A stretch of DNA of 64,000 nucleotides, from the NCBI RefSeq assembly GCF_001975825.1, contig NZ_MTKN01000040.1, forward strand, positions 10,158-74,157, given 5' to 3'. The DNA comes from [Flexibacter] sp. ATCC 35208. Its GTDB lineage: Bacteria > Bacteroidota > Bacteroidia > Chitinophagales > Chitinophagaceae. The first letter of the stretch is position 1; each line of letters starts with the position of its first letter. A model generated the notes under the pieces. The model was not told where the DNA came from. It saw only the letters and a program-made list of their open reading frames with translations, and made no database searches. Shown in pieces: positions 1-64,000 of the stretch. The position numbers and the translations under genes were made by a program.

Positions 1-290
1 ATGATCTTCCAGAGCATAAAATCTTCTGTGACATTAATAAACTTATGCCACGTTCCTGCTGGTACAAAAAGATAATCACCTGAATCAATATCTATGACTC
101 TATCCTTGTACTGTACCTCTCCACATCCTGACATTACGATGTACGTTTCATTTTGTGAATCCGGCTCCTGTGTGTAAACATCCTCGGGACATAACAATAT
201 TACCCTCATTGTATTGTGTTCCCATAGGGTCACGGCTGCTTCTCCACTGTTTTCCAGCTGGCGCAATGCGTCAACGAATGCGATACGCAT
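1..290 (-). CDS. Cupin-domain protein, C-terminus beyond the window
   Basis: Translating the minus strand from the ATG at 288-290 gives an uninterrupted 96-codon reading frame that runs off the window start, so only the N-terminal part is visible. It opens MRIAFVDALRQLENSGE and contains a single-domain cupin_2 pattern: an N-terminal strand (TMRVILLCPE), an ETYIVMSGCGEV strand-turn where E and G fit cupin motif 1, and GDYLFVPAGTWHKF, which fits motif 2 with its metal-ligand-type His. The usual HxH of motif 1 is replaced (QEPDSQNE), so metal binding is uncertain. Such small proteins bind or isomerise small molecules, or regulate. I cannot name the substrate. It lies downstream of, and in the same direction as, the S24 regulator, with a 193-bp gap. 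Confidence 0.75.
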   Translation of the reverse strand, partial: MRIAFVDALRQLENSGEAAVTLWEHNTMRVILLCPEDVYTQEPDSQNETYIVMSGCGEVQYKDRVIDIDSGDYLFVPAGTWHKFINVTEDFMLWKI

Positions 291-483
291 AGTTCAATCT
301 TTGAGATTATTAAAAAAGGGGTTGGAGTAAGTAGCTTTATTAATTTATTCTGATGGTTACTTTGATATTCGTTTTTAAAGGTTGATTGATTTGGAGGCGA
401 CATGCGCCTCCCTGTGCACAGTCTTCCCAATGCTTAGAAGTCTATGCATTTTATTTTTTGAAAAAGTAATTGAGGTTGTGTAA

Positions 484-1236
484 TTAATTCCTGGTCTTTT
501 TCTTCAGCATATTTACCTGATCCTGGAGGTGGCTCACCATATCTGCGAGGTGGTTCACACTCATCCGGCTTTGTGGAGCGGCTTTGCTGATCACAGCATC
601 AGACTGCCAGAGTTCCAGCACTTCATCCATACCGACGGAATAAGGTTCGAACTGAGGGTTATCAGATACCAATGTCAGTTTTCCTTTTGTGCGGTTACTT
701 TTCAACAAACGTTTATACACAATTCCTTCTCTGCTTGTCACCACGACATAGGCTTCGTTGTTACGAATATCTTCCCAACCGTCAACTTTGTGGCATACGA
801 TTACAGAACCGGATGGTGTAGGTAACATAGAGTCACCGGCGATTTCGAAAGCTCTGTAACTACCAGCGCCCATCATAGGGAGGGTAAAGGTGTTCAGTTC
901 TTCGATGAATTCATCATCGTTATAACCTGCGAGGTAACCGGCGGCAGCTTTTACGGGTACAAATTCTATGGACTGGCGGCTATTGCCGAGCTTTTGCTGG
1001 CGGCGCTTTTCGAGGAAAGTATCTTTTTGGGAACCTACATCACGGCGAAGTAGATCGTCAATAGAAACCCTGAACATATCGCTGACCAGTTCCAGCACTT
1101 CTGTACGGGGCTCTGCACGCTCTTCTTCATAAGCTCCCAGGAGGGAACGTTTGATCCCTAGTTTATCAGCAAACTCCTGCTGCGTCCATCCTTTCTGCTT
1201 ACGCAGAAACTTTAAATTGCGGCATACAACTGACAT
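484..1236 (-). CDS. XRE-type HTH / S24 peptidase-fold repressor (LexA/CI-like)
   Basis: A 250-residue regulator. Residues 5-63 form an XRE helix-turn-helix (LRKQKGWTQQEFADKLG). Residues 92-215 form an S24 (LexA/UmuD/CI) domain. The residues expected for self-cleavage are present: an Ala-Gly pair in AAAGY (99-100), the nucleophilic Ser136 in GDSM, and the general base Lys175 in VYKRL. The last 25 residues look like a short coiled coil. The family represses its targets until DNA damage or another signal triggers RecA-assisted autoproteolysis. Whether this one is cleaved is inference from the conserved residues. An inverted repeat with a third half-site lies 12-39 bp upstream of its ATG, suggesting autoregulation. 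The same motif recurs near 2.9 kb. The divergent neighbour at 1350 may share the control region. Confidence 0.9.
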   Translation of the reverse strand: MSVVCRNLKFLRKQKGWTQQEFADKLGIKRSLLGAYEEERAEPRTEVLELVSDMFRVSIDDLLRRDVGSQKDTFLEKRRQQKLGNSRQSIEFVPVKAAAGYLAGYNDDEFIEELNTFTLPMMGAGSYRAFEIAGDSMLPTPSGSVIVCHKVDGWEDIRNNEAYVVVTSREGIVYKRLLKSNRTKGKLTLVSDNPQFEPYSVGMDEVLELWQSDAVISKAAPQSRMSVNHLADMVSHLQDQVNMLKKKTRN

Positions 1237-1247
1237 AATCTAAATTA

Positions 1248-1275
1248 TTTAGTAGAATTACTAACAAATTTAGTA
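1248..1275. promoter_or_regulatory. Operator-like inverted repeat upstream of the S24 repressor
   Basis: TTAGTA (1249-1254), a 4-nt spacer, TACTAA (1259-1264), 5 nt, then another TTAGTA (1270-1275). The first two are exact inverted repeats. The site sits between the divergent start codons of the repressor and the 1350 gene, immediately upstream of the repressor. An almost identical arrangement occurs at 2889-2913. Binding by the repressor is inferred. Confidence 0.6.
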
Positions 1276-1317
1276 TATAATTTTTGGAATAACCAAATAA
1301 ATCCGGTGATTCTCACT

Positions 1318-1325
1318 TATTTTTG
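1318..1325 (+). promoter_or_regulatory. Bacteroidota -7 promoter element (TATTTTTG)
   Basis: An exact TAnnTTTG match 25 bp before the ATG at 1350. It overlaps the alternative upstream TTG start and so argues for the downstream ATG. No clear -33 TTG was seen at the usual spacing. Confidence 0.55.
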
Positions 1326-1349
1326 TCAGGAAATCCAACTCAAAGATTT

Positions 1350-1814
1350 ATGTATACTCCGTTGCTGATTATTCACTCCCTGTTAAGGTGGGCAATTTTA
1401 CTAGCTGGCATTTGGGCCGTTTACCGTTCATGGAAAGGCGTTAGTGACAAAACACCTTTTACCGGTGCAGACAACAAGGCTGGTTTATTCTTTATGATTT
1501 TCTTTGACCTGCAATTGCTGGTAGGTCTGTTATTGTACTTTGTAGCCAGTCCACTGGTGAAAACAGCCCTGTCTGACATGGGTGCTGCCATGAAAGATGG
1601 CGTACTGCGCTTCTATGCTGTAGAACACATTACATTGGCAGTTTTAGCATTTATCCTGGTACACATTGGTCGTGCAAAAGTGAAGAAAGCACCGACTGAT
1701 GCATTAAAACATAAGAAGGGACTGATCTTCTTCGGTATTGTTTTGGTGCTGGTATTGCTGCTGACTCCATGGCCTTTCCGTCAGGCAGGTTTGGGCAGAG
1801 GGTGGTTGTATTAA
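1350..1814 (+). CDS. Small four-helix integral membrane protein (cytochrome b-like)
   Basis: A 154-residue protein with four hydrophobic segments, at about residues 5-25, 45-65, 90-112 and 122-142. Each of the first three carries a conserved-looking His or charged residue (HSLLRW near the N-terminus, EHITLAV in helix three, VHIGR just after it). It ends in a Trp/Phe-rich tail (PWPFRQAG). Homologues in Bacteroidota are often labelled cytochrome B, and the His residues could bind haem, but no proof is visible here. The ATG at 1350 is preferred because the -7 promoter element overlaps an earlier TTG start. It is transcribed divergently from the repressor and followed by a strong terminator. Confidence 0.75.
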   Translation: MYTPLLIIHSLLRWAILLAGIWAVYRSWKGVSDKTPFTGADNKAGLFFMIFFDLQLLVGLLLYFVASPLVKTALSDMGAAMKDGVLRFYAVEHITLAVLAFILVHIGRAKVKKAPTDALKHKKGLIFFGIVLVLVLLLTPWPFRQAGLGRGWLY

Positions 1815-1839
1815 TCGATACGATTATTCAAAAATACAG

Positions 1840-1870
1840 AGGGGCTGCTGTGATCACATCAGCCCCTTTT
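1840..1870 (+). terminator. Rho-independent terminator
   Basis: AGGGGCTG pairs with CAGCCCCT around a further palindromic TGTGATCACA core, followed by TTTT. It lies 26 bp after the membrane-protein stop codon. Confidence 0.75.
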
Positions 1871-1894
1871 ACTTTCGTCGTTTTTTCATCATTG

Positions 1895-2569
1895 TTACCC
1901 CTTATCCGTATGATATAAACGGAATGAATAGATATACGGCAATGCTGCCAGTATAGCTCCTGTAAAAATCAATAAAAATACTCCCGTCATTACGGGTAAA
2001 AAGAAACCTCCAATGAATGTGGCGATTCCCGTCCACATCCATAGATTGCCTGCCATCAGATGCGTTTGCTGCCATATTTCCGTGCTTTGCAACGTCCACG
2101 GTGTACGTACCCCCACAAAATAATTCGGTTGTAATCTGCGTAAATAGATCCCGATCATTGCGATTAATGTGCCCACTCCTGTAAATACCCAACGCTCCAT
2201 CATTAAAGCGCGGCCCTGGCTTACCATCCAGATAATTGCGCCGGTGAATACGGCGAGGTATATGTGAATGGAGAAGCGGATACGATAGTATTGCTGGCGC
2301 TGCAGGCGCTCGTTTGCTTCCGGGAAATCCACATGGTCTACGTGAGGAAGGTAGCGGAAGAGGAAATATAACATGAGGTTGGTGAGGAATAGGAAGGTCA
2401 TGAGTAATAAGAAATCACTTTTGGTGCCGACCCGTTCCGGTATGCCTGTGATGCTGTAGTTGTTTGGGAAGATGTCTGGCATAGAAGGCCAGATGATTCC
2501 CAGGTATGCCATCGGCATCAATAATAAAAGCAACAATAATAGTTCTTGTCCTAAATCCGTCTTTTTCAT
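1895..2569 (-). CDS. SdpI/DUF1648-type integral membrane protein
   Basis: A 224-residue polytopic membrane protein with about six hydrophobic stretches. The N-terminal half has the DUF1648 arrangement (a first helix, then a PNNYSITGIPERVGTKS loop before the second helix). The C-terminal half has the SdpI-family hallmarks NYFVGVRTPWTLQSTEIWQQTH and a final pair of helices. SdpI of Bacillus is an immunity protein and signal receptor for the SdpC toxin; most family members are uncharacterised. The ATG at 2569 is chosen because it is followed by a Lys-rich MKKTDLG start and a helix. The longer frame upstream of it is poorly hydrophobic and lacks a start signal. It is preceded by hairpin-rich DNA and is probably monocistronic. 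Confidence 0.82.
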   Translation of the reverse strand: MKKTDLGQELLLLLLLLMPMAYLGIIWPSMPDIFPNNYSITGIPERVGTKSDFLLLMTFLFLTNLMLYFLFRYLPHVDHVDFPEANERLQRQQYYRIRFSIHIYLAVFTGAIIWMVSQGRALMMERWVFTGVGTLIAMIGIYLRRLQPNYFVGVRTPWTLQSTEIWQQTHLMAGNLWMWTGIATFIGGFFLPVMTGVFLLIFTGAILAALPYIYSFRLYHTDKG

Positions 2570-2660
2570 AACAACATGGATTTGGTGTACATGAAAGGTG
2601 ACAAATACTATACCGTTGGCATACATATATTACAATTGTGAAGGGTGATTGGTTTAATTG

Positions 2661-2706
2661 CAAACAAAAAACGGATTTGCCTTTCGGCAAATCCGTTTTT
2701 TGTTTG
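2661..2706 (-). terminator. 21-bp perfect hairpin, likely bidirectional terminator
   Basis: Arms 2661-2681 and 2686-2706 are exactly complementary around a TTTC loop. The stem has a CGGATTTGCC core flanked by A6/T6 tracts. It sits about 92 bp upstream of the SdpI-like gene start, so it does not end that gene. It would stop transcripts entering from either side. Confidence 0.6.
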
Positions 2707-2710
2707 GGAG

Positions 2711-2830
2711 CGGATAGTTCCGCCGATGCCTCGGCGGAACTATCCGTGTGAAGGGATAAATAGCCGGAAGGGATAAACCGCAATAAAGCGCGACAAACCG
2801 CCGGAAGAGACAAACCGCGATAAGGGCGAA
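2711..2830. repeat. Palindrome plus short degenerate direct repeats
   Basis: 2711-2726 and 2731-2746 form a perfect 16-bp GC-rich stem with a TGCC loop. Next to it, read on the minus strand, a motif close to GCGGTTTrTCyCTTCCGG appears about three times between 2748 and 2826. No convincing gene is present. With the adjacent 21-bp hairpin this is either a repetitive extragenic palindromic element or a structured small RNA. Confidence 0.6.
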
Positions 2831-2887
2831 GTGCAAAAATGGATGGAATTCGAAGGTTTGTTATTAAGTTGTTATTATGCTAATTAT

Positions 2888-2913
2888 TTTAGTATTTACT
2901 AATAATATTAGTA
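2888..2913. promoter_or_regulatory. Second copy of the operator-like motif
   Basis: TTAGTA (2889-2894), 2 nt, TACTAA (2897-2902), 5 nt, TTAGTA (2908-2913). Same half-sites, order and second spacing as at 1249-1275; only the dyad spacer differs (2 versus 4 nt). It lies between the aspartokinase terminator and the hairpin cluster; any transcript it controls is unclear. Confidence 0.5.
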
Positions 2914-2949
2914 TTTTTACAACCCGAGCCTTTCCCTCACAATCACCAT

Positions 2950-2989
2950 AAAAAAAACAGGTCGTCCCCTTTATTGGAGACGACCTGTT
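2950..2989 (-). terminator. Rho-independent terminator of lysC
   Basis: 11-bp stem (2956-2966 with 2979-2989, core ACAGGTCGTC) followed on the minus strand by a T tract (A run at 2950-2957). 23 bp after the lysC stop. Confidence 0.85.
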
Positions 2990-3011
2990 CCTTTATAATT
3001 CATTTTAAAGA

Positions 3012-4334
3012 CTATTCCAGATCAAACAACCCTTTGTTCAGTAACTGGAGCGTTTTCTCCTTATGCTGACCACCGATCAGGATAGAAATATTATGACGGC
3101 TACCGCCATAAGAAATCATTCTCAAAGGCACTTCATTCAGCGCTTCAAACAGTTTCTTCAGGATAGAAGGTGTTGCCGCTACTTCGTTACCCACGATTGA
3201 AACGATGGTCTGATGATGATCCAGTTCTACTGAACCAAATGGCTGCAGTTCTTTCAGCAGCTGATCCAGCTGTGGTGTATTTTCTATTGTCAGGGAAACC
3301 GCTACTTCTGAAGTAGTGATCATATCAATAGGTACACGGTATTTTTCAAATACTTCGAAGATCTTACGCAGGAAACCATATGCCAGCAACATACGGCTGG
3401 ATTTGATCTTGATTGCGATAATGCCATCCTTGGCAGCTACCGCTTTCACGCCATCGCCACTTGGCATTTCTGTGATAATGGTACCATGTGCCTCAGGCTG
3501 CATCGTGTTCAGCAACTTCACCGGAATGTTGAAGTGCTGTGCTGGCCAGATGGATGCAGGATGCAGAATCTTAGCGCCAAAGTACGCCAGTTCCGCAGCC
3601 TCGTCAAATGACAGCTGATCGATCGGGAATGTTTTCTTTACTACCCGGGGATCGTTGTTGTGCATACCGTCGATATCTGTCCAGATCTGTACTTCTTCAG
3701 CCTGAATAGCTGCACCGATCAGGGATGCAGAATAATCACTACCACCACGTTTCAGGTTGTCTATCTCTCCCCTGTGATTGCGGCAGATATACCCCTGCGT
3801 AACGAAAATCTTATTATCCTTATGTTTATCCAACAGGTTGCCCAGGCGGATCTTTATCTTTGGAATTTCCGGCTCTTCGTACTCGTCAATGCTCATGAAA
3901 TCCAGGGCTGATATCAATTCAGAATGGACACCCGCTTCTTCCAGGTACACACTGAAGAGTTTAGTAGAGAGTAATTCACCCTGGGCCAAAATATCCTTGT
4001 TCAAAGCTTCGTTGAAGCTAATTTTCAGGATGATGTTCAGAAATTCAAAATGCTCGTCAATAACAGCACCAGCCTTTTCACGTGCTTCAGGCTGCTTCAC
4101 CAGCGCCTCAATAAATGAGCGGTAGTGAGCTTCCAGCTTATCTATCTGCCCCTTAGCCTGCTCCTTTTTACCTTCAGACAAGGATTGTCCTATCTCAACC
4201 AAGGAATTGGTGGTACCGGATAATGCAGACAACACGACGATTTTTGGAGCGTCATCAGCAGTCACCAGCTGGGCCACGGCATGCATGCGTTCAGGTTTAC
4301 CTACCGACGTGCCGCCAAATTTTAAGATCTTCAT
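3012..4334 (-). CDS. lysC: Aspartate kinase, monofunctional
   Basis: A 440-residue cytosolic enzyme that phosphorylates L-aspartate with ATP, the first step of the Lys/Thr/Met/diaminopimelate pathway. Visible motifs are KFGGTSVG at residues 5-12, RGGSDYSAS at 196-204 and the IWTDIDGMHNNDPRVV substrate/ATP segment at 217-232. Residues 300-440 fit two ACT domains (for example TTSEVAVSLT and SIVGNEV), typical of allosteric feedback control; which amino acid inhibits it cannot be read from sequence. Length and layout match single-domain AKs of Bacteroidota, not the AK-homoserine dehydrogenase fusion. It follows a dehydrogenase gene in the same direction, but a small hairpin separates them, so it may be transcribed separately. 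A strong terminator follows. Confidence 0.96.
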   Translation of the reverse strand: MKILKFGGTSVGKPERMHAVAQLVTADDAPKIVVLSALSGTTNSLVEIGQSLSEGKKEQAKGQIDKLEAHYRSFIEALVKQPEAREKAGAVIDEHFEFLNIILKISFNEALNKDILAQGELLSTKLFSVYLEEAGVHSELISALDFMSIDEYEEPEIPKIKIRLGNLLDKHKDNKIFVTQGYICRNHRGEIDNLKRGGSDYSASLIGAAIQAEEVQIWTDIDGMHNNDPRVVKKTFPIDQLSFDEAAELAYFGAKILHPASIWPAQHFNIPVKLLNTMQPEAHGTIITEMPSGDGVKAVAAKDGIIAIKIKSSRMLLAYGFLRKIFEVFEKYRVPIDMITTSEVAVSLTIENTPQLDQLLKELQPFGSVELDHHQTIVSIVGNEVAATPSILKKLFEALNEVPLRMISYGGSRHNISILIGGQHKEKTLQLLNKGLFDLE

Positions 4335-4369
4335 TACTGTTGTATTGTTATGTGTTTGACGTAACTCTT

Positions 4370-4392
4370 ATAAAAAGCGCAAGTTCGCGCTT
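4370..4392 (-). terminator. Weak hairpin/terminator between the dehydrogenase gene and lysC
   Basis: On the minus strand AAGCGC, GAACTT loop, GCGCTT, then TTTAT. Only a 6-bp stem, so it may be an attenuator. Confidence 0.4.
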
Positions 4393-4403
4393 AATTCCTG
4401 ACT

Positions 4404-5477
4404 TTAAAAGCTCAATTTAAATTTCTCCCCAACTTCTCTCAGATCTTTTATCACCGGGTCCAGTAATGGAATACCTCCCTGACGGCGATGTGCTTCCATT
4501 TCACGCTCGGGATCACCAGGTATCAATACCTGCTCTCCTGCTACCGGTGTTGCATTTCTGAAGCGGGTGATCCACTTGTCCATATGCTCCTTGAACTCAT
4601 CTGCAGGGCGGAAGGCGTCTATACGCATGGCTCCCAGAAAGTGGCCCAGTCCTTCTCCTACAGGATCGGGTGCCAATGGCAGGAAACTTACGAACGGTGG
4701 TGCCCAGGGACCATAATTGGCTCCTGACAACACTGCTGAAAATATATCGACGATCGCTCCCAGGCAATATCCCTTATGACTACCGTGTTCACGGTCGCCA
4801 CCCAGTGGCAACAGGGCGCCGCCATCTTTGAGTTCATGTGGGTTGGTGCTGGAATGACCTTCTTTGTCCTGGATCCATCCGGTAGGAGCTTCCTCACTTT
4901 TACGCTGCAGGATCTCCAATTTACCGTTGGCAGCCGTAGTTGTAGCAAAATCCGCTACAAAGGCTGGTTGTGTTTTGGCAGGAATCGCTACTGCAATAGG
5001 GTTGGTACCCAGCATACGCTCTGTGGCAAAGGTTGGCGCTACCAGTGGACTGGCATTGGTCATGGCCATACCGATCATATCCTTATCCAGCGCCATCATG
5101 GCATGCTGGCCGGCAATGCCGAAATGGTTGGAGTTCTTTACGCTCACCCAGCCACTACCCACGTTAGCAGCTTTTGCTATTGCTACCTGCATGGCATAAG
5201 GAGCTACGACCAGGCCAAGGCCACGATCACCGTCTACTACAGCTGTACTGGGGGTTTCATGCACTACGCGGATGTTCGGAGTGGCATTTACACGACCGTT
5301 TTCCCAGAGACGTACATAGCCAATAAGGCGCGCTACCCCATGAGAATCAATCCCTCTGAGATCTGCTGATAATAAAACTTCACTGGCTGTTGCCGCATGT
5401 TCGTCTGAACAGCCCATGCGTTTAAAAACTTCCTGGGTAAATTCCCTTAAATGAGGATAGGAGAAAATCTGGCTCAT
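4404..5477 (-). CDS. Malate/L-lactate dehydrogenase family oxidoreductase (Ldh_2)
   Basis: A 357-residue NAD(P)-dependent oxidoreductase of the Ldh_2 family, which oxidises 2-hydroxy acids such as malate, L-lactate, ureidoglycolate or 2,3-diketogulonate and also contains imine reductases. The family signature is clear: ADLRGIDSHGVARL around residues 38-51 with the catalytic His46, a NSNHFGIAG segment about residue 115, the GTNPIAVAIP strand and HKGYCLG. The ATG at 5477 is chosen because the protein then begins at the usual SYPHLREFTQEV helix. The frame upstream would add 25 unlike residues and overlap the preceding gene. It lies 49 bp downstream of the DUF3467 gene and probably shares its promoter. 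The precise substrate is unknown. Confidence 0.9.
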   Translation of the reverse strand: MSQIFSYPHLREFTQEVFKRMGCSDEHAATASEVLLSADLRGIDSHGVARLIGYVRLWENGRVNATPNIRVVHETPSTAVVDGDRGLGLVVAPYAMQVAIAKAANVGSGWVSVKNSNHFGIAGQHAMMALDKDMIGMAMTNASPLVAPTFATERMLGTNPIAVAIPAKTQPAFVADFATTTAANGKLEILQRKSEEAPTGWIQDKEGHSSTNPHELKDGGALLPLGGDREHGSHKGYCLGAIVDIFSAVLSGANYGPWAPPFVSFLPLAPDPVGEGLGHFLGAMRIDAFRPADEFKEHMDKWITRFRNATPVAGEQVLIPGDPEREMEAHRRQGGIPLLDPVIKDLREVGEKFKLSF

Positions 5478-5526
5478 GATGGATTTCCGTGCTATTGATT
5501 TTTGTATCAGTTGATCTGGTTCTGTT

Positions 5527-5841
5527 TTAGGCCTGAGCGGTAGGTCCTCCAAAGTTCATGGGGAGGGATACCGGTTCCTGGTCCTGAATAGTTCCGTGAA
5601 TCGATTCAAATTTCTTGATATTGTCCAACATTGCCTTCATGAAGCGCTTTGCGTGCTGAGGAGTAAGGATAATGCGGGATTTTACCTTTGCTTTGGGCAT
5701 TCCGGGCATTACATTCACAAAATCGACTACAAATTCTGCATTGGAGTGGGTGATGATCGCCAGGTTAGCGTATACACCTTCTGCAATTTCCTCGGTCAAT
5801 TCTATATTGAGCTGGGCTTGTTCGTCCTGCTGATTTTCCAT
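5527..5841 (-). CDS. DUF3467 family protein
   Basis: A 104-residue protein covering the whole DUF3467 family: an acidic N-terminus, GVYANLAIITHSNAEFVVDF, VMPGMPKAKVKSRIILTP and a helix HAKRFMKAMLDNI. The domain is found alone in many Bacteroidota and its function is unknown; secretion signals and catalytic motifs are absent, so it should be a small cytosolic protein. It heads an apparent operon with the Ldh_2 gene and has an exact -7 promoter element just upstream, giving a very short leader. Confidence 0.9.
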   Translation of the reverse strand: MENQQDEQAQLNIELTEEIAEGVYANLAIITHSNAEFVVDFVNVMPGMPKAKVKSRIILTPQHAKRFMKAMLDNIKKFESIHGTIQDQEPVSLPMNFGGPTAQA

Positions 5842-5861
5842 GTTCTGTTATATTTTCGGTA

Positions 5862-5869
5862 CAAATGTA
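5862..5869 (-). promoter_or_regulatory. -7 promoter element (TACATTTG) for the DUF3467 gene
   Basis: Exact TAnnTTTG match on the minus strand, 20 bp before the ATG. A 38-bp palindrome lies directly upstream where the -33 region would be. Confidence 0.65.
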
Positions 5870-5888
5870 AAAAAGAGGATGTAAAATA

Positions 5889-5926
5889 AATTCTAAAAAA
5901 GAAATGGCCATTTCTTTTTTAGAATT
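5889..5926. repeat. 38-bp perfect palindrome
   Basis: 5889-5907 is the exact reverse complement of 5908-5926, with no loop; it has A6/T6 tracts and a TGGCCA centre. Its right edge touches the stop codon of the SusD-like relic at 5925. It could serve as a bidirectional terminator or a regulator site for the DUF3467 promoter. Confidence 0.75.
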
Positions 5927-6020
5927 ACTGGGCATCCCACCAGACCCTTCTCGTCAAAGTAGTGTTGGATGGGGTATTCGTATTATACCTCACCTCACTG
6001 CCTGGATAGAGATTAGCCTG
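5925..6020 (-). pseudogene. Decayed C-terminus of a SusD/RagB-like protein
   Basis: Read on the minus strand from 6020, the last 31 codons before a TAA at 5925-5927 encode LYPGSEVRYNTNTPS and then TRRVWWDAQ. The YP..E...N spacing and the closing (V/F)WWD are the usual end of SusD-family lipoproteins; the intact SusD next door ends with YPIAEQN and KLFWDIY. The frame stays open to about 6065 and is then blocked by a stop, and no upstream SusD sequence remains. I read it as the 3' stump of a deleted susD copy. Confidence 0.55.
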
Positions 6021-6137
6021 CACAGCATGGTAGAATCTTTTGATTTTCCCCGGGCAAACAAGTCCTTACTGTTTTAGAAGTAGCCACATAAGAAAAAAAA
6101 TAGAAATGCGTGCTTACTGCAGCAGGTCTCTTCAACG

Positions 6138-6173
6138 AAAAAAGGTTACCGGTAAAAACCGGCAACCTTTTTC
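6138..6173 (-). terminator. Terminator after susD
   Basis: 15-bp stem around an AAAA/TTTT loop (GGTTaCCGGT against ACCGGcAACC). The one imperfect pair is G-U only on the minus-strand transcript. Flanked by A/T tracts, 45 bp beyond the susD stop. Confidence 0.8.
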
Positions 6174-6217
6174 ATTATTAGAGTATTGCTTATTAATTAT
6201 TGTTAGCGTATTGCTTA

Positions 6218-7654
6218 TTAATAAATATCCCAGAACAACTTCGTCTCTACCGCATCTCCACCAATAGCTGAAGATGCTTCATTGTAATTAGTAGTATTCA
6301 GGTTCTGTTCTGCAATCGGATAAGTGAAACGCACGGGATATCCAGACTGGGCCTTTGGAGGAGGCGTCAACTGAGGATAATCCAAATGACGCTGTGCCGT
6401 CCATGCATCAAACCCACGATTGTATAATGCAATCCATTCCTGCATACCAATCTTCTGTTTCCAGTCACCATCAGCAGTCAGATAATTTACATCTGTTCTT
6501 GCCAGGTAAGTCACAGCATCCTCTTCTGTACCACCCCAGTAAAGAATAGAATTTGTAATTGCATTGTTATAGTGTGTAATTGCTGTACCACCTACAGCCC
6601 AGCCTCTTTCTATTGCTTCTGCACGAATAAATTCCACTTCAGAATAATCGATGAACACACCGGGCAGGTCTTTCTGCTCCAACAGTTCGCCGGGATGTGA
6701 ATAGTTTGCATAAGGGCTCTTTACGCCATTGGTACCACCTTTATATATACCACCGATAGTAGTGAAATAATAAGGTCTTCTTGGGTCTTCTACTGAGTTG
6801 ATGTAATCAACAAATGTATTAGATCCTACGAAATCCTGACGCCCGCTCTGTACCAGATCTTCCCACAGTGGGTTGGTATTTGGAGGAACGGTTGAGTAAG
6901 GGAATTTCGCATATTCACCCTGTGTATCAAATGCACCCGCAGATGCTGCTGTTACAATGGTTTGTGCTGTAGCCGGATCAAAATCTGCCAGCAAAATACC
7001 CAGGCGTAATTTCAGAGAGTTGGTAAACTTTTTCCAGTTTACGATCTCATCACTACTAAACAGCATGTTGGAGGTACCCATACCTGTTGCGCTTTCATCG
7101 AATGCAGCCAGATCTGCATCCAGACGGGCGATCAGGTCGGTGTAGATGGTATGCGCATCATCGTATTTGTTGAACAGATTGTCAGAATTCAGAGATTGTG
7201 AATAAGGCACATTACCAAAGGTATTTACCAATACAGAGGTACCATATACTGACATCACATCGATCTGTGCCAGCATATTTTTCTTCACAGTTGCATCGGT
7301 GCTTTCATCTGCTTCCAGTACTGTTTTTGCTTCTTTCAGATCCATCAGTGCATCTGTGTAAAAAGCATCCCAGAAGTTATCAGGAATGGTCCTGGTCACG
7401 AGATTATAATTGCTCTCATCGATGTAAGTGGTCTCCGTCCATTGCTGTACGATCAACCTGAAGATACCCAGGTTTACGTTTGTGCTGGTGATCGCATCTG
7501 CCATTTCTTTTGTTGCACTGGCATACAGTGAAGCCGCACTTACGGAGCTGGGTTTATTCGGATTTGTATTTAAGTCGGTAATGTTCTTTGTACAGGATAC
7601 CGTAGACAGTATACCCATTGCAGCAAAGGAACCGTATATGATATATTTTTTCAT
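6218..7654 (-). CDS. SusD/RagB-family nutrient-binding outer membrane lipoprotein
   Basis: A 478-residue lipoprotein. The first 21 residues are a type II signal peptide ending in a lipobox (LSTVSC), so Cys21 should be lipidated and carried to the outer membrane. The mature part has the SusD-like_2 layout: an N-terminal TDLNTNPN segment, a helical TPR-like core (for example NVPYSQSLNSDNLFNKYDDAHTIY), a GILLADFDPATA region and a closing LFWDIY. It should sit as a lid on the TonB-dependent SusC barrel and bind an oligosaccharide, peptide or other nutrient. The ATG at 7654 is preferred since it begins directly with the signal peptide; an ATG nine codons upstream is also possible. It lies 40 bp after susC in one operon. 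No glycoside hydrolase or regulator is next to it, so the ligand is unknown. Confidence 0.95.
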   Translation of the reverse strand: MKKYIIYGSFAAMGILSTVSCTKNITDLNTNPNKPSSVSAASLYASATKEMADAITSTNVNLGIFRLIVQQWTETTYIDESNYNLVTRTIPDNFWDAFYTDALMDLKEAKTVLEADESTDATVKKNMLAQIDVMSVYGTSVLVNTFGNVPYSQSLNSDNLFNKYDDAHTIYTDLIARLDADLAAFDESATGMGTSNMLFSSDEIVNWKKFTNSLKLRLGILLADFDPATAQTIVTAASAGAFDTQGEYAKFPYSTVPPNTNPLWEDLVQSGRQDFVGSNTFVDYINSVEDPRRPYYFTTIGGIYKGGTNGVKSPYANYSHPGELLEQKDLPGVFIDYSEVEFIRAEAIERGWAVGGTAITHYNNAITNSILYWGGTEEDAVTYLARTDVNYLTADGDWKQKIGMQEWIALYNRGFDAWTAQRHLDYPQLTPPPKAQSGYPVRFTYPIAEQNLNTTNYNEASSAIGGDAVETKLFWDIY

Positions 7655-7694
7655 GATTGCTTTTTTACTTTTTTTAAACATCTGATCAGCACTT

Positions 7695-10600
7695 TTAGAA
7701 ACGTAATCTCAGGTTAGCACCAAAAGTTCTTACAGAAGGGTAGCTACCCACCATAAAGCCCTGTGCGTTACCGGAGCTCATTGCATCATCAGGATCTGCA
7801 TAAGGCATGTTCTTATGTATGATCCATAGGTTACGACCTGTCAGTGAAAGATCTATGCCTTTGAAAGGATTGATGTGTCTGATCAAAGATGTTGGTAAAG
7901 AGTATGTCAGCGATACTTCACGCAGTTTTACATAGCCCGCATCGTATACGAATGCTTTGTCAGCATTGTAGTAGTAACCATATACACCATAATCGTTGGC
8001 AATACGTGTAGCATTGGGTTTACCATCTTCTGTTACACCAGGCAGGATTACACCACCGCCTTCGCTGAGAGGTGCTCTCGACTCATTGCCCAGATCATTG
8101 ACAAGTGCTGTTTCAGGGAAGAGACCTGTAGCCAGACCATAGTACATATCCATGTTGAACATATCGCCACCATGACGTACATCGATCAGGAAGCTCAGCG
8201 CCAGGTTTTTATATTTAACTGTGTTGGAGATACTACCAATCCAGTCAGGGTTTACATTACCAATAGTGTGGTTGGAGGTACCAGTGATTTCATAGTAACC
8301 ATCTGCATCTACCACCTTCTGACCATCTTTGTAGATGTAGTCAGAACCAGTAATAGTTCCGTAAGGCTGACCTACTACTGCATTTACAGTAATACCACCC
8401 TGGAAATCACCAATCTGCAGTTTGTCGATACCTGGTAATGATACCACCTTATTGCGGTTGCGGGACCAGTTTACATTAATTGTCCAGGAGAAGTCTTTTG
8501 TTTTTACAGGTGTACCGAATACAGACAATTCAATACCCTGGTTCTGGATGTTACCAGCGTTGATCACCTTGTAATCGTAACCAGTTGATGTGGATACTGG
8601 TAATGGTACGATCTGGTCAACTGTATTTTGTTTGTAGTAAGTCGCATCGAAACCTAAACGGTTATTCAGGAAAGACATTTCCAGACCGGCTTCGAAGCTC
8701 TTTGTTTTTTCTGGTTTCAGATCAGGATTGTACTTGGTACCACCGACTGAACCTAATGCTACGCCATCGATACCTGTTGGCACATCGTAATAGTTTTTAG
8801 TATACAGTGGAGGTGCGGTGTTACCTACTTCTGCCCAGTTTACTCTTACTTTACCATTGGATAACCAGGTAGCTTCCGGTATCAGCTTAGAGAATACAAA
8901 ACCAAGAGAGGCAGAGGGATAATAGTAACTATTGTTGCCTTTAGGAAGTGTGGAAGACTGATCCCTTCTCAGGGTCAGGTCCAGGTATAATAATTCTTTC
9001 AGGCCGAAATTGGCTGCAGCATAGATACCATCTACTTCTTCTCTGGTAGCGATTTCGGTAGGTGCTTCCATTGGGTTTGCTGTGTTCAGCAGGGCATACA
9101 GACGAGGGATGAGGAGACCGCCGTTAGTCGAAGATAAGATAGAGCTAATATTAGTCTGTCTTACGTTACCACCCAGAATACCTTTGAAGGTCAGGTCCTG
9201 GGTAATGTTTTTATTGAAGTTCAGCATCAGGTCGTAGTTATACTCGCTGAAGGAACGTTTGAATTCGCTGAATTTTGATACATCGATAGAACCGATTGCG
9301 GATCTTTCTTCCTGGTGTTCATTGTAATTATCCAATGATACACGGCCTACGATGTCTAACCAGTCAGCTGCTTTATAGTTCAGACTGATGTTGCCGAAGT
9401 GACGGGTACGGCCATCAGTTTCATAGTTCTCATATCTTGTCCAGTAAGGGTTATCCCAGAAGATAGGGTTCAGGGCACCAACATCTGACTGGTTCCAGGT
9501 GATGTTACGCTTTTCAACAAAGTACATGTCTTTCTGTTCCTTCACATCTACGTTGGTTTGCCACCATTCTCTCACATTTGTCATGAGGTTTTTGGAGTCA
9601 TAGCCTGTACCGTAACGGCCCAGACCATCGATGATAGAAGAGTTGACAGATGCACTTGCGGTTAACTTGTTGGAGATGTTGTAAGAAGCGCCGAAGTTGA
9701 TGAGATCCTTTGCAATACGGCTGTTTGGCATAATACCTTTGTCGATAAATTTGGTATAGCCCAGTTTGAAATAACCTTTATCGCTGGCACCATCTATTGA
9801 AATGCTGTTGTTGGTACCTATAGCAGTTTCGAACATTGCACCTGGATTGTTGCTGGCAGCAACCCATGGACGGGTTTTCATGTAGTAGGGTGACTTGTCA
9901 TAGAAAGCATCCCAGTGGTATACCTGCAAGGTAGGATCGAACTTACCACCATAGGAAGCATCTTCTGTAACTGGTACTACGCGGTCATCCACGCCATCAC
10001 CATTTACATCGGTGTAGTAGAAGTAACCATCCGGAGAACCGTAACCAGAGCCATAACCAGCTCCATATTTGTTTTGATATTTTGCAAAGGTAGAAGGATC
10101 GTACTTACCTACATTCACACCAGTGTTGAAGGTAACACCAAATCCTCTTGCACCTTTTTTGGTCGTGATCATTACCACACCATTTGAAGCACGGGAACCG
10201 TACAATGCAGTAGCAGCAGCACCTTTCAGTACACTCACTGATTCTACATCGTCCGGGTTGATATCTGCAGCAGCGTTACCATAATCATAACCACCTACAC
10301 CTTCTGTCTGATCTTTGGTGTTGGTGTTAGAGTTATCGATAGGTACACCATCTACTACGAAGAGTGCCTGGTTATTGCCTGTCAGAGATTTGGCGCCACG
10401 CAGTACGATATTCGTGGAACCACCCAGGGTATTATTTTTACGGATTTCAAGACCTGAAACTTTACCAGCGAGTGAGGTAGTAATGTTCACATCTCTTGTT
10501 CTGTTTAAGTCCTCAGGAGCCACTATCTGTGCAGAGTAAGGCAGTTCATTTTTATTTCTCTTTACGTTCAGAGCGGTTACTACTACTTCCTGGAGGTTTT

Positions 10601-10892
10601 GGTCATCAGATTTCAATGCGATGTTGACAGTACCGGATGAACCCACCGGAATGTTCTGTGCTAAATATCCTACGCTGCGAATAATCAATACGGCATCTGG
10701 TTTTGCGTTCAGTTTGAAAAATCCATCCTGATCTGTGGTTGTCCCAGTGTTTGTTCCTTTGATTTGTACAGTAGCAAAAGGTACAGGTGAACCGTCCGGG
10801 CCGGTGACTTTCCCTGTAACCTGGCGCTGTTGCGCATACGTCAGGGTTACACTCACCATGAGCATGGTGAAAAAGAGTAACGCTCTTTTCAT
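7695..10892 (-). CDS. SusC/RagA-family TonB-linked outer membrane transporter
   Basis: A 1065-residue outer-membrane beta-barrel. Residues 1-20 are a signal peptide ending in TYAQ. Residues 22-110 form the carboxypeptidase-D regulatory-like domain (VTGKVTGPDGSPVPFATV). A plug domain follows (about 115-245, with VVDGVPIDN and ITTKKGARG), then the 22-strand barrel to the terminal Phe of LRLRF. It lacks an extra STN signalling domain, so it probably does not talk to an anti-sigma factor. With the SusD lipoprotein encoded 40 bp downstream it forms a TonB-dependent nutrient uptake complex. The upstream leader is partly duplicated about 310 bp further upstream. Confidence 0.96.
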   Translation of the reverse strand: MKRALLFFTMLMVSVTLTYAQQRQVTGKVTGPDGSPVPFATVQIKGTNTGTTTDQDGFFKLNAKPDAVLIIRSVGYLAQNIPVGSSGTVNIALKSDDQNLQEVVVTALNVKRNKNELPYSAQIVAPEDLNRTRDVNITTSLAGKVSGLEIRKNNTLGGSTNIVLRGAKSLTGNNQALFVVDGVPIDNSNTNTKDQTEGVGGYDYGNAAADINPDDVESVSVLKGAAATALYGSRASNGVVMITTKKGARGFGVTFNTGVNVGKYDPSTFAKYQNKYGAGYGSGYGSPDGYFYYTDVNGDGVDDRVVPVTEDASYGGKFDPTLQVYHWDAFYDKSPYYMKTRPWVAASNNPGAMFETAIGTNNSISIDGASDKGYFKLGYTKFIDKGIMPNSRIAKDLINFGASYNISNKLTASASVNSSIIDGLGRYGTGYDSKNLMTNVREWWQTNVDVKEQKDMYFVEKRNITWNQSDVGALNPIFWDNPYWTRYENYETDGRTRHFGNISLNYKAADWLDIVGRVSLDNYNEHQEERSAIGSIDVSKFSEFKRSFSEYNYDLMLNFNKNITQDLTFKGILGGNVRQTNISSILSSTNGGLLIPRLYALLNTANPMEAPTEIATREEVDGIYAAANFGLKELLYLDLTLRRDQSSTLPKGNNSYYYPSASLGFVFSKLIPEATWLSNGKVRVNWAEVGNTAPPLYTKNYYDVPTGIDGVALGSVGGTKYNPDLKPEKTKSFEAGLEMSFLNNRLGFDATYYKQNTVDQIVPLPVSTSTGYDYKVINAGNIQNQGIELSVFGTPVKTKDFSWTINVNWSRNRNKVVSLPGIDKLQIGDFQGGITVNAVVGQPYGTITGSDYIYKDGQKVVDADGYYEITGTSNHTIGNVNPDWIGSISNTVKYKNLALSFLIDVRHGGDMFNMDMYYGLATGLFPETALVNDLGNESRAPLSEGGGVILPGVTEDGKPNATRIANDYGVYGYYYNADKAFVYDAGYVKLREVSLTYSLPTSLIRHINPFKGIDLSLTGRNLWIIHKNMPYADPDDAMSSGNAQGFMVGSYPSVRTFGANLRLRF

Positions 10893-11529
10893 AAACGATT
10901 TAGATTTTAGTTGACAATAAAAGTTTTAATATAGGTTCCCCTAATTCCAATAGTTTTTCTCTGGTCAATAAGTTTTCAGAACACAGTTTTGCTGGTCTTA
11001 TTACGATTTAGTTGTTATTCGATTTAGTTGTTGTTTTAAAAAGTTACCATCCGGGATGAAGGCGGCAAGAACCTGGATGGTAGTTTGAAGCACAGTATAA
11101 TCTTATCCTTTGTTCATAAGCAAAAGCGTACTGCTGCTACACCGCTGTACACAGGTTGACAAATTATTCCGAAATATAAACAGGATAAAGAGTAACTGGC
11201 CTCTTTCATGATTACGATTTAGATTTTGGTTGAAGAGCACAATTTATAGAAAAATATTACTCACCACCAAGAAAAATTTAACCTTTTTTTAAGAGTGCAA
11301 TTTTTTTTCATATGTATACAAATTATTTGCAATATTCTATAAAGGGAAATTTAACATTCAATAACAATTCACTTTCTGCAATATTTCAGCATTTTTAAAC
11401 AGTTATGTTGATTTTATAATCAGATTTTGACCGTTTTTTAAAACATTATGAAACTTTTTCCTTGATAAGAAGGTGATGGTTTTTTGTTCTCACCAGCTGA
11501 CATATGTCACTTAATGGGAATGCTTAATG
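10893..11529. other. AT-rich intergenic region with a copied susC leader
   Basis: 637 bp with no convincing gene. It carries a second version of the susC start region (11183-11232; see separate entry), a CGATTTAGTTGTTATT-type short direct repeat near 11004-11030 and very A/T-rich DNA from 11230 to 11470. Probably holds the susC promoter, but no exact TAnnTTTG element was found on the minus strand. Confidence 0.6.
11183..11232 (-). repeat. Degenerate copy of the susC 5' end and leader
   Basis: AAAGAGTAACtggcCTCTTTCAT, a few bases, then ACGATTTAGATTTTgGTTGA. This repeats 10872-10913 (AAAGAGTAACgCTCTTTTCAT, ACGATTTAGATTTTaGTTGA), which spans the first codons of susC and its untranslated leader. 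From the copied ATG (11207-11209) a 31-codon frame starting MKEASYSL ends at 11114, compared with MKRALLFF in susC. It is either the 5' remnant of a lost second susC or a leader ORF. Confidence 0.55.
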
Positions 11530-13089
11530 CTACACAGAATAGACTACCTGGATTGTCAAAGTTCCTTTTATTTCAATTCTCGCCCAGGCCTGCCAATGTT
11601 TCTTTTGCTTCCATCGGAGTGTACAACTTTGCTTCGCTCCTTTGCCATATAATTGAGCCAAATTATAATCGTATAGCACGCTTCTGTCTGGAATATAAAA
11701 GCGGGTAGCTGTACCTCCTGTGCTATACCAGATGTAGTTAAGCGTACAGCGCAGTGGCCATTTTGGGAGCTGCCAGGCCAGTTCCTGCTGGTATAGGCCT
11801 CCATACTGGTTGCCGCTATCATCCTGCCAGGTGTTTGCTTCTACACGTGTTTTCCAGGTCCAGCCTTTGGCTGGGGATAATGTGAGTTGAAACCTATAAT
11901 TTTCATGGCGGGTTTCAATCATCGGTGGAATAAATTCATTCCCTTTTGATTGCTGGAATTTTTGTTTGTATTGATACCTGAAGTAGAGTCGTGTTTCTTT
12001 ATCAGGTGTGTAGGTCAGCGATGCAAATAATTCCTGTCCGTCTGTAGGTGAATTGGTTTTATATTGCAACCATGGGAAGTGGAAGATGTCTGCATAGGCA
12101 TCCAGTTGCCAGTGTTTGATAGTGTGTAGACTAATGCCGGTGTATAATCCTTCTTCATTGACAGGACGTGAATTTTCTCCCATTGCATTTGCATGAATGG
12201 GTTCATAGTTTGTGTTGAATTTTCTGTAAAACAGGGCAAGGTCTGCGCTCTTACCAACACTTGTGAGCATACCAAGGATGGTAGCTGTGCGATGATTGAC
12301 AGCCAGCTCGCCGAATAGATGATAGTTACGGAGAGAGATGGCGTAATCCATGCTCACACTATGTTCCAGCCAGTTGATGCCAATGTGTGCCTGTGGTAAT
12401 TTGTAAGAGATATTTGCACCCAACTGATGTAGAGATACAATGGCGGTGGTTTCCCAATGACCTTGTTGTAAAGTAATGGCGGCGCCTCTATTGACACCAG
12501 TGGTATTGGAACCTCTTATGATCTCTCCTTCTCTTTTGATGTGTGTGATCATGCTGTTTTTACCCATTGCATATGCCTGCCAGTTAATCAAACCTTGTCC
12601 CATGTTTACAGTAAAATCTCCGATCGCTAAGGCTTTTATTTTCCTGTGGTTTTTGATAAAATAGTAAGCACTATAATTATCTTTTTTCAGCTGCATGCCT
12701 ATGGTGGAACTACGATATCGTAACAGGTCATTTCTCGCTAGTAAGGTGATTGGACTTTTGCCTGTTTTGATACTTTCTGCGACTGTTACATAAGGTAATA
12801 TTAACTGAATAGTTGTTTCATCAAACCCAGGTACAGCCTGCAATTCATAGATACTTATCAGGTTTCCGAATTGCTTTTTATAATTGATCAATTCATCAAT
12901 TTGTAATGAAGTTAACAGCCCTAATGAAGTCAGTTCAGCAATGTCTGCCTTGTTCAGTGATAAAGGATGTTTTCTGTATACTTCCAGCTGTTGCCATTGC
13001 ATATCATCATTGACAATATCATCTTCCTGTCTTGCGTGTACTAATAATGGCATGCACACTATTATTATTATCAGTTTTACACTTGCCAT
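11530..13089 (-). CDS. Exported ComEA-like helix-hairpin-helix protein with beta-rich C-terminal domain
   Basis: A 519-residue protein. A signal peptide (about 1-19, ending VHA) precedes two helix-hairpin-helix units at about residues 42-100: LSLNKADIAELTSLGLLT, then QIDELINYKKQFGNL and LQAVPGFDETTIQLI. This is the layout of the DNA-binding domain of competence protein ComEA. From about residue 120 to the end the sequence alternates polar and aromatic residues in the manner of an outer-membrane beta-barrel (for example WETTAIVSLHQLGANISYKL), but it does not end in Phe. The family is common in Bacteroidota and uncharacterised. Its start overlaps the 3' end of the upstream envelope gene by 13 bp, so translation is likely coupled. 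A role in envelope transport or DNA uptake is only a hypothesis. Confidence 0.8.
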   Translation of the reverse strand: MASVKLIIIIVCMPLLVHARQEDDIVNDDMQWQQLEVYRKHPLSLNKADIAELTSLGLLTSLQIDELINYKKQFGNLISIYELQAVPGFDETTIQLILPYVTVAESIKTGKSPITLLARNDLLRYRSSTIGMQLKKDNYSAYYFIKNHRKIKALAIGDFTVNMGQGLINWQAYAMGKNSMITHIKREGEIIRGSNTTGVNRGAAITLQQGHWETTAIVSLHQLGANISYKLPQAHIGINWLEHSVSMDYAISLRNYHLFGELAVNHRTATILGMLTSVGKSADLALFYRKFNTNYEPIHANAMGENSRPVNEEGLYTGISLHTIKHWQLDAYADIFHFPWLQYKTNSPTDGQELFASLTYTPDKETRLYFRYQYKQKFQQSKGNEFIPPMIETRHENYRFQLTLSPAKGWTWKTRVEANTWQDDSGNQYGGLYQQELAWQLPKWPLRCTLNYIWYSTGGTATRFYIPDRSVLYDYNLAQLYGKGAKQSCTLRWKQKKHWQAWARIEIKGTLTIQVVYSV

Positions 13090-13835
13090 ATAATCGTTGT
13101 TCCGGGTGAGAAACCTAATTGTGGATGGTGGGCTGCATATACTTTTACAAATAGTTTCTTTAGTCCAAATGACACCGCCATATTTCTTTGCATAGGATCA
13201 TTACACCAATCTAATTCCATGAGGAATTGAGGGATGAATGCGTATTCACACATAACTTTGAAAGCAGGTGGCAAGCCTTCCTGTTGGATCAATGCGGTAC
13301 TTAGTAAGAAACTCTCACTGGCTTCATATCCCAATCCTGCTGAGAAGGTCACGGGCACATCCGGTGTGTTGACAGGATTAAATGCATGTAGTCCTGCAAA
13401 TAACACCGGGGTGATTTGTACCAGGGTACCTGCTTCCGCTGTCAGGGCATGGGTACTACCATATCCCATGGTCATCGTATTCAGGTAGTTTACCTGCATA
13501 CCTACGCTACATTTCTCTCCCATGTTATGGCTGTAGGCCAGGCCAAATAATTGTTCATGCCAGGCACGGAATCCTGTTTGTTTAAGCATACCAGCGAAGG
13601 TGCCGGAATGTGTAGGCCATGCAATAGCAAGGGTGTGGATACTGAGTGCGTTCAGTAGAAAACGTCTTTCTGTATTTACACCGATAGCAGGGCCTTTCAG
13701 CCAGGTAAGGCCGGCTTGATTTTGTAATGCGGTGAAGAGGTATTGATGGTGTTTCGTATAGGTACCTGCAGTAGGTTGGGCACAAATGGTGAGCATGCAC
13801 CAGGTGCAAACAATGGTAACAACAATGGATTTCAT
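13077..13835 (-). CDS. Predicted exported beta-barrel protein (PorV/PorQ-like)
   Basis: A 252-residue protein with a signal peptide (about 1-19, ending ICAQ) and repeated amphipathic strands throughout (MQVNYLNTMTMGYGS, PVTFSAGLGYEASESFLLST), closing with FSPGTTIIWQV. Length and strand pattern resemble small outer-membrane proteins annotated as PorV/PorQ-like in Bacteroidota; in that family PorV shuttles T9SS cargo and PorQ is a related barrel. I cannot prove membership from motifs alone. It is the first gene of a two-gene unit with the helix-hairpin-helix protein, overlapping it by 13 bp. The pairing suggests the two act in one envelope complex. Confidence 0.65.
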   Translation of the reverse strand: MKSIVVTIVCTWCMLTICAQPTAGTYTKHHQYLFTALQNQAGLTWLKGPAIGVNTERRFLLNALSIHTLAIAWPTHSGTFAGMLKQTGFRAWHEQLFGLAYSHNMGEKCSVGMQVNYLNTMTMGYGSTHALTAEAGTLVQITPVLFAGLHAFNPVNTPDVPVTFSAGLGYEASESFLLSTALIQQEGLPPAFKVMCEYAFIPQFLMELDWCNDPMQRNMAVSFGLKKLFVKVYAAHHPQLGFSPGTTIIWQV

Positions 13836-13848
13836 ATATAGAAGTTAC

Positions 13849-13891
13849 AAAAAAAAAGTCTCCCACCGAAACGGTGGGAGACTTTTTTTTT
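13849..13891 (-). terminator. Strong bidirectional terminator
   Basis: Perfect 20-bp stem (13849-13868 with 13872-13891), A9 and T9 flanks and a GTCTCCCACCG core. 47 bp after the deoxynucleoside kinase stop. Confidence 0.9.
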
Positions 13892-13938
13892 GTATAGCCT
13901 GCGGCGCTGACATTTTAAATCAGCCTGCATTTTTCCTA

Positions 13939-14574
13939 TCAAAACAGCCCGTACAGCTGTGAATCAATCTTTGAAATAATCTCTCCTAAATCTTCATCAC
14001 TCTCCGGAAACTTATTCTTATCGATATCGATGATCAGCAAAGGTCCTTCCGTATATCTCTCTATCCAGTTATTATAATATTCATTCAGTCGCTTCAGATA
14101 GTCCAGTCGGATATTCTCTTCATACTCTCTTCCTCTCTTCTGAATCTGTGCGACCAGGGTAGGTACAGAAGCCTTGAGATAGATGAGCAGGTCCGGTGGT
14201 TTCACCATTGACTTCAGCGTCTCAAAGAAATTAAAGTAGTTGTCAAAGTCGCGCTTTGTCATCAATCCCATCTCATACAGGTTGGGAGCAAAGATGTGCG
14301 CATCTTCATAGATGGTACGATCCTGAATCACAATGTCATTGCCATTCTGAATTTCCAGCAGTTGTTTCAATCTTCCATGTAGGAAATACACTTGCAGGTT
14401 GAAGGACCAGCGTGGCATATCCTCATAGAAATCATTAAGATATGGATTGTGCTCTACATCTTCAAACTGGGGATCCCATTTGTAATGCTTTGCCAGCAGT
14501 TCAGTAAGTGTGGTCTTACCGGCACCAATGTTCCCGGCTATCGCGATGTGTTTGAGCTTGTTATTTTTTGCCAT
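13939..14574 (-). CDS. Deoxynucleoside kinase
   Basis: A 211-residue cytosolic kinase of the dNK/dGK-dCK family that phosphorylates deoxynucleosides for nucleotide salvage. The P-loop GNIGAGKT is at residues 14-21, the catalytic/substrate DRTIYED at 85-91 and the lid RGREYE at about 148-153; RWSFNLQVYF matches the substrate-binding helix. Length and motifs fit the deoxyadenosine/deoxyguanosine kinase type found in Bacteroidota and Firmicutes, but the base preference cannot be read with certainty. It lies 122 bp downstream of trpS in the same direction and ends before a strong terminator. Confidence 0.93.
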   Translation of the reverse strand: MAKNNKLKHIAIAGNIGAGKTTLTELLAKHYKWDPQFEDVEHNPYLNDFYEDMPRWSFNLQVYFLHGRLKQLLEIQNGNDIVIQDRTIYEDAHIFAPNLYEMGLMTKRDFDNYFNFFETLKSMVKPPDLLIYLKASVPTLVAQIQKRGREYEENIRLDYLKRLNEYYNNWIERYTEGPLLIIDIDKNKFPESDEDLGEIISKIDSQLYGLF

Positions 14575-14696
14575 GATGTATCGAGGTCACTAATCATTAA
14601 TTTGAAGCAGCGAGCAGCAACTACCATTAGATGACATCCCATTAATTTACAATTTTATCCGGTTATCAGCCTAAAAATGTTGCGTACTTCTTATGA

Positions 14697-15695
14697 TCAG
14701 TAGTAGTTAATTCCGATAAGTTTTCTCGCTTGCTGCAAAGTCTGTGCCGCACTTTCCCTTGCTTTCTCAGCTCCATGGCGCATAATTTTGTTCAGGTAGG
14801 CCGGATCTTCCTGCAATGATTTGGCTTTTTCGCGGATAGGTGCAATAAATTTCACCATGTCCTCTCCCAATTGCTTCTTCATGTCTCCGTAACGGATGGT
14901 ACCGTCCTCGAAAGTTTTCATAAAATGCGCAATTACATCCGGGGTAGAAACCTGCTCCATGAGGCTAAAGAGGTTTGCGACCGCTTCAGGCATACCCTCA
15001 CCTTCATCTGTACCTGTGGCAGACTTAGCACCCTTCAGTTTCTTCATGATCAGCTCATCGCTGTCAGACAGGTACAAAGTAGCCATCTGGTTCTCACTCT
15101 TACTCATTTTACCATTGCCATCCAGACTTGGAATTCTGATCAGGTCATCGCCGAAGTTAAATGGCACCGGCTCAGGAAATAACTGGCCATAGCGTTTGTT
15201 AAAACGCTGTGCATAATTACGGGCCATTTCCAGATGTTGCTCCTGGTCCTTACCAACTGGTACTTTTACACCGCGGTGCACGAGGATATCGGCACTCATG
15301 AGTACTGGGTAAGTGAGCAGGCCGGCATTGACATTGTCAGGGTTCAGACGTACCTTATCTTTAAAAGTAGGCACTTTTTCCAGTTCGCCTTTGTATGCTA
15401 ACATATTGAGCAACAGGTACAATTCTGCGATCTCAGGAATATCGCTTTGTACATAGAGTGCTACCTTTTCCGGGTCGAGGCCCGAAGCTATATTTTCAGC
15501 CAGTACGCGGTAAACATTGCCACGCAGGTCTTTTGGATCAGGATGGGTCGTCAGGGAATGCCAGTCTGCTACGAAAAAATAACAGTTATAGGCCTCCTGC
15601 ATCTTTACATAATTGCGGATTGCGCCGAAATAATTACCTAAGTGTAAAAAACCGGTAGAGCGGATACCGCTTACTACTATCTCTTTGTTTGCCAT
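14697..15695 (-). CDS. trpS: Tryptophanyl-tRNA synthetase
   Basis: A 332-residue class I aminoacyl-tRNA synthetase charging tRNA-Trp. The HIGH-type motif TGFLHLGNY is at residues 14-22 and the KMSKS loop GKMSKSE at 195-201. GKDQEQHLEMAR marks the Trp/ATP pocket region, and the C-terminal helical anticodon-binding part ends NKIMRHGAEKARESAAQ. The ATG at 15695 gives the usual MANKEIVVSGIRSTG start; an ATG four codons upstream is possible. It is divergent from gatC, so two translation genes share one 138-bp control region. Confidence 0.96.
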   Translation of the reverse strand: MANKEIVVSGIRSTGFLHLGNYFGAIRNYVKMQEAYNCYFFVADWHSLTTHPDPKDLRGNVYRVLAENIASGLDPEKVALYVQSDIPEIAELYLLLNMLAYKGELEKVPTFKDKVRLNPDNVNAGLLTYPVLMSADILVHRGVKVPVGKDQEQHLEMARNYAQRFNKRYGQLFPEPVPFNFGDDLIRIPSLDGNGKMSKSENQMATLYLSDSDELIMKKLKGAKSATGTDEGEGMPEAVANLFSLMEQVSTPDVIAHFMKTFEDGTIRYGDMKKQLGEDMVKFIAPIREKAKSLQEDPAYLNKIMRHGAEKARESAAQTLQQARKLIGINYY

Positions 15696-15833
15696 AATGG
15701 GGTGCAATTTAGGAAATTCTTAGGAGCTACCCTGCCGGAGGAGCGCATTTTTCAGGTAACACTCTCTTTAGTATTTAGTAACTTTAGCGCCGGTTTAATA
15801 AATATTTTATTATCTTTTCATTTAATTTGACTT

Positions 15834-16124
15834 ATGGAAGTGAACGAACAGCTGGTAGATCAATTAGCAGACCTGGCAAGGCTTGAATTTACCCCGGCGG
15901 AAAAAACATCCATCCAGGGAGATTTACAGAGAATGATCACCTTTGTGGAAAAACTGAATGAACTGGATACCACAGAGGTTAAGCCATTATTGCACATGAC
16001 TGCTGATCGTAATGTGTACCGTGAGGATAAAGTGGTTCCTTCCATCACCCGGGAAGAAGGCTTACAAAATGCACCCGCAGCCAATGATCAATACTTTAAA
16101 GTTCCTAAAGTGATCAAAAAGTAA
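15834..16124 (+). CDS. gatC: Aspartyl/glutamyl-tRNA(Asn/Gln) amidotransferase subunit C
   Basis: A 96-residue GatC, the small subunit that clamps GatA and GatB in the transamidation of Glu-tRNA(Gln) or Asp-tRNA(Asn). Features: a LADLARLEFTPAEK N-terminal helix, MITFVEKLNELDTTEVKPL, a REDKV strand and a conserved end with the NDQYFKVPKVIKK tail. Length is typical. gatA and gatB are not next to it, as is usual in this phylum. The ABC ATPase gene follows 57 bp downstream in the same direction. Confidence 0.93.
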   Translation: MEVNEQLVDQLADLARLEFTPAEKTSIQGDLQRMITFVEKLNELDTTEVKPLLHMTADRNVYREDKVVPSITREEGLQNAPAANDQYFKVPKVIKK

Positions 16125-16181
16125 TCCTTATATCACCTGGCACAACTCAGGAAATCATCTTGTATCTAATACTGTTAGCAA

Positions 16182-16895
16182 ATGCGCCCACAATCCGTCA
16201 TCCATTTAGAAGATATCCGTAAAAGCTATTACATGGGTTCTAATGAACTACCCGTGCTGAAAGGTATTAACATGGACATTTTCAAAAATGAATATGTTGC
16301 CCTCATGGGCCCTTCCGGTTCCGGAAAGTCTACCTTAATGAATATGCTCGGGGCACTCGATACCCCTACCAGCGGAAAATATATCCTGAATGGACATGAT
16401 GTGAGCACAATGGAAGATGATGACCTGGCCAGGGTACGGAATAAGGAAATTGGCTTTGTATTCCAGCAATTTAACCTCATGCCCCGCCTCACCGCGTACG
16501 AAAATGTGGCCGTGCCACTGATCTATGCAGGCATCGGCAAAAAGGAAAGAGAGGAAAAAGCCATCTATATGCTGGAAAAAGTAGGCCTGGGAGAGCGTTA
16601 TAAACATAAACCCAATGAGCTCTCCGGTGGTCAGTGTCAGCGTGTGGCTATTGCCCGCGCCCTGGTAAATGATCCTTCCATTATTCTGGCGGATGAGCCT
16701 ACTGGTAACCTCGATAGTAAAACTTCCGTGGAAATCATGGAGATCTTTGGACAGATCCATGCCTCCGGCAATACGGTTGTACTCGTTACACATGAAGAAG
16801 ACATTGCTGCCCACGCCAAAAGAATTGTCCGTCTCAGGGATGGTCTGATTGAATCAGACAGATCTGTAGAGGATAGTATGCTGGTCAAAGCGTAA
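16182..16895 (+). CDS. ABC transporter ATP-binding protein (MacB/LolD type)
   Basis: A 237-residue stand-alone nucleotide-binding subunit. Walker [10 protein letters not shown] at 43-51, Q-loop FQQFN at 94-98, signature LSGGQ at 147-151, Walker B with [12 protein letters not shown] at 167-178 and the H-loop THEED near 200. The sequence [15 protein letters not shown] together with DEPTGNLDS places it with the LolD/MacB/FtsE group that powers FtsX-type permeases for lipoprotein release, macrolide or peptide export, or cell division. No permease gene lies beside it, so its partner is encoded elsewhere. It is 57 bp after gatC and convergent with the cobalamin adenosyltransferase gene. Confidence 0.93.
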
Positions 16896-16901
16896 AAAAG
16901 G

Positions 16902-17065
16902 GAGCCATTCCGGCAAGTCTGGCTGGTCATTCAAAAATGCCTACGCCGGGTCATTCCATGAAGCCTTAGTTGATCATTTCAACAAACCTAAGCTGGTCAT
17001 TCCATGAAGGCCAGGCTAATCATTCAAAAAAGCCTACGCCGGGTCATTCCATCCAACCTACGCTC
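16902..17065. repeat. Degenerate 22-24-bp tandem repeat (minisatellite)
   Basis: Seven imperfect units of 22-24 bp, starting near 16902, 16925, 16949, 16973, 16995, 17019 and 17042. Most open with (G/A)GTCATTC or ATCATTC and end with GCCTACGCCG or a variant. It fills the gap between two convergent genes; the last unit reaches the stop codon of the adenosyltransferase gene. Too degenerate and without spacers to be a CRISPR array. Confidence 0.75.
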
Positions 17066-17627
17066 ACACCCTCGGCGTCCACTTAATCTCCTCCACCTTC
17101 AACCGGTGACCTATCCATCTTGCTAATACGAAAAGATGATCGCTCAGCCGGTTTAAATATTGTAGTACCAATGGTGCTATAAACTCCTCATTTTCCTGCA
17201 ACCCAACACATATGCGCTCTGCCCTCCGGCATACACAACGGGCTACATGGGCTGTAGACACCGCCACATGCCCACCGGGCAGAATAAATGATTTCATTTC
17301 CGGCAGTTCCTCGTTCATGGCATCAATGCTGGCTTCCAGCACCTGTACATCTTTCTCATAAAGGTCCGGAATACGCATTTTTATATCTTTTTCAGGATCA
17401 CAGGCCAGTGAGGCTCCCACTGTAAACAAGCGATCCTGTATTTCGCGCAGAAAAGCGACCATATTTCCATCAAAAGAAATATAATCACCCACCAGTCCAA
17501 TATAAGAATTGAGCTCGTCTACCGTGCCATAAGCATCAATGCGAGGGTTGCTCTTGGAAACTTTAGTACCTCCGATCAGGGAGGTCTGTCCTTTGTCGCC
17601 GGTTTTGGTGTAAATCTTAAATGACAT
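17064..17627 (-). CDS. PduO-type cob(I)alamin adenosyltransferase
   Basis: A 187-residue enzyme that transfers the adenosyl group of ATP to cob(I)alamin, giving coenzyme B12. The PduO-family signature is present: YTKTGDKGQTSLIGG at residues 6-20, the RIDAYGTVDELNSYIG segment, FILPGGH, the RCVCRRAER helix and LNRLSDHLFVLAR near the end. The ATG at 17627 gives the usual MSFKIYTKTGDKG start. Only 10 bp separate it from the lolD-like gene upstream, so they share a transcript. No cobalamin biosynthesis genes are adjacent, which fits a salvage role. Confidence 0.94.
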   Translation of the reverse strand: MSFKIYTKTGDKGQTSLIGGTKVSKSNPRIDAYGTVDELNSYIGLVGDYISFDGNMVAFLREIQDRLFTVGASLACDPEKDIKMRIPDLYEKDVQVLEASIDAMNEELPEMKSFILPGGHVAVSTAHVARCVCRRAERICVGLQENEEFIAPLVLQYLNRLSDHLFVLARWIGHRLKVEEIKWTPRV

Positions 17628-17637
17628 AAGAAAGATT

Positions 17638-18288
17638 TTAGAGCATTTTCCCATCCTTCATGACCAGTTGCCTGTCACTTAACGGCGCCAGTTCCTCATT
17701 GTGGGTAACGATGATAAATGTTTGCTTAAACTGGTCTCTTAGCTGGAAAAACAGCTGGTGCAGCTCCCGGGCATTGTGCGAATCCAGGTTACCGGTGGGC
17801 TCATCGGCCATCACGATATCCGGGTTATTGATCAGCGCCCTGGCGACTGCCACTCTTTGTTGCTCTCCTCCTGACAATTCGTTGGGTTTATGATCCATTC
17901 TGTCAGCCAGGCCTAAAGTTTCCAACAAAAAAGCGGCCCTTTTTTTGACTTCATTCTTATTGTGACCGGCTATAAAACCCGGTACACAAACGTTTTCTAT
18001 CGCGTTAAATTCCGGTAAAAGATGATGGAACTGAAAAATAAATCCCATATGCCGGTTACGGAAATCAGCCAGTGCATTGCCTTTGAGTGCTGTCAGGTTC
18101 ACATCATTCAGCCAGACCTCTCCGGAGGTAGGCGTATCCAGGGTACCCAGAATGTGCAGCAGGGTGCTTTTCCCAGCTCCGGAAGATCCTACTATCGTAA
18201 CGATCTCTCCTTTGTTCACAGTTACATCCACTCCCTTCAAAACAGGTAAGTTGGAATAATTTTTGGTAAGATTGCGTGCGGTCAGCAT
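17638..18288 (-). CDS. lolD: LolD-like lipoprotein-releasing ABC ATPase
   Basis: A 216-residue ABC ATPase. Walker A GSSGAGKST at 34-42, Q-loop FQFHHLLPEFNA, signature LSGGEQQR and Walker [13 protein letters not shown]. The FQFHHLLPEF-type stretch is characteristic of LolD, which drives the LolCE inner-membrane complex that loads outer-membrane lipoproteins onto the carrier. No lolC or lolE gene is adjacent. The ATG at 18288 is chosen since MLTARNLTKNY is the typical start. It is followed within 10 bp by the adenosyltransferase gene. Confidence 0.88.
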   Translation of the reverse strand: MLTARNLTKNYSNLPVLKGVDVTVNKGEIVTIVGSSGAGKSTLLHILGTLDTPTSGEVWLNDVNLTALKGNALADFRNRHMGFIFQFHHLLPEFNAIENVCVPGFIAGHNKNEVKKRAAFLLETLGLADRMDHKPNELSGGEQQRVAVARALINNPDIVMADEPTGNLDSHNARELHQLFFQLRDQFKQTFIIVTHNEELAPLSDRQLVMKDGKML

Positions 18289-18326
18289 ACTTGAATAAAA
18301 GTAATTCACCGTTAAGATAGTAATAG

Positions 18327-18356
18327 TTGTTTATTTCAAATTAAATAATACTTTTG
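18327..18356 (+). promoter_or_regulatory. Bacteroidota promoter (-33 TTG, -7 TACTTTTG)
   Basis: TTG at 18327-18329, 19-bp spacer, TACTTTTG at 18349-18356. Both elements and the spacing match the consensus. It drives the DUF2795 gene with a leader of about 27 nt. Confidence 0.75.
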
Positions 18357-18388
18357 CCAAAATTTAAGACAGTAAAAATTTCAATAAC

Positions 18389-18610
18389 ATGTACTGGACC
18401 TTAGAATTAGCTTCATACCTGGAGGATGCTCCATGGCCAGCTACTAAAGACGAATTAATTGATTACGCCATCCGTTCCGGTGCACCGATTGAAGTGATTG
18501 AGAATCTTCAGGAACTGGAAGACGAAGGTGAAATTTATGAGGGAATAGAAGATATCTGGTCTGATTATCCGTCACAGGATGACTTCTTCTTTAATGAAGA
18601 CGAATATTAG
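18389..18610 (+). CDS. DUF2795 domain protein
   Basis: A 73-residue acidic protein. It has the DUF2795 core WPATKDELIDYAIRSGAPIEVIENLQEL and a very acidic C-terminal tail (DDFFFNEDEY). The domain is widespread in bacteria and its function is unknown; no membrane or export signal is present. The gene has its own well-formed promoter and terminator and stands alone between the lolD-like gene (divergent) and fabI (convergent). Confidence 0.9.
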   Translation: MYWTLELASYLEDAPWPATKDELIDYAIRSGAPIEVIENLQELEDEGEIYEGIEDIWSDYPSQDDFFFNEDEY

Positions 18611-18668
18611 CGCATAGATATTCCATTTATTGTTGCCTCAGCAAATTCGCCTATGCTAAAAAATTTCC

Positions 18669-18702
18669 AAGCCGCTCCTTCATTGAAGGACCGGCTTTTT
18701 TT
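18669..18702 (+). terminator. Terminator of the DUF2795 gene
   Basis: GCCG, two mismatches, CCTTC, ATT loop, GAAGG, two mismatches, CGGC, then T7. About 60 bp after the stop. Confidence 0.75.
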
Positions 18703-18836
18703 GTAGTAAAATTGCCGGCAGAATTCGGCGCAAATCCACGCCAGATAAAGCAGCTGCCATTTTTGTGGGATAGCAATCATTAGCGGAAAGGGGTGGTCGG
18801 CTTTAAAACCGAAATGAATGACTGCATTAAAAATTA

Positions 18837-18875
18837 AGCCGTGAAAATGAATAGTTAATATTCACTTTCACGGCT
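18837..18875 (-). terminator. Terminator of fabI
   Basis: 17-bp stem (core AGCCGTGAAA) with one pair that is G-U only on the minus-strand transcript, GTTAA loop, 23 bp after the fabI stop. The T tract is modest. Confidence 0.7.
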
Positions 18876-18897
18876 ATTATTTTTGGATCGTACTATC

Positions 18898-19710
18898 TTA
18901 TTTTTCCATCTGCAGCATCACATCCATCGTTACACCGGTAGAGGAGAAACCACCGTCATGGAACAGGTTCTGCATGGTCACCATCCTTGTCAGGTCAGAG
19001 AACAGGGATACGGTATAGTCAGCACATTGTTTTGCCGTTGCATTACCCAATGGGCTCATTTTCTCAGCATAGTTGATGAAACCATCAAAACCTTTTACAC
19101 CGCTACCAGCAGTTGTACGGGTAGGTGACTGAGAAATTGTGTTGATACGTACCTTCCTGCTGATTCCATAGTGGTAACCGAAGCTACGTGCTATTGATTC
19201 CAGCAGGGATTTTGCATCAGCCATTTCGCTGTAGTCTGGAAATACACGCTGTGCAGCGATGTAAGTCAGTGCTACTACAGAAGCCCACTCATTCAGTGCA
19301 TCCAGCTTATAAGCTGTTTGCAACACCCGGTGAAGGGACATGGCTGAAATATCGAAAGTTTTATGGGAGAAATCGTAATCGAGGTCAGTATAAGGCTTTC
19401 CTTTACGCACATTGAGGCTCATACCTACAGAGTGCAGTACGAAGTCTATTTTACCGCCAAAATGCTCCATGGATTTAGTGAACAGATTGTTCAGGTCATC
19501 AAGGCTGGTCACATCTGCTGGTATTACAGGAGCATTGGTAATTTCTGCCAATTTGTTGATCTCTCCCATACGTAAAGCGATAGGTGCATTTGTCAACACG
19601 ATTTCAGCGCCCTCTTCCACACAGCGAAGTGCGGTTGCCCAGGCAATGGAATTTTCATCCAATGCACCAAATATGATACCCTTCTTTCCTTTTAATAAGT
19701 TATAAGCCAT
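18898..19710 (-). CDS. fabI: Enoyl-[acyl-carrier-protein] reductase (NADH)
   Basis: A 270-residue short-chain dehydrogenase-type reductase that completes each round of fatty-acid elongation. FabI features: MAYNLLKGKKGIIFGALDENSIAWA at the start (nucleotide-binding region), HSVGMSLN, the active-site segment with YIAAQRVFPDYSEMADAKS carrying the Tyr-x6-Lys pair, and the substrate-loop region INTISQSPTRTTAGSG. It is the target of triclosan-type inhibitors in other bacteria. The ATG at 19710 gives the conserved N-terminus. An exact -7 element lies 22 bp upstream. It is followed by its own terminator. Confidence 0.95.
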   Translation of the reverse strand: MAYNLLKGKKGIIFGALDENSIAWATALRCVEEGAEIVLTNAPIALRMGEINKLAEITNAPVIPADVTSLDDLNNLFTKSMEHFGGKIDFVLHSVGMSLNVRKGKPYTDLDYDFSHKTFDISAMSLHRVLQTAYKLDALNEWASVVALTYIAAQRVFPDYSEMADAKSLLESIARSFGYHYGISRKVRINTISQSPTRTTAGSGVKGFDGFINYAEKMSPLGNATAKQCADYTVSLFSDLTRMVTMQNLFHDGGFSSTGVTMDVMLQMEK

Positions 19711-19731
19711 TGGGTTGATAATTATTTTGGG

Positions 19732-19739
19732 CAAAAATA
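19732..19739 (-). promoter_or_regulatory. -7 promoter element (TATTTTTG) for fabI
   Basis: Exact TAnnTTTG match on the minus strand 22 bp before the fabI ATG. Confidence 0.6.
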
Positions 19740-19778
19740 GGCGTTATAGTTGAAAAAAAAACATTAATTGATAAGGCC

Positions 19779-21428
19779 CTATTTTACCAACTCTCTCGCA
19801 TTTTCCAGGGCTGCAGCCGTCGGCTTTTCCCCACTCATCATCTGTGCAATATGATTGATCCTCTCCTCCCTTGTCAGCAACCTTACATTCGTCTGCACCT
19901 TTCCTGACTTCATATCTTTAAACACAAAATAATGCGCATCGGCCTTACCCGCAATCTGCGGCTGGTGCGTGATACAGATAATCTGGTGCCCTTTGGCCAT
20001 GCCTTCCATGATAAAGCTTACCTGGCGGGCCGCTTCACCTGAGATACCTGTATCTATCTCATCGAAGATCAGCGTTGGCAAGGCTACTGACTGTGCAACC
20101 AGGGATTTGATACACAGCATCAGTCTGCTCAACTCACCACCAGACGCCACTTTCCGGAGAGGTGCGAAGTTGCCGCTCTTATTCGCATCGAATAAGAACT
20201 CTATGACATCCTGTCCAAATTGGTTCAATGCACCTTTTACAATCGATGCTTTCAACCTTGCATTTGGCATACCTACCTGTGCCAGCAAAGCATTCACAGA
20301 TTTTTCGAACGGACCTGCCGCTTTTTCACGGCCTGCTGTAATACCAGCTGCCTGTGTTTGTAACTTACCCTGTAAAGTTTCCAGCTCTTTCTCTAACCCT
20401 TCCAGTTTTTCATCCAGGTTCAGCACTCCTTCTACCTTGCCCGTTAGTTCTTCCTGGATCTTCAGCAGCTCGGTCGTATTCTGTGCGGCGTGCTTCTTCA
20501 GCAATCTGTACCCGAGTGATAAACGTTCGTTCAGCTGTTCTAATCTGGCACCATCTGTTTGTACCTGGTCATTCATATGTCCGATCTCTCCTGTTATATC
20601 CTGTAACTCTACATATGCTGATTGCAAACGCGCTGCGATGGCCGGCGCCTCTTTATGAAAATTAGCCAGCCCCTGTACAGATGATTGTATCTGCTTTAAT
20701 TGTTGTAATAAAGGTTGTTCATCTTCTTTTAACTGGAAGTACACTTTGCTCAGGGTATTCCTGATTTCCTCTGCATGGCTCAGCACTTTCAGCTCCGCAT
20801 CCAGCTCCTCTATTTCATGATCCCTGAAGCTGGCCTCTGTCAGTTCGTCCAGCAGGAATTTATTATAATCCAGTTCTTTGTTCGCATTGTTACGCAGGTC
20901 ATGTAGCTGCTTCAGCTCCCGCTGTACGGCTACATATCTGCCATATCCCTGCTGGTATTGCTGCAGGGCTGTTGGCTGGTTGACCAGGGCATCCAGTACT
21001 TCGCGCTGAAAATCGGACTTTTCCAGTTCCAGGGTATCGAACTGCTGATGCAGATCTACCAGGTACTGACTCAGTTCGTGTAGCTGGGACAGGTTCACAG
21101 GAGTATCATTGATAAAAGCACGGGACTTACCGGCGGTGCTGATTTCACGCCGGATGATCAGCTGATCTTCCAGGTCCAGTTCATGCTGCTGGAAAAAATC
21201 TGCCACCTGCGACTTCTTCACCTTAAAATTCCCCTCTATCACACATTTCTTATCCTTGCTGTGCAATACCCCCGGATCTGCACGCTCCCCAAGTATCAAT
21301 GACAATGCGCCCAGCAGAATAGATTTACCTGCACCTGTTTCGCCCGTGATGACGTTCAGGTTCCCGGAAAAGTCTACTTCCAGCTGTTCAATAATGGCGT
21401 AGTTCTTAATTGTTAGTTTTTGTAGCAT
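19779..21428 (-). CDS. recN: DNA repair protein RecN
   Basis: A 549-residue SMC-like ATPase that holds broken DNA ends together during recombinational repair. Walker A GETGAGKS at 29-36, an N-terminal LTIKNYAIIEQLEVDF, long coiled-coil arms (about 150-380), a Walker B with IFDEIDTGISG, and ITHQPQIAGKADAHYFV near the end. Length and architecture are typical. It runs in the same direction as the preceding TPR gene, 61 bp downstream of it. In many bacteria recN is LexA controlled; no TTAGTA-type operator was seen at this start. Confidence 0.96.
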   Translation of the reverse strand: MLQKLTIKNYAIIEQLEVDFSGNLNVITGETGAGKSILLGALSLILGERADPGVLHSKDKKCVIEGNFKVKKSQVADFFQQHELDLEDQLIIRREISTAGKSRAFINDTPVNLSQLHELSQYLVDLHQQFDTLELEKSDFQREVLDALVNQPTALQQYQQGYGRYVAVQRELKQLHDLRNNANKELDYNKFLLDELTEASFRDHEIEELDAELKVLSHAEEIRNTLSKVYFQLKEDEQPLLQQLKQIQSSVQGLANFHKEAPAIAARLQSAYVELQDITGEIGHMNDQVQTDGARLEQLNERLSLGYRLLKKHAAQNTTELLKIQEELTGKVEGVLNLDEKLEGLEKELETLQGKLQTQAAGITAGREKAAGPFEKSVNALLAQVGMPNARLKASIVKGALNQFGQDVIEFLFDANKSGNFAPLRKVASGGELSRLMLCIKSLVAQSVALPTLIFDEIDTGISGEAARQVSFIMEGMAKGHQIICITHQPQIAGKADAHYFVFKDMKSGKVQTNVRLLTREERINHIAQMMSGEKPTAAALENARELVK

Positions 21429-21489
21429 ATGGGAAAATATTCCGCAAATTAAATTTCTCGGTACGAACTGTATCTGCGTAGCGATTACC

Positions 21490-22977
21490 TCAACCTCCGT
21501 TCAATCGCTGAATTCCGGCCTTTGCCCGCTGATCCAGTGAGTTCTTATAATCATGCCCTTTCATATCCAGACAAGTCTGATAACATTGTTGTGCTTTCAC
21601 CTTGTCATTCCTCTTTTCATAAATATAACCCATTTGCAGGGATGCTCTTGCAGCAAAATATTCAGGTCTGTTTGTCCCTGCTTTTATGGTCACTTCGTAC
21701 ATGGCAATTGCACTATCATCCATTCCCATTTCATCATATATCCTTCCCAGGCGATAGGCATATTCCAGTTTATCTTCCATGCGGGTATAGTCTGCCGCCT
21801 TTTTCGTTTGCAACAATTTCAGGGCATCGCTAAAGAAACCGCCATCGCTCAGTAATCGTGCTTTTAGCAGTACAGCATCCGGCCATTTACCACCTTTTGC
21901 ATCTTTGAGGGCCTGCTTATCTGCATCGGTTTCTGTATTGCCCCGGGTCAGGATCTGTGCCCGGTATTTATTGGCAGCATCCATATTTCCATGCAGGTAA
22001 TGGTACCAGCTTAAACGTTGCAGACATTCTTTGAGATAAAATTTTCCCCTGAAGTTGTCGGTGAATCGCTGCAGGTACACATTTGCATCTTCATCCTGTC
22101 TGTCCAGTTTCAATACCCCGAGCAGGTAATTATTGTATTTGATATCCAGGTATCCGCCACTGTCACTTCTGTCAGACAGGGTTTTGATACCCAGTGCTGC
22201 TTTCTGGTTGTTCATAGCGATATTCGCTACCATGAGGGCAAAGAGGTAATTATTTTTTGTGTCCAGCTGATGTTTCTGAATGAATGCCCATACTTCTTCA
22301 GGTCTATTTTCAATGAACAGTTTCAGGTAGCAAAAGTAATAAGAAGCTTCGGCCCGGAATATTAACGCTACGTCATTATTGCTCTCGGCCGACTGCTGTA
22401 CCTGCCGCATACCTTCACGGATATTGCCTTTCATGCCCAGAATATTGGAAATCCAGCGATAGCCTTCGGGGATAGTACCGAATACGGCCTGCAATGCACC
22501 AATCATCATCGTGTTTGGCTGAAACTGCGGAAACTTGCGCTGGTTGTCTTTGAACTGCACAAATGCTTTCCTGATTTCCCACACGGCATCCCACTTTTCG
22601 TTGAACTTGATGCGGATCAGGGCCCACTGAAAACGAATGGCTGCCTGGGTATACAGGTAGTAAGGACTATTCTCAGGACCCGAAGCCATCATATCCAGCC
22701 GCTGGTCCCGCAGGTCCTTTCGCCTGGCATAAACAGCAGGATCTTCGTTGAAAAATAGATTGAAAAAGTCGATATAATTTTCGAGAAAGTAAGGTATCAG
22801 GTTATCGGGATGTTCTTTTTTTTCGGCTTCCAGTAGAGCGGTGCCCGTGGTGACCTTCAATTGCATAATGGCATCATAGGCTTGCTGGCAGCGGGGATTA
22901 AAGTCATATACTTTTTGCCGGGCTACAGCAGGAAAAAAAAGAGAGAGGAACAATCCCAACAGGAATACGGTACGCAT
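21490..22977 (-). CDS. Secreted or periplasmic TPR-repeat protein
   Basis: A 495-residue protein with a signal peptide (MRTVFLLGLFLSLFFPAVA, cleavage likely after ARQ) and an all-helical mature part. Tetratricopeptide-like repeats are clearest in the C-terminal 120 residues (AYRLGRIYDEMGMDDSAIAMY, then ASLQMGYIYEKRNDKVKAQQCY). Such proteins scaffold envelope complexes; no enzymatic motif is visible. The ATG at 22977 is chosen because it starts the signal peptide and because a -7 element lies just upstream; the extended frame before it contains no secretion signal. I do not recognise a specific family. Confidence 0.85.
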   Translation of the reverse strand: MRTVFLLGLFLSLFFPAVARQKVYDFNPRCQQAYDAIMQLKVTTGTALLEAEKKEHPDNLIPYFLENYIDFFNLFFNEDPAVYARRKDLRDQRLDMMASGPENSPYYLYTQAAIRFQWALIRIKFNEKWDAVWEIRKAFVQFKDNQRKFPQFQPNTMMIGALQAVFGTIPEGYRWISNILGMKGNIREGMRQVQQSAESNNDVALIFRAEASYYFCYLKLFIENRPEEVWAFIQKHQLDTKNNYLFALMVANIAMNNQKAALGIKTLSDRSDSGGYLDIKYNNYLLGVLKLDRQDEDANVYLQRFTDNFRGKFYLKECLQRLSWYHYLHGNMDAANKYRAQILTRGNTETDADKQALKDAKGGKWPDAVLLKARLLSDGGFFSDALKLLQTKKAADYTRMEDKLEYAYRLGRIYDEMGMDDSAIAMYEVTIKAGTNRPEYFAARASLQMGYIYEKRNDKVKAQQCYQTCLDMKGHDYKNSLDQRAKAGIQRLNGG

Positions 22978-22982
22978 GAACA

Positions 22983-22990
22983 CAAATATA
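22983..22990 (-). promoter_or_regulatory. -7 promoter element (TATATTTG) for the TPR gene
   Basis: Exact TAnnTTTG match 5 bp before the ATG, implying an almost leaderless transcript. A TTTG lies 22 bp further upstream, slightly long for a -33 spacing. Confidence 0.5.
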
Positions 22991-23042
22991 TTTACAACTG
23001 CCGGCTTTACGTCAAATTCCAAACCAAAAACGCCTGCAATGA

Positions 23043-23076
23043 AAAAAGGTTGTATCATAAACGATACAACCTTTTT
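23043..23076 (-). terminator. Terminator of the zinc-ribbon gene
   Basis: 14-bp perfect stem (core GGTTGTATC) with a 6-nt loop and A/T flanks, 28 bp after the stop codon. Confidence 0.88.
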
Positions 23077-23103
23077 CAAAATTATTCCTGGAACAATATT
23101 AAA

Positions 23104-23859
23104 TTAAATAGTCACAGTTGCTTCCAGATCATTGTCTACCAGCACGCGACCGCAATGTTCGCAGATGATGATCTTCTTGCGCTGACGGATTTCCGCCTGA
23201 CGCTGAGGAGGAATTGCATTAAAGCAACCACCGCAGGAATCACGAACTACAGTAGCTACTGCCAGACCGTTACGGTAGTTCTTACGGATTTTTTCGTAAG
23301 CTGCCAGCAGGCGGGGTTCTACTTTTGCACGCGCATCTTCGCTTTGTTTGTAGAAAGCTTTCTCTTCTTTTTCAGTTTCACCGATGATCTTTTCCAGCTC
23401 ACCTTTCTTGTGTTTCAGGTTCGATTCTTTATCAGCAATCGCTTTCTTTGCAGATTCCAGGTTACGGCTCTTGTCCTTTACCTCATCATTTGCATCGCGA
23501 ATGTGTTTCTCAGCCAGCTTGATTTCCAGGGACTGCATTTCCAGTTCCTTGGTGATAGCTTCGAACTCACGGTTATTCTTTACGTTATCCTGTTGCTTCT
23601 CGTATTTCTTAATCAGCGCTTCTGACTCCTTAATCTGGTTCTTCTTGTTGGTTATGAAGTCCTGAATGCCACGGATTTCGTCTTCAACATGGGCCAGACG
23701 TGTGTTTAACCCTTCGATCTCGTCTTCCAGATCTTTAACTTCCATCGGCAACTCCCCCTTCAACACCTGGATCTCATCCAGTCTGGAGTCCATCTTCTGT
23801 AGTCTAAGTACAGACACCAATTTTTCCTCTACGGAGTAATCTTTATTTACAGTAGCCAT
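23104..23859 (-). CDS. Coiled-coil C4-type zinc-ribbon protein (DUF164/CdsZ-like)
   Basis: A 251-residue cytosolic protein. Residues 15-190 are an almost continuous antiparallel coiled coil (for example KKYEKQQDNVKNNREFEAITKELE). The C-terminus carries a four-Cys zinc ribbon: CGGC, then CEHC about 25 residues later. This is the zf-RING_7/DUF164 family, whose members bind RNA or act in flagellar or ribosome-associated roles in other phyla (CdsZ is one name in use). The start is 9 bp after the NIF3 gene stop, so the two are translationally linked. Function here is not known. Confidence 0.92.
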   Translation of the reverse strand: MATVNKDYSVEEKLVSVLRLQKMDSRLDEIQVLKGELPMEVKDLEDEIEGLNTRLAHVEDEIRGIQDFITNKKNQIKESEALIKKYEKQQDNVKNNREFEAITKELEMQSLEIKLAEKHIRDANDEVKDKSRNLESAKKAIADKESNLKHKKGELEKIIGETEKEEKAFYKQSEDARAKVEPRLLAAYEKIRKNYRNGLAVATVVRDSCGGCFNAIPPQRQAEIRQRKKIIICEHCGRVLVDNDLEATVTI

Positions 23860-23868
23860 GTAATGTGT

Positions 23869-24963
23869 TTATAAATAATTTACCGGGTTTGTTCGAATGG
23901 TAGATTTAAGAGGCGCAAAATTAGGGAATTTTTCAGTCAATATATGAAAAAATAAGTCAACCGTAAACTGCTCGCTCTCGAAATGTCCAACATCCGCTAT
24001 AACTATTTGATTTTCAGCGTCAAAAAACTCATGATATTTAAAGTCAGCCGAAATATATGCATCGGCGCCAGCTCCAATTGCCCTTTTCAGGAGGAAACTT
24101 CCGGCTCCTCCGCAGAGTGCCACCCTTTTAATTGGCTTGTTCCTGAGTGGGGTATACCGGACGCAACCGGTATCGAACTGCTGCTTCACGAACTTTAAAA
24201 ATGTCATCTCGTCCATCGGCGCTTCCAGCTCTCCTATCAGACCGGACCCAACCTGTGCGTACTCGTTTTCGAGTTTCACCACATCGTAGGCCACTTCTTC
24301 ATAAGGATGGCTGGCTAAAAGAGCCTTGATCACATATTGTTCCAAATATAAGGGAAAAATAACCTCGATCTTCGTTTCTGCTTCTAAATGGCGGCTTCCG
24401 ACCTCCCCAACATAAGGCTGGGTGCCCGCTCCGGCTTTAAAAGTTCCCTCTCCTGCCCCATTAAAGCTACATTCACTGTATGCGCCAATATGTCCGGCAC
24501 CAGCTGCAAATAATGCAGACCTGACATTTTCGGCAGATTCATGCGGTACAAAAGTGTATAATTTTCTTAATAACTCCTTTTTAGGCGCTAATACCCGGGT
24601 ATTTTTCAGGCTCAACCGCTGCCCCATCATCCCGCAGACCCCGTTTCTCACATTGTCCAGGTTGGTATGAGCTGCATATATAGCGATGTCATGTTTGATA
24701 GCTTTGATAGCCACCCGCTCTACGTAATTATTGCCATTTATCTTTTTCAGGCCACCAAATACAATGGGATGATGGGCCACGATCAGGTTGCATCCCTTGC
24801 TGATCGCCTCGTCTACCACCGCTTCTGTCGTATCCAGGGAGAGCAGTACCCCGGTTACCTCCCAGTCGCCACTGCCGAAGAGTAAACCGGCATTGTCATA
24901 GCTTTCCTGGTATTGTAATGGTGCAAATGCGGCGATGGCCGCTGTGATATCTTTAATTTTCAT
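23869..24963 (-). CDS. NIF3-family dinuclear metal-centre protein
   Basis: A 364-residue member of the NIF3/YqfO (GTP cyclohydrolase I type 2) family. The metal-ligand segments are visible: AHHPIVFGGLKK (about residues 63-74), HTNLDN, and DVGHFESE near the C-terminus. The family folds into a toroidal hexamer with a two-metal site. The middle of the protein (about 130-230) is an inserted PII/CutA-like domain, as in YqfO of Bacillus. The reaction it catalyses in vivo is unsettled. Start 24963 gives MKIKDITAAI. It is followed 9 bp later by the zinc-ribbon gene; this pair is common in Bacteroidota. Confidence 0.93.
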   Translation of the reverse strand: MKIKDITAAIAAFAPLQYQESYDNAGLLFGSGDWEVTGVLLSLDTTEAVVDEAISKGCNLIVAHHPIVFGGLKKINGNNYVERVAIKAIKHDIAIYAAHTNLDNVRNGVCGMMGQRLSLKNTRVLAPKKELLRKLYTFVPHESAENVRSALFAAGAGHIGAYSECSFNGAGEGTFKAGAGTQPYVGEVGSRHLEAETKIEVIFPLYLEQYVIKALLASHPYEEVAYDVVKLENEYAQVGSGLIGELEAPMDEMTFLKFVKQQFDTGCVRYTPLRNKPIKRVALCGGAGSFLLKRAIGAGADAYISADFKYHEFFDAENQIVIADVGHFESEQFTVDLFFHILTEKFPNFAPLKSTIRTNPVNYL

Positions 24964-25013
24964 GACAAGCAAATATGATGGGAATTATTTAAAATTGCAA
25001 AAAACTAACTGGC

Positions 25014-26522
25014 ATGACGACACAATCTTCGGGTGAATTGTACGCCTCGTACAAAACGAAAATGCAGCAGATCGCCGATATACGCAATGCGATTGCTGTG
25101 TTGGGATGGGATCAGGAAACTTACCTGCCTGAAAAAGGAGCCGCCTTTCGCGGGCAACAGATCACCACTCTCAGTTCTATGGCGCACGAGCTATTTACTG
25201 AAGATAAACTGGGTGAATTACTGACCACCCTGCATGCCCGTCAGGATATGGACATCATTGCTACTAAGAATATCGCCCTCTCCCTCGAGGACTATGAAAA
25301 GAATAAAAAGTACCCAGCCAGTTTTGTAGCTGAGTTATCTACCACGACCAATGAGTGCTACCATGCATGGATCAAGGCAAGAAAAGCAAACGACTACAAG
25401 ATCTTTGAACCCGTGCTGGCGAAAATGGTTGCGCTCAAAAAGCAGGAAGCAGACATACTGGGGTATAACGGGCATCCCTACAATGCACTGCTGAATGAAT
25501 ATGAAAAAGGGGCGAATACCTCCATGCTGGATACCATCTTTGCTGATGTAAAAGCGGCACTGGCCCCTTTATTAAAGCACATCGAATCAAAACCACAAGT
25601 CAATAAAGACTTCCTGCACCTGCACTACGACCGTAATGCACAATGGGCATTTGGGATTGAACTCCTGAAAGCCATGGGGTATGATATGAACGCCGGCAGA
25701 CAGGATATTTCAGAACATCCGTTTACCACCAGCTTCAACCCACAGGATGTAAGGGTCACTACCCGTATCGATGAAAAGGATTTTGGGAACATGACCTGGA
25801 GCTGTATCCACGAAGGTGGCCATGCCCTGTACGAACAGGGGTTGCCTGTAGATGGCTATGGACTACCATCCGGCGAAGCTGCGAGTTTAGGTATCCACGA
25901 ATCACAGTCAAGGCTGTGGGAGAACAATGTAGGTCGCAGCCTTCCTTTCTGGCAGCATCACTATGCAGCTTTGCAGGCGCGCTTTCCGGACAACCTGCAA
26001 AAAGTATCGCTGGATGATTTCTATAAAGCCATCAACCAGGTACGACCTTCCCTGATACGTACCGAAGCCGATGAACTGACTTATCATTTCCATGTAATGA
26101 TCCGGTATGAAATTGAAAAGGGATTACTGGATGGCACTTATTCTACCAAAGACCTGGATGAGGTCTGGAATAAATACTACAAGGAATACCTGCATGTAGA
26201 TGTACCTGATGATAATCAAGGTGTATTGCAGGATATTCACTGGTCACATGGTAGCTTCGGTTACTTCCCCACTTATTCACTGGGTAGTTTGTATGCCGCA
26301 CAGTTTTTCATCGCTGCCCAAAAGCAGATACCGGGATTGATTGAGCAGATTACAAAAGGAGATTATAAGCAGTTACTCACATGGTTACGTGATGAAATCC
26401 ACCACCACGGCAGGTATTACACCAGCAATGAATTGTGTGAAAAAGTAACGGGAGAACCACTGGCGTTTAAATACTTCCTGGATTACGCTACAGAAAAGTA
26501 TCACCACATTTATAATGTATAA
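25014..26522 (+). CDS. M32 family metallocarboxypeptidase (Taq type)
   Basis: A 502-residue zinc carboxypeptidase of MEROPS family M32. The zinc motif HEGGH is at 266-270 with the catalytic Glu267, and the third ligand lies in HESQSRLWEN (Glu296). RTEADELTYHFHVMIRYEIEK and HWSHGSFGYFPTYSLG are conserved family blocks. These cytosolic enzymes remove C-terminal residues (preferring not Pro, Asp, Glu). It is divergent from the NIF3 gene with a 50-bp gap that must hold both promoters, and is followed by a perfect terminator. Confidence 0.95.
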   Translation: MTTQSSGELYASYKTKMQQIADIRNAIAVLGWDQETYLPEKGAAFRGQQITTLSSMAHELFTEDKLGELLTTLHARQDMDIIATKNIALSLEDYEKNKKYPASFVAELSTTTNECYHAWIKARKANDYKIFEPVLAKMVALKKQEADILGYNGHPYNALLNEYEKGANTSMLDTIFADVKAALAPLLKHIESKPQVNKDFLHLHYDRNAQWAFGIELLKAMGYDMNAGRQDISEHPFTTSFNPQDVRVTTRIDEKDFGNMTWSCIHEGGHALYEQGLPVDGYGLPSGEAASLGIHESQSRLWENNVGRSLPFWQHHYAALQARFPDNLQKVSLDDFYKAINQVRPSLIRTEADELTYHFHVMIRYEIEKGLLDGTYSTKDLDEVWNKYYKEYLHVDVPDDNQGVLQDIHWSHGSFGYFPTYSLGSLYAAQFFIAAQKQIPGLIEQITKGDYKQLLTWLRDEIHHHGRYYTSNELCEKVTGEPLAFKYFLDYATEKYHHIYNV

Positions 26523-26526
26523 AACA

Positions 26527-26564
26527 AAAAGATGGTGTATCATTAGTATGATACACCATCTTTT
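26527..26564 (+). terminator. Terminator of the M32 peptidase gene
   Basis: 17-bp perfect stem (26527-26543 with 26548-26564, core GATGGTGTATCAT), TAGT loop, then TTTTAT; it starts 5 bp after the stop codon. Confidence 0.9.
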
Positions 26565-26703
26565 ATTCACGCAGGTGTTTAAACAATTCTCAGGAGGTTG
26601 ATATCACCTCTTTTGTTTGGATAATGGCTTGCTGGTATAGGGATACGGTCCAGCTAATAGCAATAAAATAAATTCAATTGGCCTCGGCTTGCCATAGATG
26701 ACG

Positions 26704-27366
26704 TTAGTTTAATTCTACGATGCCTGTTTTTCTCCAGACTTCCTGTCCTTCTTTGTACAGGATAAATGTAGGTAAGGTAGTAGCACCTAGTGTTTTAATC
26801 ACGTTCGTGTCTTTACTACCGTCTACTTTTAACAGCTTTACACCTGCATTTGCTTTTAAATAAGCAGCTACTACTGGCTCCATCTTTTGACAGGGAGGAC
26901 ACCAATCAGCGCTTATATAGATTAATACATCTCCTTCAGAGACCTTACCGGTAAAGTCGATCAGTGTAAGCTGAGGGGTATTTACGCCTCCTTCAACTGC
27001 AAGACCCGCCTGTTTCCAGGCAGTCAGACCACCGTCCAGTTCTACAACATTTGCGAATCCGGCTTCGCGCATTTTCTTTGCGGCGGCATTACTACGCGGT
27101 CCACTCAGGCAATACACATATACAGGCTGCTCCTTATTCAAGTATTTTATTCTCTCATTAAATTCTTCGTCATGTGTAAAGTCAGCCTGCATAGCATGCG
27201 GGAGGTGCCCACTACTGTACTCTGCCAAGGTACGTACATCAAATACCTGTACACCCGATTGTTTAATTCCTGTCTGAAATACGTCAGGTTTTACCACATT
27301 GTTATTCTGCGCATATACAGCAGTACTCACACATAAAATGAAAAAGCATATTATATACTTACACAT
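26704..27366 (-). CDS. Exported rhodanese-thioredoxin fusion protein
   Basis: A 220-residue protein with two fused domains. A signal peptide (about 1-20, ending VYAQ) sends it to the periplasm. Residues 25-110 are a rhodanese domain (VFDVRTLAEYSSGHLPHA, active-site Cys in YCLSGPRS). Residues 120-220 are a thioredoxin with the catalytic pair ADWCPPCQKM and the cis-Pro strand TTLPTFILYK. It probably handles disulfides or sulfane sulfur on envelope proteins. The ATG at 27366 is chosen as the start of the signal peptide. It is divergent from the giant PKD gene. Confidence 0.9.
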   Translation of the reverse strand: MCKYIICFFILCVSTAVYAQNNNVVKPDVFQTGIKQSGVQVFDVRTLAEYSSGHLPHAMQADFTHDEEFNERIKYLNKEQPVYVYCLSGPRSNAAAKKMREAGFANVVELDGGLTAWKQAGLAVEGGVNTPQLTLIDFTGKVSEGDVLIYISADWCPPCQKMEPVVAAYLKANAGVKLLKVDGSKDTNVIKTLGATTLPTFILYKEGQEVWRKTGIVELN

Positions 27367-27578
27367 CGTAAATTTGCTGTATATTGTTGAGCTCGTGCCA
27401 ACAGTTAAAGCTGGAATAACTTTTGTGTGATTTTCTTTTCTACTCTGAACCATTAACAATTTGTTTACGTTTACTTAACGTTAGACTTATACGGGTATAA
27501 CGTTAAAAAATTGAACCTTTATTTTTTAAAAACCTATGCTACTGTCGGAAGCCGAACGACACTAGCCATATCCGGAGA

Positions 27579-30500
27579 ATGAAACACCAACGCCTAAGCC
27601 TTTTTGTCCGCACCTGGTATGCTGTTGCATACACGTGTGTAATGGTCCTGCTCTCTGCCTTCAGCGTCCAGGCACAAAACACAGCAGCATTTACTGCTGA
27701 TAATTTTACAGGATGTGGGACTGCCTATGTACAATTTATTAATCAGTCTACTACAGGAGGCACAGCTTCCTGGGATTTTGGGGATGGAGGAGCCAAATCG
27801 ATACTCTGGAACCCAACCCGATCCTTTACTAAACCTGGTACATACACTGTAACTCTTACAGTTACGTTTGCAGACGGTACTAAAGGGACCGCTACCCATA
27901 CTGTAAATGTATATAAAAAACCAACAGCACAGTTTACTACTGATGTTACCAGTGGTTGTACACCTTTACCTGTTAAATTTACAGACCAGTCTACCGCAGG
28001 TGATGGTACGATTAGTAGTGTGAACTGGGATTTTGGGGATGGTAACGGAGCTACGGGTAGTACTGCTAACTATACTTATAATGTAGGAGGCGACTATTCT
28101 GCTACGACTATCGTGACCAATAGCTATGGTTGTACCAATAGCTATTCACAGATTATTCATGCGAACGCTACCCCTCAGACAGCATTTACCAGCAATACCC
28201 AGGGTAGCTGTAAAGCGCCGCTGAACGTTACTTTTACTAACAATACGACGATCAATACCACTGGAAATCCGGGCATTACGTACCTCTGGAACTTTGGAGA
28301 CGGTAGTACCAGCAGCGACATGAACCCGATTCATACGTACACGGCAGAAGGAAAATACACCGTTACGCTAACGGCTACTTCCGCGGATGGATGTTCACAA
28401 ACGCTCACACAAACGGAGTATATCCAGATCGCTACGATCGCAGCGGACTTTACTATAGCAGAGAGTCTTTGTAAGGGAACGACTCTCCATTTTACCAATA
28501 CTACTCAGCCAGCTCCGCAGACCGCTACCTGGACTTTTTCAGATGGCGATGTGCAAAATACAATTGACGCAGTCAAGACTTTTAATACTACTGGTACCTA
28601 TACGGTCACATTACAGGCACTGACACAGGATGGTTGTCAGGCAAATGTGACAAAGACTTTCACCATCTCGGATATTCCTACAGCTACGATTACCGCAGCA
28701 CCCATTACCGCATGTGCCGTTCCTGCCAATGTGAGCTTTACGGGTGTAACCACCGGTGCTACCAGCTGGGAATGGGATTTTAACGATGGTACTTCTTCTA
28801 CTGTACAAAATCTTACACATACTTATACTGCCGAAGGCAGTTATACCGTTTCCCTGCAAGCCAGCAATGCTGCGGGTTGTACAACAACCACCTACCAAAC
28901 CATCTCTGTACAGAAACCAATTCTGAGTATAGATGGTTTACCAAATGGTTGTGTGCCGTTGGATGATACCTTCACTCCTATCGTGGCTACTGCCGATCCG
29001 GTAGTCAGCTGGTCATGGGATTTTGGCGATGGCAGCACTTCTACAGCAAAGATACCGACACATACTTTCACCGCACAAGGTGATTATATCGTTACCTTAA
29101 CGATTACTACACAGGGTGGTTGTACGCAGACCGCTACTTTCCCGGTGCAGGTGGGCACACCAGTGGCAGTAGATTTCACAGTAGATCAAACAACTGGTTG
29201 TCAACCAACTATTTTCCATTTCACTAATACATCTGTTCCTGCGGGTACTGCATGGGAATGGACTTTCGAGGAATCAGGCAATACCGGCAATGGTTCTTCT
29301 TCTCTGGAAGATCCGACTTATGTATGGACAAGCATCGGTACACATACGGTGATACTAACGGTTATCAATAATGGTTGCCGGCAGACACTCACCAAAACGG
29401 ATCTGATCACTATCTATCCGCCATCTGCTGCATTCCTTGTACAAACAGTGAATTGTGCGAATATCTACTCCCGTACTTTCACCGATAAATCTGACTTTGG
29501 TACAAGTACGACTAAATTATGGAACTGGGATTTCGGCGATGGTACGTCTTCTACCGCCCAGAGTCCAACACATGTGTATACTGCAGGTGGTACATATACT
29601 GTGACGCTCACAGTCGATAATGGTAGCTGTCAGTCAGTATACAAAACGACAGTGACCATCATTGATGAAACACCCAAGATCTATTCAGATGTCACTACCA
29701 TTTGTAAAAATGGTACCGTGAATTTCGCCATGGATCCCGTAACGGCCAGCCATTTCGCCAGCTACCTGTGGAACTTTGGCGATGGTAATACTTACAATGC
29801 ACCGGCACAGGGCCCTATCGGTTATGTATATCCCACACCTGGCGATTATACGGCCAGCCTGGTGCTGACAGATGTATACGGTTGTCTGCACACTTCCAAT
29901 ACGATTCCGATTTCTGTGAATGGCGCAAATGCGAAATTCAGCATTGATACCAAACAGTGTAGAAATGTTCCGGTGAGCTTTACTGATCAATCTACTACCA
30001 AGACAGGTAATACCATTGTATCCTGGACATGGGATTATGGAGATGGCAGCACTCCGGAGACTTACACTACTGCACCTACCAATATCACACATACTTATTC
30101 AGCGATCAATGACTACCCTGTTACACTGACCGTAAAAGACAATACCGGTTGTGAAGACAGTTATACAGCAACTGTACGTATTGCAAATATGATTGCGGCA
30201 TTTGGTGGTCCGGACAGCATTGCATGTCTGAATACTCCATATCAGTTCTCTAACTCATCCATTACAACACCACTCACTTACCAGTGGGACTTTGGTGATG
30301 GCACGACCAGTACAGATGCGACTCCTGCACATACTTATACATTGCCAGGCAAGTATACGGTATCGCTGATCATAGCTAACACTACTGGTTGTAGCGATAC
30401 GATCACTACTGTTGACTACCTGCGTGTACCTGACCCGATTGCTGACTTCAGCTTCCCGCCGGTAGCGGCTGATGTATGTCCGCCAGTAAAAATTCAGTTT

Positions 30501-32450
30501 ACCAACCTCTCCTCTGATTATGTAAGTTCTGCATGGAGCTTTGGAGACGTGAGTAGTTCTACAGAACAGGATCCGCTGCATAACTATATTAAGCCAGGTA
30601 CATTTGATATCACACTCACAGTTTATTCACAGGGTGGTTGTGCGAGCGCGGTAGCAGGACCAAAAACTATTTCTATCGCCGGACCAAATGGTAGCTTCAC
30701 TGTTGCACCTGAAACAGGATGTTATCCACTGACGGTGACGATGAATGCCAATTCTACTGCGGCTATTAAATATATCTGGGACTTTGGCGATGGTCATTCA
30801 GCCACCACCACTACACCGACTTCTCCATCTTACACTTATCCACAGGAAGGTGTGTATTACCCGGTTGTATTGCTGGAAGATGACAGAGGTTGTCGCGTAG
30901 CGGCAGATGGTGATTCAAAAGTAATTGCTGATAAAGTGGCGGCTAACTTTGGTACGGATGTTACCCAGGCTTGTGATGGTGGTACTGTATTCTTCACCGA
31001 TTCATCCAGCAGCGTTTCTTCAGAACTGGGTATGGCTATGACCTATGCATGGGATTTTGGTGTCACTACCAAAACTGATGATGTGAGTACAGATCAGACA
31101 CCTTCTTATATATATGATGCGCCAGGTACTTACAATGTGAAACTGACAACGACCAGTTTTTATGGTTGTGTGAGCACTATCGAAAAAGCGATTGTGGTAG
31201 AACCTAAACCAGTAGCGGTGATCGATACACTGGGGCCATTGTGTACAGGTGCGACTATGCAGCTAGTGGGTCATGAAACTAAGAATATACCTGATACCAA
31301 ATGGAGCTGGCAGATACTGGGACAAAACTATTTAGTACAAACACCACCTGCTACCACCTTTAACCAGGCAGGAGATCAGTTAATTACACTGACGATCACT
31401 ACTGCCAGCGGTATTTGTAGCAGCACAGCTACGAGAACGGTGAGTGTATTAGATTATCCTGCACTGAATCCGAACCCGGCGAGCGCCAGCATTTGCCGTG
31501 GTGCTTCTATCACACTCAATGCAAATACAGATGCCGGTGTGACTATCAACTGGACAGATTATAAGATCAATGACATTCATAGTGCAAGTCCGGTAGTCAG
31601 TCCGGAAATAGATACGACCTATCATGTATCAGTGGTAAATGCAGCAGGTTGTAAGGTGGAAGGAGATGTACCGGTTATGGTATCTCAACCATTCCAGGTA
31701 ACTGTTACAGATACCTTTATCTGTAAAGGTGGTTCTGCACAACTGCATGCATCAGGTGCGACTTCTTATTCCTGGTCTCCTGCTACAGGGTTGAGCAATG
31801 CTGCGGGTCAGAACCCGATGGCTTACCCGGATACGACCACTACTTATACGGTGACAGGATATGGTAAGGACGCCTGCTTTACTTCGCAGGCGACAGCGTT
31901 GGTAACTGTACATGCGTTGCCGGTAGTGAATGCAGGTCCGGATCTGACATTGGCTACAGGTAACAGTTACCTGATTCCGACTACAGGTAGTGCTGATATT
32001 ACTAACATTGAATGGTGGCCGGTGAATTACCTGGATTGTGTAGACTGTCTGCAACCTACAGCTACACCAAAGACGACGACGACTTATACTGTAACGGCGA
32101 CGAATACATATGGCTGTAAGGGTGTGGATGATATTACCATCAAGATGGTATGTGAATCAGGCAATACCTGGCTGCCAAATACCTTTACACCTAATGGCGA
32201 TGGACAGAATGATATCTTCTACATCAGAGGTAAGGGGATCAAAACCGTAAAATCATGGAGAATATATAACCGTTGGGGACAACTTGTATTTGAGCGGACA
32301 AACTTTAGCGTAGAAGACATTACAAGTGGATGGGATGGAAAAGTGAAAGGCGTACTTGTGAACCCGGATGTGTTTGTATATGTAGCCGAGGTAGTGTGCG
32401 ATACAAATGAAGACTTTACCCTGAAAGGTAACGTGATGCTGTTACGTTAA
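27579..32450 (+). CDS. Giant PKD-repeat adhesin with T9SS type B sorting domain
   Basis: A 1623-residue surface protein. A signal peptide (ends VQAQ) is followed by about 14 PKD-like Ig modules, each with a (W)(D/N)FGDG turn, for example SWDFGDGGA near residue 70 and EWDFNDGTS near 405. From about residue 1195 come non-canonical Ig-like modules. The last 90 residues are the gliding-motility-associated/CHU C-terminal domain: LPNTFTPNGDGQNDIF, SWRIYNRWGQLVFE and a closing NVMLLR. Such proteins cross the outer membrane by T9SS and need a PorP/SprF partner, encoded next door (39 bp later). The regular Cys pair around each module suggests disulfide cross-bracing. Likely role: adhesion, motility or matrix. 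Confidence 0.93.
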   Translation: MKHQRLSLFVRTWYAVAYTCVMVLLSAFSVQAQNTAAFTADNFTGCGTAYVQFINQSTTGGTASWDFGDGGAKSILWNPTRSFTKPGTYTVTLTVTFADGTKGTATHTVNVYKKPTAQFTTDVTSGCTPLPVKFTDQSTAGDGTISSVNWDFGDGNGATGSTANYTYNVGGDYSATTIVTNSYGCTNSYSQIIHANATPQTAFTSNTQGSCKAPLNVTFTNNTTINTTGNPGITYLWNFGDGSTSSDMNPIHTYTAEGKYTVTLTATSADGCSQTLTQTEYIQIATIAADFTIAESLCKGTTLHFTNTTQPAPQTATWTFSDGDVQNTIDAVKTFNTTGTYTVTLQALTQDGCQANVTKTFTISDIPTATITAAPITACAVPANVSFTGVTTGATSWEWDFNDGTSSTVQNLTHTYTAEGSYTVSLQASNAAGCTTTTYQTISVQKPILSIDGLPNGCVPLDDTFTPIVATADPVVSWSWDFGDGSTSTAKIPTHTFTAQGDYIVTLTITTQGGCTQTATFPVQVGTPVAVDFTVDQTTGCQPTIFHFTNTSVPAGTAWEWTFEESGNTGNGSSSLEDPTYVWTSIGTHTVILTVINNGCRQTLTKTDLITIYPPSAAFLVQTVNCANIYSRTFTDKSDFGTSTTKLWNWDFGDGTSSTAQSPTHVYTAGGTYTVTLTVDNGSCQSVYKTTVTIIDETPKIYSDVTTICKNGTVNFAMDPVTASHFASYLWNFGDGNTYNAPAQGPIGYVYPTPGDYTASLVLTDVYGCLHTSNTIPISVNGANAKFSIDTKQCRNVPVSFTDQSTTKTGNTIVSWTWDYGDGSTPETYTTAPTNITHTYSAINDYPVTLTVKDNTGCEDSYTATVRIANMIAAFGGPDSIACLNTPYQFSNSSITTPLTYQWDFGDGTTSTDATPAHTYTLPGKYTVSLIIANTTGCSDTITTVDYLRVPDPIADFSFPPVAADVCPPVKIQFTNLSSDYVSSAWSFGDVSSSTEQDPLHNYIKPGTFDITLTVYSQGGCASAVAGPKTISIAGPNGSFTVAPETGCYPLTVTMNANSTAAIKYIWDFGDGHSATTTTPTSPSYTYPQEGVYYPVVLLEDDRGCRVAADGDSKVIADKVAANFGTDVTQACDGGTVFFTDSSSSVSSELGMAMTYAWDFGVTTKTDDVSTDQTPSYIYDAPGTYNVKLTTTSFYGCVSTIEKAIVVEPKPVAVIDTLGPLCTGATMQLVGHETKNIPDTKWSWQILGQNYLVQTPPATTFNQAGDQLITLTITTASGICSSTATRTVSVLDYPALNPNPASASICRGASITLNANTDAGVTINWTDYKINDIHSASPVVSPEIDTTYHVSVVNAAGCKVEGDVPVMVSQPFQVTVTDTFICKGGSAQLHASGATSYSWSPATGLSNAAGQNPMAYPDTTTTYTVTGYGKDACFTSQATALVTVHALPVVNAGPDLTLATGNSYLIPTTGSADITNIEWWPVNYLDCVDCLQPTATPKTTTTYTVTATNTYGCKGVDDITIKMVCESGNTWLPNTFTPNGDGQNDIFYIRGKGIKTVKSWRIYNRWGQLVFERTNFSVEDITSGWDGKVKGVLVNPDVFVYVAEVVCDTNEDFTLKGNVMLLR

Positions 32451-32488
32451 ACGGCGATTACCAGATTCCTATTTAAAATTTGCCAAGC

Positions 32489-33520
32489 ATGAGAAGGACT
32501 TGTAGAAAGCTGTTTGTGGCACTTTGTTTATGTCTGAGTTCCAGACTGATGGCACAGGATATTCACCTGTCGCAATTTTATGAAACCCCCATTCTGCGTA
32601 ACCCTGCGCTGATAGGCATCTTTAACGGAGACTACCGCGTACAGGCAGTGTACAGGAACCAGTGGAACAGTGTGACTATTCCCTACCAGACAGGGGCAGT
32701 GAGCGGGGAACTGAAATTTCCGGTAGGCCGTGGAGAGGATTTTCTCACCACAGGTGCGCAATTCACTTATGACAGAGCTGGTACGGCACGATTACAGTCT
32801 GTGCAGATTTTGCCAGCCATCAACTACCATAAGTCAATGAGTGATGTGAAGAACATGTTCCTCTCAGTTGGTTTCATGGGAGGTTTTGTGCAAAGACAGT
32901 TCGATGCCACCAAGCTCACTTTCAATAACCAGTATACCAATGGTCGCTATGATCCCTCTGTAGCCAGTGGTGAAGAAGGCAGACTGGCACTGCGTGGATA
33001 TGGTTACTGGGATGCCGGTGCAGGTATTAGTTTCAACAGTACAATTGGTGAAGACGTCAATTATTATATAGGTGCGGCCATGTTTCACTTTACACGTCCA
33101 AGGGTGTCCTTTTATAAGGACAATAGTATTGTGATGGATCCAAAGTATACCTTCAATGCGGGTATTACCATTCCAATGGAAGACAGGTTGAAACTGATTG
33201 CGCAGTACAACCAGATTCATGAAGGGTCGTATTCGGAGTATAATGGAGGTGCCATTCTGGGTTATATGTTATATGACGAGGGTCTGGAAAGTACAAGGGG
33301 TATATACGGCGGATTGTTTGTGCGGTGGGGAGATGCGATCATTCCTACCATGCGCCTGGATATGGACAAGTACGAGATCAGTATGACATACGACTGTAAT
33401 ATTTCAAAACTGAAAACGGCGAGTCAGAGTTTTGGGGGATTTGAGCTGGCACTGGTATTCAAAGGGTTCCTGAATAGCAGGAACAGTACGTTGGATGCAG
33501 TGCATTGTCCAAGATTTTAA
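32489..33520 (+). CDS. PorP/SprF family type IX secretion membrane protein
   Basis: A 343-residue outer-membrane barrel. Signal peptide (MRRTCRKLFVALCLCLSSRLMAQ), then the family opening DIHLSQFYETPILRNPALIGIF with YRVQAVYRNQWNSV and the conserved end with CPRF. In Flavobacterium johnsoniae SprF is needed for secretion of the adhesin SprB; the adjacent giant PKD adhesin is the probable client here. The ATG at 32489 is preferred over an upstream TTG. The same adhesin-PorP arrangement recurs at 49-54 kb. Confidence 0.93.
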   Translation: MRRTCRKLFVALCLCLSSRLMAQDIHLSQFYETPILRNPALIGIFNGDYRVQAVYRNQWNSVTIPYQTGAVSGELKFPVGRGEDFLTTGAQFTYDRAGTARLQSVQILPAINYHKSMSDVKNMFLSVGFMGGFVQRQFDATKLTFNNQYTNGRYDPSVASGEEGRLALRGYGYWDAGAGISFNSTIGEDVNYYIGAAMFHFTRPRVSFYKDNSIVMDPKYTFNAGITIPMEDRLKLIAQYNQIHEGSYSEYNGGAILGYMLYDEGLESTRGIYGGLFVRWGDAIIPTMRLDMDKYEISMTYDCNISKLKTASQSFGGFELALVFKGFLNSRNSTLDAVHCPRF

Positions 33521-33540
33521 TTCCCTTATTAATCCTTTAC

Positions 33541-33548
33541 TATATTTG
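33541..33548 (+). promoter_or_regulatory. -7 promoter element (TATATTTG) for the peroxiredoxin gene
   Basis: Exact TAnnTTTG match 20 bp before the ATG at 33568, supporting that start. Confidence 0.65.
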
Positions 33549-33567
33549 CCAGTCTAAAAAATATAAA

Positions 33568-34038
33568 ATGAGCATTGCAATCGGCACAAAAGCACCAGCT
33601 TTTTCTCTGAATGATACTGAGAAGAAAAAAGTAACCCTGGAAGATTTCAAAGGACAGAATCTGGTTATCCTTTTCTTTCCATTGGCATTTACCAGTGTAT
33701 GTACAGCAGAACTGTGCAGTGTAAGAGATACCCTGGCTACTTATAACAGTTTGAATACTGCGGTAGTAGGTATTTCTGTAGACTCTCCGTTCACCCTGGG
33801 TAAATTTAAGGCAGAGCAGAACCTGAACTTCCCATTGCTGTCTGACTTCAATAAGGAGGCATCCCAGGCTTATGGTGCTTATTATGACAACTTTGTACTG
33901 GACCTGAAAGGGGTATCCAAGAGAGCGGCTTTCGTAGTAGACAAAGAAGGTACTGTGAAGTATGCACAGGTGCTCGAGTCTGCTGGTGATCTGCCAGATT
34001 TTGAAGCAATAAAGAAAACACTGGCTGAGTTGCAATAA
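33568..34038 (+). CDS. Peroxiredoxin (AhpC/TSA family)
   Basis: A 156-residue thiol peroxidase. The active-site segment PLAFTSVCTAELCSVRD (about residues 38-54) holds the peroxidatic Cys45 and a second Cys four residues later. The rest has the thioredoxin-like fold (PLLSDFNKEASQAYG, AAFVVDKEGTVKY). It reduces peroxides, with thioredoxin or another thiol donor. The sequence is closest to the AhpE/BCP-like groups by pattern; the exact class is not certain. The ATG at 33568 is chosen on promoter position and the canonical MSIAIGTKAPAF start. Confidence 0.92.
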   Translation: MSIAIGTKAPAFSLNDTEKKKVTLEDFKGQNLVILFFPLAFTSVCTAELCSVRDTLATYNSLNTAVVGISVDSPFTLGKFKAEQNLNFPLLSDFNKEASQAYGAYYDNFVLDLKGVSKRAAFVVDKEGTVKYAQVLESAGDLPDFEAIKKTLAELQ

Positions 34039-34253
34039 AAATTGCCCAAAAGCGTTAATTTTTGTTAAAAACTAATGGCAGTGCTTCCTTTTTGGCCTGC
34101 CATTTGTTATTTTTACAATGATAGAATTGGTAAAGTGGGTTCCGATGTGATAATAAATATATCTAATATAAAAGATAATTTTTATTGTGTCATCACCCGC
34201 TATTTCAGAACGAAAATTAATAGATATTCGAAAAAATCTTTATCTTTACGGGT

Positions 34254-34607
34254 ATGTGGAAAACCTTTACTCTTTTACTTACATGCTTTATACTCCTGAC
34301 GACCTTAGTTTCTAAGGCGCAGACGTATAAACCTGCTTCATCAGGTACTGATGGAGTGAGTAAAATTGTGAAGTTGTACCCTAATCCTGCATCCTCGAGA
34401 ATTAATTTTGAATTACAGCATAATAACGAGCAGGTTTATGATCTTATTGTATTCAATTTTCTCGGAAAGATGGTAGGGCAGGTAAAGAATGTGAGTAACA
34501 AGACTACGGTGGAGCTGGATAACTATTATAGTGGGTTGTATATTTTCCAGTTGAGAGATAGGCAGGGGAACCTGATAGAGTCTGGAAAGTTCAATGTCGT
34601 CAAGTAA
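34254..34607 (+). CDS. Minimal T9SS type A sorting-domain protein
   Basis: A 117-residue secreted protein consisting of a signal peptide (ends SKAQ), a short linker and a T9SS type A C-terminal domain: KLYPNPASSRINFEL, NFLGKMVGQ, LDNYYSGLYIFQLRD and a closing GKFNVVK. No passenger domain is present between them. A TATCTTTA element 6 bp before the ATG resembles a -7 box. It is followed by a bidirectional terminator. It may itself be a small surface structure or a decoy/plug for the secretion machinery; no function is known. Confidence 0.85.
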   Translation: MWKTFTLLLTCFILLTTLVSKAQTYKPASSGTDGVSKIVKLYPNPASSRINFELQHNNEQVYDLIVFNFLGKMVGQVKNVSNKTTVELDNYYSGLYIFQLRDRQGNLIESGKFNVVK

Positions 34608-34625
34608 TTTTAAAGATATTATATG

Positions 34626-34655
34626 AAAAAAGGCTGTCGTAAGACAGCCTTTTTT
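34626..34655. terminator. Bidirectional terminator between convergent genes
   Basis: 13-bp perfect stem (core GGCTGTC) with a GTAA loop and A6/T6 flanks; its right edge touches the stop codon of the minus-strand methyltransferase gene. Confidence 0.88.
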
Positions 34656-35827
34656 CATTGTACTTCTACTATTAAGAACTTCAGATAAGTTGTATTCTCA
34701 ATATTCCATAATATCGGGTGATCCTGCGCCTGTGTCTGGAAGGTCACCTGTCTCAGTTTCTTCTTCGCATCTTTCGCAGCCATATCAATGATTTCCAGGA
34801 ACATAGATGGCGGTACCAGGTTTGTACAAGACGCTGTAACCAGGAAACCACCCGGTTTCAGCAGCTTCATTCCTCTCAGGTTGATCTCTTTGTAACCCGT
34901 AATTGCCTTCTGGATATTCTCACGGCTTTTGGTAAATGCCGGTGGATCCAGGATCACCACATCAAACTTCTTCTCTTCCTTTGTCCATTGTTTCAGCACG
35001 TCAAATGCGTTGACTGCCTGGAACTTACATTTATCTTCGAGGTTATTCAGCTGGGCATTTTTGCGGGCGGTATTCACTGCATGCTCAGAAATATCCAGGC
35101 CTAATACGCTCTTTGCACCATAGTGGCCTGCATGACAGGAGAAAGTACCTGTATAACAGAACGCTTCGAGTACATCTGCATCTTTTACAATATGTTGTAT
35201 AGCTCTGCGGTTATCCTGCTGATCCAGGAAGTAGCCGGTTTTCTGGCCATTTTCGATATCTACATGGAACTTTAATCCATTCTCATTAATAATGATGTTC
35301 GTATCAAAAGGAGCACTCAGGAAACCTTTCTGCTGTTGCATACCTTCCAGTTCTCTTACCGGCACATCGTTACGCTCATAGATTCCTTTTGGAGAGAAAA
35401 TTCTGTTCAGGGCATCGACGATTGCACCTTTCCACTTTTCCATACCCAATGCCAGGGTTTGTAATACGAAGTAATCATTGAACTTATCTATGACAAGCGC
35501 CGGCATTTCGTCAGCTTCTCCAAACACTAAACGACAGTTTTCCACATAGCCCAGCTGCTGGCGGTATTTCCATGCCTTGAGCAATCGGCGGTAGAAGAAC
35601 CCGGCATCGATCATCTCGTTTTTGTCACGGGTTAGCAGGCGAACCAGGATCTGAGATTGTGGGTTTATATACCCTCTACCCAGAAAGTGGCCCTGATGCG
35701 TGAATACATCCACAATATCGCCGGCATCTACCGGTCCCTGGATCTCTCCGACTTCGTTGCCAAAAATCCATGGATGTCCCTGCAGTACGCGATTCTGTAT
35801 TTTTTTCTTTAAAAAAACTTTGGTCAT
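34655..35827 (-). CDS. RlmI-like 23S rRNA (cytosine-C5)-methyltransferase
   Basis: A 390-residue class I SAM methyltransferase of the RlmI (YccW) group. An N-terminal PUA RNA-binding domain (about 1-75, VLQGHPWIFGNEVGEI, PQSQILVRLLT) is followed by a Rossmann methyltransferase: VLEAFCYTGTFSCHAG (SAM motif I), FDVVILDPPAFTKS (motif IV) and LLKPGGFLVTASC. E. coli RlmI modifies C1962. The ATG at 35827 follows a -7 element (TACCTTTG) 20 bp away; the earlier TTG start is unlikely. Divergent from grpE, ends in a shared terminator. Confidence 0.9.
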   Translation of the reverse strand: MTKVFLKKKIQNRVLQGHPWIFGNEVGEIQGPVDAGDIVDVFTHQGHFLGRGYINPQSQILVRLLTRDKNEMIDAGFFYRRLLKAWKYRQQLGYVENCRLVFGEADEMPALVIDKFNDYFVLQTLALGMEKWKGAIVDALNRIFSPKGIYERNDVPVRELEGMQQQKGFLSAPFDTNIIINENGLKFHVDIENGQKTGYFLDQQDNRRAIQHIVKDADVLEAFCYTGTFSCHAGHYGAKSVLGLDISEHAVNTARKNAQLNNLEDKCKFQAVNAFDVLKQWTKEEKKFDVVILDPPAFTKSRENIQKAITGYKEINLRGMKLLKPGGFLVTASCTNLVPPSMFLEIIDMAAKDAKKKLRQVTFQTQAQDHPILWNIENTTYLKFLIVEVQ

Positions 35828-35846
35828 TATCAATAGTTCGAAGGCG

Positions 35847-35854
35847 CAAAGGTA
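35847..35854 (-). promoter_or_regulatory. -7 promoter element (TACCTTTG) for the RlmI-like gene
   Basis: Exact TAnnTTTG match, minus strand, 20 bp before the ATG. Confidence 0.65.
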
Positions 35855-35962
35855 AAGAAAAGGAAGGCATCTTACATGGTTAATATAGAATGGAGAACGA
35901 ACTCAACTTTCAAAATGACACCTTTATATAAGATGTTTGTCATTTTGGCGGCATTTGAGCGC

Positions 35963-35992
35963 TTGGCAAGTAAATTGTCTAACGTACCTTTG
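35963..35992 (+). promoter_or_regulatory. Promoter of grpE-dnaJ (-33 TTG, -7 TACCTTTG)
   Basis: TTG at 35963-35965, 19-bp spacer, TACCTTTG at 35985-35992; leader of about 28 nt. No CIRCE (HrcA) inverted repeat was seen, so another heat-shock control is likely. Confidence 0.75.
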
Positions 35993-36026
35993 TACATTTT
36001 AAGTTAATAAACGAAAACACTACCAT

Positions 36027-36584
36027 ATGCAGACAAACGGACAGGACACCGAAAACGGTAAAGGTATGCCAGATATTAATGCAGATGAGAACATGGCCGG
36101 CACTTCCCACCTTAACGATGCCTTGGCGGATGAAAGCGAATTCGACAAGAAACAACAGGAGCTGGATGAGATGAAGGACAAGTATCTCCGTCTGGTTGCT
36201 GAGTTTGACAACTTTAGAAAACGCACTGCCAAAGAAAGGATCGAGTTGATGCAGACTGCCAACAAGGAAACGATCATTTCCCTGCTGGATGTACTGGATG
36301 ACAGTGAACGCGCCACCAAACAGCTGGAAAACACCACCGACATTACTGCCATTAAAGAAGGCGTTATGCTGGTTTTCAATAAATTGAAATCAACACTACA
36401 AGCCAAAGGCCTGAAACCTATGGAGAATTTGCACACTGAATTCAATGCAGATCTTCACGACGCTATCACAGAAATACCTGCACCTACAGAAGAACTGAAA
36501 GGGAAAGTACTGGATGAGTTGCAAAAAGGCTACATGCTGAATGACAAATTGATCCGTCATGCAAAGGTTATTGTAGGGAAATAA
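36027..36584 (+). CDS. grpE: Nucleotide exchange factor GrpE
   Basis: A 185-residue co-chaperone that releases ADP from DnaK. An acidic, low-complexity N-terminus (about 1-35) is followed by the long coiled coil (EFDKKQQELDEMKDKYLRLV) and the beta-domain with the family block GVMLVFNKLKSTLQAKGLKPM and PAPTEELKGKVLDELQKGY. It is the first gene of an operon with dnaJ. dnaK is not in the window. Confidence 0.95.
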   Translation: MQTNGQDTENGKGMPDINADENMAGTSHLNDALADESEFDKKQQELDEMKDKYLRLVAEFDNFRKRTAKERIELMQTANKETIISLLDVLDDSERATKQLENTTDITAIKEGVMLVFNKLKSTLQAKGLKPMENLHTEFNADLHDAITEIPAPTEELKGKVLDELQKGYMLNDKLIRHAKVIVGK

Positions 36585-36620
36585 AGTGACTTTCTGACAG
36601 AATAGTTTTTCTTTAACCAT

Positions 36621-36637
36621 GCCGGCGAAACGCCGGC
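36621..36637 (+). other. Hairpin between grpE and dnaJ
   Basis: GCCGGCG, AAA loop, CGCCGGC, 36 bp after the grpE stop and 13 bp before the dnaJ ATG. No T tract, so probably a transcript-processing or translation-modulating stem, not a terminator. Confidence 0.5.
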
Positions 36638-36650
36638 TATAGTGCGATAT

Positions 36651-37814
36651 ATGTCTACCAAACGAGATTATTACGAAATACTGGGCGTCGCCAAGTCTGC
36701 CTCCCAGGATGAAATTAAAAAGGCATACCGTAAGGTAGCTATGCAGTACCATCCTGACCGCAATCCCAACAATAAGGAAGCAGAAGAAAAATTTAAAGAG
36801 GCAGCTGAAGCCTACGAGGCATTGAGCGATGCGGACAAGCGTGCCCAGTATGACCGTTTTGGTCACGCGGGTATGGGTAATCGCGGTGGCGGTTACGGTG
36901 GCGGTAACATGAACATGGATGATATCTTCTCCAATTTCGGAGACATTTTCGGAGACGATATCTTTGGCAGCTTCTTCGGTGGTAACCGTGCCGGCGGCGG
37001 TGCTGGCAGACGTGGCAGAGGTACACGTGGTTCCAATCTTCGTATTAAGATCCGCATGACCTATGAAGAGATCGCCAAAGGTGCCAATAAAAAGATCAAG
37101 GTTAAAAAACATGTACCCTGTCAGCATTGTGGCGGATTGGGTGCGAAAGATAAAAACGCTTTCCAGACCTGTAATACCTGTCATGGGTCCGGTCAGGTAA
37201 GAAAAGTAACCCAGACTTTCCTGGGTCAGATGCAGACAGTAGCTACCTGTCCAACCTGTCATGGCGAAGGCCAGATCATTACCAGCAAATGCGGACACTG
37301 TAAAGGTGAAGGCCGTATGTATGGTGAAGAAATGGTAAGCATCGACATTCCGGCAGGTGTACAGGAAGGTATGCAGCTGAGCATGAGCGGTAAAGGTAAT
37401 GCCGGTGAAAGAGGGGGTGCTCCCGGGGATCTGCTGATCCTCATTGAAGAGGAACCACATCCGGAACTGCAAAGGGATGGGCTGAATGTAGCCTTTGACC
37501 TGTACATTTCCTTCCCTGATGCGGTGTTTGGTACTTCGGTAGAGGTGCCGACCATCGATGGTAAGGCAAAGATCAAGATCCCGGCTGGTACACAATCCGG
37601 TAAGGTATTCAGGTTAAAAGGTAAAGGTTTCCCTTCCGTGAATTCTTATGAGAAAGGCGATCAGCTGATCCATGTGAATGTATGGACACCTCAGCAGGTG
37701 AACAGTGAGGAGAAAACTTTCCTGGAAAAGGTACAGAGTTCAGACAACTTCCAGCCGAAGCCGGATAAGTCTGAGAAAGGCTTCTTTGAAAAAGTAAGAG
37801 ACATTTTTAGCTAA
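36651..37814 (+). CDS. dnaJ: Chaperone DnaJ (type I)
   Basis: A 387-residue J-protein that stimulates the DnaK ATPase. J-domain with HPD (YHPDRNPN) at about residues 5-70, a Gly/Phe-rich linker with many Gly residues (75-125), the zinc-finger region with four CxxCxGxG repeats ([32 protein letters not shown]), then the C-terminal substrate-binding domains. The ATG at 36651 gives [13 protein letters not shown], the usual start, and is preferred over a GTG three codons upstream. It follows grpE in the same operon and ends in a perfect terminator. Confidence 0.97.
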
Positions 37815-37848
37815 GGTTATAGCTTGTGGCAGGTGACCTGCCCGGCCC

Positions 37849-37887
37849 GAAAAATCCGTTGATCGCTATGTGATCAACGGATTTTTC
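37849..37887 (+). terminator. Terminator of the grpE-dnaJ operon
   Basis: 16-bp perfect stem (37849-37864 with 37872-37887, core ATCCGTTGATC), T5 tract, 35 bp after dnaJ. Confidence 0.9.
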
Positions 37888-37913
37888 GCTTTTTAGCCAT
37901 AATTTTACTCCCC

Positions 37914-38858
37914 ATGTTCGATCCTTCCAAATTACAAATGCTAGAAAACCGGTTGGTAAAGGTTTATCGCCATATTGGTAAAATTGCCCGCCGCCAGAAC
38001 ATCACCTGTTACAGGGTGTATGATGATGATATCAATGAATTTCCATTCAGTGTGGATCGCTATGACGATCATATCTATGTGGCAGAATACGATCGCCCAC
38101 ATGGTATGGATGAGGAGACCCATGAGACGTGGCTGGATAGCTCTCTGGAAGTAGTAGGCAAGGTACTGGATGTGCCACTGAACAAGATATGGGTGAAGCA
38201 AAGACAGCGAAAAGCCAGCAGGCAGGAACAGTATGAGAAGCTTTCTTTTGAAAGCCATGAGGTGGTGGTGCATGAAGCAGGGCTGAAATTCAAAGTCAAT
38301 CTTTCTGATTACCTGGATACAGGTCTCTTTTTGGATCACCGTATTACAAGGGGCATGGTCCGGGAGAGTGCGAAGGATATGAAAGTGCTGAACCTCTTCT
38401 GTTATACAGGTTCCTTTTCTGTGTATGCTGCTGCAGGTGGTGCCAGCGAAGTGGTGTCTGTAGATTTGTCTAAGACCTATTTGGCATGGGCGGAAGAGAA
38501 TATGCAGCTGAATGATCTGAAAGGTAATTTTCAGTTTGTACATGCAGATGTATTGCAATACCTGGATACATTGCCTGCTGATTATTTCGATCTGGTAGTG
38601 CTTGATCCTCCCACTTTTTCTAATAGCAAGCGCATGAAGGAATTCCTCGATATACAGAGAGATCATGTGGTTATTTTGAATAAGGTATTGCATGCGACCA
38701 AACCTGGGGGGGTGGTGTATTTTAGTAATAACTATCGTAAGTTTCAGCTGGATACGGAACAGATTCAGGCGGGTACGATCAAGGATATTACCGGGCAGAC
38801 GATGCCGTTTGATTTTCAGCAGAAGCTGATCAGGAAATGTTATAAGATCATCAAATGA
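37914..38858 (+). CDS. RlmK-like class I SAM rRNA methyltransferase
   Basis: A 314-residue methyltransferase with NLFCYTGSFSVYAAAGGA (SAM motif I), VVLDPPTFSNSKRM (motif IV) and the sequence GGVVYFSNNYRKFQLD near the end. It resembles the C-terminal half of the E. coli RlmKL fusion (23S rRNA m7G2069), present here as a separate protein with no THUMP/RlmL part. An N-terminal segment (about 1-110) with EFPFSVDRYDDHIYVAEY precedes the catalytic domain. The stop overlaps the next gene by 4 bp (ATGA), so the glycosyltransferase is translationally coupled. Confidence 0.85.
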   Translation: MFDPSKLQMLENRLVKVYRHIGKIARRQNITCYRVYDDDINEFPFSVDRYDDHIYVAEYDRPHGMDEETHETWLDSSLEVVGKVLDVPLNKIWVKQRQRKASRQEQYEKLSFESHEVVVHEAGLKFKVNLSDYLDTGLFLDHRITRGMVRESAKDMKVLNLFCYTGSFSVYAAAGGASEVVSVDLSKTYLAWAEENMQLNDLKGNFQFVHADVLQYLDTLPADYFDLVVLDPPTFSNSKRMKEFLDIQRDHVVILNKVLHATKPGGVVYFSNNYRKFQLDTEQIQAGTIKDITGQTMPFDFQQKLIRKCYKIIK

Positions 38859-39895
38859 GAATACTGGTAGCCGGAGATTTTGAAGCTGATTATAATCGTA
38901 CGAAAATTATCCTGGATGGTTTACGTACTATTCCTGCTGTGTCGCTTTCTTTTTACAATTATAAGGAGCAACGTAAATGGAATTTCGCGGCCCTGCGCAA
39001 AGCGTGTGGGGATGCGGATGTGATCTTTTTGCCTGCATTTACACACCAGGATGTGGCGATGATTAAGATGCTTTCCGGCAAGCCGGTGTTGTTTGATCCA
39101 TTGATCTCAAGGTATCTGTCTAAAGTGTTTGATTATAAGAAGGTGAACAGGTATTCTCCGAGAGCATTGAAAAATTATCTGAAGGATAAGCTTTCTATGC
39201 GCATGGCGGACCTTGTTATTTGCGATACAGAAGGGCATCGGGATTATTATCATAGGACTTTTAGTATTCCTTTGCGGAAATTGCGGGTAGTGCCAGTGGG
39301 GGTGAATACAGATGAATTTCCACCGGCACCTGCTATTGGATTACGGGATACTTTTGTAGTGGGGTTTTATGGTGGTTTTATTCCTTTGCAGGGCACACGT
39401 ATGATTGTGGAGGCGGCGAATGTTTTAAAGGATCATGCAGATATTCATTTCCGGTTGATTGGAAATGGTTTTGAGTATAAAGTAATACAGCAATTAGTAG
39501 CGCAATATCAATTGAGTAATATTAGTTTACCGGGTTGGGTAGCTTATGATCAATTGGCAGGGGAGATGAATAATTTTGATATTTGTTTGGGGATATTTGG
39601 AGAGACGCTGAAAGCGGATTTAGTGATACCGAATAAGATATTTCATTATGCTGCGTTGAAGAAGGCGATCATTAGTAAAGAGTCTCCTGCGATAAAGGAG
39701 GTGTTTGAAAATGGGAAAAGCATTTTATTGACAGCAAATACACCATCGGCGATTGCAGAAAAGATTTTGTTATTGAAGGAGAATGTGGTGCTGAGGGCGC
39801 AACTGGCGCAAGGTGCATCCGAGGCTATTTGCACGAAGTATAATCATCGTGCAATTGGGCAGCTGGTATATAATCTGGCACTGGAAATTCAGTAG
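38855..39895 (+). CDS. Glycosyltransferase family 4 (GT-B fold)
   Basis: A 346-residue putative glycosyltransferase. The N-terminal Rossmann half begins MRILVAGDFEADYNRTK and contains ADVIFLPAFTHQD. The C-terminal half has the GT-B/GT4 block (RVVPVGVNTDEFPPAP, VGFYGGFIPLQGTRMIVEA, HFRLIGNGFE, SPAIKEVFENGKSILL). It transfers a sugar from a nucleotide donor to a lipid, protein or glycan acceptor, which cannot be named from sequence. It overlaps the upstream methyltransferase by 4 bp, an odd functional pairing. The convergent neighbour is a second GT4 gene, separated by tandemly duplicated DNA. Confidence 0.85.
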   Translation: MRILVAGDFEADYNRTKIILDGLRTIPAVSLSFYNYKEQRKWNFAALRKACGDADVIFLPAFTHQDVAMIKMLSGKPVLFDPLISRYLSKVFDYKKVNRYSPRALKNYLKDKLSMRMADLVICDTEGHRDYYHRTFSIPLRKLRVVPVGVNTDEFPPAPAIGLRDTFVVGFYGGFIPLQGTRMIVEAANVLKDHADIHFRLIGNGFEYKVIQQLVAQYQLSNISLPGWVAYDQLAGEMNNFDICLGIFGETLKADLVIPNKIFHYAALKKAIISKESPAIKEVFENGKSILLTANTPSAIAEKILLLKENVVLRAQLAQGASEAICTKYNHRAIGQLVYNLALEIQ

Positions 39896-39920
39896 GTGTG
39901 ATTATATTAAGGTGTATTAT

Positions 39921-40148
39921 GCCTGCGTAGGCTGCATTTTTCTGGCTCTCGAAATTAAGCATGCGTGATTACAGGTAAGCATTTACATTGATCCATTATC
40001 CCCTTTATACTAAGATCCATTATGCCTGCGCAGGCTGCATTTTTCTGGCTCTCGAAATTAAGCGTGCGTGATTACAGGTAAAGCATTTACATTGATCCAT
40101 TATCCCCTTTATACTAAGATCCATTATGCCTGCGTAGGCTGCATTGTA
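39921..40148. repeat. 103/104-bp tandem duplication including a gene 3' end
   Basis: Unit starts at 39921, 40024 and 40128 (GCCTGCGtAGGCTGCATT). The first two units are near identical over about 103 bp and carry GCATTTACATTGATCCATTA and a CGAAATTAAG segment; the third continues into the coding 3' end of the minus-strand glycosyltransferase, whose last codons are the repeat start. GCCTGCG/CGTAGGC forms a short hairpin in each. Confidence 0.85.
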
Positions 40149-41245
40149 TGTGCTAATTTTTCAACAATATTCAGATCAATCCGGGTGCCCATTTCATGCA
40201 GCAATTCCAGGTAAGAACGTGTAATACAATTGAGGCTATGTCTTTCAGTTGTGTAGGCAAATGCACGTCTGGCCACTGACTCTCTTTTCAAAGGTTCTTC
40301 CAGTAACGACTGTATACCGGCAGCCAGTTGTTGCGGTTGATGTACTTCGCAGGAAACTGCTCTCCCACCCTGTACCAGATCTGACAAGCCACCTGCATTT
40401 GTAGAAACTACAGGTACGCGATACATAAAGGCATCCAGTACGCTACTACCTAATCCTTCCTGTTCTGAACTCATGGTGAAGATGTCTAACACAGAGAAAA
40501 TATCCTCTACATTATCATAAAAGCCCATCAGTTTATACACATCATCCAAACCGTATTCAGCTATTTTATCACGCATTTGTTGTTCCAGCTCCCCTTTTCC
40601 AAAGTGCAGGAATACAAAATCACGACGTACAGTTGCCAGTTCACGGATGGCTTCGATCATAGTGAGTGGATCTTTGTGTTGTACAAGTGCAGCCGTGGTG
40701 CCGATCAGGTGTAATGACGGATCAACGCCGGCATCAGTGAGTATCTTTTCTGCCCTGGACTTATCCAGTTTCTTTGCCATAATAGCACTGGATATCAAAC
40801 GGACATCTTTAGCACCAAAGTCTGTCAATATACGTTTGATGGCGTGGCTGATAGCAACGACCTGGTCAGTGAGTTTATATTTGATTAACGTCATCTTTCC
40901 GTGGGGAACAAAATCCACGCGACGGGTAAAAATGATCTTAGCCCTGTGGAAGGGCTTGGAAAGAATAGCATAAGTGAGGATGTGGGAAGATTGCGCATGA
41001 AGCACATCATAACGGCTTCCCTTGAAGATCAGGAAGAAGAGTACGCCAAAAATGTTTGCAAATGATTGCGTTTTAAACCCCTTCTCATTTGCCTTTTTTT
41101 CCAGCGGGTAGTTTTTTCTACAGAGTAGTTCTACATTAAGACCGGCTTCTTTGAAACCGGACATGGTATACATAGTTTGCCGTTCTCCACCACGCCATCC
41201 ACGCTCGAAGTTTAGTTCAAGAATCATTACTGACTTGCCATGCAT
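40124..41245 (-). CDS. Glycosyltransferase family 4
   Basis: A 373-residue GT-B transferase. Start MHGKSVMILELNFERGWRGGERQTMY (donor/acceptor loop with the GGxRQ pattern), LHAQSSHILTYAILS, IFTRRVDFVPHG, HKDPLTMIEAI, HFGKGELEQQ and the GT4 EX7E-like block SSEQEGLGSSVLDAFMYRVPVVSTNAGGL (parts only). It probably acts in lipopolysaccharide or exopolysaccharide synthesis. Its final codons (MQPTQA) are the unit start of the adjacent tandem duplication, so its C-terminus coincides with the repeat boundary. Confidence 0.9.
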   Translation of the reverse strand: MHGKSVMILELNFERGWRGGERQTMYTMSGFKEAGLNVELLCRKNYPLEKKANEKGFKTQSFANIFGVLFFLIFKGSRYDVLHAQSSHILTYAILSKPFHRAKIIFTRRVDFVPHGKMTLIKYKLTDQVVAISHAIKRILTDFGAKDVRLISSAIMAKKLDKSRAEKILTDAGVDPSLHLIGTTAALVQHKDPLTMIEAIRELATVRRDFVFLHFGKGELEQQMRDKIAEYGLDDVYKLMGFYDNVEDIFSVLDIFTMSSEQEGLGSSVLDAFMYRVPVVSTNAGGLSDLVQGGRAVSCEVHQPQQLAAGIQSLLEEPLKRESVARRAFAYTTERHSLNCITRSYLELLHEMGTRIDLNIVEKLAHTMQPTQA

Positions 41246-41432
41246 AGGTTTCCCAAGTTTTTAGTTCTTACACAATAGGTTGAATTGACGAAAGGTTAGA
41301 TGCACAAATAATGCAAAGTTTAATTAGCAAGGTAAACTTTTAACAATAAATAACAGTTGAGGCAAGAATTCCCCTATTCATATTGCGTATTAATTGACTA
41401 TAAATCAAGTATATATCCCTAGAATAATAATA

Positions 41433-43403
41433 CTAATTGATGCTTTTATTTTTTTTCAGGTCTTTTACCAGCTTGATAAATTCTTTTCTGTAATTACCCG
41501 GATCGTCTCCCAATGCTGTTTTTGCAATTTCTAATACCATTTTGCTATCTCCATCTCCTTTGTAGGCAGAATGTCTTAAAAGCATGCCACATAATGCAAC
41601 GGAGGTTGCAAAACGGAAATCGACGTCTGCATCCTGGAAGTCTATACAGAAATTGTGTATCTGGTGCCAGATGGTGTGGGAGGAGGAGTCTGTGGGGAGT
41701 TGGTAGTTGATTCGGATTTGGGCTAATAGGGTGTCGTGGGAGTTAAATACGGCATCGGTGTCGGGACGGGGGTGGGTGCCGGAATTGGGGAAGGAGTGAG
41801 TTTCGGGATTGGGAAGAGATTGGCTTTCTTTAGAGCCAGGGAGAGAGAGGTCTTCAGTATTGGGAAGGGATTGGCCTTCTTTCGTACCGGGAAGGGATTG
41901 CCCTTCTTTACTGCCAGTGAGAAAGTGACCTTCACTGCCAGATAGATTGCGAAGTTCAGTACCTGGCACTATTTCATACATCGCAATCGCACAATGCCCT
42001 GCACCCACAATCCCTCCGGAAACACGCCCACCAGTTGTATCTGCATTGCTGATCACTTTATTTTCATATCCAATCAGGCGGTAAGACTTGACCATAGCAG
42101 GGTTGAAGTAAACTTCTGCCTGTACATCTTTGGCAACAGTGAACAAGGTACCCCCAAATTCTTTAGCGAAAATTTTACTGGCTTCTTCCAGGTTGTCGAT
42201 ATAGGCAAAGTTGCCGTTGCCTTTACTGGATAGGGTTTGGAGTTTGCTATCTTTATAATCACGCATGCCGAAACCCAGGCAGGTGAGCAGTACCCCACTC
42301 TCCTTTTTGCTGACAATGAGTTGTTCCATATCCAGATCGCTGGTCTGACCTACATTGAAATCCCCATCAGTAGCCATGATGACGCGATTGTTGCCATCTT
42401 TAATAAAGTTATCCTGTGCCAGCTGGTAAGCGAGTTTGATAGCCGCTTCGCCGGCAGTGGCGCCACCAGCACTGAGGTTGTCGATAGCATTGAGGATTTT
42501 ATCTTTCTGATCGCCAGGGGTACTTGGCAAAATGATGCCTGGGGCACCAGCGTAAGCAACGATGGCGACATGGTCGTTCTTTCTTAAGTTATTGACAAGG
42601 ATGCGGAAGGCAGCTTGTAGTAATGGTAGTTTATTGGCGGGAGCCATTGAGCCGGAGGCATCAATCAGGAATACGAGATTGCTGGGAGGCAGACTATCTG
42701 TATCCATGACTTCACCCCTTACCACAATTTGCAGTAACCGGTGTTCAGGTTTCCAGGGGCAGGTGGCGTAACTGCTGTAGAGGGCGAGGGTCTGACCTTT
42801 TTTCGGAGGAGGATAATGGTAGTTGAAATAGTTGAGCATTTCTTCAATGCGTACGGCATCGACAGGAATCTTTTCTTTGAGGTGGATGAAACGGCGGATA
42901 TTGCTATAGGCAGCTCTGTCTACATCTACAGCGAAAGTAGAATGGCTGCGGATGAGGGTTTTCATGAATTGATTTTCGTAGAGGGCGCCGTAGGTTTCAT
43001 CGAAGAAGACACGGGTGCCCATGCTGGTGTTGCCATAGTTTGGGTTGGAACCGCTGGAAGAGCGGTTGCGGGCAATGGCTTTGGCTTTGGCGATGGCGTC
43101 CTGGGGGTTGTCGAGGGCGTCGAGTTGAACGAGGATGCGGTTGTACACACCTATAGGAATTCTTTTAGGACGGTATTTGTCCAGTTGAAAGAGTAGTATA
43201 GCGTCCTGAGAAGGCACCGCAATCCGAAAAAGACCGTACTGATTGGTAGCGACTTTTACGGTATCATTGATCACTGAGATTAATACACCGGGTAAGGGAT
43301 TGTGTGAAATACTGTCCTCTACGGCTCCGGTGATGTAAATTTTCTGTGCATTCGCAGGTACAAGGAGTAGCAGGCTGGCGAGCAGCATGAGAAGCTTTAC
43401 CAT
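41433..43403 (-). CDS. VWA-domain protein (YfbK-like) with repetitive linker
   Basis: A 656-residue envelope protein. Signal peptide (about 1-20, ending NAQ), a carboxypeptidase-regulatory-like domain (about 25-95), the YfbK-type N-terminal segment with STFAVDVDRAAYSNIRRF, and a von Willebrand A domain (about 240-410) with MIDAS residues DASGS at 248-252 and a Thr in MATDGD. About residues 490-545 are a low-complexity linker of repeated GSKEGQSLP / GTKEGQSLP / NPETHSFP units, followed by a conserved C-terminal DUF3520-like part. It should bind ligands through a metal ion. The linker is unusual; the rest is typical of the family. Its function is not known. Confidence 0.88.
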   Translation of the reverse strand: MVKLLMLLASLLLLVPANAQKIYITGAVEDSISHNPLPGVLISVINDTVKVATNQYGLFRIAVPSQDAILLFQLDKYRPKRIPIGVYNRILVQLDALDNPQDAIAKAKAIARNRSSSGSNPNYGNTSMGTRVFFDETYGALYENQFMKTLIRSHSTFAVDVDRAAYSNIRRFIHLKEKIPVDAVRIEEMLNYFNYHYPPPKKGQTLALYSSYATCPWKPEHRLLQIVVRGEVMDTDSLPPSNLVFLIDASGSMAPANKLPLLQAAFRILVNNLRKNDHVAIVAYAGAPGIILPSTPGDQKDKILNAIDNLSAGGATAGEAAIKLAYQLAQDNFIKDGNNRVIMATDGDFNVGQTSDLDMEQLIVSKKESGVLLTCLGFGMRDYKDSKLQTLSSKGNGNFAYIDNLEEASKIFAKEFGGTLFTVAKDVQAEVYFNPAMVKSYRLIGYENKVISNADTTGGRVSGGIVGAGHCAIAMYEIVPGTELRNLSGSEGHFLTGSKEGQSLPGTKEGQSLPNTEDLSLPGSKESQSLPNPETHSFPNSGTHPRPDTDAVFNSHDTLLAQIRINYQLPTDSSSHTIWHQIHNFCIDFQDADVDFRFATSVALCGMLLRHSAYKGDGDSKMVLEIAKTALGDDPGNYRKEFIKLVKDLKKNKSIN

Positions 43404-43431
43404 GTGGGTTTTGCATCAGTTAGTGTAATAT

Positions 43432-43476
43432 AAGCAAAAATCTCTTCTGCTTTTTAGGCAGAAGAGATTTTTGCTT
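43432..43476 (-). terminator. Terminator downstream of hpt
   Basis: 19-bp perfect stem (core AATCTCTTCTGC), TTTTTAG loop, with A/T tracts. It lies 136 bp after the hpt stop and just before the start of the VWA gene. Confidence 0.75.
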
Positions 43477-43611
43477 TATTATTTGACTGACACCAGATGG
43501 AGGGATGTCCTCGAAGGTGACCTGCGGCAGCATGGAAGCTTTCTCTTTTTAGGCTGATGCCTGGAGAGGGGGACTTTTCTGCTGCAAGGAATTCTGCTCC
43601 TTTGAATTGCC

Positions 43612-44154
43612 TTAAGCCTGTTCTACTAACTGATAAATTTCCGGTAAATTCCTTCCTAATCCATCATAGTCTAAACCATAACCAAGGAGGAACTTGTTAG
43701 GCACACTAAAACCTAAATAATCAATCTTGATCGGGTACTTCATCGCTTCTGGTTTAGTAAGCAGAGAAGTCACCAACAGTCTCTTTGGTTGCTGATGTTC
43801 TAACTGTGGGAGGAACTGACTCAATGTCTTTCCTGTATCCACAATATCCTCCAGGATCACTACCGTACGGCCAAACAGATCTTCATCCAGACCAATCGCC
43901 TGCACTACATTTCCAGTCGACTTCATGCCTTTGTAAGAAGCGAGTTTGATAAACGAGATCTCCGCTTCTATGGTCAGGTATTTAAAAATATCAGCGGCAA
44001 ACATAAAGGAGCCGTTGAGGATGGCAATGAATAATGGTTTCTCACCTTTCAGGTCGTTGCTGATAGCAGCTGCCAGTTCCTGAATACGCGCCTGCAGCTT
44101 ATCTGCGTTGATGTAGGGTGTGAATTGCTTGTCATGAACCTGTATAACAGACAT
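43612..44154 (-). CDS. hpt: Hypoxanthine phosphoribosyltransferase
   Basis: A 180-residue purine-salvage enzyme making IMP (or GMP) from hypoxanthine (or guanine) and PRPP. PRPP-binding block VVILEDIVDTGKT at 98-110, AILNGSFMFAADI at 44-56 with the PPi-loop-like sequence, and FSVPNKFLLGYGLDYD for the base-binding strand near 149-164. Length is typical. It precedes a cluster of cell-wall and methyltransferase genes without an obvious link. Confidence 0.96.
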   Translation of the reverse strand: MSVIQVHDKQFTPYINADKLQARIQELAAAISNDLKGEKPLFIAILNGSFMFAADIFKYLTIEAEISFIKLASYKGMKSTGNVVQAIGLDEDLFGRTVVILEDIVDTGKTLSQFLPQLEHQQPKRLLVTSLLTKPEAMKYPIKIDYLGFSVPNKFLLGYGLDYDGLGRNLPEIYQLVEQA

Positions 44155-44176
44155 GTGTTTCCTTATTTACGATTGT

Positions 44177-46138
44177 TTAAATTTTTCCTACTAAAAGCCT
44201 TTGACCGATTTTAATGTCGTAGGCTTCCAGATGATTCCATTCCCGTAACTGCTCTACGGTTACGTTATAGCGTTTGGCTATGCCATATAATGTTTCTTTG
44301 GAAGTGACGTCGTGGTACAACAAATTACCTACCTGAATAGTTCCCTCAGGCAATCCGTTGGATGCAGGAGGAGGTGGGGTATTGGGTGTGGTGGCTACTG
44401 GCTGAGCAGGTGACTGCGTGGCTGGTGCCTCTGTTGGTGTAGCCGGTGATGGTGCTACAGGAGCTGCTGGTGTGGTAGCAGTAACTGTACCTGTTGCTAC
44501 CGGTGGTGCCGGATTGTAGGTAGGTGTTGATACCTGAGCGGTTGGTGCAGCCGCGGATGTACCTACACTTGCAGATGCATTTATTACTGGTGATGCTGGT
44601 GTGGTAGCAGTAACCGTACCTGTTGCTACCGGTGGTGCCGGATTGTAGGTAGGTGTTGATGCCTGAGCAGTTGGTGCAGCCGCGGATGTACCTACACTTG
44701 CAGATGCATTTACTACAGGAGCTGCTGGAGCTGTTGCTGTAACTGTTCCTGTTGTTACTGGCGGTGCCGGATTGTAGGTTGGTGTTGCTTTAGCTGGTGT
44801 TGAGGCGGATGTACCTACGCTTGCAGATGCATTTACTACAGGAGCTGTTGGCGCTGTTGCAGTAACTGTTCCTGTTGCAGCCGGTGCCGGATTATAAGTT
44901 GGTGTTGTTTTAGTGGCTGTTGCCGCAGGTTTTGCAGAAGTGCTTGTACCAGCTGGTGTCACCTCTCCTATCTTCTTCAAATCATCCACCATCCCATCAG
45001 GCAATTTATTCACCTGCTGTTGTGATTGTGCCTGTTGTTGCTGTACCTGTTGCTGTTGCGCCAACTGTTGCTGACGTTCCATTTCTGTCTTCACATCATC
45101 CACTATCTCCTTTGGATTCAGATCTCCTTCTGTCGGATCTTCTACCGGTGCATTCTTCGCCAGTTCAGGTTTTACGCTTGCAAATCCCTGCAGCGCCAGT
45201 TTCTGGCCTGCTGCCGGCTCCTCACCTTCCTTCATTTTGTTACGACGGCGTAACCAACGTAACTGTATACCTTCTGCCTGAGAAATATCGTACATGGTTT
45301 CACCCTGTTTCACTACATGAAAATCATTCTTCCCTGACTTCCCTTTTTTCTCCAAAAAGATATAATTACTCTTTGGCAAAGGATCATCATTTTCCAGGTC
45401 ATTATACTTCACGAGATTACGCAGCTTCACATCCTTTTCACTCGCTAATTGAATCAATGCAGTACCTGCCTGTGCATAAATTACTTTACGACCATTGATT
45501 TCAAATATGCCAGTTGGAATAGGCTTATCAGCAGTTGCTGTATTGCCTTTTCCGGTAGTAGTGGTGGAAGGTTTTGTGGTGGTGGAAGCGGAAGTTGATG
45601 GCGTAGACCTTGGTACCAGGCCCTCTCCTTCCTTTGTATATTGCTGTAAGTTATAATCTTCAATAACCTTAATCAGCTGCTGAGGATATGTTTTGCTTGT
45701 TGCATAACCCGCCTGTTTTAAACCATATGCCCATGATTTATAATCTTCCAGCTGAAAGGAGAAGAGAAAACTATAGCGTGGGTTATTCTTCAGGAAGTCA
45801 GAGTGATCCTTGTAAGAATCAGCAGCTGTGGTGTATTTGCGAAAGCATTCCTGGCGGGCGTCGTCATCATAATTCACGGTAGCGCCTGTCCAGTTGTTTT
45901 TACATTTGATACCAAAGTGATTATTGGAATTCTGTACCAGCCAGCTATTACCTGACTGTGTTTCCAGGACCCCCTGTGCAAGGGTGATGGAAGCAGGAAT
46001 TCCACTCCGCTTCATTTCATCGATCGCGATATCCTTATACATCGCAATGTACTGCGGTGTCGACGTGGTCTGCGCTTTCACCAGTGGCATGCAGCCAATT
46101 AGAAAACTGACCGTGAAAAAGGCTCTCCTTAGTTGCAT
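44177..46138 (-). CDS. Glucosaminidase-LysM cell-wall protein with a Pro/Ala/Thr repeat stalk
   Basis: A 653-residue exported protein. Signal peptide (ends VKAQ). Residues 25-170 are a glucosaminidase (endo-beta-N-acetylglucosaminidase-type) domain (GIPASITLAQGVLETQSGNSWL with the catalytic Glu, NNHFGIKCK, YKSWAYGLKQAGYAT). Residues 215-320 hold LysM-like modules (FHVVKQGETMYDISQAE). The middle is rich in Gln, Pro, Thr and Ala, with about four copies of a 40-43-residue unit around TYNPAPPVATGTVTAT. The final 50 residues are a second LysM (SKETLYGIAKRYNVTVEQL). It cuts or remodels peptidoglycan. The stalk probably extends the enzyme from the wall; its near-identical DNA copies suggest recent expansion. 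Confidence 0.93.
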   Translation of the reverse strand: MQLRRAFFTVSFLIGCMPLVKAQTTSTPQYIAMYKDIAIDEMKRSGIPASITLAQGVLETQSGNSWLVQNSNNHFGIKCKNNWTGATVNYDDDARQECFRKYTTAADSYKDHSDFLKNNPRYSFLFSFQLEDYKSWAYGLKQAGYATSKTYPQQLIKVIEDYNLQQYTKEGEGLVPRSTPSTSASTTTKPSTTTTGKGNTATADKPIPTGIFEINGRKVIYAQAGTALIQLASEKDVKLRNLVKYNDLENDDPLPKSNYIFLEKKGKSGKNDFHVVKQGETMYDISQAEGIQLRWLRRRNKMKEGEEPAAGQKLALQGFASVKPELAKNAPVEDPTEGDLNPKEIVDDVKTEMERQQQLAQQQQVQQQQAQSQQQVNKLPDGMVDDLKKIGEVTPAGTSTSAKPAATATKTTPTYNPAPAATGTVTATAPTAPVVNASASVGTSASTPAKATPTYNPAPPVTTGTVTATAPAAPVVNASASVGTSAAAPTAQASTPTYNPAPPVATGTVTATTPASPVINASASVGTSAAAPTAQVSTPTYNPAPPVATGTVTATTPAAPVAPSPATPTEAPATQSPAQPVATTPNTPPPPASNGLPEGTIQVGNLLYHDVTSKETLYGIAKRYNVTVEQLREWNHLEAYDIKIGQRLLVGKI

Positions 46139-46202
46139 GTATATGAATTTGATGGGTTAGTCTTTGTTTTAACTGCATTTTCTGCGTGTTGGTGAATTTG
46201 CC

Positions 46203-46847
46203 TCAACTCTTTTTCCTGATCATCAGCAATCCGTCTCTCAGGGTGAGCAATAACTGTTCGGAACGCCCATCTGCAGCCACTTTCTCACAAAACCTTACCA
46301 TCGCCTTCGCGTTATTGCTCTGCTGTGAACTCTCCAGCAAAGTCTCTCCATGAAACATCACATTATCTGCTAAAATGATCCCGCCGGGACGTAATTTTTC
46401 CCACACGAGATCATAATATTTCTCATACCCTACTTTGTCTGCATCAATAAATACCAGATCAAATACCTCGTCAAACTGCGCAATAATATCCGCTGCTTTG
46501 CCAATATGCATTTTGATCTTATCTGAAAGGCCTGCTTTCTCAAAGTAACGCAGGCACATATCTTCCCTTTCTTCGTTAATGTCTATCGTATGCAATACAC
46601 CTGTAGGCGTGAGGCCCTGCGCCAGGCAAATGGCGGAATATCCTGTATATGTCCCTAGTTCCAATATCCTTTCCGGGCGCAGCATATGGCTAACCAGGCT
46701 AAGGAACTGCCCCTGCAGGTGACCACTCAGCATATGTGGCTGCTCTACCTTCAGATTTGTTTCCCTGTTCAACTGTCGCAACACCTCGCTTTCCGGGGTG
46801 GTGTACTTCTCTGCAAACGCTTCCACGTTGGTTGGAATTATATCCAT
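46203..46847 (-). CDS. O-methyltransferase, class I SAM (CCoAOMT-like)
   Basis: A 214-residue enzyme with the family pattern RILELGTYTGYSAICLAQ (SAM motif I, about 62-79), HTIDINEEREDM, FDLVFIDADKVGYEKYY (metal/substrate site) and LRPGGIILADNVMFHG. It resembles bacterial O-methyltransferases of the catechol/caffeoyl-CoA type that often act on small phenolic or polyketide substrates, but the substrate is unknown. An exact -7 element precedes it by 16 bp. It is followed by the LysM gene and preceded by the LOG-family gene in the same direction, 51 bp away. Confidence 0.9.
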   Translation of the reverse strand: MDIIPTNVEAFAEKYTTPESEVLRQLNRETNLKVEQPHMLSGHLQGQFLSLVSHMLRPERILELGTYTGYSAICLAQGLTPTGVLHTIDINEEREDMCLRYFEKAGLSDKIKMHIGKAADIIAQFDEVFDLVFIDADKVGYEKYYDLVWEKLRPGGIILADNVMFHGETLLESSQQSNNAKAMVRFCEKVAADGRSEQLLLTLRDGLLMIRKKS

Positions 46848-46863
46848 TTACGCTTAATTTTTG

Positions 46864-46871
46864 CAAACCTA
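46864..46871 (-). promoter_or_regulatory. -7 promoter element (TAGGTTTG)
   Basis: Exact TAnnTTTG match on the minus strand, 16 bp before the O-methyltransferase ATG. Confidence 0.65.
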
Positions 46872-46898
46872 CAGAAAATACCGGGAAGGAATGCGGTT

Positions 46899-47597
46899 TT
46901 AGAAGTTCGGCCGCAGCTTGTTGGTGGTGTAGAATACCCTAAAATACTCTACTACCTCGTCAGCAGTATCGAATAACTTTAAGAGTCCCAGGTCTTCAGG
47001 TGCTATATTGCTTTCCTTTTCCATCATGGTGGTGCGGATCCATTCCAGCAAGCCACTCCAATATTCCTTGCCTACCAGTACCATCGGCGTTTCTGTCATC
47101 TTCTTGGTCTGGATGAGGGTGGCTACTTCAAAGAATTCATCCATGGTACCGAAACCACCTGGCATCATGATAAAGCCCTGGGAGTACTTGGTAAACATGA
47201 CTTTACGAATAAAGAAGTAGTCGAAATGGAGGTTTTTGTCGTGGTCTACGTATGGATTGGGGAACTGCTCGTGTGGCAAGGTGATGTTTGCACCTACTGA
47301 TTTACCCTTTGCTTCCTGGGCACCGCGGTTGGCAGCTTCCATAACGCCGGGGCCACCGCCGGTGATGATACCGAAACCTTCGTCGGCCAGGCGACGGCCT
47401 ATTTCGTGGGCGAGTTCGTAATATTTATTGCCAGGCTTGGTTCTGGCAGAACCGAAAATGGAGATGCAAGGACCCATTTTGGCCATGGCCTCGAAGCCTT
47501 CTACGAATTCGGCCATGATCTTAAAAATCTGCCAGCTGGAATGTGCTTTGGTTTCTGTCCAGTCCCTTTCTTTCAAATTCATTAAACGATCGTTCAT
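46899..47597 (-). CDS. LOG/TIGR00730 family protein (cytokinin-activating type)
   Basis: A 232-residue Rossmann-fold protein. The family signature is clear: SIFGSARTKPGNKYYELA, GGGPGVMEAANRGA (about residues 79-92) and the PGGFGTMDEFFE motif with the catalytic-type Arg/Glu nearby. Members hydrolyse nucleoside 5'-monophosphates to release the base; plant LOG enzymes activate cytokinins this way. In bacteria the role is probably nucleotide turnover. The start MNDRLMNLKERDW is typical. A dispersed repeat region follows upstream. Confidence 0.92.
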   Translation of the reverse strand: MNDRLMNLKERDWTETKAHSSWQIFKIMAEFVEGFEAMAKMGPCISIFGSARTKPGNKYYELAHEIGRRLADEGFGIITGGGPGVMEAANRGAQEAKGKSVGANITLPHEQFPNPYVDHDKNLHFDYFFIRKVMFTKYSQGFIMMPGGFGTMDEFFEVATLIQTKKMTETPMVLVGKEYWSGLLEWIRTTMMEKESNIAPEDLGLLKLFDTADEVVEYFRVFYTTNKLRPNF

Positions 47598-48370
47598 TAT
47601 AGCTATGGATTTTTTTATATAAGCTAAAATACGGAGAATTGGGGATTAGGGGTGTGATATGGGACAGGCTAAAAGTGGGTTTTTCTCATATGAGTAATAT
47701 GAATAAGGGGAATTGGCCTGCGGCAGCATAGAAGAGGCGTTTTTGAATCTAAAGGACTGAAGAGAAAGGAAAAGACAATCCTCAGGCTGATTCCAGGAGC
47801 AGGAAGAGGCGTTTTTGAATCTAAAGGACTGAAGAGAAAGAGGAGGAAAGGGGCCTTATATTACCCTAAATAGTTAATTCCATTTGAACTATAATAACAA
47901 TAAGCTTAAGGAAGCAGGTAACTTGAAAGAAACCCGCTTAACATTTAACACGTTATGAACATGCAGCAGCCATAAGGCCTACCGCACTACCTTAAATATC
48001 TTTATGCTGGATTGACACAATCACTAAGTATATAGCATAACAAAAAACAGCACAGGTGCTGGTCACTTCGGGTTTTTCCTCAAATAATAATATGCTCTCT
48101 GCCGCAGCAGCTTTGTGTACAGTACAATGCCTTCATCCTAACGTGGTTTATCCTTTTGGCCAGGCAACGTGGAAGGCCAATTTCTACAAAAATTACTGAT
48201 AATAACCCATAAAAACAATTATGACGCTGAAATAATCATGACAGCTGTGATAACAAATTAAATAACCGTGTCAATCCTACAATTTATCTACGCTAAAATA
48301 CAGCTGGTAAAGGGAAATAAAAAAGGGCCAACCAGAAAACCAGTCAGCCCTTCTTACGAATTTAATAGGA
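47598..48370. other. Gene-free region with repeats (773 bp)
   Basis: No convincing coding frame. 47731-47768 and 47803-47840 are identical 38-bp direct repeats (GAAGAGGCGTTTTTGAATCT then AAAGGACTGAAGAGAAAG). The sequence CCTGCGGCAGCATaGAAG (from 47717) followed by AGGCTGATtCC (47784) also occurs at 43519 and 43551, so a short element is dispersed. From 47880 on the DNA is A/T-rich and I see nothing certain. Confidence 0.7.
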
Positions 48371-48946
48371 TTACAACCCTAACGTAGCTCCTACCCGCAG
48401 GATCAATCCATTCGAATAAGGTGATCTGCTATCCTGTATTACATCATACAATGCCATGATATTGATAGCCGCCTTGTCACTGATCGGTTGTACATAACCT
48501 CCACCCATCAGCAAACTCGGTACCCCATAATGATCTGAATACGTCTCCTTTGGATCATACAACGTTGTCTTTACATTGATAAAGTTATATTCAGGCTGTA
48601 TATGGATAAACATGAAATCAAAAGGATAAAAACGCCCCCAGAGCCCGCCACCTAATATTGAATACTGGTTACGCTGAGAGGTGGTACCATCATAGTAACG
48701 GAAGCGCTCCGAACCGTACTGTGCATTGAGTGCCACACCTGCTGCAAACATTTGATTAATACGCAGACCTATCAATGGAGAAAAATCAATATTGGTATAA
48801 TCCCCAAAAGCAAGACCTACTGACCCACCAATCATAAGACGGGATGCGTCGAATTCTTTCTTTCTTGCGGTGTCTGTTTTGTAGTACTGTGCCTGCGTAA
48901 GTTGCACGGTAACTAACAGGAATAAGCAAAATAATAATCGTTTCAT
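48371..48946 (-). CDS. Small outer-membrane beta-barrel protein
   Basis: A 191-residue protein with a signal peptide (MKRLLFCLFLLVTVQLTQAQ) and repeated amphipathic strands with aromatic girdle residues (SRLMIGGSVGLAFGDYTNI, AAGVALNAQYGSERFRYY, FIHIQPEYNFINVKTTLYD, IMALYDVI). The mature part fits an OmpA/OmpX-like 8-strand barrel ending GLILRVGATLGL. Specific role unknown. It stands alone between the repeat-rich gap and the second PorP/SprF gene. Confidence 0.82.
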   Translation of the reverse strand: MKRLLFCLFLLVTVQLTQAQYYKTDTARKKEFDASRLMIGGSVGLAFGDYTNIDFSPLIGLRINQMFAAGVALNAQYGSERFRYYDGTTSQRNQYSILGGGLWGRFYPFDFMFIHIQPEYNFINVKTTLYDPKETYSDHYGVPSLLMGGGYVQPISDKAAINIMALYDVIQDSRSPYSNGLILRVGATLGL

Positions 48947-49034
48947 AGTATACTTTGAGTATTATTTGATTGTTGAAACCACCAATAGTTTAACGATGGT
49001 GATAAGCAGCAAGTTACTGCATTTGGATATAATG

Positions 49035-49070
49035 AAAAAACCGCTTTTACCTGTGGTAAAAACGGTTTTT
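49035..49070 (-). terminator. Terminator of the adhesin-PorP operon
   Basis: AAAAAACCGcTTTTACC, TGT loop, GGTAAAAaCGGTTTTT. The single mismatch becomes a G-U pair on the minus strand, fitting a minus-strand terminator 16 bp after the stop. Confidence 0.85.
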
Positions 49071-49086
49071 CAACATTAAAATATCA

Positions 49087-50118
49087 TTAGAAACTAGGAC
49101 AAATCGTCATGCGTTTTGCATTGCTAAATGACCTGTTCGTATACAATCCTGTATATACAATCCCTATCTCATAAGCGCCCCTGTGGCTATTTGCAGCAGC
49201 AAGCGACGACATCGTTGCATCGTAACTAAACATCATCTTCACTCCTTTCAACTGATATCCCACCAGCAATACTGCCGCATCTTTTACCCGATAATACGCC
49301 CCACCATACAACTGTGTCTCCCCATGCTCTGAAAGATTATACGCCAGGTGACCACCCATCACTACCTCATTCGATCCCGCCTGTCTTGCATAATAAGCCG
49401 AAGGGTTAATAATCACCTTATCACTCATCTTTATGCTGGCATTGATAAAACCTGTATAGAGCCTTGGAATGATGGTATTGCCTTCATAAAAAGTCTCACG
49501 TGGCTTATTCACATGCTGTGCGGATACACCTGCATTGATGTAAATATTTTCTGTTGGGAAATATGCATAGTTCATACCCACCTGCATATCATAGTAAGTC
49601 ACACTCGTTGCACTGAAAGGCTCTGATGTCGGCACCTGGGCATCAAAGAATTTTCCATTCCACTGATCGCCAAATGTCAGTTTGGTTACATCCACTCTCT
49701 TGTTTGCACTACCCACATTAAACCCTAATGACAACAAACTACTCTGGCCCAACAACTGGTGATATGCGACAGACGCATACGCCTTTGTAGAAGTCAGATT
49801 GCCCGAACCTGCTACATCACGCAACAGCACACCTCCCACGCCTACCCAGCCATATTCCAGCTTGTCGCGAAACAACTGAAAATCGCCAAATGCAGACATG
49901 GTTCTATAGGGCACAGGTATACTCGCCCACTGATCGCGGTAAGTAACTCCCAACCGGTAGTTACCATCGGGTATAAAACCTGTATTGGCCGGGTTAGTCA
50001 GCAATGGTGCATTGAAGTACTGCGAGAAATGCATGTCCTGCGCATTTCCCTGTAATGCTGTTCCCAACAGCATTATACAACCCGCGATAAATTTTACAAA
50101 CTGCTTCATGTACATCAT
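49087..50118 (-). CDS. PorP/SprF family type IX secretion membrane protein (second copy)
   Basis: A 343-residue barrel of the SprF family. Signal peptide ending GNAQ, then DMHFSQYFNAPLLTNPANTGFI and YRLGVTYRDQWASIPVPYRT, closely matching the family opening, and a closing TICPSF (compare CPRF in the other copy). It overlaps the stop codon of the preceding adhesin by 4 bp (ATGA), so translation is coupled and the two proteins are made together. This overlap supports the ATG at 50118. Another ATG three codons downstream is also possible. Confidence 0.94.
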   Translation of the reverse strand: MMYMKQFVKFIAGCIMLLGTALQGNAQDMHFSQYFNAPLLTNPANTGFIPDGNYRLGVTYRDQWASIPVPYRTMSAFGDFQLFRDKLEYGWVGVGGVLLRDVAGSGNLTSTKAYASVAYHQLLGQSSLLSLGFNVGSANKRVDVTKLTFGDQWNGKFFDAQVPTSEPFSATSVTYYDMQVGMNYAYFPTENIYINAGVSAQHVNKPRETFYEGNTIIPRLYTGFINASIKMSDKVIINPSAYYARQAGSNEVVMGGHLAYNLSEHGETQLYGGAYYRVKDAAVLLVGYQLKGVKMMFSYDATMSSLAAANSHRGAYEIGIVYTGLYTNRSFSNAKRMTICPSF

Positions 50119-53100
50119 CTTAACAAGGTTACACTACCGTTCTTTGTCGCCGAAGTGCCATCATTGAACTGTACATTGATGACAAAGGCATAGGCATCCA
50201 TTGGCTGAATGGATCCAGCGTATACCCCGTTCCAGCCAATATTCGCATCATTCGTTTCGAATACCAACCGGCCTACGCGGTTATAAATTTTCATGTTGAA
50301 CTTAGAGATACCAAATCCTTTCACAAGGAACACATCATTCACCCCATCTCCATTCGGAGAGAAAGCGGAAGGAATATCGAACAATGGTATCACGATCGCA
50401 CTTACCTGCTTCACAGCTGTATCCTTACATCCTGCTGCATTTACAGCTATCAGTGATACATCATACACGCCTGTTGAATTATACTGATACACCGGGTTCG
50501 TTGTTGTAGAACCATTGCCATCTCCATATTCCCAGTCGAAACTGATCGCATCTGCAGAAGATTGATTCGTAAATGTAACCGGTGTATTCTCTATCGGTGT
50601 CACCGGCGAATATGTAAAGTCCGCTGTTGGTGCATCGAATACATGTATTGTAACGGTGGTATCATCCTCCTTGTTACAGGTGTTGTTATCTACCACATGC
50701 AGACTGATGGTATACTCACCTGCTGTATAGTAAGTGTGTGTTGGATTTACATCTGTCGATGTACCGCCATCACCAAAGTCCCAGGTAAATGTTTCACCAC
50801 CAGATGTTGTGTTATTAAAGTCCAGTGTTGCAGGTACACAACTACTGTCTGCCACAATGAACGATGCTTTCACATTTGCCGCTACGCGCAGTGTCACTGT
50901 ATCTACATCCGGGGCATTACAATAGTTTGTATCTACGAGTGTCAGCGTTACATTGTACACACCTTCTGCAGCAAATGAATGTGCATATGGGAAGTCAGAT
51001 GGGCCTACTGTCACTGGTGCAGTACCATCACCAAAATTCAATGTGAATGAATTGCTCTGATAAGGTTTGGGTGGTGTGCTCACCAGGTCAAAAAGGTAAC
51101 TCAGCGATTCACATGGTGGTTGTCTGGCCGCTGTCATGTCGAATACCGCTTCGTCTGTTCTGATACGCAGTTCCAGTGTAGACGTATCACAACCATTACA
51201 ACTGGCCGGATCACATTTGATCAGGGTCACTGTATAGTTCCCTGAATTATTGTAAGTATGTGTCACTGTATCATCAGTACCGGTAACGGTTGTTCCATCA
51301 CCAAAGTTCCAAGTCCAGGTCACTGCACTTGTACCCGTTGTATCTATGAATGTTATGGTGGCGGGCACACAATAATTTGTTTTTCTATCTTCTGTTTTGA
51401 TACCTGCTCTTACCCCATCGAGATTGAATGCAATCTTCAAACAACCCAGGTTACACTTATCATCAGGTGGTGCTGTCGTAGCATATGCTCCGGGTGTAGT
51501 GGGGTACCTTGGCCTGTAGCTGGTACCTGTTCCACACCATGCACAAATACCCTGGTAGATCACCCCATTTCTGTCGAAACGGCTGGTACCACCATCCACG
51601 TGTTCGTATGTACCATTTCCTCCAAAGTAGCTACCAAAGAGGATATCCGTTGCATCTTTTTGCAACACGAAGAAGTAAAAATCCTGACTATCCGTGGTAC
51701 GTTGCAATGGATTTTTGATCGGCATTCCACTCGTATTCGAGTTAGGATAACGCAGACTCACATCAATACCACCACCCCATCCGGATACATACACATTCTC
51801 GCAACGATCTACCAGAAAGGCTACCGGCGAAATACTAGGCGTGGAAGCGGATTTACCAAATGTGGTACTGTATACAAATGCAGACAAGTCAGGTTGCAGT
51901 TTTGCAATGAACTGCCTGGAATTATCATTGTAGAAAGAGGTCGTACCTGTAGGTTGTACCACCGGCCAGGTGCCTTCTGTTGTACCCATGATGTACACAA
52001 AACCTTTGTCATCCATCTGTATGCCATATACCTGATCGGCAGCGGCAGTAGAAGCACCCATGTAGGTACTTTGCGTGATGGTCTTACCGTCTGTTGTGAT
52101 GTGTGCTATCCAGCCATCACATGCACCACCTTTGTAGGATGTATAAAGTGTACTTCCTTTGATAGGAAAATCGGTACTGGCAGTACCCCCTGCTACATAC
52201 AGACTGCTGGTGCCATTCAATGCTAATACAAATGCTGCATCTTCATTGCTGCCACCTATAAATGTAGCCCATACCATATCTGTACAGGTAGGATTCAATT
52301 TCATAATCACGCCATCCTGTTTACCACCAAAAGTGGGTTGGAGTACGCCTGTTGTCACCGGAAAATTACTACCGCGGGTACAGCTGGCTACGTAGATATA
52401 ACCGGCATCGTCAATCACCACTTCACTACGTGCATCATCGCCATAGTTGCGGAGTAGTAAACTTGAACCCTGCGTTCTGTCTTCACGAATATTCACCCCA
52501 TCATCAGAAGAGGACCCAATCATCAAAGAACCGATATAAGCTGAACCATCTGCATTCAGTTTTGTCACGACGATATCCCAGCCACCCTGTGTACCAATCA
52601 ATTTGGAATAAGGATAGTCGGTTGAGGTCGTTCTGCCTGATATAACGAGGTTATTATTTGCATCTACGAATAAGCTATGTGGTTGTTCCTTGCCGCTACC
52701 ACCAAGATATGTGGCATAAATTAACTGACGGCCATTGGAACTGAATTTACTGATGCCGATATCGAATGTACCACTGTGGTTGTACTGTGTCTGAAAAGCA
52801 CCGGTAGTAACAGGATAACCTGTGCCGAACACGATACCGCCTCCATAAAAATTACCCGCACCATCGTAGGTAGCGGTAAAGCCCCAGTTGTCAGCTGTAG
52901 AACCGGATACGGTAGAGAAGATATAACTCGGATCAATGATGAGCGGATATGCCTTGTTGTAATCACCGCTAACTTTATATTTCAGTTTATCGCCACTCAG
53001 GGAGTAGGATACTTTTACTGTTACACGTTCGTTGTCGATATACTGATAAGCCAGCGGCATCTGTTCTGTCACCGTACCTACTGAGGTAGTGATGATCAGG

Positions 53101-53783
53101 TTTCCTTTCTTCACTTCCACTTTATTGGCGCCGGAATATTGTAACTGTACCTGTGATGGATCTGCACCGGGTTGTACAATCAGGTCATATTTCAAAACAC
53201 CTGCATCTGAATACACCTGCATATCAATACCGGTGTACAGTGATTTGTAATTGACCAATCCATAAGATTTTACATGAGAGGCCCATTTAGACTTATCATT
53301 TCCGATCAGGTAATTGGAGTAGCTGTCTGCTGCTTTATCTGCGGAGATCTCAGGATTGTTGGCATTTAAGAAGGTCACTTCGTAAGCATGGCTTCTGATC
53401 ACAGGGAGGGAATCGGAAGTATTGCTGGTGGAAGAGGATGAAGAACGGGATACAGAGCTGGTGCTGGTGGTCACTGTACCCGGAACGAATTGCCACGTGG
53501 TATCGTTGGTGCGGGCATGACCGTGCATTTTTTCAGCCAGTGCAAACATGTCGTCTTTGTTCTGTAATAAGAACATAAAACTGGTGCGCTTCAGGAATAC
53601 GGCGCCACCACCCATATCTGCTTTGTATAGGAAATCGCCTGTCCATTGCCCTTTATTCTCTGTGAATTGCAGGGCTCTGCTATAATACATTTCCTGCGCT
53701 GTCGCCGTCTGTGCCATTACACGTTCGCCTACAAAAAGCGAAATTATAAAAGCTAAGCAGCCTATAGGGAAACTACATTTCAT
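50115..53783 (-). CDS. Giant PKD/beta-propeller surface protein with T9SS type B sorting domain
   Basis: A 1222-residue surface protein. Signal peptide (MKCSFPIGCLAFIISLF, ends VMAQ), an N-terminal domain starting ALQFTENKGQWTGDF, a Ser/Thr-rich linker, a central SBBP-like repeat region of about seven blades (ATYLGGSGKEQPHSLFVDANNNL, ATFIGGSNEDAAFVLA), four PKD modules (TWNFGDGTTVTG, LNFGDGTAPVT, TWDFGDGGTST, DWEYGDGNGST) and a type B CTD (PSAFSPNGDGVNDVFLV, KIYNRVGRLVFETN, ending GSVTLLR). The ATG at 53783 gives the signal peptide; an upstream GTG adds ten residues. It is coupled to the PorP/SprF gene, its likely secretion partner. Paralogous arrangement to the 27-33 kb pair. Confidence 0.92.
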   Translation of the reverse strand: MKCSFPIGCLAFIISLFVGERVMAQTATAQEMYYSRALQFTENKGQWTGDFLYKADMGGGAVFLKRTSFMFLLQNKDDMFALAEKMHGHARTNDTTWQFVPGTVTTSTSSVSRSSSSSTSNTSDSLPVIRSHAYEVTFLNANNPEISADKAADSYSNYLIGNDKSKWASHVKSYGLVNYKSLYTGIDMQVYSDAGVLKYDLIVQPGADPSQVQLQYSGANKVEVKKGNLIITTSVGTVTEQMPLAYQYIDNERVTVKVSYSLSGDKLKYKVSGDYNKAYPLIIDPSYIFSTVSGSTADNWGFTATYDGAGNFYGGGIVFGTGYPVTTGAFQTQYNHSGTFDIGISKFSSNGRQLIYATYLGGSGKEQPHSLFVDANNNLVISGRTTSTDYPYSKLIGTQGGWDIVVTKLNADGSAYIGSLMIGSSSDDGVNIREDRTQGSSLLLRNYGDDARSEVVIDDAGYIYVASCTRGSNFPVTTGVLQPTFGGKQDGVIMKLNPTCTDMVWATFIGGSNEDAAFVLALNGTSSLYVAGGTASTDFPIKGSTLYTSYKGGACDGWIAHITTDGKTITQSTYMGASTAAADQVYGIQMDDKGFVYIMGTTEGTWPVVQPTGTTSFYNDNSRQFIAKLQPDLSAFVYSTTFGKSASTPSISPVAFLVDRCENVYVSGWGGGIDVSLRYPNSNTSGMPIKNPLQRTTDSQDFYFFVLQKDATDILFGSYFGGNGTYEHVDGGTSRFDRNGVIYQGICAWCGTGTSYRPRYPTTPGAYATTAPPDDKCNLGCLKIAFNLDGVRAGIKTEDRKTNYCVPATITFIDTTGTSAVTWTWNFGDGTTVTGTDDTVTHTYNNSGNYTVTLIKCDPASCNGCDTSTLELRIRTDEAVFDMTAARQPPCESLSYLFDLVSTPPKPYQSNSFTLNFGDGTAPVTVGPSDFPYAHSFAAEGVYNVTLTLVDTNYCNAPDVDTVTLRVAANVKASFIVADSSCVPATLDFNNTTSGGETFTWDFGDGGTSTDVNPTHTYYTAGEYTISLHVVDNNTCNKEDDTTVTIHVFDAPTADFTYSPVTPIENTPVTFTNQSSADAISFDWEYGDGNGSTTTNPVYQYNSTGVYDVSLIAVNAAGCKDTAVKQVSAIVIPLFDIPSAFSPNGDGVNDVFLVKGFGISKFNMKIYNRVGRLVFETNDANIGWNGVYAGSIQPMDAYAFVINVQFNDGTSATKNGSVTLLR

Positions 53784-54082
53784 CCGTATTGTATATTTCT
53801 TGTTTTTATCCACTGGGATATCAATGGATAAGGAGTATTTTGTTTCTGATCAATGTCTCTAAGCTTTAACGCAGACGTCGGTACATATGTTACCGCAATA
53901 ACAGCGCCAACCTTTAGTATAGTATTATCCCAACCTTCCAGCTACGGGAATTTAGATAGCCCCCCCCGGGGGAGTTTAAGTTAAACTTTCTATTATACCA
54001 GTAAACCGGGGCTCATTTATAGATAAACGTAAAAACCCGGCAGTAAATTTTGCATTCTCAAGTTATTTTCCTGGGTAACGGG
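53784..54082. other. Intergenic region with a C8G5 tract and a short palindrome
   Basis: 299 bp between recG and the adhesin gene. It holds a run of eight C followed by five G (53960-53972), and AGTTTAA-G-TTAAACT (53973-53987), a perfect 7-bp inverted repeat around a single base. No gene, no clear promoter. Confidence 0.6.
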
Positions 54083-56200
54083 TCAGGAGATTTTGCTCCA
54101 CTGTGATTTCCCTTGCTGCACGGCCAGATAATGCTGTAACGCCTGATTTTCAGGCAATGTAAGATCGGGATCTTCCTGTAAAATTTTCTCTGCGCTGGCA
54201 CGGGCGGCTTCGAGAATGGCTTTGTCGGCCACGATATCAGCCAGTTTTAAATCCAGTATCCCACTTTGGCGGGTACCTTCTATATCACCGGGACCTCTCA
54301 GTTCCATATCTTTTTCTGAAATAAGGAATCCATCGTTGGTTTGTACCATTACATTGATACGTTCTTTTGAGTCAGCCCCCAGTTTGTTGCCTGTCATGAG
54401 GATACAGTAGGACTGCTCTGCGCCCCTACCCACGCGGCCTCTGAGCTGGTGCAGCTGGGAAAGGCCGAATCTTTCCGTACTTTCTATCACCATTACAGAG
54501 GCATTGGGTACGTTTACCCCTACCTCTATCACAGTAGTAGCCACCATGATCTGGGTGTCGCCGGTTACGAAACGATGCATATTGGTTTCCTTCATATCCA
54601 CCGGTTGCTTGCCATGTACCATGCTGATAAAGTACTGTGGTTCCGGGAAGAAAGCCTTGACCTCTTCATACCCTTTCATGAGATTCTCATAATCAAGGGT
54701 TTCAGAGTCTTCGATCAATGGGTACACAATGTATGCCTGGCGGCCCTTTTTGATTTCATCTTTGATAAAATTCATTACTGAAGGGCGCTGCCATTCTGTA
54801 CGGTGTACTGTGGTGATAGGCTTACGGCCGGGAGGTAGTTCATCGATGACAGACACATCCAGGTCACCGTAAACGGTCATGGCCAGTGTACGGGGGATGG
54901 GTGTTGCTGTCATAACAAGGATGTGCGGAGGCATGGTGTTTTTTTGCCATAACCTTGCGCGCTGCGCTACCCCAAAACGGTGTTGTTCATCTACGATGGC
55001 GAGGCCCAGGTTGCGGAAAACCACCTGATTTTCCAGCAGGGCGTGGGTGCCGATGAGAATTTGTATGTTTCCTTCTTCTGTATCTTTTAAGATCTGTTTG
55101 CGAGCTTTGCCTTTTACATTGCCGGTGAGCAGTGCGACTTTCAGGTCCATTTTTTCAAGGAGTTCGGCAATGCTTTTGTAGTGCTGCTGTGAGAGGATTT
55201 CGGTGGGTGCCATAAGGCAGGCCTGAAATCCGTTGTCGATGGCGAGGAGCATAGTAAGCAGGGCTACCATGGTTTTGCCGCTACCTACATCTCCCTGCAC
55301 TAACCGGTTCATCTGACGGCCGGTGGCGGTGTCCTGCCTGATTTCCTTCAGTACTCTTTTTTGTGCGCCGGTCAGAGAGAACGGGAGGTGTTCGTTGTAA
55401 AAAGTATTAAACGTATCACCTACGCTTGTGAACAAAAATCCGTGTGAGGCCGCTTGCCTTCTGATCTTGAGCCGGCAGATGCGGATCTGGGCCAGGAACA
55501 GTTCTTCAAATTTCAGTCTTCTTCTGGCCTGTGCTGCATCCTCTTCGCTGGCAGGGAAGTGAATTTTGAAGAAGGATTTTGATCTTTCCATCAGCCGGTA
55601 TTGGTGAATGACCGGGAGTGGGATATTTTCAGGGATCTCGTGCGGAGACAGTTGTTCAAGCAGATTTTTAGTGAGCTTGCCAATAGCCTTTGCAGTTAAT
55701 CCCCTGGCTTTTAATTTTTCGGTGGTGGAATAGACTGGTTCCAGCGTTGGTTTACCGGTGACGGTTTCTTCTGTGACCAGGTCCATTTCCGGGTGGGACA
55801 TTTGCAGGTAGCCGTTGAATACGGAGAGGCGTCCGAATACAAGGTAGTTGGTGTGTTGCTGGAGGGATTTTTCCATCCATTGATGTCCCTGAAACCAGAC
55901 GAGAGGTATTTCGCCGGTGTCGTCGCGCAAAGTGGCGACGAGGCGTTTTGCACGTTTTTCGCCGACGGTTTCAATGCTGGTGATGCGGCCTCTGATCTGC
56001 ACGAAATCCATTTGAGCATGGAGGCTGATGATTTTTTCCACTTTGGTACGGTCTACGTAGCGGAAGGGGAAATAACTCAGCAGATCCCTGAAGGTGTGGA
56101 TACCGGCTTCTTTGCGCAGGAGTTCTCCCCGTTGAGGGCCGACGCCTTTCAGGTACTCTATTGGATTGGATAATATGGCAGTTCGAATGGAGGCTTCCAT
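54083..56200 (-). CDS. recG: ATP-dependent DNA helicase RecG
   Basis: A 705-residue branch-migration helicase. An N-terminal wedge domain (IEYLKGVGPQRGELLRKEAGI, FPFRYVDRT) is followed by the helicase core: LTGAQKRVLKEI, Walker A GDVGSGKT, DEQH box VDEQHRFGVAQR, MTATPIPRTLAMTV, and the motif VI region QLRGRVGRG with a C-terminal TRG-like end. It rewinds forked and Holliday-type DNA. Start at 56200 follows an exact -7 element 9 bp upstream. Two large palindromes lie just beyond the promoter. Confidence 0.97.
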   Translation of the reverse strand: MEASIRTAILSNPIEYLKGVGPQRGELLRKEAGIHTFRDLLSYFPFRYVDRTKVEKIISLHAQMDFVQIRGRITSIETVGEKRAKRLVATLRDDTGEIPLVWFQGHQWMEKSLQQHTNYLVFGRLSVFNGYLQMSHPEMDLVTEETVTGKPTLEPVYSTTEKLKARGLTAKAIGKLTKNLLEQLSPHEIPENIPLPVIHQYRLMERSKSFFKIHFPASEEDAAQARRRLKFEELFLAQIRICRLKIRRQAASHGFLFTSVGDTFNTFYNEHLPFSLTGAQKRVLKEIRQDTATGRQMNRLVQGDVGSGKTMVALLTMLLAIDNGFQACLMAPTEILSQQHYKSIAELLEKMDLKVALLTGNVKGKARKQILKDTEEGNIQILIGTHALLENQVVFRNLGLAIVDEQHRFGVAQRARLWQKNTMPPHILVMTATPIPRTLAMTVYGDLDVSVIDELPPGRKPITTVHRTEWQRPSVMNFIKDEIKKGRQAYIVYPLIEDSETLDYENLMKGYEEVKAFFPEPQYFISMVHGKQPVDMKETNMHRFVTGDTQIMVATTVIEVGVNVPNASVMVIESTERFGLSQLHQLRGRVGRGAEQSYCILMTGNKLGADSKERINVMVQTNDGFLISEKDMELRGPGDIEGTRQSGILDLKLADIVADKAILEAARASAEKILQEDPDLTLPENQALQHYLAVQQGKSQWSKIS

Positions 56201-56209
56201 GATGAAATA

Positions 56210-56217
56210 CAAAAATA
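56210..56217 (-). promoter_or_regulatory. -7 promoter element (TATTTTTG) for recG
   Basis: Exact TAnnTTTG match 9 bp before the recG ATG, implying a very short leader. Confidence 0.6.
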
Positions 56218-56250
56218 GCGGAAGTCGCGCCTTTAAAAAAGCCATTTATA

Positions 56251-56367
56251 CAATTGGCGGAAAAGCTGTTTATCCAATTGGCGAAAATCGAGGATTTGCT
56301 TTCAGCAAATCCTCGATTTTCGCGAGCAGGCAATTGAATTTTGCCTCTGGCAAAATTCAATTGCCTG
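56251..56367. repeat. Two adjacent long perfect palindromes plus direct repeats
   Basis: 56281-56300 pairs perfectly with 56304-56323 (20 bp, TTC loop, core TCGAGGATTTGCT). 56327-56345 pairs perfectly with 56349-56367 (19 bp, TCT loop, core GGCAATTGAATTTTGCC). Just before them CAATTGGCG occurs twice, 24 bp apart (56251, 56275), inside a repeated TTTATnCAATTGGCG. No T tracts at the ends, so not simple terminators. Confidence 0.85.
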
Positions 56368-56404
56368 AAAAGACTGAAAAAGACTGGTAAATGCCGGAAA
56401 TACA

Positions 56405-56451
56405 AAAGAGCGAACTAAAGTCCCTTCGCAGGTTCTTTTAGTTCGCTCTTT
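56405..56451 (-). terminator. Terminator of gltA
   Basis: 15-bp perfect outer stem (AAAGAGCGAACTAAA with TTTAGTTCGCTCTTT) and a 17-nt partly paired loop, 23 bp after the gltA stop. Confidence 0.85.
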
Positions 56452-56473
56452 AAAATTTATTTTTATTAAAGAA

Positions 56474-57793
56474 TTACTCCGCTTCCACCTTCCCTTCTAC
56501 AAACTGCTTCATCCACTCAGTAGTAACACTCTTTGGTCTTTCGAGTGAGAAACCAAGTGCACGATCCCAACAAAGCGAGGCTAAAACTCCCAATGCGCGG
56601 GATACACCAAACAATACTGTATAGAATTCATACTCTACCAAACCATAATGTACCAACAGTGCACCAGAATGTGCATCTACGTTAGGCCATGGGTTCTTTA
56701 CCTTACCCAGATCTTCCAGGATCGGTGGTACAGTTTCATATACATTCCATACAATATTCACCAGTTCATCATCAGCCAGATGTTTCTTTGCAAACTCCAT
56801 CTGTGCTGTGAAACGAGGATCTGTTTTACGGAGTACGGCGTGACCATAACCTGGTACTACCTTACCATCTGCAAGGGTTTTGCGTACATATTCTTCAATC
56901 TGTTGTTTTGAAGGATTTGATACACCCAGTTCCTCACGCATCTTCAGGATCCACTTAATCACTTCCTGGTTAGCCAGGCCATGCAATGGACCTGCCAGAC
57001 CATTCATACCTGCAGCAAATGACAGATATGCATCGCTCAGTGCAGAACCTACCAGGTGAGTGGTATGCGCACTTACGTTACCACCTTCGTGGTCAGCGTG
57101 AATCACCATGTACAAACGCATCAGCTCACGGAAGGCCTCATCTTCATAACCCAGCATGTGTGCGAAGTTACCAGCCCAGTCCAACAGACCATTTGGCTGA
57201 ATATGTAAATTGTTCTTGTATTTACGACGGTATATATAAGCAGCTATACGAGGCAGACGGGCAATGAGATCCATTGTATCGTCATACATATAGCTCCAGT
57301 AATCTTTTTTATTGATACCTTCTGCATAAGCTTTGGCAAAAGCAGATTCTGTCTGCAACGCCATCACCCCTACAGTGAACATGGTCATTGGGTGGGTACT
57401 CACAGGCAATGCATCGATCGCAGCAAATACGTGCGTCGGCACATGCGAACGACGTGCAAACTGGGCGGATAAATACTGTACATCTGCTTCGGTGGGCAAC
57501 TCTCCTATTAACATCAAATAAAACAGTCCCTCCGGTAATGGCTCCTCTCCGCCTTTCACTTTCGGCAGTTTTTCGCGCAGCTCAGGAATGCTGAAGCCGC
57601 GGAAGCGGATACCTTCATTTGCATCCAGTAACGAAGTTTCTGTAACCAAACCGGTAATACCGCGTTGTCCCTGGTACACCTGTGCTACTGTTACATCCTC
57701 AATTTTTCTGGTTCCGTGGTTTTTAACAAGGTCTTTAATCTCAACGTTCAGCTCATCGGCCTTGACCTTAAATTTTTCTTTTATATGACCCAT
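56474..57793 (-). CDS. gltA: Citrate synthase, eukaryotic-type sequence
   Basis: A 439-residue TCA-cycle enzyme condensing oxaloacetate and acetyl-CoA. Active-site segments: HADHEGGNVSAHTTHLVGSALSD (His), GPLHGLANQEV (His), GYGHAVLRKTDPR and NVDAHSG (Asp). The N-terminal EGIRFRGFSIPE and WDRALGFSLERPKS end match the mitochondrial/eukaryotic-type family more than the allosteric hexamers of Gram-negative bacteria. This type is known in Bacteroidota and some other bacteria. Promoter -7 element at 57839-57846. Confidence 0.95.
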   Translation of the reverse strand: MGHIKEKFKVKADELNVEIKDLVKNHGTRKIEDVTVAQVYQGQRGITGLVTETSLLDANEGIRFRGFSIPELREKLPKVKGGEEPLPEGLFYLMLIGELPTEADVQYLSAQFARRSHVPTHVFAAIDALPVSTHPMTMFTVGVMALQTESAFAKAYAEGINKKDYWSYMYDDTMDLIARLPRIAAYIYRRKYKNNLHIQPNGLLDWAGNFAHMLGYEDEAFRELMRLYMVIHADHEGGNVSAHTTHLVGSALSDAYLSFAAGMNGLAGPLHGLANQEVIKWILKMREELGVSNPSKQQIEEYVRKTLADGKVVPGYGHAVLRKTDPRFTAQMEFAKKHLADDELVNIVWNVYETVPPILEDLGKVKNPWPNVDAHSGALLVHYGLVEYEFYTVLFGVSRALGVLASLCWDRALGFSLERPKSVTTEWMKQFVEGKVEAE

Positions 57794-57838
57794 TTTAAAC
57801 TGTTAATTGGTAATGATAACAAAAAGACGATCAATTGT

Positions 57839-57846
57839 CAAAAGTA
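57839..57846 (-). promoter_or_regulatory. -7 promoter element (TACTTTTG) for gltA
   Basis: Exact TAnnTTTG match, minus strand, 46 bp before the ATG. Confidence 0.65.
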
Positions 57847-57989
57847 ATGATTTGTTAATGAACTTAACATTAATATGATCAGCCTGAAAGAGGCGATAAT
57901 TCATGCGCAAAAATGTAAACTACTGGCTATCAAAATACTAACAAGTAAATAATCCTACATTCACTAAATATTAAAGAAATGTGAATTTT

Positions 57990-59072
57990 TTACTTCGGTG
58001 CCTTCATATACAGGTAGAATCCCAGTCCGCCGAATACGAAATTGGGAATCCATACAGCCAGCATCGGGTTCAGGTTCGCTTTGATGGAAAATACGGTGGA
58101 GAACTGCAACATAATGATGTAGGTCGCACTGATAACGATACCTACAGCCAAGTGCAATCCACTACCTCCACGAACTTTTTTGGAACCGATGATGCCTCCT
58201 ATCAGGGAAAGGATCACCACTGCTGCGGATGATGCGGTACGACGATACTTTTCCACATAGAATACGTTCAATCCTTCTGCCCCGCGCAGGTTTTCCCTGT
58301 CAATATAACGTGTCAGCTCCGGGGTGGTCATGGCTTCCTGCATGTTCTTTTCTTCATGCATTTCGGCAGGATTCAGGGCCAGCTTGAGTATGGTATCCCT
58401 GGTTTTATACCAGGTCTCATGGAGGCCATTAATTTTACGAATCGTTACAAGGTTGAGTTTCCACACTTTTTTAATGGAATCCCATTCAATTCTTTCTGAT
58501 CTCAGCTTCATACGCAGGTCCTGGCCATGAACGTCTTCCAGTTCGAAGTTACCACCACTCTTGTAGTTAGGGTCATAAGATCCGAAGGTCACGTAAGTAA
58601 AGCTATCGATACGGATACTCTTATCGTACATGCTTTCTGACGCTTTCTTCTTGTTTACGTAAGTGTTTTCAAACTTGGTACGGACCTTATTTGCAATCGG
58701 TACGGTCCAGAAGTTACCCAGCCACAGAATACCACCAAACAGGATGGCTCCCATCCAGTAAGGGCGAAGGAAACGTCTGAAACTCACCCCACTACACAGG
58801 ATGGCTACGATCTCTGTACGATATGCCATCTTGGACGTGAAGAAAATTACGGAAATAAATATAAAAAGTGGGAATAAGAGCGCTGCAATGTGCGGAATAA
58901 AGCCAAAATAGTAGTCTACGATGATCCGGTAAACAGATAAGTTACTGTTCATGAAGTCATCTATCTTCTCGGTAATATCTATCACGATAGATATGATGAG
59001 CAGGATAGAGAGTGAATAAATGAAGGTACCTATGAACTTACGTAGTATATACCAATCTATTTTAGTAATCAT
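57990..59072 (-). CDS. LptF/LptG-family permease
   Basis: A 360-residue inner-membrane protein of the YjgP/YjgQ family. Six hydrophobic helices: three in the N-terminal 110 residues (GTFIYSLSILLIISIVIDIT, HIAALLFPLFIFISVIFF) and three in the C-terminal 80, flanking a periplasmic beta-jellyroll-type region (about 130-260). LptF and LptG, with the ATPase LptB, pull lipopolysaccharide out of the inner membrane. It is 21 bp downstream of tgt, so co-transcribed with it. Bacteroidota often encode a single or divergent LptFG pair. Confidence 0.93.
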   Translation of the reverse strand: MITKIDWYILRKFIGTFIYSLSILLIISIVIDITEKIDDFMNSNLSVYRIIVDYYFGFIPHIAALLFPLFIFISVIFFTSKMAYRTEIVAILCSGVSFRRFLRPYWMGAILFGGILWLGNFWTVPIANKVRTKFENTYVNKKKASESMYDKSIRIDSFTYVTFGSYDPNYKSGGNFELEDVHGQDLRMKLRSERIEWDSIKKVWKLNLVTIRKINGLHETWYKTRDTILKLALNPAEMHEEKNMQEAMTTPELTRYIDRENLRGAEGLNVFYVEKYRRTASSAAVVILSLIGGIIGSKKVRGGSGLHLAVGIVISATYIIMLQFSTVFSIKANLNPMLAVWIPNFVFGGLGFYLYMKAPK

Positions 59073-59093
59073 ATGGCGGCAAAATAATAAATT

Positions 59094-60224
59094 CTAAAGT
59101 CTTTGTTTCAGCTGCGGCACCATTCTGTTCTTCCACTGGGCATAATTTCCTGTTAAAATCTGTTTCCGGGCTTCTTTCACCAGCTCCAGGTAAAACGCCA
59201 GGTTATGAATACTGGCCAGTGTCATACCCAGGATCTCTCCGGCTACGAACAGGTGACGGAGATAAGCTTTGCTATATTGGCTGGAAGCGAAGCAGGGACT
59301 GTTTTCGTCAATTGGCGAAAAATCGTCTGCCCACTTTTTGTTTTTGATATTGATGACACCGTTCCAGGTGAAGAGCATACCGTTACGACCATTGCGGGTC
59401 GGCATTACGCAGTCGAACATATCCACACCTAAAGCGATGTTTTCCAGGATGTTCCATGGAGTACCCACGCCCATCAGGTAACGGGGTTTCTCTTTTGGCA
59501 GAATGTCGCATACCAGTCCGCACATTTCGTACATATCTGCTTCCGGTTCACCTACGCTGAGGCCACCAATAGCATTGCCGGCACATTCGCGGGCAGCAAT
59601 TTCCGTGGCGGAGATGGTACGGAGGTCTTTGAAAGTACTACCCTGTACGATAGGGAACAGGGTCTGTTCATATCCATAAGCAGGTTGTGTTTCCTTTAAC
59701 CGGGCAATACAGCGGTCCAGCCAGCGGTGCGTGAGCTCCATCGACTTTTTCGCATAGCGGTATTCGGATGGGTAGGGCGGACATTCATCGAAGGCCATAA
59801 TGATATCGGCTCCGATGGTACGCTGGATGTCCATAACATTTTCAGGGGTGAAAAGGTGACGGGATCCATCTATATGACTTTGAAAAAGGCAACCTTCTTC
59901 CTTGATCTTTCTGTTAGCGGCGAGGGAAAACACCTGATAACCACCACTATCTGTGAGAATAGGGCGATCCCAGCCATTGAACTTGTGGAGGCCACCGGCT
60001 TTGGAAAGGATCTCCGTACCTGGGCGCAGGTAAAGGTGATAGGTGTTGCCAAGGATGATTTGGGCCTGGACATCCTGTTTAACCTGCTCCTGTGTCAGGG
60101 CTTTTACACTGCCTACAGTGCCGACAGGCATGAAAATAGGCGTTTCAATCACCCCGTGACCGGTGGTGATGACGCCGGCACGGGCTTTACTTTCACTATC
60201 AGTTGTTGTCAGTTCAAATATCAT
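59094..60224 (-). CDS. tgt: tRNA-guanine transglycosylase (queuine tRNA-ribosyltransferase)
   Basis: A 376-residue base-exchange enzyme that puts preQ1 into the wobble position of Asp, Asn, His and Tyr tRNAs. ILTDSGGYQVFSL at about 89-101 (Asp92 general acid/base), GGLSVGEP, and GVDMFDCVMPTRNGRNG with nucleophilic Asp268. The zinc site of the E. coli enzyme (CxCxxC...H) reads S309-x-C311-xx-S314, with the His kept in ASIHNL (340). Two of three Cys ligands are therefore missing by my alignment. The ATG at 60224 gives MIFELTTTDS; -7 element 18 bp upstream. Followed by lptF-like gene at 21 bp. Confidence 0.95.
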   Translation of the reverse strand: MIFELTTTDSESKARAGVITTGHGVIETPIFMPVGTVGSVKALTQEQVKQDVQAQIILGNTYHLYLRPGTEILSKAGGLHKFNGWDRPILTDSGGYQVFSLAANRKIKEEGCLFQSHIDGSRHLFTPENVMDIQRTIGADIIMAFDECPPYPSEYRYAKKSMELTHRWLDRCIARLKETQPAYGYEQTLFPIVQGSTFKDLRTISATEIAARECAGNAIGGLSVGEPEADMYEMCGLVCDILPKEKPRYLMGVGTPWNILENIALGVDMFDCVMPTRNGRNGMLFTWNGVINIKNKKWADDFSPIDENSPCFASSQYSKAYLRHLFVAGEILGMTLASIHNLAFYLELVKEARKQILTGNYAQWKNRMVPQLKQRL

Positions 60225-60242
60225 CTGGCGATTTTCAGGGGG

Positions 60243-60250
60243 CAAAAATA
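60243..60250 (-). promoter_or_regulatory. -7 promoter element (TATTTTTG) for tgt
   Basis: Exact TAnnTTTG match, minus strand, 18 bp before the tgt ATG at 60224. Confidence 0.65.
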
Positions 60251-60350
60251 AGGGATTATGGGGTACAACCTATTTTTTCCCCGGAAGGGGTGCGAACAGG
60301 GCTGGAAAAATCTTTTTTTCCACAGCACTATACAGATAATTGAAATCATA

Positions 60351-60358
60351 TATATTTG
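60351..60358 (+). promoter_or_regulatory. -7 promoter element (TATATTTG) for the GT2 gene
   Basis: Exact TAnnTTTG match 7 bp before the ATG at 60366, divergent from the tgt promoter. Confidence 0.65.
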
Positions 60359-60365
60359 CTACGCT

Positions 60366-61499
60366 ATGTTGTATAACTTAGGCTTAGTAGCCTTTTACAG
60401 TTTTGCTACCGTTGCAGGGATACAGATTCTCTATTACCTGATCGTCTTTTCCAGGGTAGCTTTTTATCGCCGTACCTTCGACGTGGATGCAGAGCCGGAA
60501 GCACAGTTCTCAGTTATTATCTGTGCCAAGGATGAGGAATTGAACCTGCAGAAAAACCTGCCTTCCGTACTTTTACAGCGATTTCACGATAAAAAAAATC
60601 CGTCTTTTGAGGTCATTGTTGTGAATGACAACTCAGAAGATGATACAAAATATTACCTCCGGTCAATAGAAGTTGGTTATCCACATTATCGCCATATTGA
60701 GATTAAACAACCTGCCAAGTTTATTCCTGGTAAGAAGTTTCCACTTTCAATGGGAATCAGGTCAGCAAAATTTGAAAATATCCTGCTGACAGATGCAGAT
60801 TGTAAGCCCAGCAGTACTTATTGGTTAGCACTGATGAGTCAGGGTTTTACGGATGGGAAGGAGATTGTGCTGGGGTATAGTCCTTATGTAAAGAAACCGG
60901 GGTTGCTGAATAAGGTGATTCGTTATGAGACTTATTTCAGTGCTTTGCAATACCTGGGTTTTGCGCTGAGTGGTGTGACTTATATGGGTGTGGGGCGGAA
61001 CCTGGCTTATAAGAGGGAGTTGTTTAACCGTCAGAAGGGGTTTACGGCGCATCATCATATTGCTTCGGGCGATGATGATCTGTTTGTGAATGCGGCGGCG
61101 AATAGGGGGAATGTTGGTGTGGTGATCAATAAACAGGCATTTACTTATTCTGAGCCGAAGACGAGCTGGCGGAAGTGGTTTTTGCAGAAGACAAGGCATA
61201 TGAGTACTGGTAAGCATTACCGGTTTAGTCATAAATTCCTGTTGGGGTTGTTTAGTTTGACGCATTTCCTGTTTTACCCGCTGTTTATAGCGAGTTTATT
61301 TTTTCAGCCGATGATGATTTATGTGTTGGGGATATTTGGGGGGAAGATGTTGTTGCAGTCGGTGATTACGTTTATGGCAATGAAGAAGCTGGATGAGGGG
61401 GATTTGTTTAAGTTCAGCTGGTTTATGGATATGTTTATGTGTTTATATTATTTGATATTTACGCCGGCGTTGTTGTTTAAGTCGAAGAACAGGTGGTAA
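60366..61499 (+). CDS. Membrane-anchored glycosyltransferase family 2
   Basis: A 377-residue processive-type GT-A transferase. An N-terminal membrane helix (LGLVAFYSFATVAGIQILYYLIVF) precedes the GT2 domain: FSVIICAKDEELNLQKNLPS, VVNDNSEDDT, NILLTDADCKPSS (the DxD-like DAD), then GDDDLFVNAAA (ED-like acceptor motif) and KTSWRKWFLQKTRHMSTGKHY (a QxxRW-like region). Three C-terminal helices end the protein. It likely extends a lipid-linked glycan. The ATG at 60366 follows a -7 element; the longer frame upstream has no signal. Confidence 0.92.
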   Translation: MLYNLGLVAFYSFATVAGIQILYYLIVFSRVAFYRRTFDVDAEPEAQFSVIICAKDEELNLQKNLPSVLLQRFHDKKNPSFEVIVVNDNSEDDTKYYLRSIEVGYPHYRHIEIKQPAKFIPGKKFPLSMGIRSAKFENILLTDADCKPSSTYWLALMSQGFTDGKEIVLGYSPYVKKPGLLNKVIRYETYFSALQYLGFALSGVTYMGVGRNLAYKRELFNRQKGFTAHHHIASGDDDLFVNAAANRGNVGVVINKQAFTYSEPKTSWRKWFLQKTRHMSTGKHYRFSHKFLLGLFSLTHFLFYPLFIASLFFQPMMIYVLGIFGGKMLLQSVITFMAMKKLDEGDLFKFSWFMDMFMCLYYLIFTPALLFKSKNRW

Positions 61500-61522
61500 T
61501 AGCAAAGGCCAGGTATTTTTTG

Positions 61523-61530
61523 TAATTTTG
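61523..61530 (+). promoter_or_regulatory. -7 promoter element (TAATTTTG)
   Basis: Exact TAnnTTTG match only 6 bp before the ATG at 61536, implying a leaderless or near-leaderless transcript. Confidence 0.5.
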
Positions 61531-61535
61531 TACAA

Positions 61536-61784
61536 ATGTTAAGTAATGATACCCGTAGAAAACTTGAACATATCGTTAGAGGCCTTAGCCTTGAAGGGGA
61601 AGCAGATCATTGCACAGCAACCCGAAATTACTTATGCGCAAGCTTTAGCACAAGTAGAACGGTTAAAAAAGACTTCGAACGTAACGCAATCATCAAAAAA
61701 GAGCAGGCCCCAAACCTAACCTTTTTAAAAAATAAAGACTTTTATCTGCCCGGAGACGAGACGTTCTCCGGGCAGTCTTTTTAA
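61536..61784 (+). CDS. Truncated protein resembling the N-terminus of Bacteroidota polyvalent proteins
   Basis: An 82-residue protein: SNDTRRKLEHIVRG, then EADHCTATRNYLCASFSTSRTVKKDFE and IIKKEQAPNLTFLKNKDF. This matches, from my recollection of the family, the first 60 residues of larger Bacteroidota proteins annotated as putative polyvalent protein kinase domain proteins, found on mobile elements. Here it stops early, and its last codons (LPGDETFSGQSF) lie inside a rho-independent terminator hairpin. That layout suggests a 3'-truncated remnant joined to an existing terminator, or a genuine short form. Recognition is by eye, so confidence is moderate. Confidence 0.5.
   Translation: MLSNDTRRKLEHIVRGLSLEGEADHCTATRNYLCASFSTSRTVKKDFERNAIIKKEQAPNLTFLKNKDFYLPGDETFSGQSF
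61748..61780 (+). terminator. Rho-independent terminator overlapping the preceding ORF
   Basis: GCCCGGAGA, 8-nt loop, TCTCCGGGC, AGTC, then TTTTT. The stop codon of the 61536 gene (TAA, 61782-61784) comes after the T tract. Confidence 0.85.
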
Positions 61785-61818
61785 ATACATCCGGTTTCAC
61801 TATTTCAGAATAGCATCC

Positions 61819-61826
61819 TACCTTTG
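61819..61826 (+). promoter_or_regulatory. -7 promoter element (TACCTTTG) for rsmG
   Basis: Exact TAnnTTTG match 9 bp before the ATG at 61836. A TTTC about 20 bp upstream may serve as the -33. Confidence 0.6.
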
Positions 61827-61835
61827 CGCCTACAT

Positions 61836-62459
61836 ATGGACATCATTCAAAAATACTTCGGGGACTTCACCCCTACTCAGGTCGAACAATTCTCAGCACT
61901 GTTCGAACTTTACAAGGATTGGAACGAAAAGATCAACGTCATTTCCCGTAAAGACATTGATGCCTTATATGAAAAACACGTCCTGCACTCACTGGCAATC
62001 GCTGCAATTGCTGACTTCCCGGATGGCCACCAGGTAATCGACCTCGGTACTGGTGGTGGTTTCCCAGGCATCCCCCTGGCCATCTTTTTCCCGGGGGTAA
62101 AGTTCCACCTTGTGGATGCCATCGGTAAAAAGATCAAGGTCGTACAGGGTGTAGCCGAAGCCCTGGAATTAAAGAACGTAACCACTGCCCACTCCCGCGC
62201 AGAAGATATCAGGGATAGAAAATTCGATGTGATTGTATCCCGTGCCGTAGCCCCCCTCAAGGACCTCTGGCGCTGGGGAAAACCATTGGTTAAAAAAGCG
62301 CCTGCTCATGCCCAGGAACCCGGTCTCATCTGCCTGAAAGGCGGCGACCTGGCCCTGGAAGTACAGGAAAGTGGCCTCAGACCCCGCCTCACTCCCGTTT
62401 ACCAGCTATTCCCTGAAGAGTTCTTCAAGGAAAAATTCGTAGTAGTGGTAAATAAGTAA
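61836..62459 (+). CDS. rsmG: 16S rRNA (guanine(527)-N7)-methyltransferase RsmG
   Basis: A 207-residue class I SAM methyltransferase. Motif block VIDLGTGGGFPGIPLAIFFP (about 65-84), FHLVDAIGKKIKVVQGV and SRAVAPLKDLWRWGKP are the RsmG pattern. An N-terminal helical part (WNEKINVISRKDIDALYEKHVLHSL) precedes it. It methylates G527 in the 530 loop; loss gives low-level streptomycin resistance in other bacteria. The ATG at 61836 is chosen over the TTG overlapping the -7 element. It follows a truncated gene and precedes the ECF sigma gene by 109 bp. Confidence 0.96.
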   Translation: MDIIQKYFGDFTPTQVEQFSALFELYKDWNEKINVISRKDIDALYEKHVLHSLAIAAIADFPDGHQVIDLGTGGGFPGIPLAIFFPGVKFHLVDAIGKKIKVVQGVAEALELKNVTTAHSRAEDIRDRKFDVIVSRAVAPLKDLWRWGKPLVKKAPAHAQEPGLICLKGGDLALEVQESGLRPRLTPVYQLFPEEFFKEKFVVVVNK

Positions 62460-62568
62460 AAATAATTCCTCTCTTAAATTATTGGTTTTCATTATTTATA
62501 GGCTAAATTCAAAAAAACTTTACTGAACTTTAAAATATCCTGCATTTTCCTTCGTCTCCAATAATAAG

Positions 62569-63153
62569 ATGAAAGAATTGCTCCTCACAAAAACGCCTCT
62601 AGCTATGGCTGCTGAACAAAATGAGCGCATACAGGAAACGGTGCGGAAGGAGCGGCAACGTCTACTCCATTTTATCCGGAAACGGGTGAATAATGTGGCG
62701 GATGCAGAAGATATTTTACAGGACGTTTTGTATCAGTTTACGGAATACTCCCGGTTGGGTAGTCAGATTGACTCTATTACCGCCTGGTTATTCACCGTAA
62801 CACGCAATAAAATTACCGACTGGTTTCGCAAGAAACGGGAGACTACCTTCAGCGATCATACACAGGAAATAGATGGAGAAGAGACTTTGTTCCTATCCGA
62901 ACTGATAGCCGATCAGGATGCCAGAAGTGATGCACCACTCACACGAAAAATTTTAGCAGAAGCGATTATGGAAGCCATAGAAGAGCTGCCGGAAGAACAG
63001 CGCTATGCATTTATACAGCATGAACTGGAAGGGAAATCCTTCAAGGAATTGTCTGCTGAAACCGGCATCTCCGTGAATACCCTATTGTCGAGAAAACGCT
63101 ACGCTGTACTGCACCTTCGCGAACGGCTGGCACAATTGTATGAAGAATTGTAA
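62569..63153 (+). CDS. ECF-type RNA polymerase sigma factor
   Basis: A 194-residue sigma factor. Region 2 (about 28-100) has QRLLHFIRKRVNNVADAEDILQDVLYQF and WLFTVTRNKITDWFRKK; region 4 (about 135-185) has IEELPEEQRYAFIQHELEGKSFKELSAETGISVNTLLSRKR, a helix-turn-helix. No sigma 1.1 or region 3. ECF factors direct transcription of stress, envelope or uptake genes when freed from an anti-sigma factor. A small membrane protein gene follows, starting inside or just after this stop codon; it may be the partner. Confidence 0.93.
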   Translation: MKELLLTKTPLAMAAEQNERIQETVRKERQRLLHFIRKRVNNVADAEDILQDVLYQFTEYSRLGSQIDSITAWLFTVTRNKITDWFRKKRETTFSDHTQEIDGEETLFLSELIADQDARSDAPLTRKILAEAIMEAIEELPEEQRYAFIQHELEGKSFKELSAETGISVNTLLSRKRYAVLHLRERLAQLYEEL

Positions 63154-63163
63154 AACACATTAT

Positions 63164-63604
63164 ATGTTTAAGAGAGGAGACAAAAAGCCGAAGGCTTTAC
63201 ATATTTTAAAGTTCATTGTCATGGGGGCGGTTTTCGTCACCGCACTGGGCTTCGGTATCCGTGAACTGTGGAATTGCCTGATACCTGAATTATTCCATGG
63301 ACCAGTTATTACTTTCTGGCAGGGTTTAGGCCTTTGCCTGTTGGGTAAAATGCTCTTTGGCTGGCATGGCGGCGGCCCGGGTGGTTTCAGAAGAAACAGA
63401 AGAGCCTGGGATGAAAAGCTGAAAGAACGCTATGCGAATATGACACCAGAAGACAGAGAGCGAATGAAAGAAGGATTGAAGAACTGGTGCCGACCTAATA
63501 ACCGCTTTAGCCGCTGGTATGATGATATCGACGCAAATGCGGATCAGCCTAAACACGACGCTAAACAGGAAGAAAGTAAACCAGATATAGGAACCAATAT
63601 TTAA
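63164..63604 (+). CDS. Small membrane protein downstream of the ECF sigma gene
   Basis: A 146-residue protein of no recognised family. Two hydrophobic helices (about 16-34: HILKFIVMGAVFVTALGFG; 50-65: ITFWQGLGLCLLGKML) bracket a short loop, then a Gly-rich turn (WHGGGPGGFRRNRR) and a cytoplasmic, charged helical tail (ERYANMTPEDRERMKEGLKNW) and an acidic end. The start at 63164 follows the sigma stop by 10 bp; an ATG at 63140 overlaps it by 14 bp. Position and topology fit a regulator of the sigma factor, but there is no anti-sigma motif to confirm it. Confidence 0.7.
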   Translation: MFKRGDKKPKALHILKFIVMGAVFVTALGFGIRELWNCLIPELFHGPVITFWQGLGLCLLGKMLFGWHGGGPGGFRRNRRAWDEKLKERYANMTPEDRERMKEGLKNWCRPNNRFSRWYDDIDANADQPKHDAKQEESKPDIGTNI

Positions 63605-63653
63605 TGTAGCCATGCGCTCCTTTGCCATTCAACCATCTACAACTTTTAATGCT

Positions 63654-63863
63654 ATGACAGGCATATTCAAAACTAATATAGCGACACCGGAAGAAAGAAC
63701 AAATGTACTCCATGCCATCCGGAACAATTATGAAGTAGGTCAGTGCCATGTAGACCTCGAAGATTGTGATAAGGTATTGAGGATTGTGAATATGAGTGTG
63801 GAAGAGAATGAGATGATAAAATTTGTGCAGCAGCAGGGGTTTAATTGTGAGGTATTAGATTAA
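63654..63863 (+). CDS. Small HMA-like (ferredoxin-fold) protein
   Basis: A 69-residue protein whose pattern fits a beta-alpha-beta-beta-alpha-beta fold: GIFKTNI, EERTNVLHAIRNN, CHVDLED, KVLRIVNMS, VEENEMIKFVQQQ, FNCEVLD. This resembles heavy-metal-associated domains without the usual CxxC (one Cys in QCHVDLEDC, another in FNCEV). The ATG at 63654 is chosen to start at the first strand; an ATG at 63612 would add 14 residues. It lies 49 bp after the membrane protein gene, and ends before a terminator, so the three genes form a unit. Confidence 0.65.
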   Translation: MTGIFKTNIATPEERTNVLHAIRNNYEVGQCHVDLEDCDKVLRIVNMSVEENEMIKFVQQQGFNCEVLD

Positions 63864-63888
63864 CAGATATTTTACGGATTACGATGAT

Positions 63889-63918
63889 AAAAAGGATGTA
63901 CATTGTGCATCCTTTTTT
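63889..63918 (+). terminator. Terminator after the sigma-factor cassette
   Basis: AAAAAGGATGtACA pairs with TGTGCATCCTTTTT (one T-G wobble on this strand), followed by T. 25 bp after the stop. Confidence 0.85.
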
Positions 63919-63920
63919 AA

Positions 63921-64000
63921 TTGAAAATAGAGAAGCTGACACTGCATTTGATTCAGCAACAGAAAGAAATAGAGGAATTGAAAGCGCTGATTAAGAAATA
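63921..64000 (+). pseudogene. Coiled-coil C-terminal fragment at window end
   Basis: From TTG at 63921 to the window end the frame reads LKIEKLTLHLIQQQ then EIEELKALIKK, a regular heptad coiled coil. It begins directly after an in-frame TAA and has no ATG. The text looks like the last residues of a tail-fibre or S74 peptidase (endosialidase chaperone) domain protein. It could be a stranded 3' end of a lost gene. It is cut by the window, so this is low confidence. Confidence 0.3.

Follow-up and report, generated by a model that had tools for sequence, protein, structure and literature searches.

A conserved ECF sigma factor and two-helix membrane protein gene pair in Chitinophaga and beyond: a putative autoregulated module for envelope stress

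The core unit of the locus studied here is a pair of genes, one for an ECF sigma factor and one, directly downstream, for a small two-helix membrane protein; a third gene, encoding an HMA-like protein, joined the pair in part of its range. The locus lies in the window (the whole 64,000-nucleotide stretch of [Flexibacter] sp. ATCC 35208 DNA analysed in this work). The pair was interpreted as an autoregulated module in which the membrane protein would act as anti-sigma factor and which would respond to envelope or membrane stress, a reading to which a probability of about 0.65 was given. We infer the anti-sigma role, the signal and the regulon from sequence comparisons. The features of the locus were the following:

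61824-62459: rsmG, upstream neighbour of the ECF sigma gene
62531-62557, + strand: predicted ECF promoter, TAAAATAT-N13-TCGTCT (-35-like element 62531-62538, -10-like element 62552-62557)
62569-63153, + strand: ECF sigma factor, 194 aa (Pfam Sigma70_r2/Sigma70_r4_2)
63164-63604, + strand: two-helix membrane protein with a charged helical C-terminal tail, 146 aa; putative anti-sigma factor
63654-63863, + strand: HMA-fold protein without CxxC, 69 aa; accessory gene
63889-63918, + strand: intrinsic terminator (13-pair stem and T-run), end of the unit

The source genome was an 8.63-Mb draft, and its genus was taken to be Chitinophaga. As the preliminary description had it, three close genes on the same strand were found at these places and ended in a single terminator, a strong hairpin plus T-run spanning 63889-63918 (z -5.7; -17.2 kcal/mol when the flanks are included), which a simple terminator scan missed. 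The sigma, membrane-protein and HMA-like genes are likely to form one transcription unit. The starts of the second and third genes, both inside longer frames of the ORF list, were backed by relatives: 63164 was favoured over 63140 as the likely start of the membrane protein, from its sequence and its relatives, and 63654 was the likely start of the HMA-like protein. Another strong hairpin, rich in GC and made of 11 pairs with T's after it, was seen at 61746-61775, between a glycosyltransferase-like gene and rsmG and within a short ORF.

The first gene encoded an ECF sigma factor, as already proposed: Sigma70_r2 (43.6 bits) and Sigma70_r4_2 (44.5 bits) were both above the Pfam cut-off, and the protein consisted of regions 2 and 4 with no large other domains. 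The sigma tree included the window sigma, 40 sigmas linked to the membrane protein (taken from 110 loci) and 18 of 20 fetched other ECFs of the source genome (two gave no hit), out of its 75 Sigma70_r2 matches. The 41 sampled linked sigmas, Acidobacteria included, were fully split from the 18 other ECFs (FastTree support 1.0), and identity to the window sigma was 41-86% for linked sigmas, versus 14-23% for the other ECFs of the source genome. As judged from this tree, the membrane-protein-linked sigmas form one clade spanning several phyla; the group may already be numbered in the ECF classification. In Chitinophaga sp. E66 (L175:3352-3992) matches to the sigma gene fell in two frames that overlap, as though the gene were broken or misread there.

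At E <= 0.001, the membrane protein was matched in 45 of 59 relatives; the order gave matches in 103 of its 248 genomes and the phylum in 70 of 395, some of the latter being weak and partial. In a named collection, at least 545 of at least 592 matched stretches encoded such a protein, the best 80 being taken on, and among the matches listed the range extended from Chitinophaga and Hymenobacter to Ignavibacteria and Acidobacteria. The source genome encoded one such protein at the same threshold, versus its 75 Sigma70_r2 matches. The sigma gene was directly upstream of the membrane-protein gene in 36/36 Chitinophaga genomes and adjoined it in 8/9 loci of other families (the exception was L046); a weak second match in one genus genome (L047) had no sigma beside it. 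In a second locus set, which partly overlapped the first and extended to Ignavibacteria and Acidobacteria, the sigma gene was upstream in 109 of 110 loci (108 by script, L240 from coordinates), and the sole exception, L243, was a cut contig with only 98 nt upstream. A sigma/membrane-protein fusion considered for L240 was rejected: the long ORF overlapped sigma only in another frame. The gene grouping was above chance, since the pair was conserved far beyond the genus.

The HMA-like gene followed the pair in 32 of 36 genus genomes (missing in L021, L022, L023 and L026) and, by single-sequence search, in none of the nine other-family loci, eight of which kept the pair. With a profile, 27 of the 110 loci gave hits; these came from Chitinophaga and further genera of the family, and from two Bacteroidetes MAGs (L225, L235), the L175 hit being in an unclear frame. 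The trio first put forward was not supported as the unit, because its third gene was often absent where the pair persisted; conservation of the order sigma/membrane protein held (36/36 in the genus, 109/110 loci) and that of the HMA-like gene did not.

The membrane protein showed two hydrophobic segments, an almost uncharged 15-residue loop between them and then a K/R-rich tail. In alignment A2 (77 of 81 sequences from the window and 80 loci; L167, L183, L206 and L243 were left out) the mean number of K+R was 2.70 in the N-terminus, 0.09 in the loop and 11.69 in the tail (67-110). An N-in/C-in topology is predicted because of this distribution under the positive-inside rule, which would place the tail on the cytosolic side and agrees with the two helices and charged cytosolic tail of the preliminary description. 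The structural model, of moderate confidence (pLDDT 76, pTM 0.35), comprised helices 9-43, 50-65, 71-90, 94-107 and 114-125; it gave no fold match at E < 1 among solved structures, and a sequence search likewise gave nothing usable. A further alignment (A1) included 37 of 46 membrane-protein sequences, leaving out seven that were similar to others and the weak L046 and L047. The best conserved part of the protein was the transmembrane hairpin (LWNWLxPxLFxGPxITFWQALGLLxLSKILFG), not the tail; two tail residues, W81 and E95, were nearly invariant.

Known anti-sigma domains were absent from the Pfam hits of the 77 members, as the earlier remark on a missing anti-sigma motif had anticipated, and the three families matched at E <= 0.01 did not include the FecR domain (PF04773). 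There was no domain or fold hit for an N-terminal ASDI four-helix domain, and only some ten residues preceded the first membrane helix. Metal_resist was matched weakly by 11 of the 77 members (best E 4.9e-5), and there was one weak CopD match. Two-helix proteins of this type constitute an unannotated family, putatively of anti-sigma factors. The strongest competing explanation is that the membrane protein is the first target of sigma (a membrane-protecting protein) or a positive co-sensor always made together with it. Such a role would be consistent with a gene inside a probably autoregulated operon, with the lack of an anti-sigma domain and with conservation peaking in the hairpin rather than in the tail; however, the protein is linked almost universally, across phyla, to a single sigma clade, and its helical tail, K/R-rich and predicted to be cytosolic, keeps W81 and E95 nearly invariant. 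Both points argue against such a role, and the explanation was considered unlikely. Co-evolution was discarded as evidence: in the genus, the distance-matrix correlation of sigma with the membrane protein (0.80) was no better than that with the unrelated rsmG (0.82) and was uninformative.

A promoter motif, TA[A/C]AATAT-N13-TCGTC[A/T], was derived from the footprint of the aligned genus upstream regions. It was exact upstream of sigma in 32 of 36 genus genomes and had one deviation in the other four; the sigma ATG at 62569, 11 nt downstream of the motif end, was kept in the same alignment. The motif replaced a first guess, TGAACTTT...CGTCT, read from the window alone, which was not conserved and gave 162 hits in a genome search versus 316 when the pattern was reversed. 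In a looser form, A[A/C]AATAT-N13-15-CGTC, the motif was found upstream of 54 of 108 linked sigmas, the other 54 being without even that. Of eight other-family loci, five had the looser form; only 22 nt lay upstream in one of these loci. The sigma operon is probably autoregulated, and on these upstream sequences the putative autoregulation extends past the genus. We infer that the window sigma recognizes the motif.

In 36 genus genomes (a nearly identical set to the 36 of the sigma-upstream count) the exact motif occurred at 116 sites, 32 at sigma and 84 elsewhere, versus 19 hits for the reversed pattern. Eighty of the 84 non-sigma sites were examined, and 56 preceded five gene families, a tally that covers motif sites only. 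The first downstream genes were ABC exporters at 18 sites, metallophosphoesterases at 14, beta-lactamase-fold hydrolases at 10, a 778-aa protein at nine and NAD-dependent epimerases at five. For each site the longest ORF whose ATG lay within 250 nt counted as the downstream gene, clusters were made by single linkage and family domains were assigned from six examples; because of the longest-ORF choice and the single-linkage clustering, two or more types of exporter are combined in the ABC group. Eleven of the 80 sites had no downstream ORF by script, and of these L087, L090 and L140 were flagged inside a longer ORF, as were two counted targets, L115 (hydrolase) and L119 (ABC). Two lpxC sites in two close genomes (L102, L159) seemed to be at or inside the gene and were kept out of the five-family count.

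A scoring matrix was built solely from the 36 sigma upstream regions, to lessen circularity, and applied with a threshold of >= 8 bits. Of the metallophosphoesterase relatives, 26 of 30 had an upstream region that reached it, as did 17 of 30 among the hydrolases and 18 of 23 among the ABC relatives (4, 13 and 5 were below), the relatives scored being 30 of 49, 30 of 43 and 23 of 23 matches respectively; the controls reached it in 1/83 (reversed) and 0/83 (reverse-complement). When the count was confined to the 50 relatives that lack the exact pattern, 28 scored >= 8 bits versus 1 control, though these tests were partly circular because the target families were picked for having exact-motif members. 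The predicted targets in the source genome were the own operon, an ABC exporter (C182:41542) and a beta-lactamase-fold hydrolase (C342:25460), together with a metallophosphoesterase (C31) behind a weaker site of 15.3 bits; a second metallophosphoesterase (C110) was outside the scored set, and one of the four exact sites of this genome (C240) fell inside a gene. By name, metal genes were not among the main predicted target families. Because of these families, the response was read as one of the envelope or its lipids.

Several of these families showed further features. The beta-lactamase-fold hydrolase had relatives in 34/36 genus genomes (E <= 1e-60), and a hydrophobic N-terminus was seen in the copies read (G000:C342:25497-26603, L088, L094, L103, L110 and L115); that it is a lipid hydrolase is a guess. 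The 778-aa protein (L147:567-2900 and eight similar loci) stood behind the motif in nine loci and had no Pfam match at 1e-5. A second group of metallophosphoesterase paralogues (L322, L324-L330 and L332-L335) often had a variant upstream site, e.g. TACAATT...TTATTCGTCT, perhaps a weaker or altered promoter.

Among 248 genomes of the order, the motif was present in 49/103 genomes with the membrane protein versus 16/145 without it (Fisher 1.9e-10), an excess to which the sigma gene's own promoter contributed, with 22 of the 76 sites in the former (hand count); without the sigma-gene sites the difference was 36/103 versus 16/145 (p 7e-6). The reversed pattern leaned the same way (34/103 versus 30/145, p 0.04). 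Non-sigma sites numbered 54 versus 44 reversed-pattern hits in genomes with the protein, and 17 versus 36 in those without it, so that a regulon outside the genus is suggested at most. The motif might also be genuine but serve another ECF, or be the binding site of a repressor, with the regulon under a different regulator. In favour of this, Sigma70_r2 was matched 75 times in the source genome, promoters of different ECFs can overlap, a -10 element of the CGTC type is common among ECFs and, outside the genus, non-sigma sites barely exceeded the reversed control; yet the motif was found at the sigma gene in 36/36 genomes (one deviation allowed) and was commoner with the pair even after removal of sigma's own site. 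A different regulator was judged improbable.

The third protein was HMA-like, as had been described. Its model (beta-alpha-beta-beta-alpha-beta, mean pLDDT 90.9) fitted the HMA fold, and its top PDB fold matches were HMA metallochaperones and HMA domains (TM about 0.6-0.85), none of them reaching E 0.001. The HMA family (PF00403) was not among the Pfam/NCBIfam hits of 17 members at E <= 1, and a search of the profile against the sequences of solved structures gave no HMA chain. In the 17-member alignment (A3; 17 of 19 sequences from the window and 18 matches in named loci, L167 and L175 left out) the CxxC metal-binding motif was absent; C40 and C67 were conserved, and C33 was found in 15/17. 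More HMA-like genes were observed away from the sigma operon in Chitinophaga, with 1-6 profile matches per genome (the operon copy included where present), and four genus genomes without an operon copy also had such paralogues. The protein would be a co-transcribed accessory gene product where present.

That the HMA-like protein could sense metal, as the preliminary description suggested, was unsupported because CxxC was absent and none of the main predicted target families had the name of a metal gene. A cassette for metal sensing, in which this protein would bind metal and pass the signal to sigma, is the least supported reading of the module and highly improbable: the HMA fold, the conserved cysteines and the weak Metal_resist and CopD matches of the membrane protein would fit it, but the gene was absent from 4/36 genus genomes and 9/9 other-family loci while 8 of those 9 kept the pair, and the Metal_resist-like tail is predicted to be cytosolic.

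The preferred reading, that of an autoregulated sigma/anti-sigma module, would work as follows. In unstressed cells the two-helix protein would use its cytosolic tail, of two to three helices, to tether sigma at the inner membrane; a disturbance sensed by the conserved transmembrane hairpin would weaken this hold, and the released sigma would transcribe from TA[A/C]AATAT-N13-TCGTC[A/T] promoters. The predicted output in the source genome would be the own operon, the ABC exporter, the beta-lactamase-fold hydrolase and, from the weaker site, the metallophosphoesterase, and the HMA-like protein, where present, would be a co-transcribed accessory output or a modulator. Of the new sensing cassette originally suggested, the idea itself was plausible from the pair, the shared promoter motif and the predicted regulon, and the trio and the metal input were given up.

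A more far-reaching proposal, which we hold as tentative and put at somewhat under even odds, is that the two-helix protein founds a distinct anti-sigma class, with a C-terminal cytosolic clasp, no periplasmic domain and the membrane hairpin as its only sensor, so that the module would read the state of the inner membrane. Together with its sigma clade it would be of old origin and wide range, occurring in Bacteroidota, Ignavibacteria and Acidobacteria. In Chitinophaga at least, the module would drive a regulon for lipid/envelope repair, and no report was found of the promoter type used. If true, an envelope-stress pathway and a membrane-only sensor would be common to several phyla. The small unannotated family comes with a testable partner, a promoter motif and a target list, in genera that can be grown. 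Judged by title or start of abstract, no paper on the sigma/membrane-protein pair or on the motif was found.

Among known systems, HMA metallochaperones (CsoZ, MerP, CopZ) share the fold of the third protein, which differs in having no CxxC metal site. CnrY, which has CnrX as sensor, crosses the membrane with a single helix and is N-terminal. The likeness to CnrY/CnrX is that a short helical stretch, not a full domain, could clasp sigma, together with the weak Metal_resist signal in some tails here; the difference is the arrangement of two helices and a C-terminal tail. CnrY is named as a class II anti-sigma factor, and the class I domain (ASDI) is described as an N-terminal four-helix domain, in the accessible part of one source (PMC7406223). 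As in class I (RseA, RskA, RsiW, ChrR), where the factors are mostly membrane-bound, the gene of the putative inhibitor adjoins the ECF gene; in contrast to the N-terminal ASDI as that source presents it, the main cytosolic part here would be the C-terminal tail, with no known domain.

In Flavobacterium psychrophilum, an ECF-type CGT box was mapped with T9SS and other targets, according to the accessible part of the report (PMC9723704). Dma1/Dma2, which act with ECF21 sigmas of Bacteroides, are introduced as a newly described membrane anti-sigma family in the portion available of PMC13088901. As outlined there, they share with the pair the control of an ECF in Bacteroidota by a membrane anti-sigma family (putative in our case), but carry their anti-sigma domain at the N-terminus and a beta-barrel at the C-terminus, with a single transmembrane helix and a long tether, versus 146 aa and a 15-residue outside loop here.

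Two Bacillus subtilis operons may be set beside the pair, the first being sigY-yxlC-yxlD, which we take to be a comparable system. The second, sigM-yhdL-yhdK, is in the accessible part of its source an autoregulated ECF operon with membrane anti-sigma proteins directly downstream and many membrane-associated or secreted targets (PMC6827917). It has two anti-sigma proteins, versus one two-helix protein here, and, likened by that description, would follow a similar logic: an autoregulated ECF operon with a downstream membrane partner.
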